NCBI GenBank assembly: GCA_033439255.1
Contig: CM065891.1
Location: forward strand, 1-64,000
Direction of reading: 5' to 3'
DNA length: 64,000 nucleotides
Source: Hericium rajendrae
Lineage: Eukaryota; Basidiomycota; Agaricomycetes; Russulales; Hericiaceae
The notes below the pieces were generated by a model that worked only from the letters and a program-made list of their open reading frames with translations, did not search any database and was not told the origin of the DNA. Below, piece by piece: positions 1 to 64,000 of the stretch. The position numbers were made by a program, and so were the translations under genes. Each line of letters begins with the position of its first letter. Within the stretch, counting starts at the first letter, position 1.

Positions 1-976
1 CGTCGAGCCTGCGAGATCCCGGCGGAAGTTTTCCAATAGCAACTATATGTCATCGTTAGTGATGTACTGCAAAATAGACAGACATACTGTACCTCTAGAT
101 CAGCATGGCTAGCATACTCTCCGATGAATCCGGACACCGCAAGCTGATTCGATTTCTGCGTCGCTGCAGTCGCTGGGATACCATACAGCTCTTGTGCGCA
201 AGACGGAACGAACTCATCATTGCAGGAGGCAGGAGCAGCTCCAGCCGTCACGTTGCCTGACCGCTGCGGCCCGATCTTGACGCTGCCCACTACTTTCGGC
301 TTGCCGACAGGCTTCACAGGAAATCTACCACCTCCATATAAGACAAGACAAAGGCGGCCAAGAGCAGAAAAAGAAAGCACGAACGCTACTGTGGGATGGA
401 CGAAGTCGAGATGCCCCTTCAAAGACGCCGGGATGGAATAGGACAAGGTGCGGACAGTCTCCTTGTCAGTTTCAAGGTGTTTGAATCTGCTGAACTGAGA
501 TCCGAGGAGCGTGTTGGCCTGCCGGACGGTCATCTTCACACTCAGCCAATCTCCAGCGGGAGAGGTCGTCTGGTAGGCGACGTTGTTAGATGACAACCAG
601 TCCTTGACGGCGGCATCACTCTCAGGAGAGGGTGCGACGAACGCTTCGACCTAACCCACGAGCAATAAGATGATGATCAATAACTAGGGAGGACGTCATA
701 CAGCAACGTCCATACCTCTTCCTTTGACAGGTGTTGTCCGTACGCGGCATTGCCTGGAGTGCTGACGTCGTATACCTTCTGGTGGAGGCCATCCATGTTG
801 TTGGGAACGAGAGCCAGACGCAGGTCGAGTACGAGGTCCGGGGAAGCGGGACTAACATGCGCGAATCCAGCCGGAGCACTATCGCGCCGCTCATGGACGT
901 GCATGTTTCCGCCCGGGTGCGGGGAGGCACACGCCAGCGAGACGAGCGACGCCAGAAGTACGCTGAGCTTCAGCAT
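1..976 (-). CDS. Sedolisin (S53 family) serine peptidase, 5' part
   Basis: N-terminal 261 codons of a secreted tripeptidyl-peptidase/sedolisin, cut by the window edge. Exons read 976-716, 650-390, about 311-93 and 42-1. The ATG at 976 opens a signal peptide (MLKLSVLLASLVSLACA). A pro-kumamolisin propeptide follows (LRLALVPNNMDGLHQKV, then YGQHLSKEEV, a proline-rich linker and DWLSSNNVAY). The catalytic domain starts near codon 180 (FVPSCAQELYGIP, then SGFIGEYASHADLE). The catalytic Ser-Glu-Asp triad lies beyond the window. Introns 1 and 3 have clear GT/AG ends. The second intron (about 389-312) is less certain, with its acceptor chosen by reading phase. By family the protein is made as a zymogen, activates at acidic pH and removes tripeptides from protein N-termini outside the cell. 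Confidence 0.85.
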
Positions 977-3252
977 GCTGGAAGTGATACTGGGGCGGCG
1001 CTGGGGAAAGCGCTGCTGTAGTCGTCGCAGCTCGTTGCTCGTTTTATGCTCTCGCTCTAGGGTGGATATCGCCAAGAATGCATTTTTGGGATAACGCGGG
1101 AGATGAACCAGAACTGTTGAGCAATTCTGACCTCTCCTTGCCCATCTGCAACTGTACGACATCCGCCGACGATCAGTGGGCCAAAGGTAATGCAAGCTTG
1201 ACGAAACCGCATGGACGCGAAGGCACCTTCCATTGTGCTGCACGACATCTGATCCTGCAAAATTCGACTTATGGCATTCAAGACGTCAAAATTAATGTGC
1301 AAACGTGTGGGAGAAGTACAACGACGTACGTTGGGAGTAGCAGTCGATCACGAGGCCGACTTAGCTCATTCTCGCATTCCTTCTGTCTAGAAATCAGAAT
1401 TGCAGGCACGGCATACAAATGACTATCCTTAAGGTCGGACAGTATAGCACCGCAGCAACGCCTTGCCCATAGGGACTGTCCCTCTGAATCAACGCGGATC
1501 CAGCCAAAAATTCGTCGAATGAAGCGTCCGTGTACATCAATTGCGTCAGTGCAGCGCTGGTCGACGATCAGGCTATGCAACAATAGGATTAAGCCGGATA
1601 CACTGGTCCATGTGGAAGAACGCAGCAAACTTTGTTAGAACATAAGCCAGAGCAATCGCATCGCCGAGGATGGAGTGCGGATCGGAAAATGACGAACACG
1701 GAGCCAGCGATGCTGGTAGATCGTCGATCAGATGAAACGATTATGTCTCTGGAAAGCCTCTCTCAGCGTGATGAATCTGCGTTGAAAGGAAATCGGCTAC
1801 ACTTGAGGATCGCAATTGCCTCGCGGCGGGAACGAGCTGCTTATCGCCGAAGAAGCTAAGGAATTGCATACGCTCCCATAATTGAACAGGCATTGATTGT
1901 CCCAAGTTAGATGTGTCGTCGAGCTCACATTCGCGTGTAAGTCAAACCTCTGTATGTGAGAAGACGCCTCGCAAAGATGCGGGAAGTTGAACGTTGAGTC
2001 TTGAAAAAAATGATTGTTTGACTTTGTGTGCCCGTCATTATGATACCGTTTATGGTTCGGGGCGGTCCGCCTGATTCTTGCGCTGCCAGTGGAACTGAGG
2101 CGCTGGCATTTAACGTCGATAGAGTCAACGACAGAGCCAGGGACCGCTATGCGATCAGGACAGACTCGACGCATGTGATACGATCATCCATCCAAGTCTG
2201 GGATCATCTGGGCTTGTCCGCATCTGCACCTTCAGATGAGTACTAGCATCACTACTGCCGCTCCGGGATAGTACAGAAAATCCTGACGTACAAGTAAAAA
2301 GGACCATGTGGAGGACATGTATCCCTCTCCGATAAGTGCATGGTCCCATGTTCGTAGCTGAAGTCTAGAGAGCTGGCAAGGACTGCCCGGTCGCGCACGC
2401 ACGTGGATCCTGCTGGTGGATGCGGGCGTTTAACTTACTGTCTAGACTCAATAGCCTCGTAGACCCATCTGCCTTGTCTGCGACAAGCTACAAAGAAGGA
2501 CATGCGTAGTCAGTTTGTTACCAGATTACTGAGCGCATACTTGGCGACTATTGCGTCTCTGTAGCGAGCCTGCTGCAATGACTTTCGCGGCCATAGGATG
2601 TGCAAATTGAAAGCAGACTGGCGATCGTCTGAAGTTTGAAATTTGAACTTAGGCGGACGTGAAAGTTGTTTGTCCTTGTGTGTCCACCATTCCGCGCCCC
2701 GATATCCCCGAGCCCGTTCTCACCCCCCTCGACTTCAGCACCAAGCACTCGCCATCCAAACACGCAAGAAACATAAAATCACATTGACACGATCAAAGCT
2801 CTCGACGCACATGCCCACAAGGCCACACACACAACAGAACAAAGACGAGACGCCAAACAATGCGACACGCCGCGCAAGAAAGCGCACTCGGTAGGTATAA
2901 GTACATCGCTGGCGGACGGCGGGAAAACGGGGCGGGGCGGGGTGTCGCAGTCGCCGGATGGTAATTGCACGGAAGAAAGAAGACAGCAATGCGATAAGAA
3001 ACAGAACGAAAGCAGATCCGATGCGAGTGCCGAGTGGGTGATGGATGAATGGATGGTGTGCTAAAGTACAGACAGACGAAAAAGCATACAGCATACTAGA
3101 AACACACAGAAGACAGAGAAATGCAAACCATAAGCATAACAGCACGAATAGAAAGCCGACATTGGATGGTGTCCGCGTCGAAGTGTTGTGGGATGACCTG
3201 AATGGGAAGGGGCGCCTGCCGCCCCCAACTGGACCAAAATTTAAAGAAAGCT
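977..3252. other. Intergenic region, no supported gene
   Basis: This stretch separates the sedolisin start from the end of the ankyrin gene. Open frames are short, overlap on both strands and match no family I recognise. The part from about 2,700 to 3,250 is probably the 3' untranslated region of the ankyrin gene. It includes a short CA-rich run near 2,820-2,840 and a G-rich run near 2,925-2,945. Confidence 0.5.
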
Positions 3253-6200
3253 CTATGGCTTCCCCTTCAAGCTCGCCATCAAGTTCCTAAACCCGCCAAA
3301 GCGGCCCCCGCCGCCCGGCGGCGTCCCCCCGCCCGCCTCCACGCCCGTGAACCCCATCTTCGCGAGCTTATTCTTCCGCGCGATGTGCCGCCCCGAGCCC
3401 GTCGGCGACGACGGCGTGAGCAGGTCCGGCGCGGTGAGCACGCGGCACAGCGCGTGCCCCGTCCCGACGTGCAGGTCCGGCGTCTCGGGGTCCGGCGTAC
3501 GCGCGCGCGGGTGGTCCGCGTCTAATGGGAGGGTGAGCGCGTGCGTGGGCGTGCGCGACGGCGGGCGGGAGGGGAAGCCGGACTCGAGCGAGGTCGAGAT
3601 CTGCAGGGGGCCGGGCACGGGGAATGTGTCAAGGTGCTCGTCCGCGTCCGGGTCATCGTAGCCGTTGGGTTCATATGAGTGAAGGGCGGTTTCAAGTGCG
3701 CTGGGTGGGTTAGAGTCTGGATCGGGGTGGATGGCTATGGAGGGCGGCGCGGCAGAGCGCGATCGGTGGTGATGGTGGTGGTGATCAGACGAACTACCTG
3801 GTGAAGGCATGACTGTAATGCATACAAATCAGTCCAGCTGATTCAGATCGACGGACATAAGAAACACGATACGCACACTCTTCGCTCACCGCCATACTGC
3901 CACTCGTATGGGGCCTCCTCACTTTTGCCCGCCCCGCATGCCGAGAACGTCCGCCCGTAGACACTGCTCCTGGTGCACCAACGCTCCCTGCCCTCTCCAG
4001 AGTGTGGCCACCGCGCATAGACACACCCGCACCGTCCCTCGTGCCCTCCATACTCGCGCTCCTCGCCGCGCCCCCGAACGGCCCCTCAAACTCGCTGCTC
4101 CCGCTCGTCCGCGCCCCACCATCCTGCTCGCGCAACCGCCGCTCAATCGCCAGACTCTCGCCATACGCCGCGAGCCGCGCACTGAGCAGCCCGCCCGCCT
4201 CCGCGCCCGCGCCCGCCAGCGCGAGCACCTCCGCCTGCGTCCGTTGCACGAGCGCCTCCGCCTGCGCGTGGCTCGAGATCGCGCCGATGTCAATGTCCCC
4301 CGGCCGCGCCTTCTCCCGCTCCCGCACCACCGGCAGCGCCAGCTCCATCGGCCCCGGGCTCGCGTGCACCGCCGTCGTGTACGGCAGCGCCGGCGGCGTC
4401 GCAGGGCTCGGGCTGCTCGCACTCACGCTGCTCGCACTGTCCCCGCGCGTGCGCCCCGGCGCATCGGGCGCCGGCACCCCAAGCGACTGCTCCTCTCCGG
4501 TGCCCGCGCCCGCGCGTGCGCCCAGCTCGTCCGCGGAGATCGAGTAGCGTGACAGCTGCGAGTTCATGCTCTGCCCGCGCGGCCGCAGCCCGAACGCGCG
4601 CGCCGACGTCGGCAGCGGCTCCCCGTACTCCTCTTCGTCGTCCGAGTCGGGCTCGGCCACCGCCGCGTCGTCCGCGGGCGGCGTGGCCCGTGTCCGCGAT
4701 CGCGAGCGCGACCGGCTGAACCGCAACTTCATCGAGCTGGCCGTCGGCGGCGGCGTGCTCGACCCCGACGTCGAGCGCTGGTGCCGCTGCTGCCCGCGCA
4801 GGATCCCGCCGCTCGTCTTGCCCTCCTCGCTCTCGTCTCGGTCCGTGTCCACGCTCCCGCGCCGGAACAGATGCAGCAGCGAGTACTTCGAGCCGAGCTT
4901 CCGCGCCTGCTGTCCTGCCTGTATGCTCGATGCGGTAGACGACGGCGACGCGGATCCCGTGCCCGCCGAGCTGGGCCGGCGTTGCTTGTGCCGTGCCGTC
5001 GCGAGCGCCGCGGCAGAGGGGTCGTCTGTAGGAAGCGATGGCCGCCGGCTCGACAGCATATTCGGAGACGGCGACGACGACAACCGCGAAAACGAGTCGT
5101 CAGGCGATGCGACGCGTGTCGTTGAAGTCGACGTAGGCGGCGTCGACGAGGGCTGCGAGGCACTGGACATGCTGAGCGAGTGCATGTGTGACGTCGGCGT
5201 GGACAATGACGACGACGACGACTTGATGTGCTGCAGCACGTTGTCGATCGAGCGCTTCATGTGCAGCCGCTTGCGCACAGATGAGTTCGACGCCGGCGAC
5301 GTCGACAGCCCTATCTGCGTCTCGGCCTCGCAGTGGCTGCACAGCGACGCTCCGCGATCCCTCGCGCGGCTCCACCAGCACGTACACTCCTTCTTCGGCA
5401 GCTCTTCCTGCTCCATCTCCTCTCCGTTCTCCCCGTAGATCCCGTTGCCGAGAACCGTCTCGCGCTCGCGTAGATCCCGGTCCTTCTCGCGCACCCATTC
5501 GCCGATCGCTTCTGCGCATCCGACCCATCCATTCTGGCGTGCGACCATCTCGGGCGTGATCCCGTGCTTGTCGGGACGGCCTGGACGCGCGCCATGCTGC
5601 AACAGCAGCCGCACGACGGCCGTGTGCCCATTCGCAGCTGCAAAATGCAAAGGCGTGCTGCCCGAGGTACCCACGATCGGCGCTGGCGTCGTATTCGGGC
5701 TGCGCGGCGCTGATGGCGAGTATCGGCGTGGAAGTCTGCAGATGACCCCAGTCAGTAAGATGTGGGGAGGCTATTTATAAATTGCTCCAAAAATGACATG
5801 TCGCGTCCCAAATCGAGGTCATCTCACGAGGAAAGAGACACGAAAGAGAACAGTCGACGGCCCCGATGCTACGGCGCGACAAGATTCGAATGCACGTCAT
5901 CGGCCACTGGCGCGACTGCACGACGGCCGACGCGACGCGCGGCGCCTCTATTCGAAAGACGTCTGCAGTGGCGCAGCATTTGCTCGTATCTGACACTCCC
6001 CAATCTGATGTCCGAGGGGCAGACAGACTGGCCCGTTGCAATTGCAACCGTGCTCGACAGGCGCTCACGCACGCACGGCGGGCGCCCCCACCCGCTGCCC
6101 TGCATAATTTCCGTGCTGCCGTTATCAGGCATAAAACACAACCACGCCGCTCATGCAACAACTCGCCGGGGAGGCACTCACCTCGGTGCATTCACATCCG

Positions 6201-6480
6201 CGCCCGAGTCAATAAGAAGCTTGACCACGAGCGCATTGCCTCCAGAGCATGCACAATGAAGCGGCAGTACGCCGTCGATAACGGAGTTGATAGGTTGGCC
6301 GTGGGACAACGCATACTTGACGAGACCGATGTTGCCTGTCGATGCGGCGGAATGAAGACCGAGATGCGGAACTGCATGACAGAGATGAAGAACGGTATGC
6401 GGCCACGGTAAGCAACACGTACATTCTGTAGTGACGTTGTATTTGGCCTCTGCGCGCTGAGAGCGAGACGACACGGGCAT
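3253..6480 (-). CDS. Ankyrin-repeat protein with long low-complexity tail, 888 aa
   Basis: Four exons: 6480-6423, 6371-6182, 5735-3877, 3812-3253; splice phases agree and the total is 2,667 nt. The N-terminal ~140 residues hold ankyrin repeats (LGLHSAASTGNIGLVKYAL, LPLHCACSGGNALVVKLLI, TPLHFAAANGHTAVVRLLL). A short Cys/His cluster follows (ECTCWW, then LCSHCEAET). The remaining ~700 residues are Ser/Pro/Arg-rich and probably disordered, with His-run (DHHHHHHRS) and Gly-run stretches near the C-terminus. Similar fungal proteins are scaffolds of unknown role. The intron between exons 2 and 3 is 446 nt, unusually long here, and includes TATTTATAAATT at 5,769-5,780. Coding sequence is very GC-rich, which opens long antisense frames that are not genes. 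Confidence 0.8.
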
Positions 6481-9400
6481 CGTATATGGCCGGTGGCAGG
6501 CAACAGTGGCTGGTCAGCCGAGTGGCAGGGGTGAAAGAAAGGGATGGGCAGTGGTGGTGGTGGTCGGGAGAAAGATGGGGATGAAGGATGAGAGTGGACT
6601 TGAACGCAGATAGCGGATGGGTGGAATGATAGATTGTTCCAGTCAAGGCTCGTCGACAGATGCACTTTCGGTTCGATTTCGAGGCCCCCGATCAGAACAG
6701 AAGATGCGATGCGTTGATGATGATGCCGTCGCTGTTCGTCGCTGCCTTGTGCTCAGAAAGGCATGCCTGTGCCCCCCTTATACCTGATAGAGGGAGAGAT
6801 GGTGGCGACGGGAGGGGGACGGGGATGGTGGAAGAGGAGGAGGAGGAGAGGGACTGTTCAGGACAATAAAGCCGATGACGCCGGGCCGGGCGTGCCCCTC
6901 TTTAGCGCCGAGCGCCGGACTGTGCCTCTCCGGAATCTAATCAAAGCCCGGCTTCCCCGCAAACATATTGCCCCCTCCGGTGCCTCGTTGACGACCTCCG
7001 CAGCGACGACAACACAACGAATTGTCTCCGCTTTCTCTTGACTACAACGCTATGTTTCAGCCGCAGGAAACCATGAACCCGACGACGACCCGCTTTTAGT
7101 CAGACGCCAACAAATTCCAGATCAATTAAGTTACCAACGGAGCTGTGTTCCATCGTACTCTTCTTCCGTGCTCAACTGACCTTCCATTCCGGTTGCCACC
7201 GGCTTGCGCACTCCACCATCTACTCAGAGCCCAAACGCCCGCGTTGCCTACATATATACTCCTCGTCGCACACCCACTCCCGGCTCCGCCCACGCTATAG
7301 CCATTTCCAGCCATAGTGTCCAGTCAGACAATTGTCCAGATGGTGTTTGCAACGCTTCGCCCGACGCATCCATGCCCATCATCCACGGCTCGTATCGGAG
7401 CCCTCGATCGCTCTGGATATGAAGTTTTCATGCATGCCTTCATCCGCTCAGCTTCCCTGGAAAGTTTTGAACAGCTTCCGGCTTATCCCCATCCCTCCCG
7501 ATCTTGTCACCATTCAGTTGTCCCAACCTGTAAGTTCGCGATCGTACGGCGCACCCGATCGTATGTCGCGCAATTCTTATCTCTGATCTAAGCACCTTCC
7601 GCCGGATTGACCATCCCGTACAACAAGCACACATAGCAACCCCAACGCTACCGGAATGTATAGCCTTGCCTTGCGGCTTTGCGACCCTGCGCTGGCTGGC
7701 GAGCTGCGCATTGGATGACCTTTTTTACAGATTTTTTTACAGCTTGCTGAACTTCAAAACGGGCCAATCGGAGGAATCTTGTTTGACGGCCAGAGTCCAT
7801 GCACAAGTCATGTAGTTTGAATCCCTTGCTTGCTCTTTCTTGAGGCACCACGGCCGAATATCCCCAAGCCATCGCATTAGCGTACCGCCACACTATGCTG
7901 CTCTACGTCCCTGCATTGGCCATGCGATCATCTCCACCCAATCGATCATCAAGTGCCCAAGGCAACAGAGCGCATCGCGGAGCCGGTCGTTCGCCCTCCG
8001 GATGCCTCTTCGGAGCGCTATGTCGCCGGACGCAGGCTCGACGAGCGGCAACGATTGCCTGTCAATGGAGAGACCATATGGCGCGTCCAGCGCCTTTTCG
8101 CCTCGTGGCGCCATGGCGCCTGCTGCGAAGGCCAGAAGGACGCTACGAGCGACACGAGTTGCATTTATCTTTCTGACTTGCTTTCTGTGGCGCCGTCAGC
8201 CAGTATCTCGTGTGCTACGAGAAAATCAGTGTATCGTCAACAACGGCGGGTACATTTGTGTACGAGGTCTACGTGAGAAAACTGGGCCCGTTCGTTTTCT
8301 AGCCATTTTTCTGTCTTCCAGTTGCAGGTATCGGCTTGAGCGCCCGCGGCGTCTAGCTGTGGCGTGGGCGCTTATCATTCCTGGGGCATGAGCGCTTGAG
8401 CGCTTACTCGGACGCAGATGTTCCAACGCGCGCTAGAGAACGTTCAAGTCGCTGCAGCCATCCAGTTCGATGGCAAGGGTCGATTTTGACTGCTTGCGTC
8501 CCTCTGTCTCAGATTCTCACTTTCTACCCTTTTTTTCGCTGGTGTCAGCCCAGGTCAGCCCGTGCTCGCATATGCAGAAAGCTGGCAGAAGACATGCAGC
8601 GGCTGATGCGGACATATGGGAAGATGTGCGTCGAACCATTCTTCTAAATTCTAATCTTATGCATACGATCGTATGAGGTTCTGCTCTCCCGAGCGACTTT
8701 CTATTCCCTTGTTTGCTCGCCCGAAGTTGGCGCCGCATCGTTTTCAGTGCATTGTGCGATCCTCCGCGTCGCCTTCGCGTAGAAACTTCCCGTCGTCGTA
8801 GCTCCTCGAGGATCTGTCTAATTGCCACGAAAAAAACCGCACTGGATTTGCCTTGGTGGATCTGCATCAAACCATTTTTCTATACTAAGGTGGGGTGGCA
8901 GTCGTGTATTCTACGATATCACTGATGAGAAGGGGGCTTTATATTAGGTGTACGTGGTGGCAGGTGCATGCGTCAATGCATCTTGATACCTAGATGCTGA
9001 TTCGCCCATCTCATCCGCCGCCTTGCCTGAGCTCCCCAGTACATCTAGATTTGATGTGATTGACAGTACAAGACATCATCAGATGAAGTTCCGCCACAGG
9101 CCCGCTTCCTTTGCTCGCCGGCTCAAACAGCTACGCATGTCTAGCTGAGCGCTGTGTTCTATGTATGTAGCACTTTTGTCTCCTGGCCGACGCGTACTTG
9201 AGGCGTTGGTCTATGTTTCCTTTCTGTCAGACGTGGGAAAGCTTCTCGACTTTGCTGATCGTCTGCAAGCACAGGTGATACTCCGGTCTTCCGGTCTTCT
9301 TACTGTTCAGCGATCTTTGACGTGTGGGTACATCATGTCGACCAGCCCAGGTGCTTTTGCAACTCCGGTAAAGTAGTAAGTAATATGTCTCGTCACGAAA

Positions 9401-9802
9401 CCATGGTCATATTTCCTCATGATGTATCTCAGGTCCTGTCTTTTGCGCTCTAGTCGCTTTTGACTTTTCTTCATCGTGCATGCGCAGGCAAGGTTGCCTT
9501 CTGTTGCATGGTGTATTGATGCCAGATCCTACTCTCTGTCTACAATGAGGCCAATTTCTCGAGATACTGATCCCGCCGCTAGCATCACCGTACATGGATG
9601 ACCGATGACAATGGGCGATACAGCAGTGCTTCTCATCATCGCGTTTCGCTTGCAAATCTTCAAACTGAATTGGTGACGACCGCAGAACTCTCGGCTGTAT
9701 CAAGCTCATTGACAGCTGTTGACTGCGTACGCTTGATGGGTCCTGCCCTTCATGCGATAAGAGGAGTACAATCGTGGGCGATTGATCCTAAATGCCTTTC
9801 CG
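6481..9802. other. Large intergenic region, no supported gene
   Basis: About 3.3 kb between the divergently transcribed ankyrin gene and TMR1. I find open frames up to 183 codons (7,840-8,391, plus) but no family signature, no consistent exon chain and no intact repeat. The proximal part (6,481-6,900) is the likely ankyrin promoter. A TATATACTCC stretch lies near 7,253. Small poly-T and poly-A tracts occur near 7,725 and 8,830. Confidence 0.45.
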
Positions 9803-9818
9803 TTAGCCACACCTCCCT
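9803..9818 (+). promoter_or_regulatory. TMR-family leader motif before TMR1
   Basis: CGTTAGCCACACCTCC lies about 12 bases before the TMR1 ATG. It is the most diverged of five related leader motifs; the other four share TTAGCGCCWGNACTG at the same place. Role unknown: transcription start, translation or remnant of duplication are all possible. Confidence 0.35.
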
Positions 9819-9829
9819 GTCCGACAGCC

Positions 9830-11299
9830 ATGTCGCCATCCCCCACCCGCCACATCGTCGTCGACGACACCGATCCAGGCATTCAGTATCTGGGCCCTGG
9901 CTGGTCCGCCACATCCGGAGACGCAGTCGCATCGTTTGGCACCTTCGGGCCCACGTTCAACAACACTCTGCACCAAGTAAACAACACGCAGGGGTCGAGC
10001 CTCCAGTTTCAATTCACCGGTGGGCACATTTGCGTGCGGCGCTGTTCAAGGCCTGACTGCTCGCGTGCAGGGACATTCGTGCAGCTCTTCGGAACCCTGG
10101 ATAATGCGGCAAACAAGTCGATACCCAACTGGCAGTGCTTCCTTGACGGACAGCTCATTGGCCAGACAACCTTTCTGAACGAGACGGCGAACCAGATCAC
10201 ACTTTGCCAGGCCGATTCGCTCACGAATACGCCCCACCAAGTCGTCGTCAACGTCACAACGCCGGGACCTAATTTCTGGTTCGATAACTACTTGTACGAC
10301 CCATCGCCGGGCGCCTCGCTCGCAGACTCCATTTTGAAGATCGACAACACCGACCTCGGCATCGGTCTCGTGGGCCAGGGATGGTCGCGATACAAGGACA
10401 TGTGGTTCCTCACACCGAACAACAGGGACCAGCTGATATTCGAGTTCATCGGTTCGTCCCAGCCGCCTTGCATGCATGCGCGCTCTGATCGAGCCCGCGA
10501 CCGCGCAGGCAAGTCCGTGACCTTCGTCGGCGTCGCGCCCGGCGAGCTGAACGGAACCTCGACGACGGGCACATACCAAGTCGACGCCTCGCCCGCGAGC
10601 TCCTTCGTCATCCCCGGCCACGACTTCCTCGGCGAGTTCAATCAGCAGTATTTCACCACGCCCGACCTGCCAGATGGGAACCACACGCTCGTCGTCACGT
10701 ACCAGGGCGACGCGAGCCACGCGCCGATGATGCTCGAGTTCTTCTACGTCGCAAACAGGACTGAAGACGCGGCCGTGCCCACCGCGTCGAGTTCGATCGC
10801 GCCGATCGCGACGCAGAGCGGGGACAACGGCAATCACCACCGCGGGCTACAGGGCTCCGCGTTCAAGGGCGCCATTGTCGGCAGCGTCCTCGGCGCGCTC
10901 GCACTCATCGGCTGCATCATCGCGTTCTATGTCCTTTGGCGGCACAGGAGACGCGCTGCGGGGCCCCATCACGATTCGCTCCTAGAGCCATCGGATGCAG
11001 AGGCGGCGGCGCGACCGTTGTACCCCACGAGTGCACTGATGGGCCAGGCCGAGTACAGTTTGCGGCCGGAGCCCTTCCGGGAGACGAGCGGCGTGCCGGC
11101 GTCGTTGTCATTGTCGAAGGGCCTGCCGCCCCTGCCGACCACGCGTTCCCCGGAGTCGCATGGCGCTAGCACGGCCGCGATCCCGTCGACGGATGTGCAG
11201 TTCGTGCACCATGCGGATAGCGGGGTGCGGATGAATGGTGCGGATGCTGTTATCGACATTCCGATCGTCGATGTTCCGCCGTCGTATTCGGCAGATTAG
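9830..11299 (+). CDS. TMR1: two-domain single-pass membrane protein, 453 aa
   Basis: Exons 9830-10019, 10071-10451, 10509-11299 (1,362 nt). The outer part has two repeated beta-rich domains. Domain 1 (residues ~4-155) starts HIVVDDTDPGIQYLGPGW; domain 2 (~165-295) restarts at KIDNTDLGIGLVGQGW. Both carry the pattern G-x-V-x-x-x-G followed by an FLDG- or YQVD-type strand, and the region has several N-glycosylation sequons. One membrane segment lies at ~310-333 (GAIVGSVLGALALIGCIIAF), then a basic WRHRRR stop, then a ~115-residue cytoplasmic tail ending VPPSYSAD with a PPxY motif. The fold resembles galactose-binding or CBM-like jelly rolls seen in basidiomycete membrane proteins, so a cell-surface sensor or wall-binding role is inferred. 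No N-terminal signal peptide is visible. Most diverged of the five paralogues. Confidence 0.8.
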   Translation: MSPSPTRHIVVDDTDPGIQYLGPGWSATSGDAVASFGTFGPTFNNTLHQVNNTQGSSLQFQFTGGHICVRRCSRPDCSRAGTFVQLFGTLDNAANKSIPNWQCFLDGQLIGQTTFLNETANQITLCQADSLTNTPHQVVVNVTTPGPNFWFDNYLYDPSPGASLADSILKIDNTDLGIGLVGQGWSRYKDMWFLTPNNRDQLIFEFIGSSQPPCMHARSDRARDRAGKSVTFVGVAPGELNGTSTTGTYQVDASPASSFVIPGHDFLGEFNQQYFTTPDLPDGNHTLVVTYQGDASHAPMMLEFFYVANRTEDAAVPTASSSIAPIATQSGDNGNHHRGLQGSAFKGAIVGSVLGALALIGCIIAFYVLWRHRRRAAGPHHDSLLEPSDAEAAARPLYPTSALMGQAEYSLRPEPFRETSGVPASLSLSKGLPPLPTTRSPESHGASTAAIPSTDVQFVHHADSGVRMNGADAVIDIPIVDVPPSYSAD

Positions 11300-12550
11300 G
11301 TCCTGGGACCCATTTTCGTGGAATGCATCTTTTGTGGATGGCAAGTTATTGTGTAAGTTCCAGCTACCAGAAGGAAAGTGTCTCTGAGAACCGCGTTCGT
11401 GATTGATCTATGAAGACCTTCTTTGTCTAACGTTCTGGACACCTCGCTGGCATTCGCGCTCCTGTATCCTCATTTCTTATTCACTTTCGCTCCTTTAAAT
11501 ATTCTCGCTCCGTTTTCTCATCGTTTCTGGTGATACAAGTGCTTCTTTCGGTGCGTGCAGAGTTAGTAGCTGGCATGCATAATGATCGTCTTTATTCCTG
11601 TTGCGTGTGTAACCTGTGCGCATGTGTCTCATGAGCTTCTGGTTATGTCGATGCAGTTTTTTTTCTGGTATGCTTGGACGGCGAGTACCGCAAGGGACAA
11701 GAAAGGATGAAAATTGGCGGCAAAATGCGGGAAGGACCCGGAATTATGGACACACAAAGGCAAACAACGACCTCGTCACTCGAGCCACTCGTTTTGGACA
11801 ACCAATGACAAGCTCAAACTTCAGGCGGTCACTACAGTCCGTTTGTTCCATTCTTTCGGAACGTTGAGATTAATTGATCCAGATTCGAGACAGTCTTATG
11901 AGCATGCCAGCCGCAGAACCTCGATAGTGAGTGCCATCAAAAGCTTTCAGTATCTTCGCGACGTCTTACATGTATTCATAGGGCTTTCCACAGCCGCAAA
12001 TGCTAAAATGAATATGCGACGACTATACTGCCAATGGGAAGTGGGATCTGGCCACTCATGCCTGAGAGATTGCATGCCGCTCGCTGTGAACTCGATGCAG
12101 AGATTGCGGTGATTGTTGCGGTGCTCTACGACATCGGACTGATCCGCTGGATCTGCGCCTGGCCCTCGTTCCGGATTAAAACAGTAAGAAGGTAGAAGAT
12201 ATAGGTATTGTAACATTCCTTCTCCTTGTTCTTGTCAGACTCATCTATGTATCAGATCCTTCAGAAGCACTGCAACACTTGATTCGTCTGGGCGAATACC
12301 TCACATAGGAAGTCACTTTTCCGAACACATGCCCTCTGTGATTCACGTACCGCGAGGACGTGTCAAATTCACGAGGCTCAACTGCTTCAGTGTTGCCTAA
12401 TGTTGACTGTGCGTCAAAGCTCCCAAGTTGCTGCCATACGCAGCGCATGCTAGCGCTGTCACCAGTTCGATTGCGAGCTGTCGTCGTGGCGTCTTAAATA
12501 GTATTGACACTACTTGAAGCTCCAATCGGAATGATAGCACTTTCCCTTTA
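11300..12550. other. Intergenic region between TMR1 and TMR2
   Basis: No intact gene. AT-rich stretches occur at 11,460-11,530. A probable F-box gene scrap is listed separately at 12,063-12,131. The rest shows nothing I can support. Confidence 0.5.
12063..12131 (+). pseudogene. Possible F-box gene 5' fragment
   Basis: One frame reads ERLHAARCELDAEIAVIVAV, which resembles the N-terminal helix found ahead of the F-box in Agaricomycete F-box proteins. The decayed F-box gene at 14.9 kb has a similar helix (LEIEDDMAAIVALLRDVE). No F-box follows in frame, so this would be a short relic. Chance similarity is possible. Confidence 0.3.
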
Positions 12551-12610
12551 CATATAAGTCCCCAAGGTCGAGCGGAGGGGCTTTGCCATTAGCGCCAGGA
12601 CTGGCCTCCC
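12551..12610 (+). promoter_or_regulatory. TMR2 core promoter and leader motif
   Basis: A CATATAAG TATA-like box at 12,551-12,558 is followed by CCCCAAGGTCGAG. TTAGCGCCAGGACTG starts at 12,589, 34 bases before the ATG. The same TATA/CCCCAAG/TTAGCGCC order occurs before TMR3, and the leader motif also precedes TMR4 and TMR5. Confidence 0.55.
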
Positions 12611-12622
12611 TTCATACCACCC

Positions 12623-14332
12623 ATGTCGTCGTCCCCGACCCGCCACGTCGTCGTTGACGATCAGGATCCGGCCATCCAATACATAGGCCCTGGCTGGACT
12701 ACTTCGTCCGGAACTGCAGAAGCATCCTTCGGCAACTTTGGGCCCGTCTACGATGATACGTTGCATTTAGTGAGCAACACGCCTGGTTCGAGTTTGCGGT
12801 TCGAATTTAGCGGTGAGTTTCTTCTACCTCTTCGTCATGTCGACAGGTCATTGAGAAAGAGCTACTCAGGGACATCCGTTTCGATGATGGGGTCCATCGA
12901 CAATACCGGGAATAAGACATTACCGTCATGGCAGTGTTTTCTGGACGGGCAACTTTTTGGGCAGATATCTTTCCCGGGGATCACTGAGAATCATCAGGCA
13001 TTATGCAACGCCGGTTCGCTTTCCGACGGTACGCACTCAGTGGAGGTCAACGTGAAGACGTCCGGACCTACATTTTATTTTGACTACATCGTCTACGATC
13101 CGTCGCCGAGCGTCTCGCTTTCCGACTCCGTACTCCTCATCGACAATACTGATCCCAACATCAGTTTGTCGGGCAGTGGATGGGTGAATCGATATGGGAA
13201 TCTCTGGCCCTTGACGTCGACAGGCGGAGATCAGATGACGCTCAAGTTCGTCGGTGAGTTCCAGGGATCCCACAAGTGTCTCATCTCTGATGGTTGCGTA
13301 GGCAAGTCTGTGACGGTCCTTGGCATCGCTCCGGGCGAGCTCAGTGGCAATCCAACAACGGGGACGTATACCGTCGACGGCTCGCAGCCTACGTCGTTCA
13401 TCATCCCTGGTCACGGCGGCCTCGCGGAATTCAACCAGGTGTACTTCACCACTCCGGACTTCGATCCTGGGCCCCACACGCTCGTCATCACCCACCAGGG
13501 GAACTCGAACACAGCACCATTTGTACTCGACCTTTTCTACGTTGCGAATGGAGCAGAGACTCTACAGGCTTCCCCCTCTGCAATAAACCAAAATCAGGCA
13601 ACCTCTACTTCTGCCTCTGCCTTTGCATCTGCCTCTATCGGAGGCCATACCATAACAAACTCAAGTACATCCCTCTCCGCCTCTGGAGGATACCCTGCTG
13701 CGGTATCCTCAAGGGTTGCATCCTCCACCTCTGGATCAGCCGGAGGAAGCCCTGCTGCATCAAATTCAGCCGCAGCAGAGGATGCCCATTCTGGGCGCTC
13801 AACACCCATAGGTGCTATCGTCGGTGGCGTCGTAGGGGGACTGGCTCTCATCATCGTGGTTTTCCTCGCGTTCCTATTCTGTCGGAGACGAAAATCGCAG
13901 CGGAGGCCCACTGGCATGACGACCGTCACCGATGCGGAGGTCAGGCCATTCACGCGACATACAGAGTCACTTATCACGCCGTTCCTCCCTGTACACTCCA
14001 CGTCGTACTTCGCTCAACCCGATGCATTGCACGGCGCGCCTGACCTGCAGCCGCTGCGAGGATCCGCTAAAGCGTCGCCAAAGACAAGGCGTTTGTCAGT
14101 GCCGTCGATCCCCGCCCCTCCTTTGAATCACCCCGCCAGCACTCCCGAGAGGCCGTCCACTGGCATATCCGCCTCTTCGTCATTGCCTAGCACCGAAACG
14201 ACTTCGGACTCGGCGTCTGGACGTCGGATGTCCGCATGGCGAGTCGTGCACCATGAAGATAGCGGCGTACGTATGCGTGGCGCGGAGGAGGGAGAAGTCA
14301 TTGATCTTCCGCCAACGTACACGGCGGACTAG
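12623..14332 (+). CDS. TMR2: two-domain single-pass membrane protein, 534 aa
   Basis: Exons 12623-12812, 12870-13253, 13302-14332 (1,605 nt), with the same two phase-1 intron positions as its paralogues. Domain 1 starts HVVVDDQDPAIQYIGPGW; domain 2 restarts at LLIDNTDPNISLSGSGW. A Ser/Ala/Gly-rich stalk of ~90 residues (longest in the family) precedes the membrane segment at ~361-384 (GAIVGGVVGGLALIIVVFLA) and a basic CRRRKSQRR stop. The cytoplasmic tail contains PFTRHTESLITPF and HHEDSGVRM and ends LPPTYTAD. The stalk looks O-glycosylated. It lies in tandem with TMR1. A surface sensor or wall-anchoring role is inferred from architecture only. Confidence 0.83.
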   Translation: MSSSPTRHVVVDDQDPAIQYIGPGWTTSSGTAEASFGNFGPVYDDTLHLVSNTPGSSLRFEFSGEFLLPLRHVDRSLRKSYSGTSVSMMGSIDNTGNKTLPSWQCFLDGQLFGQISFPGITENHQALCNAGSLSDGTHSVEVNVKTSGPTFYFDYIVYDPSPSVSLSDSVLLIDNTDPNISLSGSGWVNRYGNLWPLTSTGGDQMTLKFVGEFQGSHKCLISDGCVGKSVTVLGIAPGELSGNPTTGTYTVDGSQPTSFIIPGHGGLAEFNQVYFTTPDFDPGPHTLVITHQGNSNTAPFVLDLFYVANGAETLQASPSAINQNQATSTSASAFASASIGGHTITNSSTSLSASGGYPAAVSSRVASSTSGSAGGSPAASNSAAAEDAHSGRSTPIGAIVGGVVGGLALIIVVFLAFLFCRRRKSQRRPTGMTTVTDAEVRPFTRHTESLITPFLPVHSTSYFAQPDALHGAPDLQPLRGSAKASPKTRRLSVPSIPAPPLNHPASTPERPSTGISASSSLPSTETTSDSASGRRMSAWRVVHHEDSGVRMRGAEEGEVIDLPPTYTAD

Positions 14333-14879
14333 CAGTGCTGCTATTCAACTTCTGTTGTAACTGGTTTCATCAGTTTCTTTTGGGTTGGATCGTTTCGATA
14401 TTTACTTTCCTTCAGTTATCTTTGACTTTTAGATGCAGATGGGGATTGTATCTTATCCATTCGTTGCGTCCTTGAGATACCTGCGATATAATTCAGCAAT
14501 CATTCACAACTATGGGAAGGGTCACTTAGAGGTACGAGTCGGAACGGACTCGGAAGCTGCCCACCGGGACAGGGAAAGTGTTCGGCATTGCCCGGCGTCT
14601 GAGCCGCGCGCCTGTCACGCTTGTCATTTATTTTCTTCACTTGCAGCATGAGTCCAATCCTGACACCTCCTCCGAAAAGTTACTTTGTCGTTTCACAAAT
14701 ACAAGAACCAGTTAGTATGTGGCAGAAAATCACGATACACAGAGCTAGGACAGTTCTTAAGGTCGCTTCACCATGTCGCCGCCGAATGCGAGCGATCTTC
14801 GACCGTGAGCATCTGCAACTCCTCTCAGCTTTTTCTGAATCTATCATTCGTGCAGAGATTTTTGGACCTCCGTCGCGAA
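14333..14879. other. Intergenic region after TMR2
   Basis: Contains the TMR2 3' region and leads into the decayed F-box gene. An exon of that gene may start as early as about 14,680. No independent gene is visible. Confidence 0.45.
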
Positions 14880-16570
14880 GATGAACCTAGATGCCATGCC
14901 GCGCTGGCAATGCGCGCTCACATCCGGGAAGAAAAACACGTCGCACGACTTGAAATCGAGGACGACATGGCGGCGATCGTTGCGCTGCTCCGCGACGTCG
15001 AAAAGACGCAAAACATGGTGAATCCGATATCACGTCTACCTCAAGAGGCGCTCTGCAGGATCTTCGTTTCGTGCGCTCTGGCGAAAAGCCTGAGCCCTGG
15101 ACATTTGGACAACCTCGGGGAGCGCGGCTCGGCTGGATCAAAGTGACGCATATATGCCGCCTTTGGAGACAGGCTGCGCTGGTCGACACGCCTTTGTGGG
15201 CCGATATCCCTGACGGGATGGCTGCCGATTAGATGAAGGAGCTCGTGCGCCGGTCGAGGCAGTCTCCGCTCAGCATGATCTCCGCAACATCAGGCGCGAC
15301 GCATACACTTAGGACGCCATCCGGGACATGCTGGTGCTCGAGCTCCCGCGTGTGAAGGACCTCACGCTTGAAAACAGCACATTTATCACGATATGCCTCT
15401 TGCGGTTGTTCGATGATGCCGAAGCTCGCACTGCAGTCCCTCCATATTTTGATGGAGCAGGGGGATTGGCTCGATCTCGCCAAAGAGTTTCGGATCCTCC
15501 AGCTTACGGATCCACGCGCATCGTCGCGGTCTGGTTCTGCATAGATATCTGGTATCCGCCATGGACCTCCCTTGCCTCCGGAATCTCAGCACTTCCAGAT
15601 CGACCAGAGCTGCTGTTCCTACCTCAATTTCAGGACACCAAAAGGTGACTGGCTCATTCATGCTTTGTCGCGGATGCCGAAATTAGAGACCCTCGTGCTT
15701 AGATTCACCCGAGGCGACGATGAACCTGATGATGCTCCCACCATTCAGGACAGCCAGCCAGACAATAGCCCATGCGTCCATCTACAGCGTCCACGCCACT
15801 TCGCGCAACTGGTATTAGACGACGCCGATTCGAAGTGCTGATGAGCAGTGTCGTTTCCTCTTCCACCGCTTTTGTGGAATGCGAGATTGGATTGGGACGC
15901 GATCACCGCCCAATGGCCCACCTCGTCTTCAAAGACTCAAAGCATGCGCGCCAGGTATTCATACGCGTGCGGGACCCTTGCAAATTTCATTTTCTGCGCT
16001 CCAGGGATTTGGATTCCGCATCCAGGCATGGTCTGTAATCGACCCTGGAAAAACTCCCCAAAATTTCTATTACATTCGATGCATCCAAGACCATGGAGCG
16101 CCTTCCGCGGATCTCTTACAGACAACTGCATGAATTATAGCTCGTCATCGTGGATAAATTGCGGCTCTTGAGATCCGGGACGTGCATTCTCTAACACTTC
16201 CAGACATGGACAGCCGCAGATCCGGTGGTCCTCGCGAAGACGAACATGAGGAGATAGCACACCTGAAGCTGTTCCGCTGCATGCCTTCGTGCAGAACCTC
16301 GTCCTCAGCACTGACGAAAATGTATCGACCGCTTCTCTTAGGTTCCTGGTGGCAAGATCCCTCGATACGGACGTTCAGCTGTCCTTCCCACAATTTCGAG
16401 AGTTGACGCTGTACAAGTTCGACATAAAGGCAGACGAGGCGTACTCCGACTTCATTGAAAGTGTATTGCGCTGCCCCCAAGAGCGATTTGGTCTTGATTT
16501 GGTCGGTCTTTGGATAAGCTGACTCTCCTGGGCTTCTACATCTCAGAACCTGATGAAACTTTCCCAAGCC
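14880..16570 (+). pseudogene. Decayed F-box gene (F-box E)
   Basis: Pieces of one F-box protein appear in order but in changing frames. There is a leading helix (LEIEDDMAAIVALLRDVE), an F-box start (NPISRLPQEALCRIFVSCAL), GWIKVTHICRLWRQAALVD in another frame, then leucine-rich stretches (VLELPRVKDLTLENSTFI; LIHALSRMPKLETLVLRF; FPQFRELTLYKFDIKADEA). In-frame stops and frame changes occur every few hundred bases, and normal intron signals do not explain most of them. It is unlike F-box A, B and C in sequence but close in style to F-box D at 60.3 kb. Intact members act as substrate receptors of SCF ubiquitin ligases. Confidence 0.65.
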
Positions 16571-16881
16571 GTTTCTCAGCTGCTCAAGTCATAGCATGAT
16601 GGCTCTCCCAAGATGTCGATGAATGGTGGTGGACCGCAAAACGACACGGCCAGATGCGTCTGGAGGGGCAGTCACGTGAGCGCGAGGTAGGAGGCATTGA
16701 TGACGTCAACCGAACGAGACGATGGGCCTCCGCACCCGCACGACGTCATCCACGAGGTCCGCACGCCTCAAAAGCCGCCACCGACCGCCCTCCTCCTTTT
16801 TCACACCACGACCCGACTACCTCCCCGTTCACTTCCCACAACATAAATTTATTCCAACAAACCTTCTTTGTACCCACCACC

Positions 16882-17714
16882 ATGTACCGCACCGCCGTCC
16901 TCGCCCGCGTCCGCGCGGCACCCCTGTCCGCCTCGGCGCGTGCCCCTACGCGCACGTTCGCCCGTACGGCCTTGCGCGCACAGGCGACGCTCCCGGGCGG
17001 CACGCCCGACCCAACGAAGCCCGCGACAGACACCGAGTCGAAGAAGACCTCGACCTCGCCCACGATCCCCATCGTCGCCGGGCTCGCGCTGATCAGCGCA
17101 CTGTGGTACTTCTACGCGCAGGCGGAGGACGCGCGCCTCAACCGCGAGGCGGCGCGCGACGCCGAGGCGCGGCGCAAGGCCGAGCTGAGCCGTGTCGAGG
17201 AGGTCGGCGGCGCGGGCAAGCGCCGCGCGGAGGAGGCGCTCGGCGGGGTGAAGGGCCGCTATGAGCAGGTGCGCGACGAGGGCAAGGAGAAGGTCGAGCA
17301 GGCGCGCGCGAAGTCGGCGGGCGCTGTAGACGAGGCGAAGAAGAAGGTCGAGGAGGAGAAGCAGTGGGCGGAGAAGAAGGCGGCTGAGGCTAGGGGCGCG
17401 GCTGGTGCGTAAAGTCCGTTCGTGTCCTCCATGCAGGGACAGTGGACTGACGCTCGTGCACATGCCATGCAGAGAAGAAAACTGAGGAGGCGAAGAGCAG
17501 CTGGTGGAGTTGGTTTGGGTGGGGGCAGCAGAAGGCTGAGGAGGTTGGTGATGATGTGAAGCGCAAGGCAGGCGAGACGGAGGAGCAGTTCATGCGGCGG
17601 TTCGAGGATCTGAAGCGTCGTGCAGCGGAGAAGGGGGAGGATCTGAGGGTCAAGGCTAATGAGACTGAGGAAGACTTCAGGCGCAGAATCGCGAAGGCTG
17701 CGGGGAGGTCGTAA
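16882..17714 (+). CDS. Probable mitochondrial inner-membrane coiled-coil protein, 254 aa
   Basis: Exons 16882-17404 and 17473-17714 (765 nt). The N-terminal ~45 residues are rich in Arg, Ala, Ser and Thr without acids (MYRTAVLARVRAAPLSASAR), typical of a mitochondrial presequence. One membrane span follows at ~62-80 (PIVAGLALISALWYFYAQA). The rest is a highly charged Ala/Lys/Glu helix rich in EEAKKKVEEEK-like repeats, with a Trp cluster (SSWWSWFGWG) early in exon 2. The layout is a matrix anchor plus a long coiled coil, also seen in MICOS-like and LEA-like proteins; I cannot assign a named family. The ATG at 16,882 was chosen because it begins the presequence and follows CCACCACC. A CATAAATTTA box sits near 16,842. 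Confidence 0.7.
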
Positions 17715-18649
17715 GTGAATCGGATATGGACATCTCTTGATCGCATCGCAAACCTGTACTTATAAGACGTGCTGCAGGGGATGATGCAGCGTCTGTACGC
17801 TACGGAGCATTATACTATCATCTTTATGGCCCGATCTTCCCTCTCGCATTCGAAAGCCTTGAAGAAGTTGTCGATGACTGCCCTCGCCAACGCTCACAGG
17901 AGGTGAGGGAGGGAGCCAGCCGATTGGCGAGAGGGACGCTCATTGCCGGCGGACTTCTAAAGTCGGGAATCCAGACCTTCGGTTTGCAGTTTCACGTCGG
18001 TACTTGCAAACCGACGACTCGAGAACCAATGCTAGCTCCATCTCAACATTTCAGCTCTAAGACCCACATCATCCTAACCGAATGCACAAGATAAGTGGTG
18101 CGTCTCGCGGTCTTGAGGAACTTAAATTCGAGCTCCTGCGGGCATGTCGCTCTGGTCCTCCTTCAGCCCCATGGACCGACTGACGCTCTGAGTCGTGGTC
18201 AGCAATGCGGGGGAGCGTCGAAGACTGAACGGCGGACCCCGATTTTATACTCGAGAATAGCGCGCTCACTCTGGGGCTTTTCATTGACCTTTCTCGGATA
18301 ACAGGACAGACGTGATGCCAGAGCCTGCGTCTCCGTTATTAAGGCTCTATGGTAGTAGGTATATATGAACATGTAGAATCAGAACTGGACAATGACAGCG
18401 GCTTGAAATGAATCAAGGATATGAGATGCGAGAAAACCTTCAAGGTCTTGCTAATCCTTCGCAAATGACTGTAAAGTAACCCTTCCCAAAGTTGTCCAAT
18501 TACTGCTGAATTATTCCACAGAATAAGGCAACAAGTGAATGAGACGGAAAGTCACCTGCATCCTAGACTCGAAGATGACTGAGATAAAATGTCCAAATAA
18601 GTCAATGCGAAGGAAACAGGCAAATGACAAGAGAAGTCAAAGGACACTC
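17715..18649. other. Intergenic region between convergent genes
   Basis: Shared 3' flank of the mitochondrial protein gene (plus) and TMR3 (minus). Short frames only; no repeat or gene family recognised. Confidence 0.5.
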
Positions 18650-20233
18650 CTAGTCCGCCGTGTACGTCGGCGGGAGCTCGAGGACCTCCTCCGCGTCCTC
18701 CGCACGATGTATGCGCACTCCGCTGTCTTCGTGGTGCACGGTTCGCCGCCCAGAGGTCGCTTCCGTGCCAGGCGACGACGGGCCGGTGGATATGGATACG
18801 GACGGCCACTCGGGAGCGGTGCTGGGGTAACTCAAAGATTGTGCCGGCCCATGAAATGCCAACTGTGGCGACGCTTTGGAATTGGCGGACTCGCCGAAAC
18901 GCAAGGGTCGGAGGTCCGGGGCGTCATATAGAATCGGCGCGCCCGTCACGCTCGACGTGGTGCCTGACGACTCCGTGCCCGAAGGCGCCGATGCGTCGCC
19001 TTCGGGGAAGTATGACGTCCAGTATGTAGGGCGATATGGTGCTGCAGTTTGGGTGAACGGTCGCCCCTCTGGGTCGCTAGTGATCGTCATGTCTGGGGAC
19101 ATTTGCCGCGATGTACGTCTTCGATGGAATATGAAGACGAGGAGGGCGCCGATGAGGAGGGCCAGGCCCCCGAGAACGCCGCCGACGATGGCACCTATGT
19201 GCGTTGAGCTCCCAGAACGGCTGTCCGCTGCTATGGACGACGTCGGCGTATCAGGGCTTCCCGAGGTTGGAGAGGCGGATGCCTGCGGGGTCTGTGTCCC
19301 GTTCGCGACATAGAAGTAGTCGAGCACGAGCGGTGCCGTGTTGGCGTTCCCTTGGTACGTGACCAGCAGCGTGTGTGGCCCGGGATCAAAGTCCGGTGTG
19401 GTGAAGTATACCTGGTTGAACTCCCCAAGCCCGCCGTGCCCAGGCACGACGAACGAGGTGGGCGGCGCGTCGTCGATGGCGTATGTCCCCGTCGTTTGGT
19501 TGCCGTTGAGCTCGCCTGGGGCAACACCGATAAACGTCACAGACTTGCCTACGCACATCATAGCTCAACTAGATGCCATGCTTCGAAGAACACCGTGGCT
19601 CACCGATGAACTTGAGTATCATCTGATCTCCGCCCCTCGACGTCAAGGGCCAGAGATTCGCATATCGATTCACCCATCCGCTCCCCGAGAGTCCAATTCC
19701 CGTGTCGTTGTTATCGACCAAGACGACCGCGTCCGATAGCGAGACGCTGGGCGACGGGTCGTAGACGACGTTGTCGAAGTAGAACGTGGGTCCAGACGTC
19801 GTCACGTTGACCGCAACAGAGTGCGCCCCGTCCGGGAGCGCGTCGACACGGCACAGCGTCTGCTGATTCTCTGTGATCCCATTGTAAAATGTCTGCCCGA
19901 ATGGCACCCCATCCAGGAAACACTGCCAGGACGGTAATGTCTTGTTCCCGGTATTGTCCATCGACCCCATCACTGACACAGATGTCCCTGGGCCGCTCTG
20001 CCTAAATGCCCTGCCCTCGGTATAGCGAAGTAAGGGAGCGCACCGCTGAACTGGAACTGCAGGCTCGAGCCGGGCGTGTTGCTCACTAGATGCAGGGTAT
20101 TGTCGAACACGGGCCCAAAATTGCCGAAGGACGCTTCTGCGGAGCCTGACGAAGTAGACCAGCCAGGGCCTACATACTGCATCGCCGGATCCGCGTCGTC
20201 GACGACGATGTGTCGGGTTGGGGGCGTAGCCAT
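18650..20233 (-). CDS. TMR3: two-domain single-pass membrane protein, 490 aa
   Basis: Exons 20233-20044, 19987-19604, 19548-18650 (1,473 nt), with intron phases identical to TMR1, 2 and 5. Domain 1 starts HIVVDDADPAMQYVGPGW; domain 2 restarts at LVDNNDTGIGLSGSGW. The membrane segment is at ~309-332 (GAIVGGVLGGLALLIGALLV), followed by FHRRRTSRQ. The cytoplasmic tail carries HHEDSGVRI and ends LPPTYTAD. Closest to TMR2 in protein and promoter sequence, yet on the opposite strand about 5 kb away. Sensor or adhesion role inferred only. Confidence 0.82.
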
Positions 20234-20246
20234 GGGCTGGCGAAAG

Positions 20247-20304
20247 GAGGCCAGTGCTGGCGCTAATGGCAAGCTTGGTGCACTCGATCTTGGGGACCTT
20301 ATAA
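20247..20304 (-). promoter_or_regulatory. TMR3 core promoter and leader motif
   Basis: On the minus strand, TTATAAG (20,304-20,298) is followed by GTCCCCAAGATCGAG. TTAGCGCCAGCACTGGCCTC then begins at 20,265, about 32 bases before the ATG. It is almost identical to the TMR2 leader. Confidence 0.55.
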
Positions 20305-21428
20305 CAGAACGCGCTATCATCATTTGGTCCGATGCTTTGGGCAGCGTCGATGCCATTCATGATGCCATGGCGACTACTCACGGTCAGATTAGTGACAGCG
20401 CTAGCGTGCGCCGCATATGATGGCAAGTTGGGAATATTGAGACGCAATCTACGTGGGAGGATGGAAGCAGTGGGACTCTGTGAAGTTGATACATCCTCGC
20501 GGTGAGTGAATCGCACAGAAATAGAGCGTGTATTTGGTGAATAGATTTTTACCGGAGGTACCGTCCCAGACAAACAAAGTGCTGTTTTACTCCTGAAGGA
20601 TCTGATAGATACTTCTGACGAGAACAGACAGAAGAGATGGTACTTTGCCTGCCAGCATCCTCTACCGTCTGAGTGTTTTCCGAGACGAGGGCCAGGCACA
20701 GATCGAGTGAATCAGTCATTGTTATGGAACACTGCGACGATCAACGATCTCTGATGTGTCGTCCTCTCAACAGGCGGCACCCACTATCGCAAACGTGAGT
20801 CCCCAGTGCCCAATACCAACGCATTCTCAGAAGGAGAGGATGATTGCTACACGATCCTCATTTAGAGCCAGGATCATCGGAGCCTGTACGCACATGTAAG
20901 TATCTTGATGAGCTGGATGAACCGAGATGCTGATTGACCCGTTGTGACATACCATCAAGAGATCGGACGAGGATCGCGGACAAGCCTTCCAAGATCACGA
21001 GCTCTGCAGCACCTGGTCATTTAACCGGACGAGAAAAGTAGTTTTTGACGTCCGTGGCGGGTGTTACTTACTTCAGGATGAGAGTTAACGGTCGTCACGA
21101 TAGTACTTGTTCTGACAAGACACCTCGGAAGCAAAGGACCTTGAAGTTGGGAAGCGAATTTCTCACGCTCTCTCCATCGTTGCCGCTCCTCCGTCTGCGC
21201 CGAAGCCAGCAGCACACTGCTCAATCCTTCCTACTTACTTAGAATTTCTCCATTTCAGAGGGCCACGCGATACATCTAAGTACATATATCTATGGGAATC
21301 GTGGGGACAGCGGTGGGCTTATGTACGTAAGGCAAAGATGAACTTGTGGTAATCGAAGAAATATCTTGATACTCACAATGTTTACTAAAAGTGAGCAGCA
21401 ATGCAACATGGCACAGCAGCCTCTTATC
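20305..21428. other. Intergenic region between TMR3 and F-box A
   Basis: No supported gene. A patch near 20,865-20,970 (GAGCCAGGATCATCGGAGCC, then CGCACATGTAAGTATCTTGATGAGCTGG in two parts) resembles the first intron/exon 2 boundary region of F-box A, and may be a scrap of another F-box copy. Confidence 0.4.
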
Positions 21429-23092
21429 CTAATAATGAAAGACGTGATCCAAGGCTCGCATGGAAGCCAACCAATCTGCAACACCGTCCAGGCTGGCATC
21501 TGAGATATCGAACTGATACCGATCCAGTCGCCTTTCCACTTCCTCCGAGTCAAGCTTGAGCTCAACAAAATCAACAACGCCATCTGCACGCATGGTGGCA
21601 ATTTCCTGGCGCTCCAGACATAGTTTACGGTCGTCTGAGTTTGACAGAGGACCCAGGACAAGGAACTTGACGCAGGGTAGATTTGCTACAATAGATGCAG
21701 CAAATTCGGCTTCTCCGTGCGCATAACTTTCATGGCCGTTTGTGTTAAGTGTTATGAACAGACAACGTAAGTCATCCAAGTCCGCTAGGTGCCGCATAGC
21801 AACCGCGAAGAACTAAAGCAAGTGAGTGAGCATCTGCAATGAAAATAAAATGAAGATTAAAAGTAGCCTACGTGCGAAGTTTGAGCTTCTCTCTGCTGTT
21901 GTGCAGTACTATCAGACCATGGATTTGAAACGTCTGCCACGGGATGCACAGTGAGAGAGAGGTATTTCAGCCGCGGCGCTACGCGGCACATCTCCGCGAA
22001 GAAATGCTCTATGGGGATGGTGTCGTCATCTGGTGGGCCTTGCCCCACCCATAATTGCACATCGAGCCCAAGACTGCATATGGAGTTCCAAGCAAGCACA
22101 GTGGTCAGCCGCGCGAGCTCAGGCATGGTGTGGATATAGTCGTGGATCCAAAGGACGCGAAACTTGTGCCCTGTGGCAAACAATTCCACGACATCGAGGG
22201 TGGCATCTAGAGCCACTAGCTTCGAAAACACTTGAGACCTGCTGGCCACAGACGCAGACAGCGTTTCCAGAGAGCCATCTCTCGATAAATAAAGGTCGTC
22301 GCAGAGGATAAACCGGAGATCTGGGAATGCTTGGCCCAGGTCTTTGAGATCTGTAAGAAGGATCCTTGCATGGGCTAACGACAGCATGCGCATCTTAGGA
22401 CACGGTGTGCATCCGTCCGTAAATCGGATGGATAGAAAGTGCAACCACCCACATCCCTCCAGATGCATAGTTTCCAGTGTCGAAGCCGCCGTGGCGGTGA
22501 ATGCAAATAGACTGATGGGGTCTGTTGCGGGATGAATCAATCCGAGGCTGAGATTCCGAAGGCCGACGAATTGCGACGTTGTTAGCCACGTCCACTCTGT
22601 GAGACCTATCAGCTCGAGGCTGCGGGAGGGTGGGCGGAGGAGGATGCTGTCGCGAAGGGTGGGTGCATTATGGAAGAGCAGTCCAACACCGACAGAGATC
22701 CGGAGGCATGCGAGATTCTCTGCGGAGGCGATGACCTCGACGAGACTTGGCATGGCGCCCTCCACGGCGCCGAACACGACTGACTCATTGTGAAGGATGT
22801 TCAGGCGCCTGATATGGCGTGCAAGACGATTGCGCAGAACGGAGTTGCAGAAGGACATGATCTCCGGAGGGTTGTACATGCGAAGGCTGACCGTTCGGAC
22901 AAGGATGGGCAATGCCACAGTTTTTGCGGATCGCGAGGTGCAGGCTACGTTGACCAGAGTCGGCGCGTCTACGAAGGAGAGTATAATTGCAACGCAGTCC
23001 TCGTTCAGCGCGCAGATTATTGGGACCTGCACACGCACATAAGTACCTTGACGAGCTGGACGATTCGACATGATATCCATACATACCATCAT
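21429..23092 (-). CDS. F-box A: F-box/leucine-rich protein, 514 aa
   Basis: Exons 23092-23087, 23026-21872, 21812-21429 (1,545 nt). The reading begins with ATGATG right at the end of exon 1, followed by a 60-nt intron; exon 2 opens with VPIICALNEDCVAIILSFVD, the F-box. Weak leucine-rich repeats follow (LIGLTEWTWLTTSQFVGLRN; FTATAASTLETMHLEG; LRMLSLAHARILLTDL-like). The C-terminal exon (RHLADLDDLRCLFITL) ends DWLASMRALDHVFHY. By family it would link to Skp1 in an SCF ubiquitin ligase and pick substrates through the leucine-rich part. It forms a duplicated block with TMR4; its mirror partner is F-box B. An alternative start at 23,092 reading through the intron is open in this copy but not in the two paralogues. 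Confidence 0.75.
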
Positions 23093-23489
23093 CGTAGGAA
23101 ATCGGATGAGATCGCGCGGACAAGCTTTTCGTCGCCAGCTCCCCAGCCTTGCGTTACTACACTGGCAGGCATGTAAGTAGTCTTCCTGGCTGACAACCTG
23201 AGTACTGACCTTGCACTTAGGATGCGTATAACGCGTTATGAGAATCGATGAGATGCGGACGCAAAACCTCCCAATCGATTGAACTTCCCACGCTCAACCT
23301 TCCCAAGTCCAATCAGTTTTCTTAAATGTAGTATGTTACAGGGTATCCCACAAAAGCGTAACGAGTGACACGATGTCCATCTGCATCCTATATTCAAAGA
23401 TGATTAAAATAAATTAAAAATGATCCAACGCTATCACCGCAACCGCAACCGTCTAGCGAACGCAAGAGATCCGCCAAAAAAAAAAAATC
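23093..23489. other. Duplicated spacer between F-box A and TMR4
   Basis: The spacer is homologous to the one between TMR5 and F-box B (31,800-32,020). Both hold GAGCGTGGGAAGTTC, GTCCGCATCTCATC and CATCCTAAGTG in the same order relative to the genes. It includes the presumed F-box A promoter and 5' leader and the TMR4 3' region. Confidence 0.65.
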
Positions 23490-24987
23490 CTAGTCCGCCG
23501 TATATGTCGGCGGCACATCAACGACCTCCCCCTCCACCTCGTTCATGCGCACCCCGCTGTCCTCGTGATGCACAAATCGCCGCCCAGGCGCCGCCTCCAC
23601 ATCTGGCAATGGCGGCGAGGGTGGCCGGTCGGGCGCGGCGGCGTGACCAGGCGCATCGACGCGCCTTTTCTCCGTGGAACGAGTGGTCTCCTCAAACCGC
23701 GGCTCGCCCGCCGGCACCGACAAGTCACTCTCCGTGAGCTGCGACATGGACGAGTCGGTGTGGAACGGCGTGATCGATGAATCCGTGTGGTCCGTAGCGG
23801 CGAAAGGCCCGTCCTCCGGGTCGTCGACGATCACAAGGCTCCTGGGCCGCCGTGACGCTCGCCGCCGCTTGTAGAACAGGAACGCGAGGGCCGCGCCGAC
23901 GAGGAGGACCAGCCCGCCCACGACGCCGCCCACGACGCCGCCCACGATGGCGCCTACGGGCGTCGAGCTCCCGGAATGGGTGGCCGACGTCGCAGACGCG
24001 GAGGTGTTCGGAACGGTAGAGAGGGTCTGCGTCCCGTTCGCGACGTAGAGGGAGTCGAAGACGAGCGGCGCCTTGTTTGCGTCGCCCTGGTACGTGACGA
24101 CGAGCGTGTGCGGGCCGGCAGCGATCTCGGGCGTGGTGAAGTACAGCTGGTTGTACTCGCTCAGGCCGGCATGCCCGGGCACGGTGAACGCGATGGGCGC
24201 GGCGCCGTCGATGGCGTACGTCCCCGTCGTCTGGTTGCCGTTGAGCTCGCCCGGCGCGACGCCCACGAATGCGACGGCCCTGCCTTCGCGCCCATCGCGG
24301 CTCGGTGAGATGCTACGTGCAGAGCGCGCTGGGACTTACCGACGAAGCCGAACGAGAGCTGGTCGCCGCTGTGCGATGTCAAGGTCCACTCGTCGTTGTA
24401 GTGCCTTAACCACCCGCTCCCTGAGAGCTGGATGCTCGGGTCATCGTTGTCCACCTTGACGACGGCGTCCGCGAGCGAGACGCTCGGTGTGGGGTCATAG
24501 ATGATGTTGTCGAAATAGAATACGGGTCCGGACGTCGTGACGTTGACCTCGAGCAGGTGCTGCTCGGTCGTGAGCGCGTTAATGCTGCACAACGTCTGAT
24601 GATTCTCTGTGACACCCGATGGAAAGGAAGTCTTGTCCACGAGCTTCCCGTCGAGGAAACACTGCCATGACGGCAATGTTTTATTGCCGCTATTGTCAAT
24701 CGACCCAATGACTTGCACCGCCGTCCCTGCAAGCTCGCTAAATACTTTTCCCACCGTTGGCAACAAAAGAAGGGAAACTCACCATTGAACTGAAATTGAA
24801 AGCTCGATCCCTGGGTATTATTTATTTGATGCAGGGTATTATCGTAGACAGGTCCATAATTGCCGGAAATCGGTATTGCTGATCCAGACAAGGTAGACCA
24901 ACCAGGGCCTACATAGTGGATTGCGCCGTCTGCATCGTCGACGACGACGTGGCGGACTATTACAGGCAGCGGTGCCACTGAGGACAT
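23490..24987 (-). CDS. TMR4: two-domain single-pass membrane protein, 461 aa
   Basis: Exons 24987-24783, 24726-24340, 24283-23490 (1,386 nt). The acceptor of intron 2 is placed four bases upstream of the obvious CAG because only that restores the family sequence GRAVAFVGVAPGELNG. The N-terminus is five residues longer than in the paralogues (MSSVAPLPVIVRHVVVDD). Domain 2 restarts at KVDNDDPSIQLSGSGW. The membrane segment is at ~307-335, with a duplicated VVGGVVGG stretch, followed by KRRRASRRPR. The tail has SSITPFHTDSSMSQL, HHEDSGVRM and a VPPTYTAD end. It lies directly upstream of F-box A on the same strand, with a 397-base gap. Confidence 0.8.
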
Positions 24988-24999
24988 GACTGGTGAAAG

Positions 25000-25062
25000 G
25001 GAGCCCAGTACAGGCGCTAACGGAATGCGTCGCTTGCGCACGGTCAGAGCATTTATATATGG
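25000..25062 (-). promoter_or_regulatory. TMR4 core promoter and leader motif
   Basis: On the minus strand a strong TATA box (CATATATAAAT, about 25,061-25,051) lies ~65 bases before the ATG. TTAGCGCCTGTACTGGGCTC starts at 25,020, the same motif and spacing as in TMR2, 3 and 5. Confidence 0.6.
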
Positions 25063-25419
25063 AGTGTTGGCGCCATCAATACCTAATTATTGATGCTGTC
25101 CAACACCTGACGACGCGGCAACCCACATTCATTTTTTTGGCTAGCGCTAGCGACACAAACTTTGATTCACGAGATAGCGCGTGTAAGTACATGGGAGCTT
25201 ACGATGAAGACGAGGCAGAGGTACGTACTATAGTTCGGGAAGGCAATCCGCAGCAGCGGACTGATCCAATGAACATGCAATGGGGCCTCCAATATAGGCC
25301 TCATATCTGTAGAAATCGGCTGATGAGCAGCTCCACGAACGCTGAGAAGTTGATGAAAGGTGGAGTAGCGATCCTAAAGCACCAGTGCCACGATCGGCCT
25401 CAGCCAGGTACGACGGAAT

Positions 25420-26116
25420 AGGATCCCCGAATATCCGCTAAGAGCATAGATCCAATTCTCAGCTTGTCCGTCAGCACAAATTTCGGGCCACAAATGTCCA
25501 AACGGGTGTGACCTCGATTTCCGAGAGGGTTTCGTACTCGGAAGCGCCGACGAGCGTCGGCAAAACCCTTGCTTGCTAAGCATGGGTGGTGTGGTGTGCA
25601 TTCCAAAGACAGTTTGTAGCTTAGCCAATCACATGCTGTCGGAGCTGAATCGGAGTAGACTACCTTCAGCGGAGGAGTTCGATGGAAGGTCAAACGGAGT
25701 CTGAAAATTGCAGAGCCAAACGCGCTGCCGAATGCTCAGCCACCCACTGGGAGTTCGGCATGGGTACATTTCGGGGGTGCAATAACCCTTGCAAGCAAGG
25801 GGACTCAAAATGGATCACAGTCCAAAAGCCAAATGCGGCCAAATTTGGCCGCACCAAGGGGTCGAACATCGAGATCAGTGAGGCCTTAAGAAAATCGGAT
25901 TTTGATCGAATTCTCTGCCTTGTTTCTGCCCTCAGTGTTCGGCGTCCGTCCACATGGGGGATGGGAGCTGGTCCAAAGAGTCCTTTATTCGTAGCGACTT
26001 TTATCGGAGCTCGGCCGAAATTTGGGCCTTTTCGTCCGCACCAGGATCGCAGCATGGCCATTGGCGATGTCCGTCAGCACTGGGATCTAACCTTTGCTGA
26101 GATATTCGGGGATCCT
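25420..26116. mobile_element. Non-autonomous TIR transposon, 697 bp, 8-bp target duplication
   Basis: The ends are inverted repeats AGGATCCCCGAATATC (25,420-25,435) and its complement (26,101-26,116). Weaker inverted similarity runs further in (TAGATCC; GTCCGTCAGCAC versus GTGCTGACGGAC; AAATTTCGG). Directly flanking is a perfect 8-bp duplication, GACGGAAT at 25,412-25,419 and 26,117-26,124. No transposase domain is visible; a 155-codon frame inside (from 25,682) reads through most of the right half but matches nothing. An 8-bp duplication fits hAT or P superfamilies. The TIR differs from that of the large transposon at 33.9-51.6 kb, so a different autonomous partner is expected. Confidence 0.8.
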
Positions 26117-26124
26117 GACGGAAT

Positions 26125-26536
26125 CTGTCGATCCAACAACATACAATAAGAGAAAGGCCTCATCTTCGAGTCTTACTAGATCTACCACTCGTGTATCCAT
26201 CTTCGTCGCCGTCTTGCACACCATCCAAATCTCTCCCCAATACCTTCAAGCTGCGTCTGGCCTCAGACCATCACCCAAGACGGCGTGACGACGACCACAG
26301 GCCCACAGAGCGTCAGAAAGAATACCTGACAATACACTTGCACGCCTGCCGAGATGCAAGCGTGTATCTAGCATGCGGATGGACGATGCGAACAACGATC
26401 GGGGGTAATGGCAAAAAGCGACATTAAATATACATTACAAAATCCAACCCAAAAATCTTTTATGCCGGGCACACCCAACAACGCACGCAAGCCCTCACAG
26501 ACAGATGGTATGCCCAGCGCGACAGGACACGCACGC
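26125..26536. other. 3' flank of the fumarate reductase gene
   Basis: The downstream side of the small transposon and the probable 3' untranslated region of the fumarate reductase gene. No gene visible. Confidence 0.5.
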
Positions 26537-28584
26537 CTATTTCCTCACGGTGCCGATGACCGCGTCGGGCGCGTACCGCGGGATGACCTTCGGGTCGTGA
26601 AGCATGTTGAACTCCTCCGTCGCGTCGCGGCCCGCGTAGAGCAGGATCGCCTTCTCGCCGCCGGGGTGGTCGGGGAGGAACTCGGTCACGTCGAGCACCT
26701 GCCCGTTGACCACGACCCACACGTCGTCCTTCTTGTTGTGCTTCGCCACGTCGTCGAGCGTGAAGCTCTTGGCATCGGATGATGATGGCGGCGCGGGCTG
26801 CTCAGCGGCTGCGGGTGTGGGTGCGGCTGCAGGTGTGGGTGCAGCTGCAGGTGCTGATGGTGCAGGCGCGCCGAGATGGCCGGCGACGGCACCGAGCCGG
26901 CTCGCGGCCTGCTCTGCAATCTTGCCTGTGCGCTGGAGGAGGTACGCCGCTGCGCTGTCGCCAGATACACGGCCGAAGACGACACAGCCGAGCAATGAGC
27001 TGCCACCGAGACGGTTGGCGCCGTGGACACCACCAGCAACCTCGCCAGCGGCGAACAGACCAGGGATGGGCGCGCCCGTAGTGGAGATGACGCGCGACTG
27101 ATCGTCGATCTGTACACCACCCATGGTGTAATGGAGGACGGGCGTCATGATGGCGACGTTGAAGACGTCGTCATACTTCCACTCGCCGTTGAAGAACTTC
27201 AGTAGCAAGACATCAGGGTTGAGCTTGAGATGCATACAGCCTGGGGAGACTAACCTTCTTGCCGAACGGATCCTTCTTAGTGCGCACAGACTGGTTGTAA
27301 TCCTCGAAAGTCTTCTTCAGAACCTCGGGCTTCACACCCATCTCCTTAGCAAGCGCATCCCCACCCTCGAATCGCTTCATGAGTCCACGACCGACGTAGT
27401 GCTTGATGTGCCACTCGATTTCCTTCGACGCAGGGCCGTTCAGAACAAGACGGATTGGGAACTAAAGAACGATGTCAACAGATGTCCCATGGCAGGCTTC
27501 GAATATGAATCGTACCTTGCCGTTCTCCCACATCTTACCAGTAACATAGTCACGGTGCTGCAGTTCGTCGACAAAGCGCTTGCCCTCGTTATCCAAGAGC
27601 AGACCACCGACACCACGAAGAGCCTCCGCGGCCAGGAACTTGACCTTTGCGTCTGGATCCTTGGGATCAACCAGACCAGTTGGATGCACTTGAACCTTCT
27701 CGAGGTCGATAGCGCTGCCACCGATGGCAATAGCGAGCTTCTGACCATCACCAGTACAGTGGTCGCCGTTGGTGGTGGGCAGATTGTAATACTCGGGGCG
27801 GTACTTCTTGAGCAACGAATCGGAGGTGAAGTCAGCGGCGTATCCACCGGTAGCGAGGATAACGGGTCCATAGGCAGTGTGAGTCTTCTTCTGGTGGGTG
27901 TACTCAACACCAACAACGCCGCCAGATTCGTCCTTGATGAGCTTGACGACGCGCGCCTTCTTCAAGATTTTCACGCGCTCAGGGTCTGAAACAGCAAGAT
28001 CTTCCAAGCGCTCCATTTGGGCATAGGTGATGACCTGAGAAAAAATCGTCAGCGACGCGCGGAATTTGACGAGGCAAATACATACCATCCCCGGGAACTG
28101 AGCCTCCCCACGATGTGTCCGAGGCTGGCTGTGGCCGCCCAGACGTGAGACCTTGGACAGATCAAGGCCGAACTTGTCCATCAGCCAGTTCACGGCGTCA
28201 CCGGAGCGTCCGGTGAGCACACGGATAAGATCATCGCGAGCGAGCTCACGAGCCTATTAAAGTTCGTGAGCATGTCATTTACGTATCGCTTCGTGCTGCC
28301 CTAGACGCAACTCACCGACTTCTTAGTGTCCTCAAAGAAGAGCTTGTTTGAATCTGGGATACCAAGATCCTGCTGGCTCTGCGTACCCGAGCCGTTGATA
28401 CCAGAGGTCGCCTTGGTCGAGTTGCCTCCCATGAACCTGGAAATGTTCAGCATCCGCTGGAAGAGCACACGATCACCACATACCCCTGTTTGTCAAGGAG
28501 CAAGACATTCGCTCCGCGCTCGAGCAGAGTGTGCGCTGCAGACAAGCCCGCGAGACCACCACCGACGACGATGACCTGGGCCAT
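26537..28584 (-). CDS. Soluble fumarate reductase with C-terminal cytochrome b5 domain, 591 aa
   Basis: Six exons: 28584-28484, 28436-28316, 28253-28086, 28034-27516, 27461-27255, 27196-26537 (1,776 nt). It is an FAD enzyme of the yeast FRD1/OSM1 type that reduces fumarate to succinate and reoxidises FADH2/NADH when oxygen is low. The N-terminus is the dinucleotide fold VVGGGLAGLSAAHTLLERG; MGGNSTKATSGING follows, and the active-site stretch HPTGLVDPKD then ALRGVGGLLLDNEGKRFVDE carries the expected His and Arg. The FAD-binding C-part is GLFAAGEVAGGVHGANRLGG. A Pro/Ala linker (APAAAPTPAAAPTPA) leads to a cytochrome b5 domain (~505-585) with heme ligands in DHPGGEKAILLYAG and NMLHDPK. The fusion is common in filamentous fungi. 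No targeting peptide is evident, so it is probably cytosolic. Confidence 0.92.
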
Positions 28585-29636
28585 TGTATTCAAGTAAGTA
28601 TAGGATGAAAGATGGGATATAGGGACGACGGTGGGATCAACGAGCAGTCGACGGTGAGCCGAACTCTTATAGCGGAGGCCAATCACGGGACGAGCGTTTC
28701 GCCCGGTCGCATGTGATAGTCGCCTCACTGCGCCCTCGGCCCGGCCCTCCGTTAGCCTCCTTACCCCGCACCCCGACCGCTCCCCGCACCTTCTACCCGC
28801 CCCATGGGTACACGACAGGCGTGCAAATGTATCATCGGATATTCGTACTGACGCTCGGTAGGTGCATGGTACCCGCCGCGACATTTCGAATCTGCGGCTT
28901 GGGGGCGCTCGTGATTTGTTGGGGGTATCAAATGAGATGGTTCGAGGCCCGGAGGTACTCACTACAAATAGCCTACAAATGGGAGCCCGTGAGAGGCTTT
29001 CGGAAAGCCGTTGGGGATGGCGTTCTGGACGTCGTCCAAGACGGCGACGGAGACGGAGACACAAGCGGTAGAAGTCCGTCAAAGGTGAGATTCTTGTTGA
29101 ATTGGCCGTCGGTGGTTGACAACGAAGCCAACAGCCACACTCAGTTCAGGTCGATCGTGACGTTAACCTATAGGTATCAGGTCAGGGACAATTTGTGCTG
29201 GTCGCGCGCAAGAGTCGCCTTGAATGTTGCTTTTCTCAATCAACTTATCAGGCGCGCACAGGCCGTTGTACGACTTGGCTCATCACGGTAGCACGAAATG
29301 TTAATCTTTTTGATCTGCACCAGTGACATCCTCATCAATCGACCACCATCTGTGCCACTGATCCTTTCTTCAGTGATGACTGCAGATCAGGCTTGTTTGC
29401 TGGTTGGTTGGGCCATTGCTGGACTGTGGACTCCATACAATTTCATGTTTTCCAAGAGTTCCCCAGCTGCCGAACAATCCCCGCCACTTACGTCTGTAGG
29501 ATCCCATATCCTCACGTGCGCTAATATCGCTGGGCGCTGCGCGTAAGTAAGTCAAGAATCTGGCTGTGAGTTGTCGTCAGGGCGGTCTTGGACAGCATCA
29601 GTATTAATCAAGAGAATGATGGCGCTCGCACTTCAT
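28585..29636. other. Divergent intergenic region between fumarate reductase and TMR5
   Basis: Carries both promoters. Frames up to 192 codons are present but match nothing and overlap both strands. GC content falls from left to right. No repeat recognised. Confidence 0.5.
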
Positions 29637-29696
29637 ACATAAGTGCCTTGCGCCTACTTAGTTCAAGAATTTCATTAGCGCCTGCACTGCGCTCTC
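29637..29696 (+). promoter_or_regulatory. TMR5 core promoter and leader motif
   Basis: CATACATAAG (29,636-29,645) is a weak TATA-like element ~65 bases before the ATG. TTAGCGCCTGCACTGCGCTC starts at 29,675. It matches the TMR4 leader best, in keeping with the shared duplication. Confidence 0.5.
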
Positions 29697-29706
29697 TTCA
29701 CCAGCA

Positions 29707-31241
29707 ATGTCTTCGCCTCCAACCCGCCACGTCGTCGTTGACGATGCGGACGCGGCGATTCACTATGTAGGCCCTGGTTGGTCTACATCGTCCGGATCCG
29801 GAACAGCGAATTTCGGCAACTTTGGACCTGTCTACGACAATACTCTACACCAAGTGAGCAATACGCCTGGATCGAGTTTTCAGTTTCAGTTCAATGGTGA
29901 GTTTCTCCTTTCGTGGTGGACGCTGGGAGGGTATTCAGGGTACTCGCAGGGACGTCGGTGGTTGTGGTTGGGTCAATTGACAATCAAGGGAACAAGACAT
30001 TGCCGTCGTGGCAGTGTTTCCTCGACGGGCAGCCTTTTGGGGAGACGGTCTTTCCGGGGGTCACAGAGAACCAAGAGACGCTATGCCATGCTCGCTCGCT
30101 CCCGGACGGTCCGCACCAGGTCGACGTCAACGTCACGACTTCCGGACCGATTTTCTATTTCGACAATATCATCTACGACCCCTCCCCGAGCGTCTCTCTC
30201 GCAGACGCCGTCGTCAAAGTCGACAACAATGACTCGAGCATCAGCCTCTCAGGGAACGGGTGGGTGAATCGATACGGGGGCCTCTGGCCATTGACATCGA
30301 CCGGCGGAGACCAGATGACGCTTAACTTCGTCGGTGAGTCCCGGCGCTCTCTGGAACGTAGCGTCTCACCGAGCCGTGATGGTCGCGCAGGCAAGTCCGT
30401 GACAATGGTGGGCGTCGCGCCGGGCGAGCGCAACGGCAATCAGACAACGGGGACGTACGCCATCGACGGCGCCACGCCCACCACGTTCATCGTGCCCGGC
30501 CACGGCGCCTTGGGCCAGTTCAACCAGGTGTACTTCACCACGCCAGAGGTCGCCGCCGGCCCGCACACGCTGCTCATCACGTACCAGGGCAGCGCAACCA
30601 AGGCGCCGCTCGTCCTCGAGTATTTTTACGTCGCGAACGGGACGCAGACCCTCCCCTCCGCCTCCCCCTCCAGCGGCCCCGCAGCCGCAGACAGCCACTC
30701 CGGGCGCTCAACGCCCGTAGGCGCCATCGTCGGCGGCGTCCTCGGCGGGCTGGCGCTCATCCTCGGCGCCGCCCTCGCATTCCTGCTTTACCGACGACGG
30801 AGATCGCGGCGAAAGCCCGCAAGCCTCATGACTATCGATGACCCGGAGATCAAGCCGTTCACGCACCACACGGACTCCTTCATCACGCCGTTCCAAACTG
30901 GCCTTTCCACATCACAGTTCACCGAGAGCGATGCGCTGGTGCCGCCGGGCGGGGGGTCGTCCGGCGGCGCACCCATGCTGCAACCGCTGCGCGCGGGGGA
31001 GACCGCGTACTCCAAGGCGCCGCCGGAGAAGGGCCGCGCGCTCCCCGCCCCGCCGCACCGCCAGACCGACACGGGCACCGCGCCCGAGCGGCCGTCCATG
31101 TCCGCAGCCGCGCCTCCGTCGTCGCCGGGCACGGAGACGGCGCCCGCGCGGCGGTTCGTGCTCCACGAGGACAGCGGGGTGCGCATGGGCGAGGCGGAGG
31201 TAGAGGTCATCGACGTGCCGCCGACGTACACGGCGGACTAG
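29707..31241 (+). CDS. TMR5: two-domain single-pass membrane protein, 474 aa
   Basis: Exons 29707-29896, 29950-30333, 30391-31241 (1,425 nt). Domain 1 starts HVVVDDADAAIHYVGPGW; domain 2 restarts at KVDNNDSSISLSGNGW. The membrane segment is at ~302-325 (GAIVGGVLGGLALILGAALA) and is followed by YRRRRSRRKP. The tail has PFTHHTDSFITPFQTGLSTS, LHEDSGVRM and a VPPTYTAD end. The last exon is strongly GC-rich. It is the mirror partner of TMR4 and lies directly upstream of F-box B on the same strand. Confidence 0.82.
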
Positions 31242-32020
31242 TTCGTTCTTTTGCTCTTCGTGTGGAGTTTTTTGGTATTTACTTCTTTCCAGTCGTCGCT
31301 TTTGAGATTTGGATGCAGGTGGATATTGTATCATATTCGCTCTTTAGTGGTTTCTTGAGATATTCGTAGCATATACTTAAATCAAAAAGAAAAAAGAATT
31401 GAAAAGTAGTACAAGGAGTGTGCGATGGTGGGGAGAGCGCGGCAGGTTCGACGGGGAAGGCTTTGCGCACGCTGGTCGCGTCTGCATCTCGGCATCTCAT
31501 AAAGCGGTGTGACCATGAACACATCTTCGGTGCGAGGCTCGTACTCAGCGACGATTGCGAAGGCTACCACGCCTTTTTGGGATACTCGAGCATACCTTTT
31601 TTGGGGAGGGAAGTATGGGCCCTATACTGTCCAAGTATTCCTCAGAAAATGCGTGAGGTTCCTAAATTTGCCGTAAGAAAAGCTATGTATTCCGGAGACA
31701 ACTATGCTACATAAGTACTACAAGTACGAATACAAGGTATAATAGCTCGAGCCTCGCCGAAATGAGCTTCAAGCGCCCGCACCTACAATGTACATACAGG
31801 TAAGTATAGGCAAGGTTGAGCGTGGGAAGTTCGATTGGAAGGAAGGAAGGTGTCCGCATCTCATCTCATCTCATAACACGCGTTGTACACATCCTAAGTG
31901 TAGGTCAGTGCTCAAGTTTTCAGCCATGAAGATTACTTACAAGTCTGTAAGTGTGGTGACTCAAAGCTGTGGAGCTGGCGACGAAAAGTTTGTCCGCACG
32001 ATCTCAGCCGATCTCCTACG
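31242..32020. other. Spacer between TMR5 and F-box B
   Basis: The distal half (about 31,800-32,020) is homologous to the F-box A/TMR4 spacer; it includes GAGCGTGGGAAGTTCGATTG and a repeated CATCTCATCTCATCTCAT run near 31,858. The proximal half, with T-rich runs near 31,265 and 31,390, has no counterpart that I could see. No gene. Confidence 0.55.
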
Positions 32021-33683
32021 ATGATGGTGTGTAGTATGGATATCATGTCGAATCGTCCAGCTCGTCAAGGTATTCATGCATGTACAGGTCCCAATTGTTC
32101 GCGCGCTGAACGAGGATTGCATTGCAATTATACTCTCCTTCGTAGACGCGCCGACTCTGGTCAACGTAGCCTGCACCTCGCGATCCGCAAAAGCCGTGGC
32201 GTTGCCCTTCCTTGTGCGAACAGTCAGCCTCCGCACGTACCGCCCTGAGGACATCGTACTCTTCTGCAGATCCGTTCTACATAATCGCCTTGCACGCCAT
32301 ATCAGGCGTCTGAACATATTTCATCATCAGGCTGTCGTGTTCGATTCAGTATTGCGGGGTGCGATGCCAGGTCTCGTCGAGGTCATCACCTCCGCGGAGA
32401 ATCTCGCCTGCCTCCGGATCTCTGCCTGTGTTGGACGGCTCTTCCACCACGCACCCACCCTTCGCGATAGCATCCTCATCCACCCACCTTCCCATAGCCT
32501 CGAACTGATTGATCTCACAGAGTGGAAATGGCTGCTGACACGGCCATTTGTGGGCCTACGAAATCTCAGCCTCGGATTGGTTCATCCCACAACAGACCCT
32601 GTCAGTCTATATGCATTTACCGCCACGGCGGCCTCGACACTGGAGACTATGCATCTGGAGGGGAGTGGGTGGTTGGACTTCCTATCCATCCGATTTACCG
32701 GCGGGTGCGCGCCGTGTCCGAAGATGCGCATGCTGTCATTAGCCCGTGCAAGGATTCTTCTCACAGACCTCACAGACCTGGGCCAAGCATTCCCCGACCT
32801 CCGCTTTATCCGCTGCGACGACCTCGACCTGTCGAGAGATAGCTCTCGAGAGACGCTTCCTGCGTCTCTGACCGACGGGTCTCAGGCATTTTCAAAGCTG
32901 GTGGGTCTGTCATATGCCCCTCTGGACATCGTGGAATTGTTTGGCGCACGTCACACGAAGTTTCGTGCCCTTTCGATCCATGACCATATCGACACCATGC
33001 CTCAACTCACGCGGTTGATCACTGTGCTGGCTTGGAGCTCACTATGCAGTCTTGAGCTCGAGGTACAACTCCACGTGGAGGAGGGCCTCGCGCTTAACGA
33101 TCACATCCTCGCAGACCATTTCTTCGCGGAGATCTGCCGCGTGGCACCGCGGCTTCAGTTCCTCTCTCTTAGTATGGATATCGTGCCGGTTGTGCCAATT
33201 TTAGACACTGACCCTACGGCAGAACAGCAGAGGGAAGCTCACACAACTTACGTAGGTTGCTTTCACCCTTTCTGACTGACTATGCTCACTCACTGATATG
33301 CTCACTTGTTTTAGGTCCGCGCGGCTGCGTTGCGGCACCTGGTAGGCCTGGACAACTTGCGTTGTCTGGATCTAACGTTCGAAGTCAACGGCCACGAAGC
33401 TGATGCGTACGGCAAAGCCGAATTTGCCGCGTTTATTCTGGCGAACCTACCTTGCGTCGAGTTCTTTCTCCTGGGTAATCTGGTAAACGCAGACTACATA
33501 TGTTTGGAGCGCCCAGAGGCCGCTAGGATGGGCATAGCAGGCGTCACTGATGCCGTTCGACTCGAGCTTTACGCGGAGGAAGTGGTAACGCGGCTGCAGA
33601 GATATCAATTTGACGGCTCGGATCCCCGCCTGGACGGTGTTGCTGACTGGTTGGCTTCCATTCGAGATTTGGGCCGCGTATAA
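32021..33683 (+). CDS. F-box B: F-box/leucine-rich protein, 512 aa
   Basis: Exons 32021-32026, 32088-33251, 33315-33683 (1,539 nt). ATGATG ends exon 1, a 61-nt intron follows, then exon 2 opens VPIVRALNEDCIAIILSFVD (F-box). Leucine-rich segments include LIDLTEWKWLLTRPFVGLRN, FTATAASTLETMHLEGSGW and PKMRMLSLARARILLTDLTD. The last exon runs from VRAAALRHLVGLDNLRCLDL to DWLASIRDLGRV. Closely similar to F-box A along its whole length. SCF substrate-receptor role is by family only. Confidence 0.78.
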
Positions 33684-33884
33684 AAGTAGATTAGATGGCT
33701 GCTATGCCATGTTACGTTGGTCGCTCTCGAGTAATACAGGATGGCAAAGTATCCGAGTAATTCTGCTGTTACGACCAGTTCACTTTTACCCAGAATCTCA
33801 CTCTACATAGATATGCTGTCCCTACGATTCCTCTAGTCCATTGAAATAAAAACAATGTAAATAGGAAGAATCGAACAGTCCATT
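33684..33884. other. 3' flank of F-box B up to transposon copy A
   Basis: About 200 bases of F-box B 3' region. Copy A of the large transposon starts right after the duplicated octamer at 33,885-33,892. Confidence 0.6.
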
Positions 33885-33912
33885 GCAGAAGACAAGGGGG
33901 GCTCGGGATGTT
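33885..33912. repeat. Left TSD and TIR of transposon copy A
   Basis: Target duplication GCAGAAGA (33,885-33,892) followed by the 20-base TIR CAAGGGGGGCTCGGGATGTT (33,893-33,912). Copy A lies on the minus strand, so this is its 3' end. Confidence 0.9.
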
Positions 33913-34089
33913 GTAGGAAAACATATGGTACTTTTTTTCCGTAAGGCCCTGAGAGGCGACCTAGGTAGGTACGTAATCAGGAACATTACCATATTTGGAA
34001 AGATAAGATAAGATGAGATTCCCCGCATTGTCCCCGCATTGTCCCCACACTATAATGCGACGACACAACTCCGTTCGCTACGCCCTGCG

Positions 34090-34775
34090 TCATTTCCCCT
34101 TATGCCCTTCCTTACAAACGTTGCAGATCCACTTCGTACGTGGTGTGTCAAGATGAATACAATCCAAGTGGTACTGGAAGCAAGGATCAGTAAGTAATAT
34201 GCCATTGTCTTCATAGTCTAGGTACTCACCCATCGTGTTTCACAACTCGCCTTCATGCACTTCACGGTGCCTTCATCCTCTTCCAAGACACGTTCGCCAC
34301 AAAAGCACACCTTCACGTCTCGCAAGTCAGTCGGTTTTCGTTTGCGCTGAGGGCGATCGCTCGTAGTTGCCGTATCGGTGTGCGCTTTGAGCAACGGAAG
34401 TGCCGGTATATCTGCGTCTTGAGTTCTGCTATCAAGAGAAGTTGAAGGCATGGAAGTGAGTGCATTGTCGCTTTCCTGGTACGTGGATTCAGTTGCTTCT
34501 GCTGCATTGCCTTGAATAGCATCAATAAGAGTCGCATCAATATCATCCGCGGTCTCTGTCAAAGGTTGCTCGGCGTCTTCGAAGTGAGTGTTCTCTTCTT
34601 GCAAATATCCCTGCTGTTGGTCTTCGGCCTCATCCTGTCCGTGACCATGCCAGTCTGTTGTGCCAAAGTCATCATATTCTTTGTCCGTTTCATTTGTAGC
34701 CTCGCTGATCCTGCCGTCTACAGAATTTATGCTCATATTGTCTTCCGTATCACTGTTCGCTTCTTGACTGTTCAT
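34090..34775 (-). CDS. Transposon-borne PHD-finger protein (copy A), 209 aa
   Basis: Exons 34775-34230 and 34173-34090. The first ~150 residues are acidic and low-complexity (MNSQEANSDTEDNMSINSVD, then many Glu, Asp, Gln), with a basic QRKRKPTDLRD patch before the finger. The C-terminus has the Cys4-His-Cys3 order of a PHD finger: CFC, CMKASC, then WYHLDC, and across the intron KWICNVC. The W-YHLDC and KWICNVC spacing is close to ING/Yng-type PHD fingers, which read histone H3 lysine-4 methylation; the binding function here is inferred. It is the second gene of the transposon, downstream of and co-oriented with the transposase. Confidence 0.75.
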
Positions 34776-37700
34776 GCGCGGATGTCAGTTAGCAGACCGC
34801 TAGATTTCTAGAAGTTACTTATGTCAATACCAAGCGCGAGCTATGAGCTTCCGATACTATCAGAGGTGCGCCTGCATTCTTATTGCGCTTCTTCGTTTGC
34901 TTGTTGCGGTTCTGCCAGATTCGCTTCATCTCATGTACCTCAGAGATTACAATAGCCCATAGATTCTCGTATGACTTTAGAGGGACATTCGGGTGGGCGC
35001 GTTGGAAATGCATGCTCAAGTTGTACTTCCAGACCGCAGGGTCAGATTGAGCGCACAGCGGACAGCGCAGAGGCACGTTTGAGCACGGTGAGGTTTTCGA
35101 CGAGGTTGAAGCTACTCCATACGAAAAGTTGACCATGTTCTGACATGTACTCTTCTTTCGGTTGACAGATAGATTGCCATTTCGCCCTCTTGCTTGTTGC
35201 AGGAAAATCTGGCATAGCGAGAATGAGCGCAAGCATAAACCACATGGTTCCAATGTGCGATCAATAGTGACATCGTGAAGGACATGACTGCCGATATGCT
35301 CGAGGGCCCGTTGACCGGATTCGAAGGCAACAGAGGACAGGCAGTTCGGGCATGAGTTTGGAATTAAGTCACGCACCTCGTCGCTCCTTTCGGTGACGAA
35401 GCAAGCCTTCCCTAGTAAAATACCTCCATGAGTTGATTAGAAATATGAATTAGACCGGAGTTCACATACCCAATCGCTCGCGATACAGAAACTCCGCAAC
35501 CGTTTTGGTATGCGAAATCAATTTGATGTGGTTGATAGTCAGTCGGTCGTGGAGACTAGATGCCATGGCCATCAGAATCCCGCTTTCAAAGAGCATTCGA
35601 GGACGTCCGGGAATATGACAATCAAGGGGAGGATTAACTGGCTGCACGAGGATGCCCGGAACCTTGAACGTGAGCATCAGAGATCGTGCAGAGTGCCAAT
35701 CGTGCTTTAGAGAGGGGTCATCGTCTGAGTCTGTCACCGTCAAACTGACAAGTTGATACGAGATGATGACAGTCTTCTCCGAGAGAAGCTCCAAAGGGAT
35801 TTCATCGACAGGCCTTGAGTTGACATGAATGGCATTGACTTCACCGATGCATAGAAAGAGCTTCTGATCACATGAGAGGAGTGAGGCAATAGGATCATGA
35901 ATAAGGAGCAATGGACCGTGAGCGTCCAGTCCGCCGGTGCCGTTGCCGTCAACGAGGTATGAAGGGCCCGCGCTCGATGTCACTGACTTGTATCGGCCCT
36001 CTTGTTGCACCCTGCGCAGTCGGTCAGTTGAACTTGTCGTCTTATTGTACTTGAACCGGCTAGAAAGCGCTCGAGCTTTGTGGACCATGGTGCCATCACC
36101 ATTGATATCAACAGATCTTGAAATAGCTTACTACGACTGCCATCTCCATCAAGATCTGGTGCGTCGCCATCTGCTGCCATTTCCTCGAGCTCCTGCATGC
36201 CCTCAGTCGAATTTGCCATGCTCACATCTACCGCAGGCAGATGCTCTAGCGGGACCTCAAGCTCCTCTGTATCGTCTTCAGCGAGAGGTATATCGAAGAT
36301 TAATGTGCCTTCAGGTGCGAAAATGGAGGTGTCCTCGATGTTGTCAATATCATCAAGGACATCTGTGCAGAAGTGATGTAAGTCCTCGATCAGACACCGT
36401 CCTTGCTTCCAACAACTCGCAAGAGAGGCACTTTTAACACTGATATCTGCTCGCCACATTCGGGGGCTTATATGATCTGCCTGATCTGGTAGAATCGTCG
36501 AGTCTTTGGCGGCAACAGGAAGGTGAAGTCGGCGGGGGGACTTATTCCATTCGGGATGGCGGGCGAAAATGTTAGCAACTTCTGTCGTCCCAGTTAGGCG
36601 AAGGGCAAGCTGTAGGATATCCAGATTTGCATCATTTCCGACCATGGTTTGAAGTATGCCAAATAAGCTCTCTAGGCAGTCTGTACCTAACAAAATAATA
36701 AAGAACTCGCTGTCTGGGAGGTCCGCTTTGGCTTTCGCAACACAGAAATAGACATTTTTGATCATAGTCATGATGTCGATGTAGAGCATGGTCGGAAGGA
36801 AGTGGCTGCGAGCATTATTCCAGGTGTAGAGGACAAGCGTCAAATGTGCGGCGGTACTGAGAAGCTCGAGCTGCTCAACGAGGGACATATCAATGCAGAT
36901 ATAAGGATAGATCAGACAGTAGCAGAGGAGACCGAATATCCGCAGAGCTTTGCGTGCTGCGACAAAAGCTGGACGAGTATCTTTTGTCTCGGCCGACAGA
37001 GACCACAGGTCCTTCAGCATATTGTACGCAAGCAAAACATCTTGCTTATCTTCAGGATTGAAAAGCGATTGAATGTGTCTTGATGAGAGTCCAGCATCGG
37101 CAAGTTGAGCCTGAATGATCTGAGGGGTGAGCCAGAGACCGTCAACGAGAATGCCTTTCTCGTGCAAGAGTGCGTTTCGAAGCCGCTTGAAGACGTGCTT
37201 ATAATCCTTGTCGGCTGTGATGTCGTCTTCTCCAACGTGTAGGTCCATTAGTGCAAGAGGAGAACATCAGAAAAATATGCAGGTCCTACATAGTTCTACA
37301 TATCTTATATAGAAGTCATAGGCCCATAGCACCTCCCTTTACTACATAGCTCTCATAGCCCAAAGGGAGAGCTATGGAGTGCTATGAGATGCTATAGAGC
37401 TGAAGGGGGTGCTATGAACTGCTATCATAGCTATCATAGCTAACTATGAAGCTATTATAGGGTGTCTAGCTATTAAATCTATCAGAGCTATGTTACCTAC
37501 TTATGTTATACTCAATATGTAAACTTAGCACATCTATCAAAGTAATAAGATCTATCAAAACTATCAAAATTTTTGTTCAGCTATAAAGCAAATCTTATAT
37601 TCATCACTATTATTAAAACATTATATCAAAATATTATTTTGAAAGTAATTATTTAAATTTTATATTATCTTAATCAATCTCATATATAACAACATCATAA

Positions 37701-38138
37701 TCTATTATAATCTAATAATAGACTTTATAATTTACTACAACAATATACACTCACAACTCAAAAAGATAATAAATTATAAAAACCTACTTTAATCTAAAAA
37801 GCGAAAATCTATTAGTCAAGATATTAAATAACAAAGACACAGACACAAACACAATAAAAGATCAGCCCACCTTAACTTGAAAAGATAACAAAGACATAAC
37901 TATAGGGAACATTAGTAAAGAACATAGAATATTAAATTAAAGTCAACATACCTTAAAGATAATTGAGCAAAGAAACAATGAGCAAAGAAGAATCAGCGAG
38001 CAAAGAAAGCACAACAACGAGCAAAGAAGGAGCAACGGCGAGCAAGCAACAACGACGACGACGACGACGACGCCGACGTGGCGAGAGATGGTGGGGGTTA
38101 GAGAGCAAGAGGCAACGCGCGTCGCGCGAGCCTTATAT

Positions 38139-38166
38139 ACGATTCCCGGGCGAAGCCGGGAATCGT
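38139..38166. repeat. Hairpin 1 in the nested element
   Basis: Perfect inverted repeat: arms ACGATTCCCGG and CCGGGAATCGT around a six-base loop GCGAAG. Confidence 0.8.
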
Positions 38167-38591
38167 AGCTGCCGGGCGTTGCCGAGCGCCGCGTCAGAGA
38201 CTGAGTATTAGATTTCGTTAACTTGTGTTTGCTGATTCGTAGCGTACGGTCCATAAGTTAGACATGTAGCTCATATAATCGAATGGTATGAATGTATTTT
38301 ATATGGAGTCTTTTTTTCTAAATTATAGCGATTTTATCCGATTAACAATGTTTGAGATGTTTGAACTCGCGCAATCGGTAGCTCGAGCACTAAGGCGCCG
38401 CGTCGTTCGACTTGTCCTCCATACTTCTCAATGACTCCCATTCATCCCTCCACCTCGCTCTCCTCGTTCTCCTCGTTCTCCTCGTTCTCCTCGTTTCTCG
38501 TCAACTCGAAGGCCTGTAGGATTTGGTGGAAGCTTGGAGGGCTCAAGGTAAGTAAAAAAACACTTATATTCATCTCTATTGTACTGATTCG

Positions 38592-38624
38592 GAGAGTATC
38601 GCTCGTTATCTGAGCGATACTCTC
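38592..38624. repeat. Hairpin 2 in the nested element
   Basis: Perfect inverted repeat: arms GAGAGTATCGCTC and GAGCGATACTCTC around a seven-base loop GTTATCT. Confidence 0.85.
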
Positions 38625-38909
38625 ATTTCTCCTCGTTCTTTCGTGCCTCCACGCTCCCATGGCCGCCCTTTCCCCATTCCCGCCCTCCTCGCATCCTCGC
38701 CGCATCCATCGCATCGCTGCCGCGTCGCAACACGCGATGTTCTCCGCGTGTGGCACCGACGCCCCGTGGCCCAACCCAACGTCTCGCGCACGGCTTCAAC
38801 AGCCTGCGCCATCCCTCGCGCCTTCTGCACCGCTGCGGTAGCCTACACCCCACCTCAGCACCCCCGTACGGCCATGACAAGTTATGGCACCACGACACAA
38901 CAATGAACG

Positions 38910-38941
38910 TCGAGTCCCGTTGCCGTGGCAACGGGACTCGA
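38910..38941. repeat. Hairpin 3 in the nested element, near-perfect palindrome
   Basis: Arms TCGAGTCCCGTTGCC and GGCAACGGGACTCGA flank only two central bases (GT). In single strand this would form a very stable stem or cruciform. Confidence 0.85.
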
Positions 38942-39119
38942 GAGTCGTACGTTCCTGCACCCCCAACTGCGTGCGCAGGAGTGTACATCCTGGACGGCGT
39001 ATGCCTGCGTCCGTGCGCGGCCCCGGCTGCGCGTGCCTGTGTCCACCCACCTGGACTCTGACTGCGTGCACGACCGTGCGCGGTCTTGATACCCCCGACG
39101 AGCTACCCCGCCCTCTATG

Positions 39120-39620
39120 CCACGTCCGTGTCCCCGTCCTGCGTGCCACGTCCACGTCCCCTCCTCCGCGTCGTCTCGACGCCCTCCGCGTCGCATCCAC
39201 ACCTTCCGCGCAGCCTCGACGCCTTCCGCGCCGCCTTCGTGCCCTCCACGCCCTCCACGCCGGCTCCACGCTCTCCACGCCACGTCCTCTCCACGCCACG
39301 TCCACGCCTTCCGCGCCGCCTCCACGCCCTCTGCGTCGCCTCCGCGCCCTCCTGCGCCACGTCCGCAGCTTCCCCGCCCTCCGTGCCACGTCCACAGCCT
39401 CCGCGCAACCTAGGCGCCCTCCGCATCATTTCCACGCCCTCCACGTCGCTTCCCCGCCTTCCGCGCAGCCTCCGCGCCCTCCGCGTCGCTCCACGTCCTC
39501 CGCACAGGCTCCTCGCCCTCCGCGCCGCCTCTGCTGTGTCCGCGCCATGTCCGCGCCATCTCCGCCGTGTCCGCGCCATCTGCGCCGTGTCCGCGCCGTC
39601 TGCGCGGCGTCTCCGCCCTT
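39120..39620 (+). repeat. C-rich minisatellite in the nested element
   Basis: Some 500 bases built from variants of CCGCGCCNTCCNCGCC and GCGCCATCTGCGCCGTGTCC. All three plus frames stay open because stop codons are absent from the unit; this explains the long frames of biased Pro/Arg/Ser composition. Confidence 0.75.
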
Positions 39621-42600
39621 TGCCGCACCTCGTGTGCATCACCAGCCATGCGCGCGACTATAACGCCACGCGCACGCACCTCGGCAGCCACCTTATGGCA
39701 GTGCAGCAGGCAGCAGCCCGCGCGCGACGGCGCGGTCGCACATAAGGTGCTGATGCCACGAGCACAATGTCAGCGGGCTGCACACTACGTCAGCAGCCCG
39801 CGCGCGACTGCTACATGATGCGCGCAATGCTGCCCGAGTTGTATTCATAATTACAATTAGTTTCTGTAGCTGTAGACTAGTTCTTGTACTGTATTCCTAA
39901 ATATTAGTAAACCTTTTTTTGGAATTGGAAATCCCTCGTTTCATAAAATCAAAAAAATTGACTTGTGATTATGGAGTCTACCATATCTGACATAGGGCTG
40001 ATAGAGTCCATAGCAAGGCTATGATGGTGCATAGCTCTGATAGTAATGGCTTACAGGTACATAGGTCTATATACCTTCTGCCTGCTGCTATAAAGGCTAT
40101 CATAATGTGCATAGCTCTACATAGGTGCAAGGGTGGCTATATAGATCCCATAGCACTATGCTAGGACACATACTTTAGTACTGAGCTATATAGATTTCTA
40201 ATTTTTCAGATGAAAGCATGTTGTAGATGGAAGATGAGGGTGATAGCTCACGTTGAAAAGTCAATTGAATAAGTGCCTTTCCACGTCTAGCTTCACCATC
40301 GGAAGCCAGCGAGACGATGCGCATTCGCGTTAGGTCGCGCTTGCTATTGACTGCGTCAACGGTCGTCTGTATTACCTTTGCGTGCTGCTGAGCTTTCTCT
40401 TGCTTGCATGAACTGGAAACCAATATCGGCCGAGCACTATATAGGCGTGATGAAGGGGCCAATAGGCCAAGAGCACCGACCGTGGCCTAAAGCGAGTTGG
40501 ACGTGAGAATTACGCGCATTGCTTGAATGAGGTAATATCGACGACACACCTCTGAAGCCAGATGCACATTGCCACAATCCAAGTCGTCAAACAACACCTT
40601 CAGATCGTCAGGTGTTTTGAATGTGAGTGTTGTTTTGTGTCCATGTTCACGACAAATTCCTAAGAACTGATTACTCTTATCATCCCATCTCGGCCTCTTC
40701 TCCGTAGCAATCTCATCGAACATCACGACGCCATGAAAAACGATCGCGATTTTCATCGCGTCTGAGTCCTTCAAGCTCCCAAAGCTTGACTCCACATTCT
40801 TTTGAAGCTCTTGAAGACCCGGTTTTCCTGGAGATGGAAGGAGAAGAGGGACGGATGGTCGTTGACGGACAGTGTTAGCGGCAGGTGTCCCGAAGATGCG
40901 GTGAGCGATGTTCGCTATCCGAGCTCCACCCAGTCTAAGCAGAAGGACTGATTGCAGTTCGTCCTCCTCGTCGAAGCTCTTGGGATGGTATGTGCCATTT
41001 GCTGCCTTCTTGATGAGTTCTAATATCCCATGCATACCAAGATTTCGATTCATGCCTGCGCGAAGGACACGATCTATTCGTGGAATCTTGTTACTCGCTA
41101 AGGCGAGGATCATTTGCTTGTGCTGATCAATTACAGTGTCCCGCCCAACAAGTTTTCGAGCCTCGTTGAGGCGTCGAAGACGATACTGATCGATGACAGC
41201 ATTTTTGTGGCGCAGAAGGACAGTAAGGCCGCCAGATCCATAAAATGCGAATGGTGCATTCTCGTGCACCCCATTTAGTATTCTTTCTTGAATCCCAACT
41301 AATATTGAGTTGTCTTCTAGCTTGTTGCAAGCGGGACACTTCCGATAAGACGTGACTTTCCCCAAGCAAGCACGCGCCCGCAGAGTCAGCACGCCAGCCC
41401 GCAACTCAAGGTCCCATGGCAGATTTCTCATATCATGCAGCATGAAAGGATAGCTTCCAAGCGCGGTCTGGTCCGATGGGAAGGTAAGTCGATATCCTTC
41501 GCACTTTTGTGATGGCGGTATGACCTTGACAAGGATGACTTCAGCATCAGAATCTGAGCTCACGTTTGACACATGCAGATCGGCAGCACTCGGTGCTTCT
41601 GTTGCCGGAGATGGTGATGGCGGCAGCATGTTGCTAGATCGTTCGACGGCCCCAAGACCGGATGATAAGGTCTGTTCAGAAGATCTTCTTTCGTCGTCAG
41701 CGCGCAGCCTTGAAATACCACTGAACGTACTCACAGAAGTTCAATAGCTGCGATGATCACTTCCACCTTCCCCTCCAATAATGTGCTCTCAATCCCGTTC
41801 ACCACAATGAAGTGTTCAATGTACCGATACAGCCCCATCAAGCCCTGTTCGCCGGAATGTAGCTGGCGTGCAGCCTCTTTGACAGCTGTTCCATAGCCCA
41901 CCAGTCGGTTGAGCATGGGGTCAAAAATTCCCATGCATCTTCCGGAGGAAGAATCGGTGGATCGCTGGAGAACGCTGCGATCGGATCGCCATCAGATGCT
42001 TCGGGGATGATAGAAGGTAGGTGTGTGATTGCGGTCTTCAACTGATGTAAGAGCTTCTCTGCATGGCTGCAGGGTGTCGAGCGAGAGCGAAAAAGTGTAC
42101 GCGGTGCTTCATGAGATGACGGGGCACCTACACGAGATAAAACTGGCCGAGGAGCTGATACAGATGACGCAATAGGCTGCGCGATGCTGGTTTTCGTGGT
42201 GAAGAAGGAGGTGAGTGCTTGCTGGCCATGGCTAGATGCCTGCAGCTTCTTCTGCTTTGCCTGATTGCTGAGACATTTCTTTGATCTTAGGTGTGTCTTC
42301 GTGAAGTTGTTGATCCCCCCGTTGCCAACTGATATCTTCATCTGGCAATCCGGACATAGTACAAAGCCGTCGGAGTCCACGACGGTATCCATCTATATTC
42401 GGTTCAGTATGATGCTTGGAATAGTAGACACCCAATTGACCTGTATTTTGAGCTTGTCGCTTTTCTTTCGCAATCTTTCAAGATGTTTTCGAGATTTCAC
42501 TCGTCTCAACATGAGGCTCACATGTCTCAATACGGAAGGTCTGACCTAACATTAGGGTTTACATGATGCTGTCATATTTTTTCGTAAGGACACTATGACC

Positions 42601-42632
42601 CCAACTAACCCCCTACCCCCCGGTCGCGGGTT

Positions 42633-42660
42633 AACATCCCGAGCCCCCCTTGGCAGAAGA
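42633..42660. repeat. Right TIR and TSD of transposon copy A
   Basis: The complement of the 20-base TIR (42,633-42,652) is followed by the target duplication GCAGAAGA (42,653-42,660), identical to the left one. Confidence 0.9.
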
Positions 42661-44443
42661 TGAACAGCAATGATTGAGAAAACGTGGGAAATTCGACTAA
42701 CCCGATGCTTCGCTTCGCCAACGTCGGTCTCGTCAGGACCAGTAGATCTCATCTCGACACAAGCAACTCAGAAGTAAGGAAGGTCAGTAACGGACATTGG
42801 TAGCCACCTCATTCTTCGGGGTTAACACCGAGATGCTGCAGAACTAGTGATATTAGCAGGCTTATCCGCGCGATCTCGTCCGATCTCCTTGATGGTGTAC
42901 TGTACGGGTGTCAGCACCTCGATTCATTCAGCTCATGATCAAGGTACTTACATGCACATACAGGCTCCAATAATTCCAGCGTTGAATGATGATTGTGTGG
43001 CAATCATCCTCTCCTTCATGAATACCCCGTCTCTGGTCAATGTAACGAGCACCTCAAGATCCGGGAAAGCTGTCGCTTTGCCCATCCTTGTCCAAACCGT
43101 CACGCTTCGCACCTACTATCCTTCGGCAATCGTGCACTTTTGTAACACCATTTTGCGGAACAGCCTTCAAATCAGGAAAAACCGGAGTTTCGCTAAATCA
43201 GGTGATGTGCCTACAGAAGCACTGATGTGCCTATAGAAGCACTGATGGTAACTACCGGTGTTCTCCGGCAGATACTGTAGCTCATCTCATTCTACGGTAG
43301 CCTTCTGTAGCTCTCTGTAGTTATACTATATTTTCAATTCATTATATTCCTTGAATGTTTCTGAAAAATAAAGCTGTACTTGTGTTTATCATATAGTCTG
43401 ACTTCTTTGATGACTCATGTACTGTCACCACAAGTGACATGTCACATACACATGTAGCGCGCCTCTTGCAGTTCCCCACTCTGCATTTATGTCCTAGGGC
43501 AAGCAAAGCACAAGTTAAGAAAAAATGTGAGTGTATTCAAATTATCTTGATTAACATCTTCTAGGAAGTTTGGTTATGAAAAGGTATGTGTGATTGACGC
43601 TCTAACTAACTATCTTATATCCTAGATTTCGATGTTGTGTACCAAGAAGTACACCGATTTGCATGTATGTACATGCGTTCGAAAGGTACGGATCACCGCT
43701 TTCTGGAATACTAAACATGTCTCCGGTGCGTTTTCTCATTGTAACAATATTCCAGAAACATGTTTTTGCTGACAGTTTCAGAGATTTCATTCTAGTGGCT
43801 CCAGGTTTGCAGCTACCAGGTCGCATGATGGCTCGTTTGAAAGCTCTTGATGGGCTCTTTCCAACGCGCCAAAAACGTCTGCGGTATGTCCATTCTTCGC
43901 TATGATACAGCCCATTCTTGTTTAGAGGGGCGATTTTTAGAAGTTCTCAGATCGGGTCATGCATGACACCATTCAAAAGCTACGATCAACCGCTTTCCAG
44001 AACAGTTGAAACGTTCATGGTGTGTTCTCGCGTTGTTGAGATAGGCCTGAAACAATATTTGACCTTCATTTTCAGAGATTTTGCCCCTATGGTACGAGTT
44101 CTGCCCCTATCATGGGGCATGAGGGCTTGTCCGAACGCTATTGATTAGAGCTTTCAGATAGTCAAATCCGTTTTGTGGTGTGTGCAGTATTCAAGGCACT
44201 ATCCCACTTTTTGTACCTACTAAAGGTCACCCATAGTGTTCGGGCTATAGTGCCTTCAATATTCAACGTATCACATCGTATAGGGCACCGTTCGAAAGAG
44301 ACGAATCACACGGTTCGAACGGTACTAGGTACGTGCTAATCGGATAAGAATTGATTTTTGTAGAAGAGAAAGGGAGATCTGTCAGGGGGACCCGGACACT
44401 CTCCCACGCCCCTTTCAGCTGCGATGCATGCAACTAAGGAAGA

Positions 44444-44467
44444 CAGATTGCCAAATATAGCAATCTT
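44444..44467. repeat. Palindrome a in the F-box C element
   Basis: CAGATTGCCAAATATAGCAA followed by TCTT: an imperfect copy of the palindrome at 44,581, followed by a similar flank (ATTTTTGCC versus ATTTCTGCC). Confidence 0.6.
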
Positions 44468-44572
44468 ATTTTTGCCAGTACAAGGTAAACATAAGTTGGT
44501 GTAGAACTAGCATTACTAGATGTTTTAAAAAAACTTGTAAGTAGTGTAACTTACAACGTATTCTGCAAGGGG

Positions 44573-44612
44573 GCAGAAACCAGATTGCCAAATATGGCAA
44601 TCTGATTTCTGC
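44573..44612. repeat. Palindrome b in the F-box C element
   Basis: Arms of 18 bases (GCAGAAACCAGATTGCCA and its near complement ending ATTTCTGC) around a four-base AATA loop, with one mismatch. The inner 24 bases (44,581-44,604) pair perfectly. Confidence 0.75.
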
Positions 44613-44859
44613 CTTTGGTGTTGTTTGGCCTCAGGACTTGCCAGCAATGCGAGTCGTCTTTATCACTCTTCCTCACTCTCTCCTCACTCTCTCTCCTCAC
44701 CTCTTTTTTTCTTCTCTTTCTTTTTTTCTTATATCATTGTAAGTCTTGTTTTTCTTGGCTTCTCATTTCTTTTCAAGCCAGTTGGGTGCAAGAGGTGGCA
44801 ACAAGAACGTAAAAGGTAAGTAAATTTGTTTGTATCTTAGAAGCTTCAGTACTGATGTG

Positions 44860-45090
44860 TACGTCTACCTGCCCACCCACATGCTTGCCCACCCACCTAT
44901 CTACTCGCTTGTCCATCTGCCCACCTGCTCACTTGCTCACCCGCTCACCCACTTGCCTGCTCACCCGCACTTGCTTGCCTGCTCACCCGCTTGCCTGCTC
45001 ACCTGCTCATATGCTTGCCCACCCACCCACATGCCTGCCTGCCCACATGCTTACCTGCACATCTACATGCCTGCACCCTGCACCCTTGCA
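44860..45090 (+). repeat. C-rich minisatellite in the F-box C element
   Basis: Variants of CTTGCCTGCTCACCCG and CCCACCCACATGCCTGC repeat over about 230 bases. Two frames stay open, giving a biased Pro/His/Leu/Cys/Thr sequence that is not evidence of a protein. Confidence 0.75.
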
Positions 45091-45750
45091 TGCCCCCCTT
45101 ATATACATAGATGGGTTGTAATAGTATAGATTAGAGTACTTAGTTTTTTTGTAGTTAATACAACAATGAGAATATTGAATGATCTGATTTATTAAAATTG
45201 TGTGAAATAAACTGCTAACATTAGTAGTCTATGCTTAAGTTCATAGAACTACTATAACATGTTTGGTTACTACAGTAGAAAGATCCTCACTACAGGTCAC
45301 TACAGAAGCCACCGTAGAAGGGGGGGTTCCTACGAGTACTACAGGTACTATAGGATCTACAGGTAGCTACCGTAGACTACAGATTGCTACTGTAGCCAAT
45401 GGTAGCAACTTCGGTTTTTCCAGATAGGCTTGTGCGCTATATCAAGCGTTTGAACATTCTCCACCACGAGCTCACTGAATTCCATTCAACCCTGCAGGCC
45501 GCGGTGCCTGGTCTCATCCAGGTCATCTCCTGTGCAGAGAATCTCGCGTGGCTCAGAATCTGTAGCAGAGCCGAGAAACTCTTCCACCATGCACCTGCCC
45601 TTTTCGACAGTCTTTTCATCCATCCCCCTTCCCATAGCCTTGAACTGATTGGTATTGCAGCAGATTGGGACTGGCTGGCAAAGCAGCAATTTGCCGGCCT
45701 GCAGAATCTCAGTCTCGGATACATTGACAGATTCGAAGCCTATCCTGTCG

Positions 45751-45778
45751 ATTTACTCCAAGGGGGGCTCGGGATGTT
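45751..45778. repeat. Left TSD and TIR of transposon copy B
   Basis: Target duplication ATTTACTC (45,751-45,758), part of the F-box C coding sequence, followed by the TIR CAAGGGGGGCTCGGGATGTT (45,759-45,778). Confidence 0.92.
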
Positions 45779-46018
45779 AACCCGCGACCGGGGGGTAGGG
45801 GGTTAGTTGGGGTCATAGTGTCCTTACGAAAAAATATGACAGCATCATGTAAACCCTAATGTTAGGTCAGACCTTCCGTATTGAGACATGTGAGCCTCAT
45901 GTTGAGACGAGTGAAATCTCGAAAACATCTTGAAAGATTGCGAAAGAAAAGCGACAAGCTCAAAATACAGGTCAATTGGGTGTCTACTATTCCAAGCATC
46001 ATACTGAACCGAATATAG

Positions 46019-49000
46019 ATGGATACCGTCGTGGACTCCGACGGCTTTGTACTATGTCCGGATTGCCAGATGAAGATATCAGTTGGCAACGGGGGGATCA
46101 ACAACTTCACGAAGACACACCTAAGATCAAAGAAATGTCTCAGCAATCAGGCAAAGCAGAAGAAGCTGCAGGCATCTAGCCATGGCCAGCAAGCACTCAC
46201 CTCCTTCTTCACCACGAAAACCAGCATCGCGCAGCCTATTGCGTCATCTGTATCAGCTCCTCGGCCAGTTTTATCTCGTGTAGGTGCCCCGTCATCTCAT
46301 GAAGCACCGCGTACACTTTTTCGCTCTCGCTCGACACCCTGCAGCCATGCAGAGAAGCTCTTACATCAGTTGAAGACCGCAATCACACACCTACCTTCTA
46401 TCATCCCCGAAGCATCTGATGGCGATCCGATCGCAGCGTTCTCCAGCGATCCACCGATTCTTCCTCCGGAAGATGCATGGGAATTTTTTGACCCCATGCT
46501 CAACCGACTGGTGGGCTATGGAACAGCTGTCAAAGAGGCTGCACGCCAGCTACATTCCGGCGAACAGGGCTTGATGGGGCTGTATCGGTACATTGAACAC
46601 TTCATTGTGGTGAACGGGATTGAGAGCACATTATTGGAGGGGAAGGTGGAAGTGATCATCGCAGCTATTGAACTTCTGTGAGTACGTTCAGTGGTATTTC
46701 AAGGCTGCGCGCTGACGACGAAAGAAGATCTTCTGAACAGACCTTATCATCCGGTCTTGGGGCCGTCGAACGATCTAGCAACATGCTGCCGCCATCACCA
46801 TCTCCGGCAACAGAAGCACCGAGTGCTGCCGATCTGCATGTGTCAAACGTGAGCTCAGATTCTGATGCTGAAGTCATCCTTGTCAAGGTCATACCGCCAT
46901 CACAAAAGTGCGAAGGATATCGACTTACCTTCCCATCGGACCAGACCGCGCTTGGAAGCTATCCTTTCATGCTGCATGATATGAGAAATCTGCCATGGGA
47001 CCTTGAGTTGCGGGCTGGCGTGCTGACTCTGCGGGCGCGTGCTTGCTTGGGGAAAGTCACATCTTATCGGAAGTGTCCCGCTTGCAACAAGCTAGAAGAC
47101 AACTCAATATTAGTTGGGATTCAAGAAAGAATACTAAATGGGGTGCACGAGAATGCACCGTTCGCATTTTATGGATCTGGCGGCCTTACTGTCCTTCTGC
47201 GCCGCAAAAATGCCGTCATCGATCAGTATCGTCTTCGACGCCTCAATGAGGCTCGAAAACTTGTTGGGCGGGACACTGTAATTGATCAGCACAAGCAAAT
47301 GATCCTCGCCTTAGTGAGTAACAAGATTCCACGAATAGATCGTGTCCTTCGCGCAGGCATGAATCGAAATCTTGGTATGCATGGGATATTAGAACTCATC
47401 AAAAAGGCAGCAAATGGCACATACCATCCCAAGAGCTTCGACGAGGAGGACGAACTGCAATCGGTCCTTCTGCTTAGACTGGGTGGAGCTCGGATAGTGA
47501 ACATTGCTCACCGCATCTTTGGGACACCTGCCGCTAACACTGTCCGTCAACGACCATCCGTCCCTCTTCTCCTTCCATCTCCAGGAAAACCGGGTCTTCA
47601 AGAGCTTCAAAAGAATGTGGAGTCAAGCTTTGGGAGCTTGAAGGACTCAGACGCGATGAAAATTGCGATCGTTTTTCATGGCGTCGTGATGTTCGATGAG
47701 ATTGCTACGGAGAAGAGGCCGAGATGGGATGATAAGAGTAATCAGTTCTTAGGAATTTGTCGTGAACATGGACACAAAACAACACTCACATTCGAAACAC
47801 CTGACGATCTGAAGGTGTTGTTTGATGACTTGGATTGTGGCGATGTGCATCTGGCTTCAGAGGTGCGTTGTCGATATTACCTCATTCAAGCAATGCGCGT
47901 AATTCTCACGTCCAACTCGCTTTAGGCCACGGTCGGCGCTCTTGGCCTATTGGCCCCTTCATCATGCCTATATAGTGCTCGGCCGATATTGGTTTCCGGT
48001 TCATGCAAGCAAGAGAAAGCTCAGCAGCACGCAAAGGTAATACAGACGACCGTTGACGCAGTCAATAGCAAGCGCGACCTAACGCGAACGCGCATCATCT
48101 CGCTGGCTTCCGATGGTGAAGCTAGATGTGGAAAGGCACTTATTCAATTGACTTTTCAACGTGAGCTATCACCCTCATCTTCCATCTACAACATGCTTTC
48201 TCCTCTTGCGCTAATGGACCTACACATTGGAGAAGATGACATCACAGCCGACAAGGATTACAAGCACGTCTTCAAGCGGCTTCGAAACGCACTCTTGTGT
48301 GAGAAAGGCATTCTCGTTGACGGTCTCTGGCTCACCCCTCAGATCATTCAGGCTCAACTTGCCGATGCTGGACTCTCATCAAGACACATTCAATCGCTTT
48401 TCAATCCTAAAGATAAGCAAGATGTTTTGCTTGTGTACAATATGCTGAAGGACCTGTGGTCTCTGTTGGCCGAGACAAAAGATACTCATCCAGCTTTTGT
48501 CGCAGCACGCAAAGCTCTGCGGATATTCGGTCTCCTCTGCTACTGTCTGATCTATCCTTATATCTGCATTGATATGTCCCTCGTTGAGCAGCTCGAGCTT
48601 CTCAGTACCGCCGCACATTTGACGCTTGTCCTCTACACCTGGAATAATGCTCGCAGCCACTTCCTTCCGACCATGCTCTACATCGACATCATGACTATGA
48701 TCAAAAATGTCTATTTCTGTGTTGCGAAAGCCAAAGCGGACCTCCCAGACAGCGAGTTCTTTATTATTTTGTTAGGTACAGACTGCCTAGAGAGCTTATT
48801 TGGCATACTTCAAACCATGGTCGGAAATGATGCAAATCTGGATATCCTACAGCTTGCCCTTCGCCTAACTGGGACGACAGAAGTTGCTAACATTTTCGCC
48901 CGCCATCCCGAATGGAATAAGTCCCCCCGCCGACTTCACCTTCCTGTTGCCGCCAAAGACTCGACGATTCTACCAGATCAGGCAGATCATATAAGCCCCC

Positions 49001-50644
49001 GAATGTGGCGAGCAGATATCAGTGTTAAAAGTGCCTCTCTTGCGAGTTGTTGGAAGCAAGGACGGTGTCTGATCGAGGACTTACATCACTTCTGCACAGA
49101 TGTCCTTGATGATATTGACAACATCGAGGACACCTCCATTTTCGCACCTGAAGGCACATTAATCTTCGATATACCTCTCGCTGAAGACGATACAGAGGAG
49201 CTTGAGGTCCCGCTAGAGCATCTGCCTGCGGTAGATGTGAGCATGGCAAATTCGACTGAGGGCATGCAGGAGCTCGAGGAAATGGCAGCAGATGGCGACG
49301 CACCAGATCTTGATGGAGATGGCAGTCGTAGTAAGCTATTTCCAAGATCTGTTGATATCAATGGTGATGGCACCATGGTCCACAAAGCTCGAGCGCTTTC
49401 TAGCCGGTTCAAGTACAATAAGACGACAAGTTCAACTGACCGACTGCGCAGGGTGCAACAAGAGGGCCGATACAAGTCAGTGACATCGAGCGCGGGCCCT
49501 TCATACCTCGTTGACGGCAACGGCACCGGCGGACTGGACGCTCACGGTCCATTGCTCCTTATTCATGATCCTATTGCCTCACTCCTCTCATGTGATCAGA
49601 AGCTCTTTCTATGCATCGGTGAAGTCAATGCCATTCATGTCAACTCAAGGCCTGTCGATGAAATCCCTTTGGAGCTTCTCTCGGAGAAGACTGTCATCAT
49701 CTCGTATCAACTTGTCAGTTTGACGGTGACAGACTCAGACGATGACCCCTCTCTAAAGCACGATTGGCACTCTGCACGATCTCTGATGCTCACGTTCAAG
49801 GTTCCGGGCATCCTCGTGCAGCCAGTTAATCCTCCCCTTGATTGTCATATTCCCGGACGTCCTCGAATGCTCTTTGAAAGCGGGATTCTGATGGCCATGG
49901 CATCTAGTCTCCACGACCGACTGACTATCAACCACATCAAATTGATTTCGCATACCAAAACGGTTGCGGAGTTTCTGTATCGCGAGCGATTGGGTATGTG
50001 AACTCCGGTCTAATTCATATTTCTAATCAACTCATGGAGGTATTTTACTAGGGAAGGCTTGCTTCGTCACCGAAAGGAGCGACGAGGTGCGTGACTTAAT
50101 TCCAAACTCATGCCCGAACTGCCTGTCCTCTGTTGCCTTCGAATCCGGTCAACGGGCCCTCGAGCATATCGGCAGTCATGTCCTTCACGATGTCACTATT
50201 GATCGCACATTGGAACCATGTGGTTTATGCTTGCGCTCATTCTCGCTATGCCAGATTTTCCTGCAACAAGCAAGAGGGCGAAATGGCAATCTATCTGTCA
50301 ACCGAAAGAAGAGTACATGTCAGAACATGGTCAACTTTTCGTATGGAGTAGCTTCAACCTCGTCGAAAACCTCACCGTGCTCAAACGTGCCTCTGCGCTG
50401 TCCGCTGTGCGCTCAATCTGACCCTGCGGTCTGGAAGTACAACTTGAGCATGCATTTCCAACGCGCCCACCCGAATGTCCCTCTAAAGTCATACGAGAAT
50501 CTATGGGCTATTGTAATCTCTGAGGTACATGAGATGAAGCGAATCTGGCAGAACCGCAACAAGCAAACGAAGAAGCGCAATAAGAATGCAGGCGCACCTC
50601 TGATAGTATCGGAAGCTCATAGCTCGCGCTTGGTATTGACATAA
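46019..50644 (+). CDS. P-element/hAT-like transposase, about 1,485 aa, apparently intact
   Basis: Four exons: 46019-46677, 46725-47862, 47926-49993, 50052-50644 (4,458 nt). Introns are 47, 63 and 58 nt with GTGAGT, GTGCGT and GTATGT donors; phases agree at every junction. The N-terminus has a BED-like C2HC finger (C13, C16, H34, C40). Candidate RNase H-like catalytic residues are D662 (SLASDGEA), D708 or D710 (DKDYKHVFKRLRN) and E888 (TDCLESLFG), with a long insertion between the last two, as in P/THAP9 and hAT enzymes. An acidic stretch and a C-terminal zinc-finger region (SCPNCLSS, then CGLCLRSFSLC, RCPLCAQS) follow. It is nuclear and cuts and rejoins the transposon ends. A short basic frame upstream (45,899) could be an extra 5' exon. 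Confidence 0.75.
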
Positions 50645-50687
50645 GTAACTTCTAGAAATCTAGCGGTCTGCTAACTGACATCCGCGC

Positions 50688-51334
50688 ATGAACAGTCAAG
50701 AAGCGAACAGTGATACGGAAGACAATATGAGCATAAATTCTGTAGACGGCAGGATCAGCGAGGCTACAAATGAAACGGACAAAGAATATGATGACTTTGG
50801 CACAACAGACTGGCATGGTCACGGACAGGATGAGGCCGAAGACCAACAGCAGGGATATTTGCAAGAAGAGAACACTCACTTCGAAGATGCCGAGCAACCT
50901 TTGACAGAGACCGTGGATGATATTGATGCGACTCTTATTGATGCTATTCAAGGCAATGCAGCAGAAGCAACTGAATCCACGTACCAGGAAAGCGACAATG
51001 TGCTCACTTCCATGCCTTCAACTTCTCTTGATAGCAGAACTCAAGACGCAGATATACCGGCACTTCCGTTGCCCAAAGCGCACACCGATACGGCAACTAC
51101 GAGCGATCGCCCTCAGCGCAAACGAAAACCGACTGACTTGCGAGACATGAAGGTGTGCTTTTGTGGCGAACGTGTCTTGGAAGAGGATGAAGGCACCGTG
51201 AAGTGCATGAAGGCGAGTTGTGAAACACGATGGGTGAGTACCTAGACTACGAAGACAATGGCATATTACTTACTGATCCTTGCTTCCAGTACCACTTGGA
51301 TTGTATTCATCTTGACACACCACGTACGAAGTAG
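50688..51334 (+). CDS. Transposon-borne PHD-finger protein (copy B), truncated
   Basis: Exons 50688-51233 and 51290-51334. It is the same gene as the 209-aa PHD protein of copy A. At 51,332 copy B reads TAG where copy A reads TGG, so the product stops after DTPRTK and lacks the last zinc-ligand pair (WICNVC) of the finger. The finger would probably not fold. Other differences from copy A are a few substitutions. Confidence 0.7.
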
Positions 51335-51551
51335 ATCTGCAACATTTGTAAGGAAGGGCATAAGGGGAAATGACGCAGGGCGTAGCGAACGGAGTTGTGG
51401 TCATCGCATTATAGTGTGGGGACAATGCGGGGACAATGCAGGGAATCTCATCTTATCTTATCTTTCCAAATATGGTAATGTTCCTGATTACGTACCTACC
51501 TAGGTCGCCTCTCAGGGCCTTACGGAAAAAAAGTACCATATGTTTTCCTAC

Positions 51552-51579
51552 AACATCCCGAGCCCCCCTTGATTTACTC
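51552..51579. repeat. Right TIR and TSD of transposon copy B
   Basis: The complement of the TIR (51,552-51,571) is followed by ATTTACTC (51,572-51,579), after which the F-box C reading frame resumes. Confidence 0.92.
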
Positions 51580-53077
51580 GCTATCATCTCCGCATCAGCT
51601 CCAAATTTGGAGAGTATGCATCTCAGAGGGACGTTAGGTGTCTTGCCGCTCAGGTTTACAGAAGGACGCACACCGTGTCCGACGTTACGCATGTTATCAA
51701 TAGCCTGGGTGGTGCTGTTTCTCCCAGACCTCACAGAGGCATTCCCCAATGTGCAATTTATCCGGTGCCACAGCATCCGCATGTCGATAAATAGGCCTGC
51801 AACAATGCTTTCTGGATCTATGACGGGCACATCTCCAGAGCTCCTCGGCCTGGACGGTGACCTCGAAAGCGTGGTATCACTCGGGTCGCATTATATGATC
51901 CGCGTGATTCGGATCCAGAGCCGTATAAGAATTCTGCCCCAATTCACGCAGCTGGCAACTGCACTTGCATGGGACTCATTGTGCAGTCTTTCGCTCCGGA
52001 TGATGTTGTATGTAGGGGAGGGTCCCTGGGACCATAGTGGCATTCCTGCAGAGCAGTTCTTCAGGGAGATCTGCTGCATGGCACCGCAGCTCAAGTTCTT
52101 TGACCTCAACACGGACATTGTGCCAGATGTCCCAGATAGTCCAACTGCAGAATTGCACCGGGCAGCCAATCACTCGCATGTAGGTTGCTTTGCTATGATC
52201 ACTGAAGAAACTTACTTATTGCCTCCCTCTCCTGCTTAGGCTTATGCGGCAGCTTGGCTGCACTTGGCATGCTTGGACGACCTGCGATGTTTGCGTCTGG
52301 AGTTTAGACCTTACACGCCAGTCAGCGTCAGCACCGCCATGCACATTCTGTCGAATCTGCCGCGCGTCAGATTTTTTGTCCTGGTAAGACATCCGGCGGT
52401 GGGTGATATATGCCTGGAGCGTCCAGAAACTGTTACGACTCACGCAGAAGATGGATTCAATGCCATTGAACTTGAGCTTAGCTCGAAGGAACTGGCAAGG
52501 CGACTGGAGTGGTACTGTCTTGTGGGCTCGGACTCTCGACTGGAAGGGGTCACGGACTGGTTGTCCTCCGTTTCGAGTTTGAGCTATGTTTAGACTGAAT
52601 GGATGCTGCTTGATACGGCCGCGGTATGTGCGGCGTCATCCGGTGTCTGTCTGGTATCGGTGGTTTCGAACAAGGACTGATACATCAATAAGTATAAGAT
52701 CGCTCGAGTACATTCTATTTCATATGTGGACATATGGACATGTGGTTCGCCTTCATGTGCGTCTAGCCTTTTTAAATCGTTAAAGGTCTACTCTCTCCCC
52801 AAGAAATCCCTTCCATCAATATAGGATCGTATCTATATGTCATGCTCCTCTGCCTCATGGAAATGGCTTCAAGATCCCATCCTATTTTCCCTCCGTAGAG
52901 GCTTCCAGAATTGTGAGATCGCTGCATCCGCAAGGCTGACGGTCTACAAATCGGACAAGCCATTATGCATTACTGCCCATGGGCAGGCACGGGTGGCTAG
53001 GCAAATCGGCAATCGGTAACATAGATCGGCAGTGCCGCTGCTGAACAAGCATATCCCAGTCAATGGTGTGACTTTCG

Positions 53078-53290
53078 CCGCAACCTACGGGCCAGACAAA
53101 AGTGGCCTAAGGCCGTAAGTTACGGGCTGGTCAAAGCCAGCTGGAATCACCGTTTTTGGTCCGTAAGCCACGAACCAGCTGGATTTGGGAATAGACCGTA
53201 GGTTACGGGTCGGCTTGCATAGATATGTACCGCAGTCTACGGTGCAGCTCGGTCACCCATATTTAATGCCTCGCAAACTACGGCCCAGCT
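53078..53290 (+). repeat. Six-copy degenerate repeat around TACGG-CCAGCT
   Basis: Six imperfect copies of CCGYAR-NYTACGG-NCCAGCTSG, at about 53,078, 53,112, 53,160, 53,195, 53,230 and 53,271, spaced 34-48 bases apart. The copies are internally near-palindromic (CCGTAAGTTACGG), like protein-binding subterminal repeats of DNA transposons. Confidence 0.55.
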
Positions 53291-53349
53291 CAACTGGCCT
53301 CGTCCCTGTCCGGATTCACCAGCCCGGTCTCGGACCACTGCATGCACAT

Positions 53350-53420
53350 TCGGACTCGGACTTGGACTCGGATTCGGACTTGTATTATTCGGACTCGGAT
53401 TCTCACTTTACCGGACTCTT
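53350..53420 (+). repeat. Degenerate GGACTC/GGATTC tract
   Basis: TCGGACTCGGACTTGGACTC and variants repeat in six-base steps. The tract then passes into CCGGA-rich sequence up to about 53,480. Confidence 0.6.
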
Positions 53421-53645
53421 AGTTCACCGGATGACTGGATTACCGGTAATCCGGACTACCGGACTACCAGAGGGCTGAAACATCGGATTATTGGAGTACC
53501 GGATTCAAATTCCAATGCTTCAGCTCTTGACAAATTTCCGGACTGGGAATGAAAAAATAGATTCGGACTGGTACAGAAATTTGGAATACAGCAGATTCGG
53601 ACTCATGGACAGACACAAAAAGAATGCACAGATCAATGATATGAA

Positions 53646-55326
53646 CTACTTATCTCCAACGTTGCTATCAGAGGATTCTCCCAATTCTGAGTCCGTCGAA
53701 AACTCGTCAGTAGGAAGGGGCATATGAGTGTTGACCCAGCTGAATTGGTCTGCGACTGTGTCAAACCGATGTTGGACCTCTTCAGACAGGTCATCATGGT
53801 CCTGCCGAAGAGTCGAGAGAGCGTCGGACAAACCAGGGACTTCACACTCTAAGTCGGCAACCTGTCGAGAGACATCGTCGAGCTTGTCCTCCAAATCCTT
53901 CATACCCTCCTTCAGCTCCTGTCTCATCACCGTCACACTCTGCTCCAGAGAAGCTATGCGATTGAGGATGACGTTGCCCTGCTCTGCAGCTAGGGAATAC
54001 CGCTGAAGGCCTTTCTCCAATTGCATGGACACATGATCAACATTCTTATGCAGCCCTTTGATGTGCTGGTCAATGTCATGTAGCATATTCATGTTAACCA
54101 AGCCGGTTTGGCCATAAGAAGCTGCGACGTTGCCTCTTTCGTACCGGCTGAGCTCCGGAGTGGTCGTCCCTACGCTAGATGGACCAGGTGCCGACTGGCA
54201 CTCCTGAGAAGCTCGGCTACCCGCACCAGTTCGGTCTTTGTCGGTCCGCGTCTGAAGTTGTACTAAAGATTGGGCCTTGGCCTGGATCCACACCATAGGT
54301 ACATCTGAAACCGATGAGATCATGCAACGGAAATGATACATGAACTAACCTTTTCCCGGGGCGGTCTTCGGATCGATGTTGTCATGCGGCAGAGAGCTCG
54401 GACTGCTAGCCCGGAGATAACGACTCTGGACGATTGGCCTGTGGAATGCTCTGCCAGTGATCGCACTGGGCGGCGGCGGTCGTTGGAGTGCAGGTTCACA
54501 ATTCCGCCTCTTTGCCGGTACTATAGGCATCGTCGGCATTAACACGTCTCCACTCCCGATGACCTGCGGACTTCCTACACAACAGCTGTTAATGTGCAAT
54601 ACAAGATTACTATGAGACAACACACCTTTGCGAGTTGATCCATTATCCTCATTGCCCAGCTTATCCTCCACTGCAATTAGGCCCTCCTTATCCCCATGCT
54701 GACGCTTGTCTGGAGCTGCAGGGCCTAAATCTGAAATCAGTGCAGAACAAGGAACATACAACAAAGTCATTACCTTGTCCTCCCTCCAACATTGTCGTCG
54801 GTCTGATCCCTCCCCTCGACATCCGGAACCTCTCCATTGCCCGTAGGAGTGACTCTACAATGGTTCCATCAGGTGCTAGCATCACCCCACTGCCTCCACC
54901 ATAACAAGTCTTGTACCACTCCGCAACCTTGATGAGCAAAGGGGGGAAACTCTCCAAGATGCATTTCCCACCTGAGGGACGGTCAATCCGAGTGCTAGCT
55001 TCGAGGCGCTTGACTTCTGCAATCGCCTTTTCGATGACGACCTGCGATGCGCGTCAGAGTGTACGTAGCTGGAAGATAGCATAGACACTTACTGCGTCAC
55101 TGCAAATGCGAGCGAGGCACCACGGCCTGTCTACCATCCCCGCATCTGCCACGTCGTCAAGATCTCTTCCAATCCAATATTCCATACTCTCAACAGTGGC
55201 CCGGAGAGTCGTCCAGTTGAACGTTACGCTTGTGGAAGAGCGAGAAGCGGTAGTGTGGCAGGGCATTGGACAAGGACATTCCACACGATGGGCCTCCCTA
55301 ACACTCACAGACGACAGACCATGCAT
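53646..55326 (-). CDS. Coiled-coil protein of unknown function, about 496 aa
   Basis: Exons 55326-55093, 55041-54774, 54730-54626, 54574-54350, 54304-53646 (1,491 nt); phases agree. The N-terminal half resembles a recurrent Agaricomycete family with no known role: NVTFxWTxLR-like (VTFNWTTLRATVESMEYWIG), then GMVDRPWCLARICSDAV, then YYGGGSGV-like (CYGGGSGVMLAPDGTIVESL). The middle is Pro/Ser-rich with basic patches. The C-terminal ~150 residues are a heptad-rich coiled coil (MRQELKEGMKDLEDKLDDVS). The start at 55,326 is provisional: the open frame continues upstream (PGRRWNDFAMHG) without another ATG, so a 5' exon may be missing. Confidence 0.65.
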
Positions 55327-55679
55327 TGCAAAGTCATTCCATCTCCGACCGGGAGTTGCCGCATGCCACGGAATGCCTGCCCTTTGATTCGGGTTTGAGA
55401 CAAAGTCAGTTTTGAGTCAGGTTAAGGTTAGATGACATAAGATCCAGGTAACCGGGCTGGTCCGGCCGGACCGACTTGACTAGGACCGGACGGTCAGAAC
55501 CGGATTACATCAGCACAATGTGACATCATTTTTGTGACGATGAAACGCGCAACACGTGACAAACAAAGCAGCATCAAAGTCCGCGCTCGGTCTCCTTCCC
55601 TCCCCCCACATCATTGCCTTCCTCAGTCACTATTAACCTGCGGTCTCTGTTTTCAATCATCGCTCATCCTAGCTTTATC

Positions 55680-56718
55680 ATGTCTTCCATTGCGGACCTC
55701 AATGCAGCGTACTCCGCTGCTTGTGACTCGGTCGGTCTTGGTCTTGTTGCTGCAAGGGCAACATCCCCGTTGATGCCTCCGGGCATGCGTGTCGCCTGGG
55801 TGCATGGATTCATCCAGTGTTTGGTGTGTCACCCTCGGCTACCATCTCCGCTTCTATTCAGTGCTTTGTAGGAGCATGCCGATGCCATTCGAGCGAGCAC
55901 GGCCAACGTGTCCGAGGAGACCGCACTAGTCCCCGTCCCCTCGTTCATGCGCAACACCATGCGAGTCCTCTCGTCCATGCAGCCCGAGAATGTCGATCTC
56001 CACGCACTCTCCGATTACGCGTATATCGATGGTCTCAGTCCGTCATACTGGATGGCAAGGTCGGAGCAGTTCTGTGGTCATCGCTGGTGAGAGGATGGTG
56101 CGTTCCTGATTGTCATGAACAAATGCGTCAGCTGATGTCCATCACAGTACAGATCTCTGACGCATCTTTCCCCATCTTTTACCTTCCAGAAGACCTGGTC
56201 CATCCAATATATGATCCCACCCCCTCCGCCTATACCCTCCCTCCTCCGGAGCTCACGCTCGCAGGCCCCATCAATGCTGACGCCTGGCGCGGGTTGTTTG
56301 CAGAGTCACCGGAGTCTCTGCAATATGAAGGGCATCGCGCTACCAGTAGTACGTATCCCTCCTCAACTCTTCTGTCATTGCTTTTATACTGACATCGCAC
56401 TGCTCAGACCAGCCGGACCAGCCTGCTGTGGGTCGCACGCCTCCGGATGTCGACATGGGACATCAATCTCATGCCTCCGCGCGGCGGCAGCGACCCGCAA
56501 TGATGAGTTCCGGAGGGCGGCTGCCCCAGCCTTTGCGCGTTGTTCCGGCACCACGCGGAGTCTCCGCGCGCACGCCGGACAACACGCCGGTCGACCGCTC
56601 ATTGGTCCGAGAGGGTCTTCGACCGCTTGCTGCACTGCGGAGGCCAGCCCCGCCCCCCGTGTTTGGTATACCGAAGCGGCCGATGCGCAAAGCCGCCGGT
56701 CGCTCCAGGGTTGATTAA
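55680..56718 (+). pseudogene. Gene of unknown function with a frame break
   Basis: Exon 1 is 55680-55823 (MSSIADLNAAYSAACDSVGL); exon 2 starts at 55872 (EHADAIRASTANVSEET...). Near 56,041 the frame must change by one base: SDYAYIDGLSP is followed in the next frame by VILDGKVGAVLWSSL, a natural continuation. An intron at about 56,087-56,148 follows, then VQISDASFPIFYLPEDLVHP, another intron (about 56,349-56,405) and a last exon ending PPPVFGIPKRPMRKAAGRSR with stop at 56,718. The tail module recurs at 60,020-60,140. I read it as a recently damaged gene, or a single-base sequence error. Function unknown. Confidence 0.5.
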
Positions 56719-57100
56719 TTTCTTGCATGTAATAGTAGCTAGGCATTTATCATAATTCACCCATATCCTGCACCCCGCACGACCTATCCTGCGTCCAAAA
56801 CCTCTCCCCCGACCCAACGACTCGTGCACATTATGCTGTCATGCAACATATCCCATCGCCGTGGAGAACGAGTCGCAGAGCGGCCTTGGGCCACGTACGG
56901 AGGTGAGCACACCGCGAGCAACATGCAGGGAGGACACGTACCTCGGGTAAGCACCCCACCCCTCTTGCATCGCATACGCATGCCGAGACATTGAACAACA
57001 TGCCCGCCCCGCTCCGCCCCATCACACGCCCATATATGCCCGCCAACGAGCCCGGGGACCACCGTGGAGTCCGCGCAGATGACATGACCAGTGCTAATCA
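56719..57100. other. Intergenic region
   Basis: 3' flank of the previous gene. Short frames on the minus strand only; nothing supported. Confidence 0.45.
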
Positions 57101-59300
57101 GCACCACGCCCCCAGTCCCGTCCCTTCGCAAGTCCCCGCAACTCTACCCACCAGTCTGGTGGTCCGGTGAAGACCGGCGCGTTTTGGACCCCCGCAAATG
57201 CATCGCGTGCCCACGAAGACAGCGCTCGCCAGTCTCCCCCCTCCAGTCCGCTTTGAACCGCGAGAGCGAGCGCACACAAACGACCCCCGAACACGTCCAA
57301 CACCCGTGTGGGAAAGGACGTGATGCCCGGCGGTTGCATGGCAAGCAAGGCGCGGCCTCTCGAACTTGACGATGACGCCCTTGGCATGCCATGGAGCTGT
57401 GCGCGAGACTGGCAGATGGCGCTCGAGGACGCGGGCGCAGGGGCAGAGTCGGTGGATGAGCGAGATCGGCAGGCTATGTGCACGAGAAATGGTAAGCAAG
57501 ATCCCATTCCGCGAAGCAAAGTACAACTCACTCACTCATGGTGTCGAATCCAGCCGAACTCCGAACCGGCTCATCCGGGAAAGGCGTCAGCGCATGGGAG
57601 ATCGAAAAGCGCAACGAAAGCAGCCAGAAACTGAATGCCAGATGAGATCCGCGCATCTAACTTGACGATGACGCCTTCGGTTTGGAACTGGCGGACGGCA
57701 CTCCAGACTGGTCCTGCGGAAGGGTATGCGATCAGGCGCAGAGTCTGTAGGCGAGCGAGATCAGTAGGGTACGCAAAGGGGAAATGGTAAACAAGACCGC
57801 CTTCTCAGAATGAAGCACGCGGCACTCACCGCATTCTCCAGTCCGATTCGAACACATGCACACCGTGAGCAGCGTCATCGAGAGGATAGAACGTGATGTC
57901 GAAGGATTCAAGAATGCGAGAGTGTGCAGGGCATGCAACGGACGCTGGGAAACCACATCGCGCTCGATGTCCAGCTGGAGCGCGTGACGCCCGAATCACA
58001 GACATGACCCGTACTCAGCACGCCCGGGCATCGCAGAGCGCCCACAATGGTGCCATTCTGGTGCACGCGCTAACAGCGGAGAGTGGGCGCCACGAGCGAA
58101 GACGCATCCCGCCTCCACATACTTGACGATGACGCCCTTGAGATGTCTAGCTCAAGGTGCTCAGGCGGACAGCAATGCGACGGCACAGCGGATGTATGGA
58201 TTTCGAAAGTGCCGCGCAAGAGGGGACTGGCAGAGCGGGAATACGAGGTGAGTACCACATTATCCCCGTGCGCAAAGGCCTCCTCCCCCAATCTTTACTT
58301 CTAACTCCATGACGTGCCCTGCGAGCGCGTGCGAACATACGCCCAGTGTCGCCACCGCTCACCACGACGATGAGCACTTCATCTTCGGAGTGTGACTGCT
58401 GCTCGCCGCGGGGCCTGAAAGCCACATGTCCGGGCAACGAAAATTTGTTTTTCGAGCTCCTGGTCTGTCCACCTTCCCCTCGGTTCATTTCGATGAAAGA
58501 GACTGACCGCGTCACATAGCGAGTCAGTGCACGCGCTGGGCTACGCCCAGCGCTCGGATCAGTGTGAACGGAAGTCCATTCGCATTGCCAACGAATATCT
58601 TCCGTCTACCACGTCCAACTGCCGCAAGCCTCGGGAGCCTGGACCTCAAAACTCCGAGGCGACAAACGCCTTCCACGAAGACATCAAGTCAATAACTGAA
58701 ACGTCGTCAAAACCGCGCGCTCGGAACACTCACCAGCATCAAGCATGCGCGGGGCTGCGCCCCACGCCTGTGCCGTTGCTGACAGCGCGTGAACTTTTGC
58801 GGAATACAAACATTTGCTCTAATGATAGCGGTCCCCGCTCGCCGCGGGGCCTCTGGGCCCGATTTTTGAAACCAAAATAACTGTTATTGGCGACCTCAAG
58901 GTGAGCTCCAATTCACCTCGGCTAATAATGAAAAAGAACTCACGAGAATGACACCACAGATCACACTGGGCTCCACCCAGAGCTCGCGCGACTGTAAATG
59001 TTGACGTTGACGGACATCGACTCCGACTATTTGGCCTAATGACGGTGCTCGCTGCTCGCCGTGGGGAATCTGGCGTCGAATTTTGGGCCGAAAAAAGCTG
59101 CTTGTTGCGAGCTTCTTGTGAGTTTCAGTTTCTCTCAGCTAATTACCACGACAAACTCACCAGAACAGCATCATAATGGTGCTAGGCTGCGTCAATCTTC
59201 GCATGTGCCGTCCCTGCTCGGGGTATCAACGGACACCTGTTGAATCGGACCTCGAAAGGTCATCTCTCCAGCCCGAGAACTCGCTCCCTGTAGGGGCCTG
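57101..59300 (+). repeat. Decaying array of tandemly repeated exon-like modules
   Basis: ACTTGACGATGACGCC occurs three times (57,364; 57,660; 58,121), each opening a similar exon-like stretch and followed by an intron-like GTAAGC/GTAAAC/GTGAGT donor. Two of the modules share GAGTC and GAGCGAGATC (AGAESVDERDRQ versus SGAESVGERDQ in translation). A second unit, GCTCGCCGCGGGGCCT, recurs at 58,401, 58,837 and, changed, 59,054. No continuous reading frame links them. This looks like a gene that grew by tandem exon duplication and then decayed, or an exon store of the gene at 59.3-60.3 kb. Confidence 0.45.
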
Positions 59301-59327
59301 GACTGCGTCTAACAATGCCCCGCACCC

Positions 59328-60278
59328 ATGCACAACGACGTGAAACCGCCGATGACTGGCATCGAACTGGGTGAGCCCCATACGGCTGCCACTTATGAAT
59401 CACCAGAGTCTGAGCCGGACTTCGTCGATCGCACGCTCCACAACGACATCGTCACCACTGCGATCCAGAACGGCTACGAGGCAGGTCTGATGGCTGGGCG
59501 AAAGTCAGGTTTCGCGAGGGCGTGAGGGGTTGGTGGGAAGCACGAAGGCAGGACGGAGCGCGCGTCATGAGGAGGGTCCGAGCGAGTGCACTAAGCAGGG
59601 TAGCCTTGAGGTAAGCACCCCCGCATCACTCGCCATGTCAATCGATGAGATCAACACTGACTTCCTCATGCACATATGCAAAGAGGCAGAGTATGGGGTC
59701 TGGGAGGAAGGACTAGAAGCAGGGATAACGATGGGGAGGAAAGAAGGCAGAAATGACACATACCGGGAGAGATACAAAGCCGCGAAACGCGAGGCGAGTA
59801 CCGCAACCAGCGCCCCAGATGAAGCTCCTGCAATCGACACATTCCCGCATCTCATGATGTCTTCGACACCCCGCACCAACTCGACACCCCCTATTCCATG
59901 CCTCGCACCACAGAGCTATTGCTTGCTCCTGGACTGTAACACCCTCGGCCTGCACCCATTGTCCCGATACCGTGCAGAGTCTCTGACCGTGCACGGGACA
60001 GCACACCGGTTGACCACGCATTGGTCCGAGATGGCCTTCGTCCTCATGCTACCCTGCGGAGGCCAGCCCCGCCACCGGTGTTTGGTATACCAAAGCGAAA
60101 GGCTCGCAAAGCTGCCCGTCGCTCCAGGATTGATTACTTACTTTCATGTATTGAACTGGTCACCCCGCTGGCACTATGCGGGGGTCACCGGCAAGGCAAC
60201 AGGGGTGAGCTCTTACTTGGAGGAATGCTCAATGTTTACATCATAAGTGAGAAGGGAGTTCCTTTCGGCGATGCGTGA
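59328..60278 (+). pseudogene. Gene with deca-GX3 (Yae1-type) motifs, probably broken
   Basis: 59,328-59,525 encodes TLHNDIVTTAIQNGYEAGLM then AGRKSG, with Gly every fourth residue (GYEAGLMAGRKSG). 59,640-59,800 encodes EYGVWEEGLEAGITMGRKEG, again GX3GX3GX3G. This deca-GX3 pattern defines Yae1/Lto1-type proteins, and similar repeats are common in Agaricomycete gene families of unknown role. A last module (59,985-60,140) reads RDSTPVDHALVRDGLRPHAT then PPPVFGIPKRKARKAARRSR, homologous to the end of the 55.7-kb gene. The first motif exon needs a one-base frame change to continue (REGVRGWWEARRQDG), so the copy is probably defective. Confidence 0.45.
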
Positions 60279-60347
60279 ATTAAAAATACATGTGGTAACC
60301 AAATTTCGTAATTCGAGCCAGGCTCCCCCACAGGTTCCGTGCACCCT

Positions 60348-62332
60348 TCAATCCTCTCCTGTCAACGGAGACTGCAGATAGTCCCATTCTACATCTGCAA
60401 GGCTTCGCAGCTCCTCCACCTGGTTGATCGTGATTGTGCAATGCTTGATGACGAGAGTGAGCCGTGTCCCAAATGCCGCATAGCGATGGGACAGGGATTG
60501 CTTGAGAATGTAGCCAATGGCATAGGAAGGACGAGAAACCTCATATATGGACCACGGACTATCCCGAGGCCTGGGGTAACTTGTATTAAAATCGACTTCC
60601 ATGAACTCGATACGTAATAGATTTCTGAAGAGGTGCGGGAACGAGTCTGGCATTGGGACCTCGTCGACTTCATCTGAGTCCAGGATTGTGATCGGCTGGA
60701 CTTCATCTTCCTCCGGAGGAGGGGGCATAAAGGAGCGGGGTGCGGCTAAAGCCATACAGAGCATACGGCCACTGTCGCCCTTCACCGCGATGGTTTCAAT
60801 GCCGGTGTAGGCATGGAAACCAGAGAGCCAGTCGCGAAAAGTGATCTTCTCGATGATGTAATTGTCCCAGTGTTCCAAACCGTGGTCCTCTCCAAAGTCC
60901 AGAACAAGATGCCGTATCTGACGTTTGGTCTCTATGCTTGGGACATGATTGAGGTCCTCTATCATGGGGCGCCTCTCTGGAGGTCTCTCATCGTCATACC
61001 CATCGGTATTGGCGTACACGACAACCGAGATGTTCGGGAGATCTGGGTCAAAGGTGGGATGGCCGGTGTGATCGGAGAAGGGAGGATATCCTGATAAGTA
61101 GATGTCCCAGGCTAGGTTATAAGAGATAAAACCGATGCGCATGCTCAGGGGATGGGGTGAGATGTGGCTATCAATGAATGTTGTGAGTGGGGCAAATTCG
61201 CCGGCCTGAGGGTGATCGCCGAGGATGAGGATATTGCAAGAGGGAGGTACAGTGATGTGCTTGATGACATGCGCCATGTGCAGGAATGATTTGTCCTGAC
61301 ATGTGAATTTTTGTAGAGAACCGAATGTGACCACAGGCACGACGGGAGGAGGGGAGGGGAGAGGAGGGAAGCAGTGGGAGAGAAACAGCATTTGAAGGTT
61401 GGACATCTGACCGAGAGCTTCGAGCATCTCTCTAAAAGCGTTGACGCTGGGTGGAGCAACAGGAGGTGCCTCTTCAGATGCTACATAGTCCGATGGATGG
61501 TCGAAAATAATCTTGTGGTCAGGATCAATATTTAGCAGATCTGATCGGGTGGATTTATTATTAATGTGGAGATTGGTGAGACCACGTAGAATACTCCCGG
61601 ACCACACCGGGACGACGCAACGAAGCGTCATCTTACGTAGCAATGGAGCATGATTGTCGAAGAGGTCAGCAGGGAGCATATCGATACCTTGATAGGAGGA
61701 CCATCTAGGGAGCGCATAAATCACCGATTCAATCATCGGGGCTGGATGGGCCATGGATGGCCAGAGGTTTTGCATGCTGCTGACAAAAAAGTTTTGGAGG
61801 AAAAGGTCGCGGATGCGATGGATTGTTCTGGAGAGCAGCTCGACAGTATCCAAGGTAGGGGGGTTCCATCTGGTGTAGGTGATAGAATAAGAGAGGGGCA
61901 GAGACCGGGACCGGATGACCATTGCGTTTTGCAATGGCGTACAGAGTCCGTCACTGATGGTAGTCCAGAGGCTTGGATCCTCGAGTGCCCTGGATCTCAA
62001 AGTGCGGCAGACATGGGTGACATTGACCCACCCTAGGTCTTTGGGACCCGGCCGCTGGTTGGCAGCGAGAAAATGGACTATGCGCGTGCACACTTCGGTG
62101 GGGATGCAGATCAGGGGTGATAATCTGTTTCGCCGGGCACGAGCATCGAGGGTGAGGAGGAGTAGCTGGTTTAGCTCCTCGTCAATGGCAGCTCGCTGCT
62201 GTTCTATATCAACTGGGTCAGGGTGTACAGGAATCCTGGAAGGGGATGCGAGTAGTCAGTAATCCAAACATTGATGGATGAAAGATCCCGCCGGACTTGC
62301 CTCAAGATCTGGAAACTTGATCCGGTCGACAT
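60348..62332 (-). CDS. F-box D: F-box protein, 639 aa
   Basis: Exons 62332-62301 and 62235-60348 (1,920 nt). The 65-nt intron starts with GC rather than GT (AG|GCAAGT) and ends CCAG; only this joins MSTGSSFQILR to IPVHPDPVDIEQQ in frame. A helix (DIEQQRAAIDEELNQLLLLT) precedes the F-box at ~50-100 (CIPTEVCTRIVHFLAANQ, then LGWVNVTHVCRTLRSRALED). Leucine-rich stretches follow (LRKMTLRCVVPVWSGSILRG; MSNLQMLFLSHCFPPL), and the C-terminal part is acidic. By family an SCF ubiquitin-ligase substrate receptor. It is closer to the decayed F-box E than to F-box A-C. Confidence 0.78.
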
Positions 62333-63344
62333 GATGTATTTTCGGGTGACGGATACAGCAACAATAAGTAAGGGTAGTCGTCGAGGCAGAGAAAAACTAA
62401 CAAACGTGGACTATGGATGAGCAGTTTATAAACAGCTGGCCAGGGTGACAGGTGTGTGGCGTTATGACTACATTTGACCGGATTGACAGTTGCATGATGC
62501 GGCGGTGCATGAGAAGACCCCATATAATTGGTATGGACTGGTATACAACCGGGGTCAATTTTTTTAAAGCCCGTGTCCGGACAGCCCAGTCGGAAGGCCC
62601 CGAATCCGTGCCGATAAAGCTTTGGTTCCAGCCTGATGTTGTACAATTTCGTCGGGATTGTGTACCTGATCCGCTGAAATTCAGATTTTCTCCCAATTTT
62701 TTCTCCTTGGCGGGAACCCTGCAGGCCCCCATGTCCGGACAGTAACCCAGCTTCCGGCAAGCTTGGGCCAATTTGTCTTCACTCTAACCTAGCTGATGTG
62801 GAGCACGCGCGGCTATAGCTTAACCTTACAAGACATCGACAGTGTTGGGGGTCTCTGGCAAATCCGCTGCATCGTCGTGGGCTCGGTTAGAAAGGATGTC
62901 GCACTGGATATCTAGACAGAGCCAATGCGAAGGTCCCATGGTGGGCATCATCATGTACCCGCTGAGAGATATCGAGATGGTGGTTCTTTCCGCCACGCCT
63001 TTTCAGTTTCATTCTCTCTAAATTGCAAGGTTAGGGTCGTGTATGGACCAGGTGCGCTCTGTGGAAGTGGACATGATACGCTCGCATATACATGGGAATA
63101 CCTGGGTATCATAATCTGAGAAGACAGCACTATATCGAGGGAATGAGGCCGGAGTATGAACACGGTTTTACTCAGTACCCCCGCCAACCCATTGTGTCCC
63201 ATTGACCTACCGCGAACCTAACTTTGTCTCACCTTCGTGTCCCCATTGGAAATTTCTTACAATTTCCTAGTTCCTATTCTAAGATCCATACTTCCATACT
63301 GATATTCAATCGTTGGCGCTTAGCTGAACTCAGCACCAAAGCTA
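62333..63344. other. Intergenic region, F-box D promoter side
   Basis: No supported gene. GTCCGGACAGCCCAG (62,575) and GTCCGGACAGTAACCCAG (62,734) are near-identical direct copies about 160 bases apart. The rest shows nothing I can name. Confidence 0.45.
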
Positions 63345-63830
63345 TCATACATTTGACGAGCCTTCGCTTGCGTTTCTCTCACCCTGGGCATCCGGAGGGA
63401 TGGTATATGAGGCACTCAATAACTCTAATTGAGCTGCCCGAGATTCCAAGTCCCGCAACTCCCGGAGCAGGGACTCTCTCCGATCCGTTATCCACCTGAT
63501 ATGAGCTAGATAGCAAATGAATATGGTTCCGAAAAAAGTGAGAAAGAACCATACCACGAAGTGCACCTTTGATCCAGATAATCCGGGATTTCTCATCGAC
63601 CGGTGCTCTCGGAGGCGGGGGTAGGAATTCGCTATCGGGAAGATCCTACGAAGAACATCAGCGAGATGTCTCTCAAATCTTCACCTGGCTCAACTCACCT
63701 GGCCGAGGGCCGCCAACACCGATGCAGAATGTGGAACCGGGGTGCGTAAGCCATCCTCCATTTCAACATCCTGAGACGTCGGAACCTGCTCTTGAGAGGG
63801 CGGCACATCTCCGACATTGGACTCCGCATT
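63345..63830 (-). CDS. 3' part of a coiled-coil protein gene
   Basis: The last three exons can be followed: up to about 63,830-63,699, then 63645-63555, then 63505-63345. Introns are 63,698-63,646 (GTGAGT...GTAG) and 63,554-63,506 (GTATGG...CTAG). The reading is SQDVEMEDGLRTPVPHSASV, then DLPDSEFLPPPPRAPVDEKS, then WIKGALRAHIRWITDRRESL and a short charged coiled coil (LLRELRDLESRAAQLELL), ending NASEGSSNV. Upstream of about 63,830 the frame hits a stop and the next splice site is unclear, so the start is unknown. Function unknown. Confidence 0.5.
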
Positions 63831-64000
63831 GGCCAGGTCGGCAAGGGGCGTCCGTCAGTATGCCCTGGCATTCCCCTGTCAGTTAACTCGGTGCGGACTG
63901 GAGGTAATGAATCGATGGTGCCATCTGTTTTACTACAATATGGTCAAACGTCAAATGTCACACCGAAAACCTGATCTACATATGGTAAATTGTCCTGGCT
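63831..64000. other. Window edge
   Basis: Probably contains the upstream part or intron of the preceding minus-strand gene. Nothing firm. Confidence 0.3.

Follow-up and report, generated by a model that had tools for sequence, protein, structure and literature searches.

A 5.8-kb DNA transposon of the fungus Hericium rajendrae is best read, from the predicted splice junctions of its copies, as encoding one DDE-type transposase of ~1,700 aa with a linker and PHD tail, in preference to two genes. Overall, we give a probability of about 0.5 to the reading that this is a cut-and-paste transposon whose single ~1,700-aa transposase carries a clade-specific, chromatin-sensing tail in a RAG2-like layout, an interpretation built on sequence comparison and on analogy with known systems. 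The apparent second gene beside the transposase, which an earlier sequence-only reading had taken for a separate PHD-finger gene, seems to be the cut-off end of that same protein.

A transposon clade with a PHD finger downstream of its transposase

The window, i.e., the whole 64,000-nucleotide stretch that was analyzed, is part of contig C14, and two copies of the element, A and B, lie within it (Table 1). Copy B is a 5,813-bp element (45759-51571) with perfect 20-bp terminal inverted repeats (TIRs), and the TIR 20-mer occurs 4 times within the 64-kb window, against a mean of 0.00 in shuffles. The sequence-only description of a 5.8-kb element with 20-bp TIRs and 8-bp target duplications (TSDs) was confirmed, the latter around both A and B. 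Leaving the insert of A aside, the two copies are ~99% identical; besides its 2.9-kb insert, A has a 1-bp deletion. TSDs of 8 bp were found for A, B, C, D (contig C12, GATATATC), and two non-autonomous derivatives, a count from which E and F are left out.

All copies come from one genome (46.8 Mb, 19 contigs). With the 691-aa core exon as query, 22 matches were obtained at about 12 places. Core identity was 68% for D, 65% for E (contig C11), and 67, 55 and, if part of the same copy, 43% for the fragmented F (contig C1). Six further places were more distant, with 26–43% identity: G and C12:2210343 (contig C12), H (C14), K (C6), and one each on C17 and C18.

All six copies of the clade, A–F, have a finger 3' of the transposase, although F is fragmented and the second finger half of B is stopped, so that the pairing of PHD and transposase reported for the window extends to the clade in this genome. 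The spliced finger of C, used as query, gave 18 matches, i.e., two in each of nine places: A–F and three short non-autonomous derivatives (one on contig C10 and two on C3). Two of these derivatives were read end to end and are 1,152 bp long with 8-bp TSDs, and the finger is broken in all three (stop in the basic patch, first Cys to Tyr). In the genome search, for which the best candidates only were scored, the finger matched sequences of the family alone at E≤10. PHD fingers do occur elsewhere in the genome (Pfam, 26 matches at E≤1), so that of the element is not simply one of them. Within the scope of this search, the genome gives no sign of a recent one-off capture.

For G, H, and K, which make up half of the six distant relatives, no PHD pattern was detected in the DNA analyzed, where G and H were covered through the transposase stop and at least 2 kb beyond, while the transposase stop of K was not located. 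With the same patterns, both finger halves are detected in every clade copy except B, where the first half alone is detected. The sequence-only reading had raised the absence of the PHD gene from related elements as a possibility, and this was borne out for three of the six relatives at ~30% identity. Since no finger was seen in G, H, and K, the tail was probably added in one clade, i.e., gained in the ancestor of A–F, with loss elsewhere being possible.

Table 1 Coordinates of element features in the window and of copy C (exons, splice donor, TSD, and TIRs refer to copy B).
Feature	Position	Strand	Description
TSD, copy B	45751..45758 (left) + 51572..51579 (right)		8 bp, ATTTACTC on both flanks
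Left TIR, copy B	45759..45778	+	20 bp; 20/20 complementary to 51552-51571
Exon 1	46019..46677	+	ORF; B, C, and D have the donor GTGAGT at this position
Exon 2	46725..47862	+	Probable first catalytic Asp, FDEIATE
Exon 3, core	47926..49993	+	Probable second Asp ASDGE, D(2)H motif DYKH, probable Glu GTDxLE
Exon 4	50052..50640	+	C2H2-like finger region; ends where the donor was lost
Lost splice donor	50641..50642	+	AT in A, B; GT in C, D, E, F
Exon 5	50696..51233	+	Acidic linker, basic patch, first PHD half; acceptor ACAG/T in A–D
Exon 6	51290..51349	+	Second PHD half, YHLDC...WxCxxC
Right TIR, copy B	51552..51571	-	20/20 complementary to left TIR
Copy A	33893..42652	-	TSD GCAGAAGA; PHD exons inside 34081-34355
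Insert in copy A	37265..40212		2.9 kb; ends CATCTGAAAAAT / ATTTTTCTGATG
Copy C	contig C1, 649663-655484 (L015)		TSD CAAGCATG; ~91% identical to B

Predicted splice junctions join the PHD exons to the transposase frame

In copy B, the spliced transposase ORF of ~1,485 aa was recovered as first described: it is 1,485 aa long and terminates at TAA 50642-50644. For exon 2, we picked the similarly placed in-frame acceptor of B, C, and D, an alternative 3 nt downstream being equally possible. A BED-like/C2HC pattern (CPDC...H...C) near the start of exon 1 was assigned by eye, and the aligned catalytic motifs are FDE/VDN/IDG, SDG/TDG, DYKH/DLKH/DPKH, and RLE. Pfam found no enzyme domain in the copy C protein. 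A GTP-binding insertion domain is a feature of the P superfamily; in the predicted structure, a helical insertion is modeled, and its best weak matches were to RAG1/Transib. The fold also gives a weak hint that the body of the transposase, apart from the added tail, contains a Tudor/PWWP-like barrel.

The PHD-coding exons would be connected to this frame by a putative fourth intron (borders marked by a slash). Specifically, copy C has a 61-bp phase-2 intron, GAC/GTAGGT ... CTAACTGA ... AACAG/T, which follows ...SSRLVLT and leads in frame into the linker and PHD finger. The corresponding junction is AAG/GTACGC ... ACAG/T in D, spliced by hand and of the same phase as in C, and AAG/GTATGA ... 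ATAG/A in E, with the donor phase as in C; F has kept its donor (GG/GTATGT), again in this phase, and an insertion splits off its PHD exon. Spliced C is 1,695 or 1,696 aa long, owing to an acceptor ambiguity of 3 nt, and spliced D 1,707 aa, or 1,688 aa if 57 nt that correspond by homology to intron 3 are spliced out as well; neither contains internal stops. In A and B, AT replaces GT at the donor, so that the transposase frame stops at the TAA. A +1 frameshift at this stop of A and B and a 4-nt insertion were both considered and dropped, being needless given the donor GT at the homologous place in C.

Two separate genes, one for a transposase and one for a PHD protein, had been the original proposal, and we now regard such an arrangement as quite improbable. 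Its case comes from A and B, whose frame ends at the TAA and where an ATG at 50688 opens the acidic ORF. This 209-aa ORF, on the same strand and downstream of the transposase, was found as described together with a C4HC3 finger, but in B the finger is cut by a TAG (51332-51334), against TGG in A and C. The ATG itself (50688-50690) lies inside the putative intron, at a place where C has CCG and D has AAT. Copy D has another in-frame ATG (MGTDCDNNS) four codons further upstream, still intronic and just before the acceptor, and E has one ~11 codons into exon 5; separate translation of the PHD part in these two copies is possible from the position of these codons. The first in-frame ATG of C comes ~100 codons into exon 5, past most of the linker, yet the linker is under purifying selection (see below). 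A free-standing PHD gene is thus disfavored, because the place of its start is not conserved and an in-frame intron is predicted in C and D, with the same donor in E and F. On the single-protein reading, A and B are decayed members of the clade in which loss of the splice donor severed the tail. Both have moved and carry TSDs even though they lack the link; they may have transposed before its loss, in trans, or by a route for which the tail is dispensable.

An ING-type finger with a probably altered pocket

The zinc ligands follow a C4HC3 order with PHD spacing, and all eight are invariant in the five fingers compared (A, C, D, E, and F), the motifs of A being CFC / CMKASC / YHLDC / KWICNVC. 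When a profile of these five fingers was searched against PDB sequences, all 20 matches at E≤0.01 belonged to the ING family (best 1.4e-9). Pfam PHD (PF00628) matched D with E=5.6e-5 and the other four with 0.00073 to 0.0055, all five scoring 17.1–23.5 bits and none reaching the curated cut-off of 24 bits; in a Pfam scan of full-length C, PHD_NSD at E=1.9 was the sole listing. By its profile, the finger is an ING-type PHD.

The earlier suggestion that an ING finger would read methylated H3K4 survives in its first part only: the finger is ING-type, and H3K4me3 reading has become weaker. In the four ING alignments compared, a Tyr upstream of the first Cys, a Met, an Asp downstream of the third Cys, and a Trp are common to the ING proteins; we take these to be the H3K4me3 contact positions. 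Among these, the element fingers keep the Trp only (in 5/5), with V/V/E/N/L at the Tyr position and M/M/A/G/K at the Asp position in C, A, D, E, and F. As three of the four positions are changed, H3K4me3 reading is doubtful. Judged from these substitutions, the pocket would differ from the H3K4me3 pocket of ING proteins, and the ligand may be another state of H3.

Ahead of the finger come an acidic linker, ~140 residues long (27–29% D+E in C and D), and a basic patch, the latter present in A, C, D, and E and unclear in F. In exon 5 of B, the patch is RPQRKRK (51108-51128) and the first Cys codon of the finger is at 51156.

Purifying selection on the tail and decay of individual copies

Comparing B with C, dN/dS was 0.27 for exon 5 (bootstrap 0.15–0.45) and ~0.11 for the segment comprising the basic patch and the first half of the finger (5 nonsynonymous and 9 synonymous changes), next to 0.13 for the core and 0.09 for exon 4. 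For exon 6, compared between A and C, it was 0.15 on 17 changes. These ratios indicate that the tail is under purifying selection. Across exon 5 as a whole, D or E is only 24–34% identical to the other copies.

Polarized private changes were of the CpG-transition type in 20 of 26 cases for B, compared with 9 of 17 for A; 2 further changes had no assignment. The donor change common to A and B (CG to CA relative to C) belongs to the same CpG class as most private changes of B. Copies E and F are decayed as well, with in-frame stops and insertions.

Comparable modules and the possible function of the tail

PHD fingers on transposases or their partners are already known (Rehavkus, RAG2L, and the piggyBac CRD), so the idea is not new. 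In vertebrates, the RAG2 partner of the transposon-derived RAG recombinase has an acidic hinge and, at the C-terminal side of it, a PHD finger, and invertebrate RAG2L, except in amphioxus, is described as having a PHD finger at its end without an acidic linker (PMC7204232, PMC11844651). In a preprint, the acidic hinge and PHD of RAG2 block the target-DNA site until a long H3K4me3 peptide frees it, the same peptide raises transposition 22-fold, and the tail recruits RAG to H3K4me3 (PMC11844651). In RAG, however, the PHD belongs to a separate kelch-propeller protein, whereas here an ING-type PHD is on the transposase itself and the TSD is 8 bp; where RAG-like transposons have a 5-bp TSD and a second gene with kelch and PHD, the element has no kelch match and apparently a single protein.

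Among piggyBac-related transposases (PB, Pgm, and Tpb2), the likeness is a C-terminal PHD-like finger on the transposase. The CRD of PB adopts a cross-brace fold like that of a PHD and binds a motif repeated at the ends of the transposon (PMC8086355), and the Tpb2 CRD binds a methylated H3 tail while that of Pgm binds H3 weakly regardless of methylation (PMC8086355, PMC3861120). These transposases and their TSDs are different, and the finger of our element was detected in a single clade. Rehavkus, a Mutator-like transposon, has a PHD finger within its transposase, a 9-bp TSD, a minisatellite before the 3' TIR, and arthropod and annelid hosts (PMC6446971), unlike the present element with its 8-bp TSD and no MULE match. 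The closest fingers are those of ING1-5, Pho23, and Yng1/2, alike in zinc-ligand order and profile, although the element has 2–3 more residues than ING4 between the second and third Cys. In fungi, TET/JBP genes ride on several DNA transposons (KDZ, hAT7, IS3EU, and PHISTA; PMC12730594); there the epigenetic module is a separate enzyme gene, and in our element it is a reader-like domain fused to the transposase. Among the matches listed from open-licence literature, we found no ING-type PHD on a DNA transposase with an 8-bp TSD.

By analogy with RAG2, the two extra 3' exons would supply a tail of acidic linker, basic patch, and ING-type PHD, in which the linker would most likely dock on the transposase and the PHD on a histone tail. 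A suitable nucleosome nearby would then favor or release target capture, as reported for RAG2, and the tail is possibly autoinhibitory. For the role of the tail, we favor such chromatin-gated target capture, at close to even odds, and place end-binding second. A more specific form, in which a fungal chromatin-gated transposase independent of RAG combines acidic hinge and ING PHD with the putative Tudor/PWWP-like barrel for nucleosome-licensed integration, is an unlikely one.

End-binding would have the finger contact transposon ends or dimerize instead of binding histones, as the PB CRD with its PHD-like fold does at transposon ends (PMC8086355); the altered ING positions and the basic patch in A, C, D, and E are consistent with it. 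The ING-like profile and the distant relatives G, H, and K, in which no such finger was seen, speak against it, and we consider it rather improbable, about on a par with the nucleosome-licensed form. A lower rank still goes to an anti-silencing role: the tail would protect expression of the element or hold it outside silent chromatin, without choosing targets, much as TET/JBP genes on fungal DNA transposons might do. The CpG-transition decay of B (20/26) suggests methylated copies, and fungal DNA transposons do carry TET/JBP genes (PMC12730594), but a finger fused to the transposase works where the transposase is, and the copy C protein shows no enzyme domain in Pfam. Two separate genes, discussed above, are less probable again. 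Least probable of all is a functionless passenger, i.e., a piece of a host ING-like gene: the broken finger is retained in all three non-autonomous derivatives, whereas the tail is under purifying selection, the zinc ligands are intact in all five diverged copies, and no match outside the family was obtained at E≤10 among the best candidates scored. Relatives with and without the ING-type finger in the same genome offer a natural comparison of the effect of the tail, with a bearing on the reason why RAG2 acquired an acidic hinge and PHD. A few lineages (RAG2-like, piggyBac, and Rehavkus) are known in which DNA transposases, or proteins that partner them, bear domains resembling chromatin readers.

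Superfamily placement

P elements have 8-bp TSDs, and the [C/D](2)H motif may occur beyond P. Likenesses of the A–F family to other superfamilies are partial. The full copy C protein had no Pfam match to P/THAP9 transposase, a THAP domain, hAT including its C-terminal dimerization domain, KDZ transposase, TET/JBP, MULE, or kelch, and a PDB profile search returned three weak matches, all to ZCCHC8. Like hAT, the element has an 8-bp TSD (PMC12730594), short TIRs starting with CA, and the BED-like N-terminal pattern assigned by eye. Relative to the P superfamily, it differs in its length of ~1,700 aa and its PHD tail, and resembles it in the 8-bp TSD and in the motif order D ... D ... D(2)H ... 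E. The P signature is a DDE triad with [C/D](2)H after the second D (PMC8230255), and this motif is present after the second D in the element alignment. The distance from the second D to the E is 226 residues in C, compared to 228 in DmTNP (D303, E531; PMC8230255).

Divergence and decay of the PHD transposon copies

Next, we compared copy B (window 45759-51571) with copy C (locus L015) along their length. The two differed by 7.2% up to about window position 50625 and by 19.1% beyond it. This abrupt rise, close to where the PHD module begins, was matched in 0 of 200 permutations. Exons 4-5 also exceeded the core (exon 3) in dS. Divergence was not raised in the PHD intron (6 differences in 58 positions), nor in the final 63 bp. 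From these sequence comparisons, the step may reflect either an exchange of the module or a different constraint acting on it.

Among polarised private changes since copies A and B split, CpG transitions accounted for 20 of 26 in B, and for a smaller share in A (9 of 17). This bias, lesser in A, suggests that the copies are cytosine-methylated.

Associated elements and domains

Copy A is interrupted by an insert containing GC-rich repeat units of ~20 bp each. Similar pieces (73–88%) were detected near the C8 elements, in the fetched loci of E and F (further clade copies), and in those of three distant relatives (K and the ones at C17 and C12:2210343). It looks as though these transposons were a frequent landing site for a non-autonomous element.

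Features associated with the transposon copies
Feature	Position	Contig	Note
977-bp element	L017 1855-2831	C8	
977-bp element	L018 5767-6743	C8	
Insert in copy A	window 37265-40212		2.9 kb; ends CATCTGAAAAAT/ATTTTTCTGATG
Beta-rich domain	L015 4539-5204 and homologues		after catalytic core

The two C8 elements share one sequence, with TIRs of the same type as the PHD transposon and an interior lacking both PHD and transposase; matching 8-bp flanks remain in only one of them. The beta-rich transposase domain, which is also present in PHD-less relatives, gave weak Tudor/SAWADEE/PWWP-like fold matches.

Copy B itself interrupts an open frame (window 45396-52239), and its empty site reads through as 254 aa of a gene that was named LRR/F-box-like by eye.
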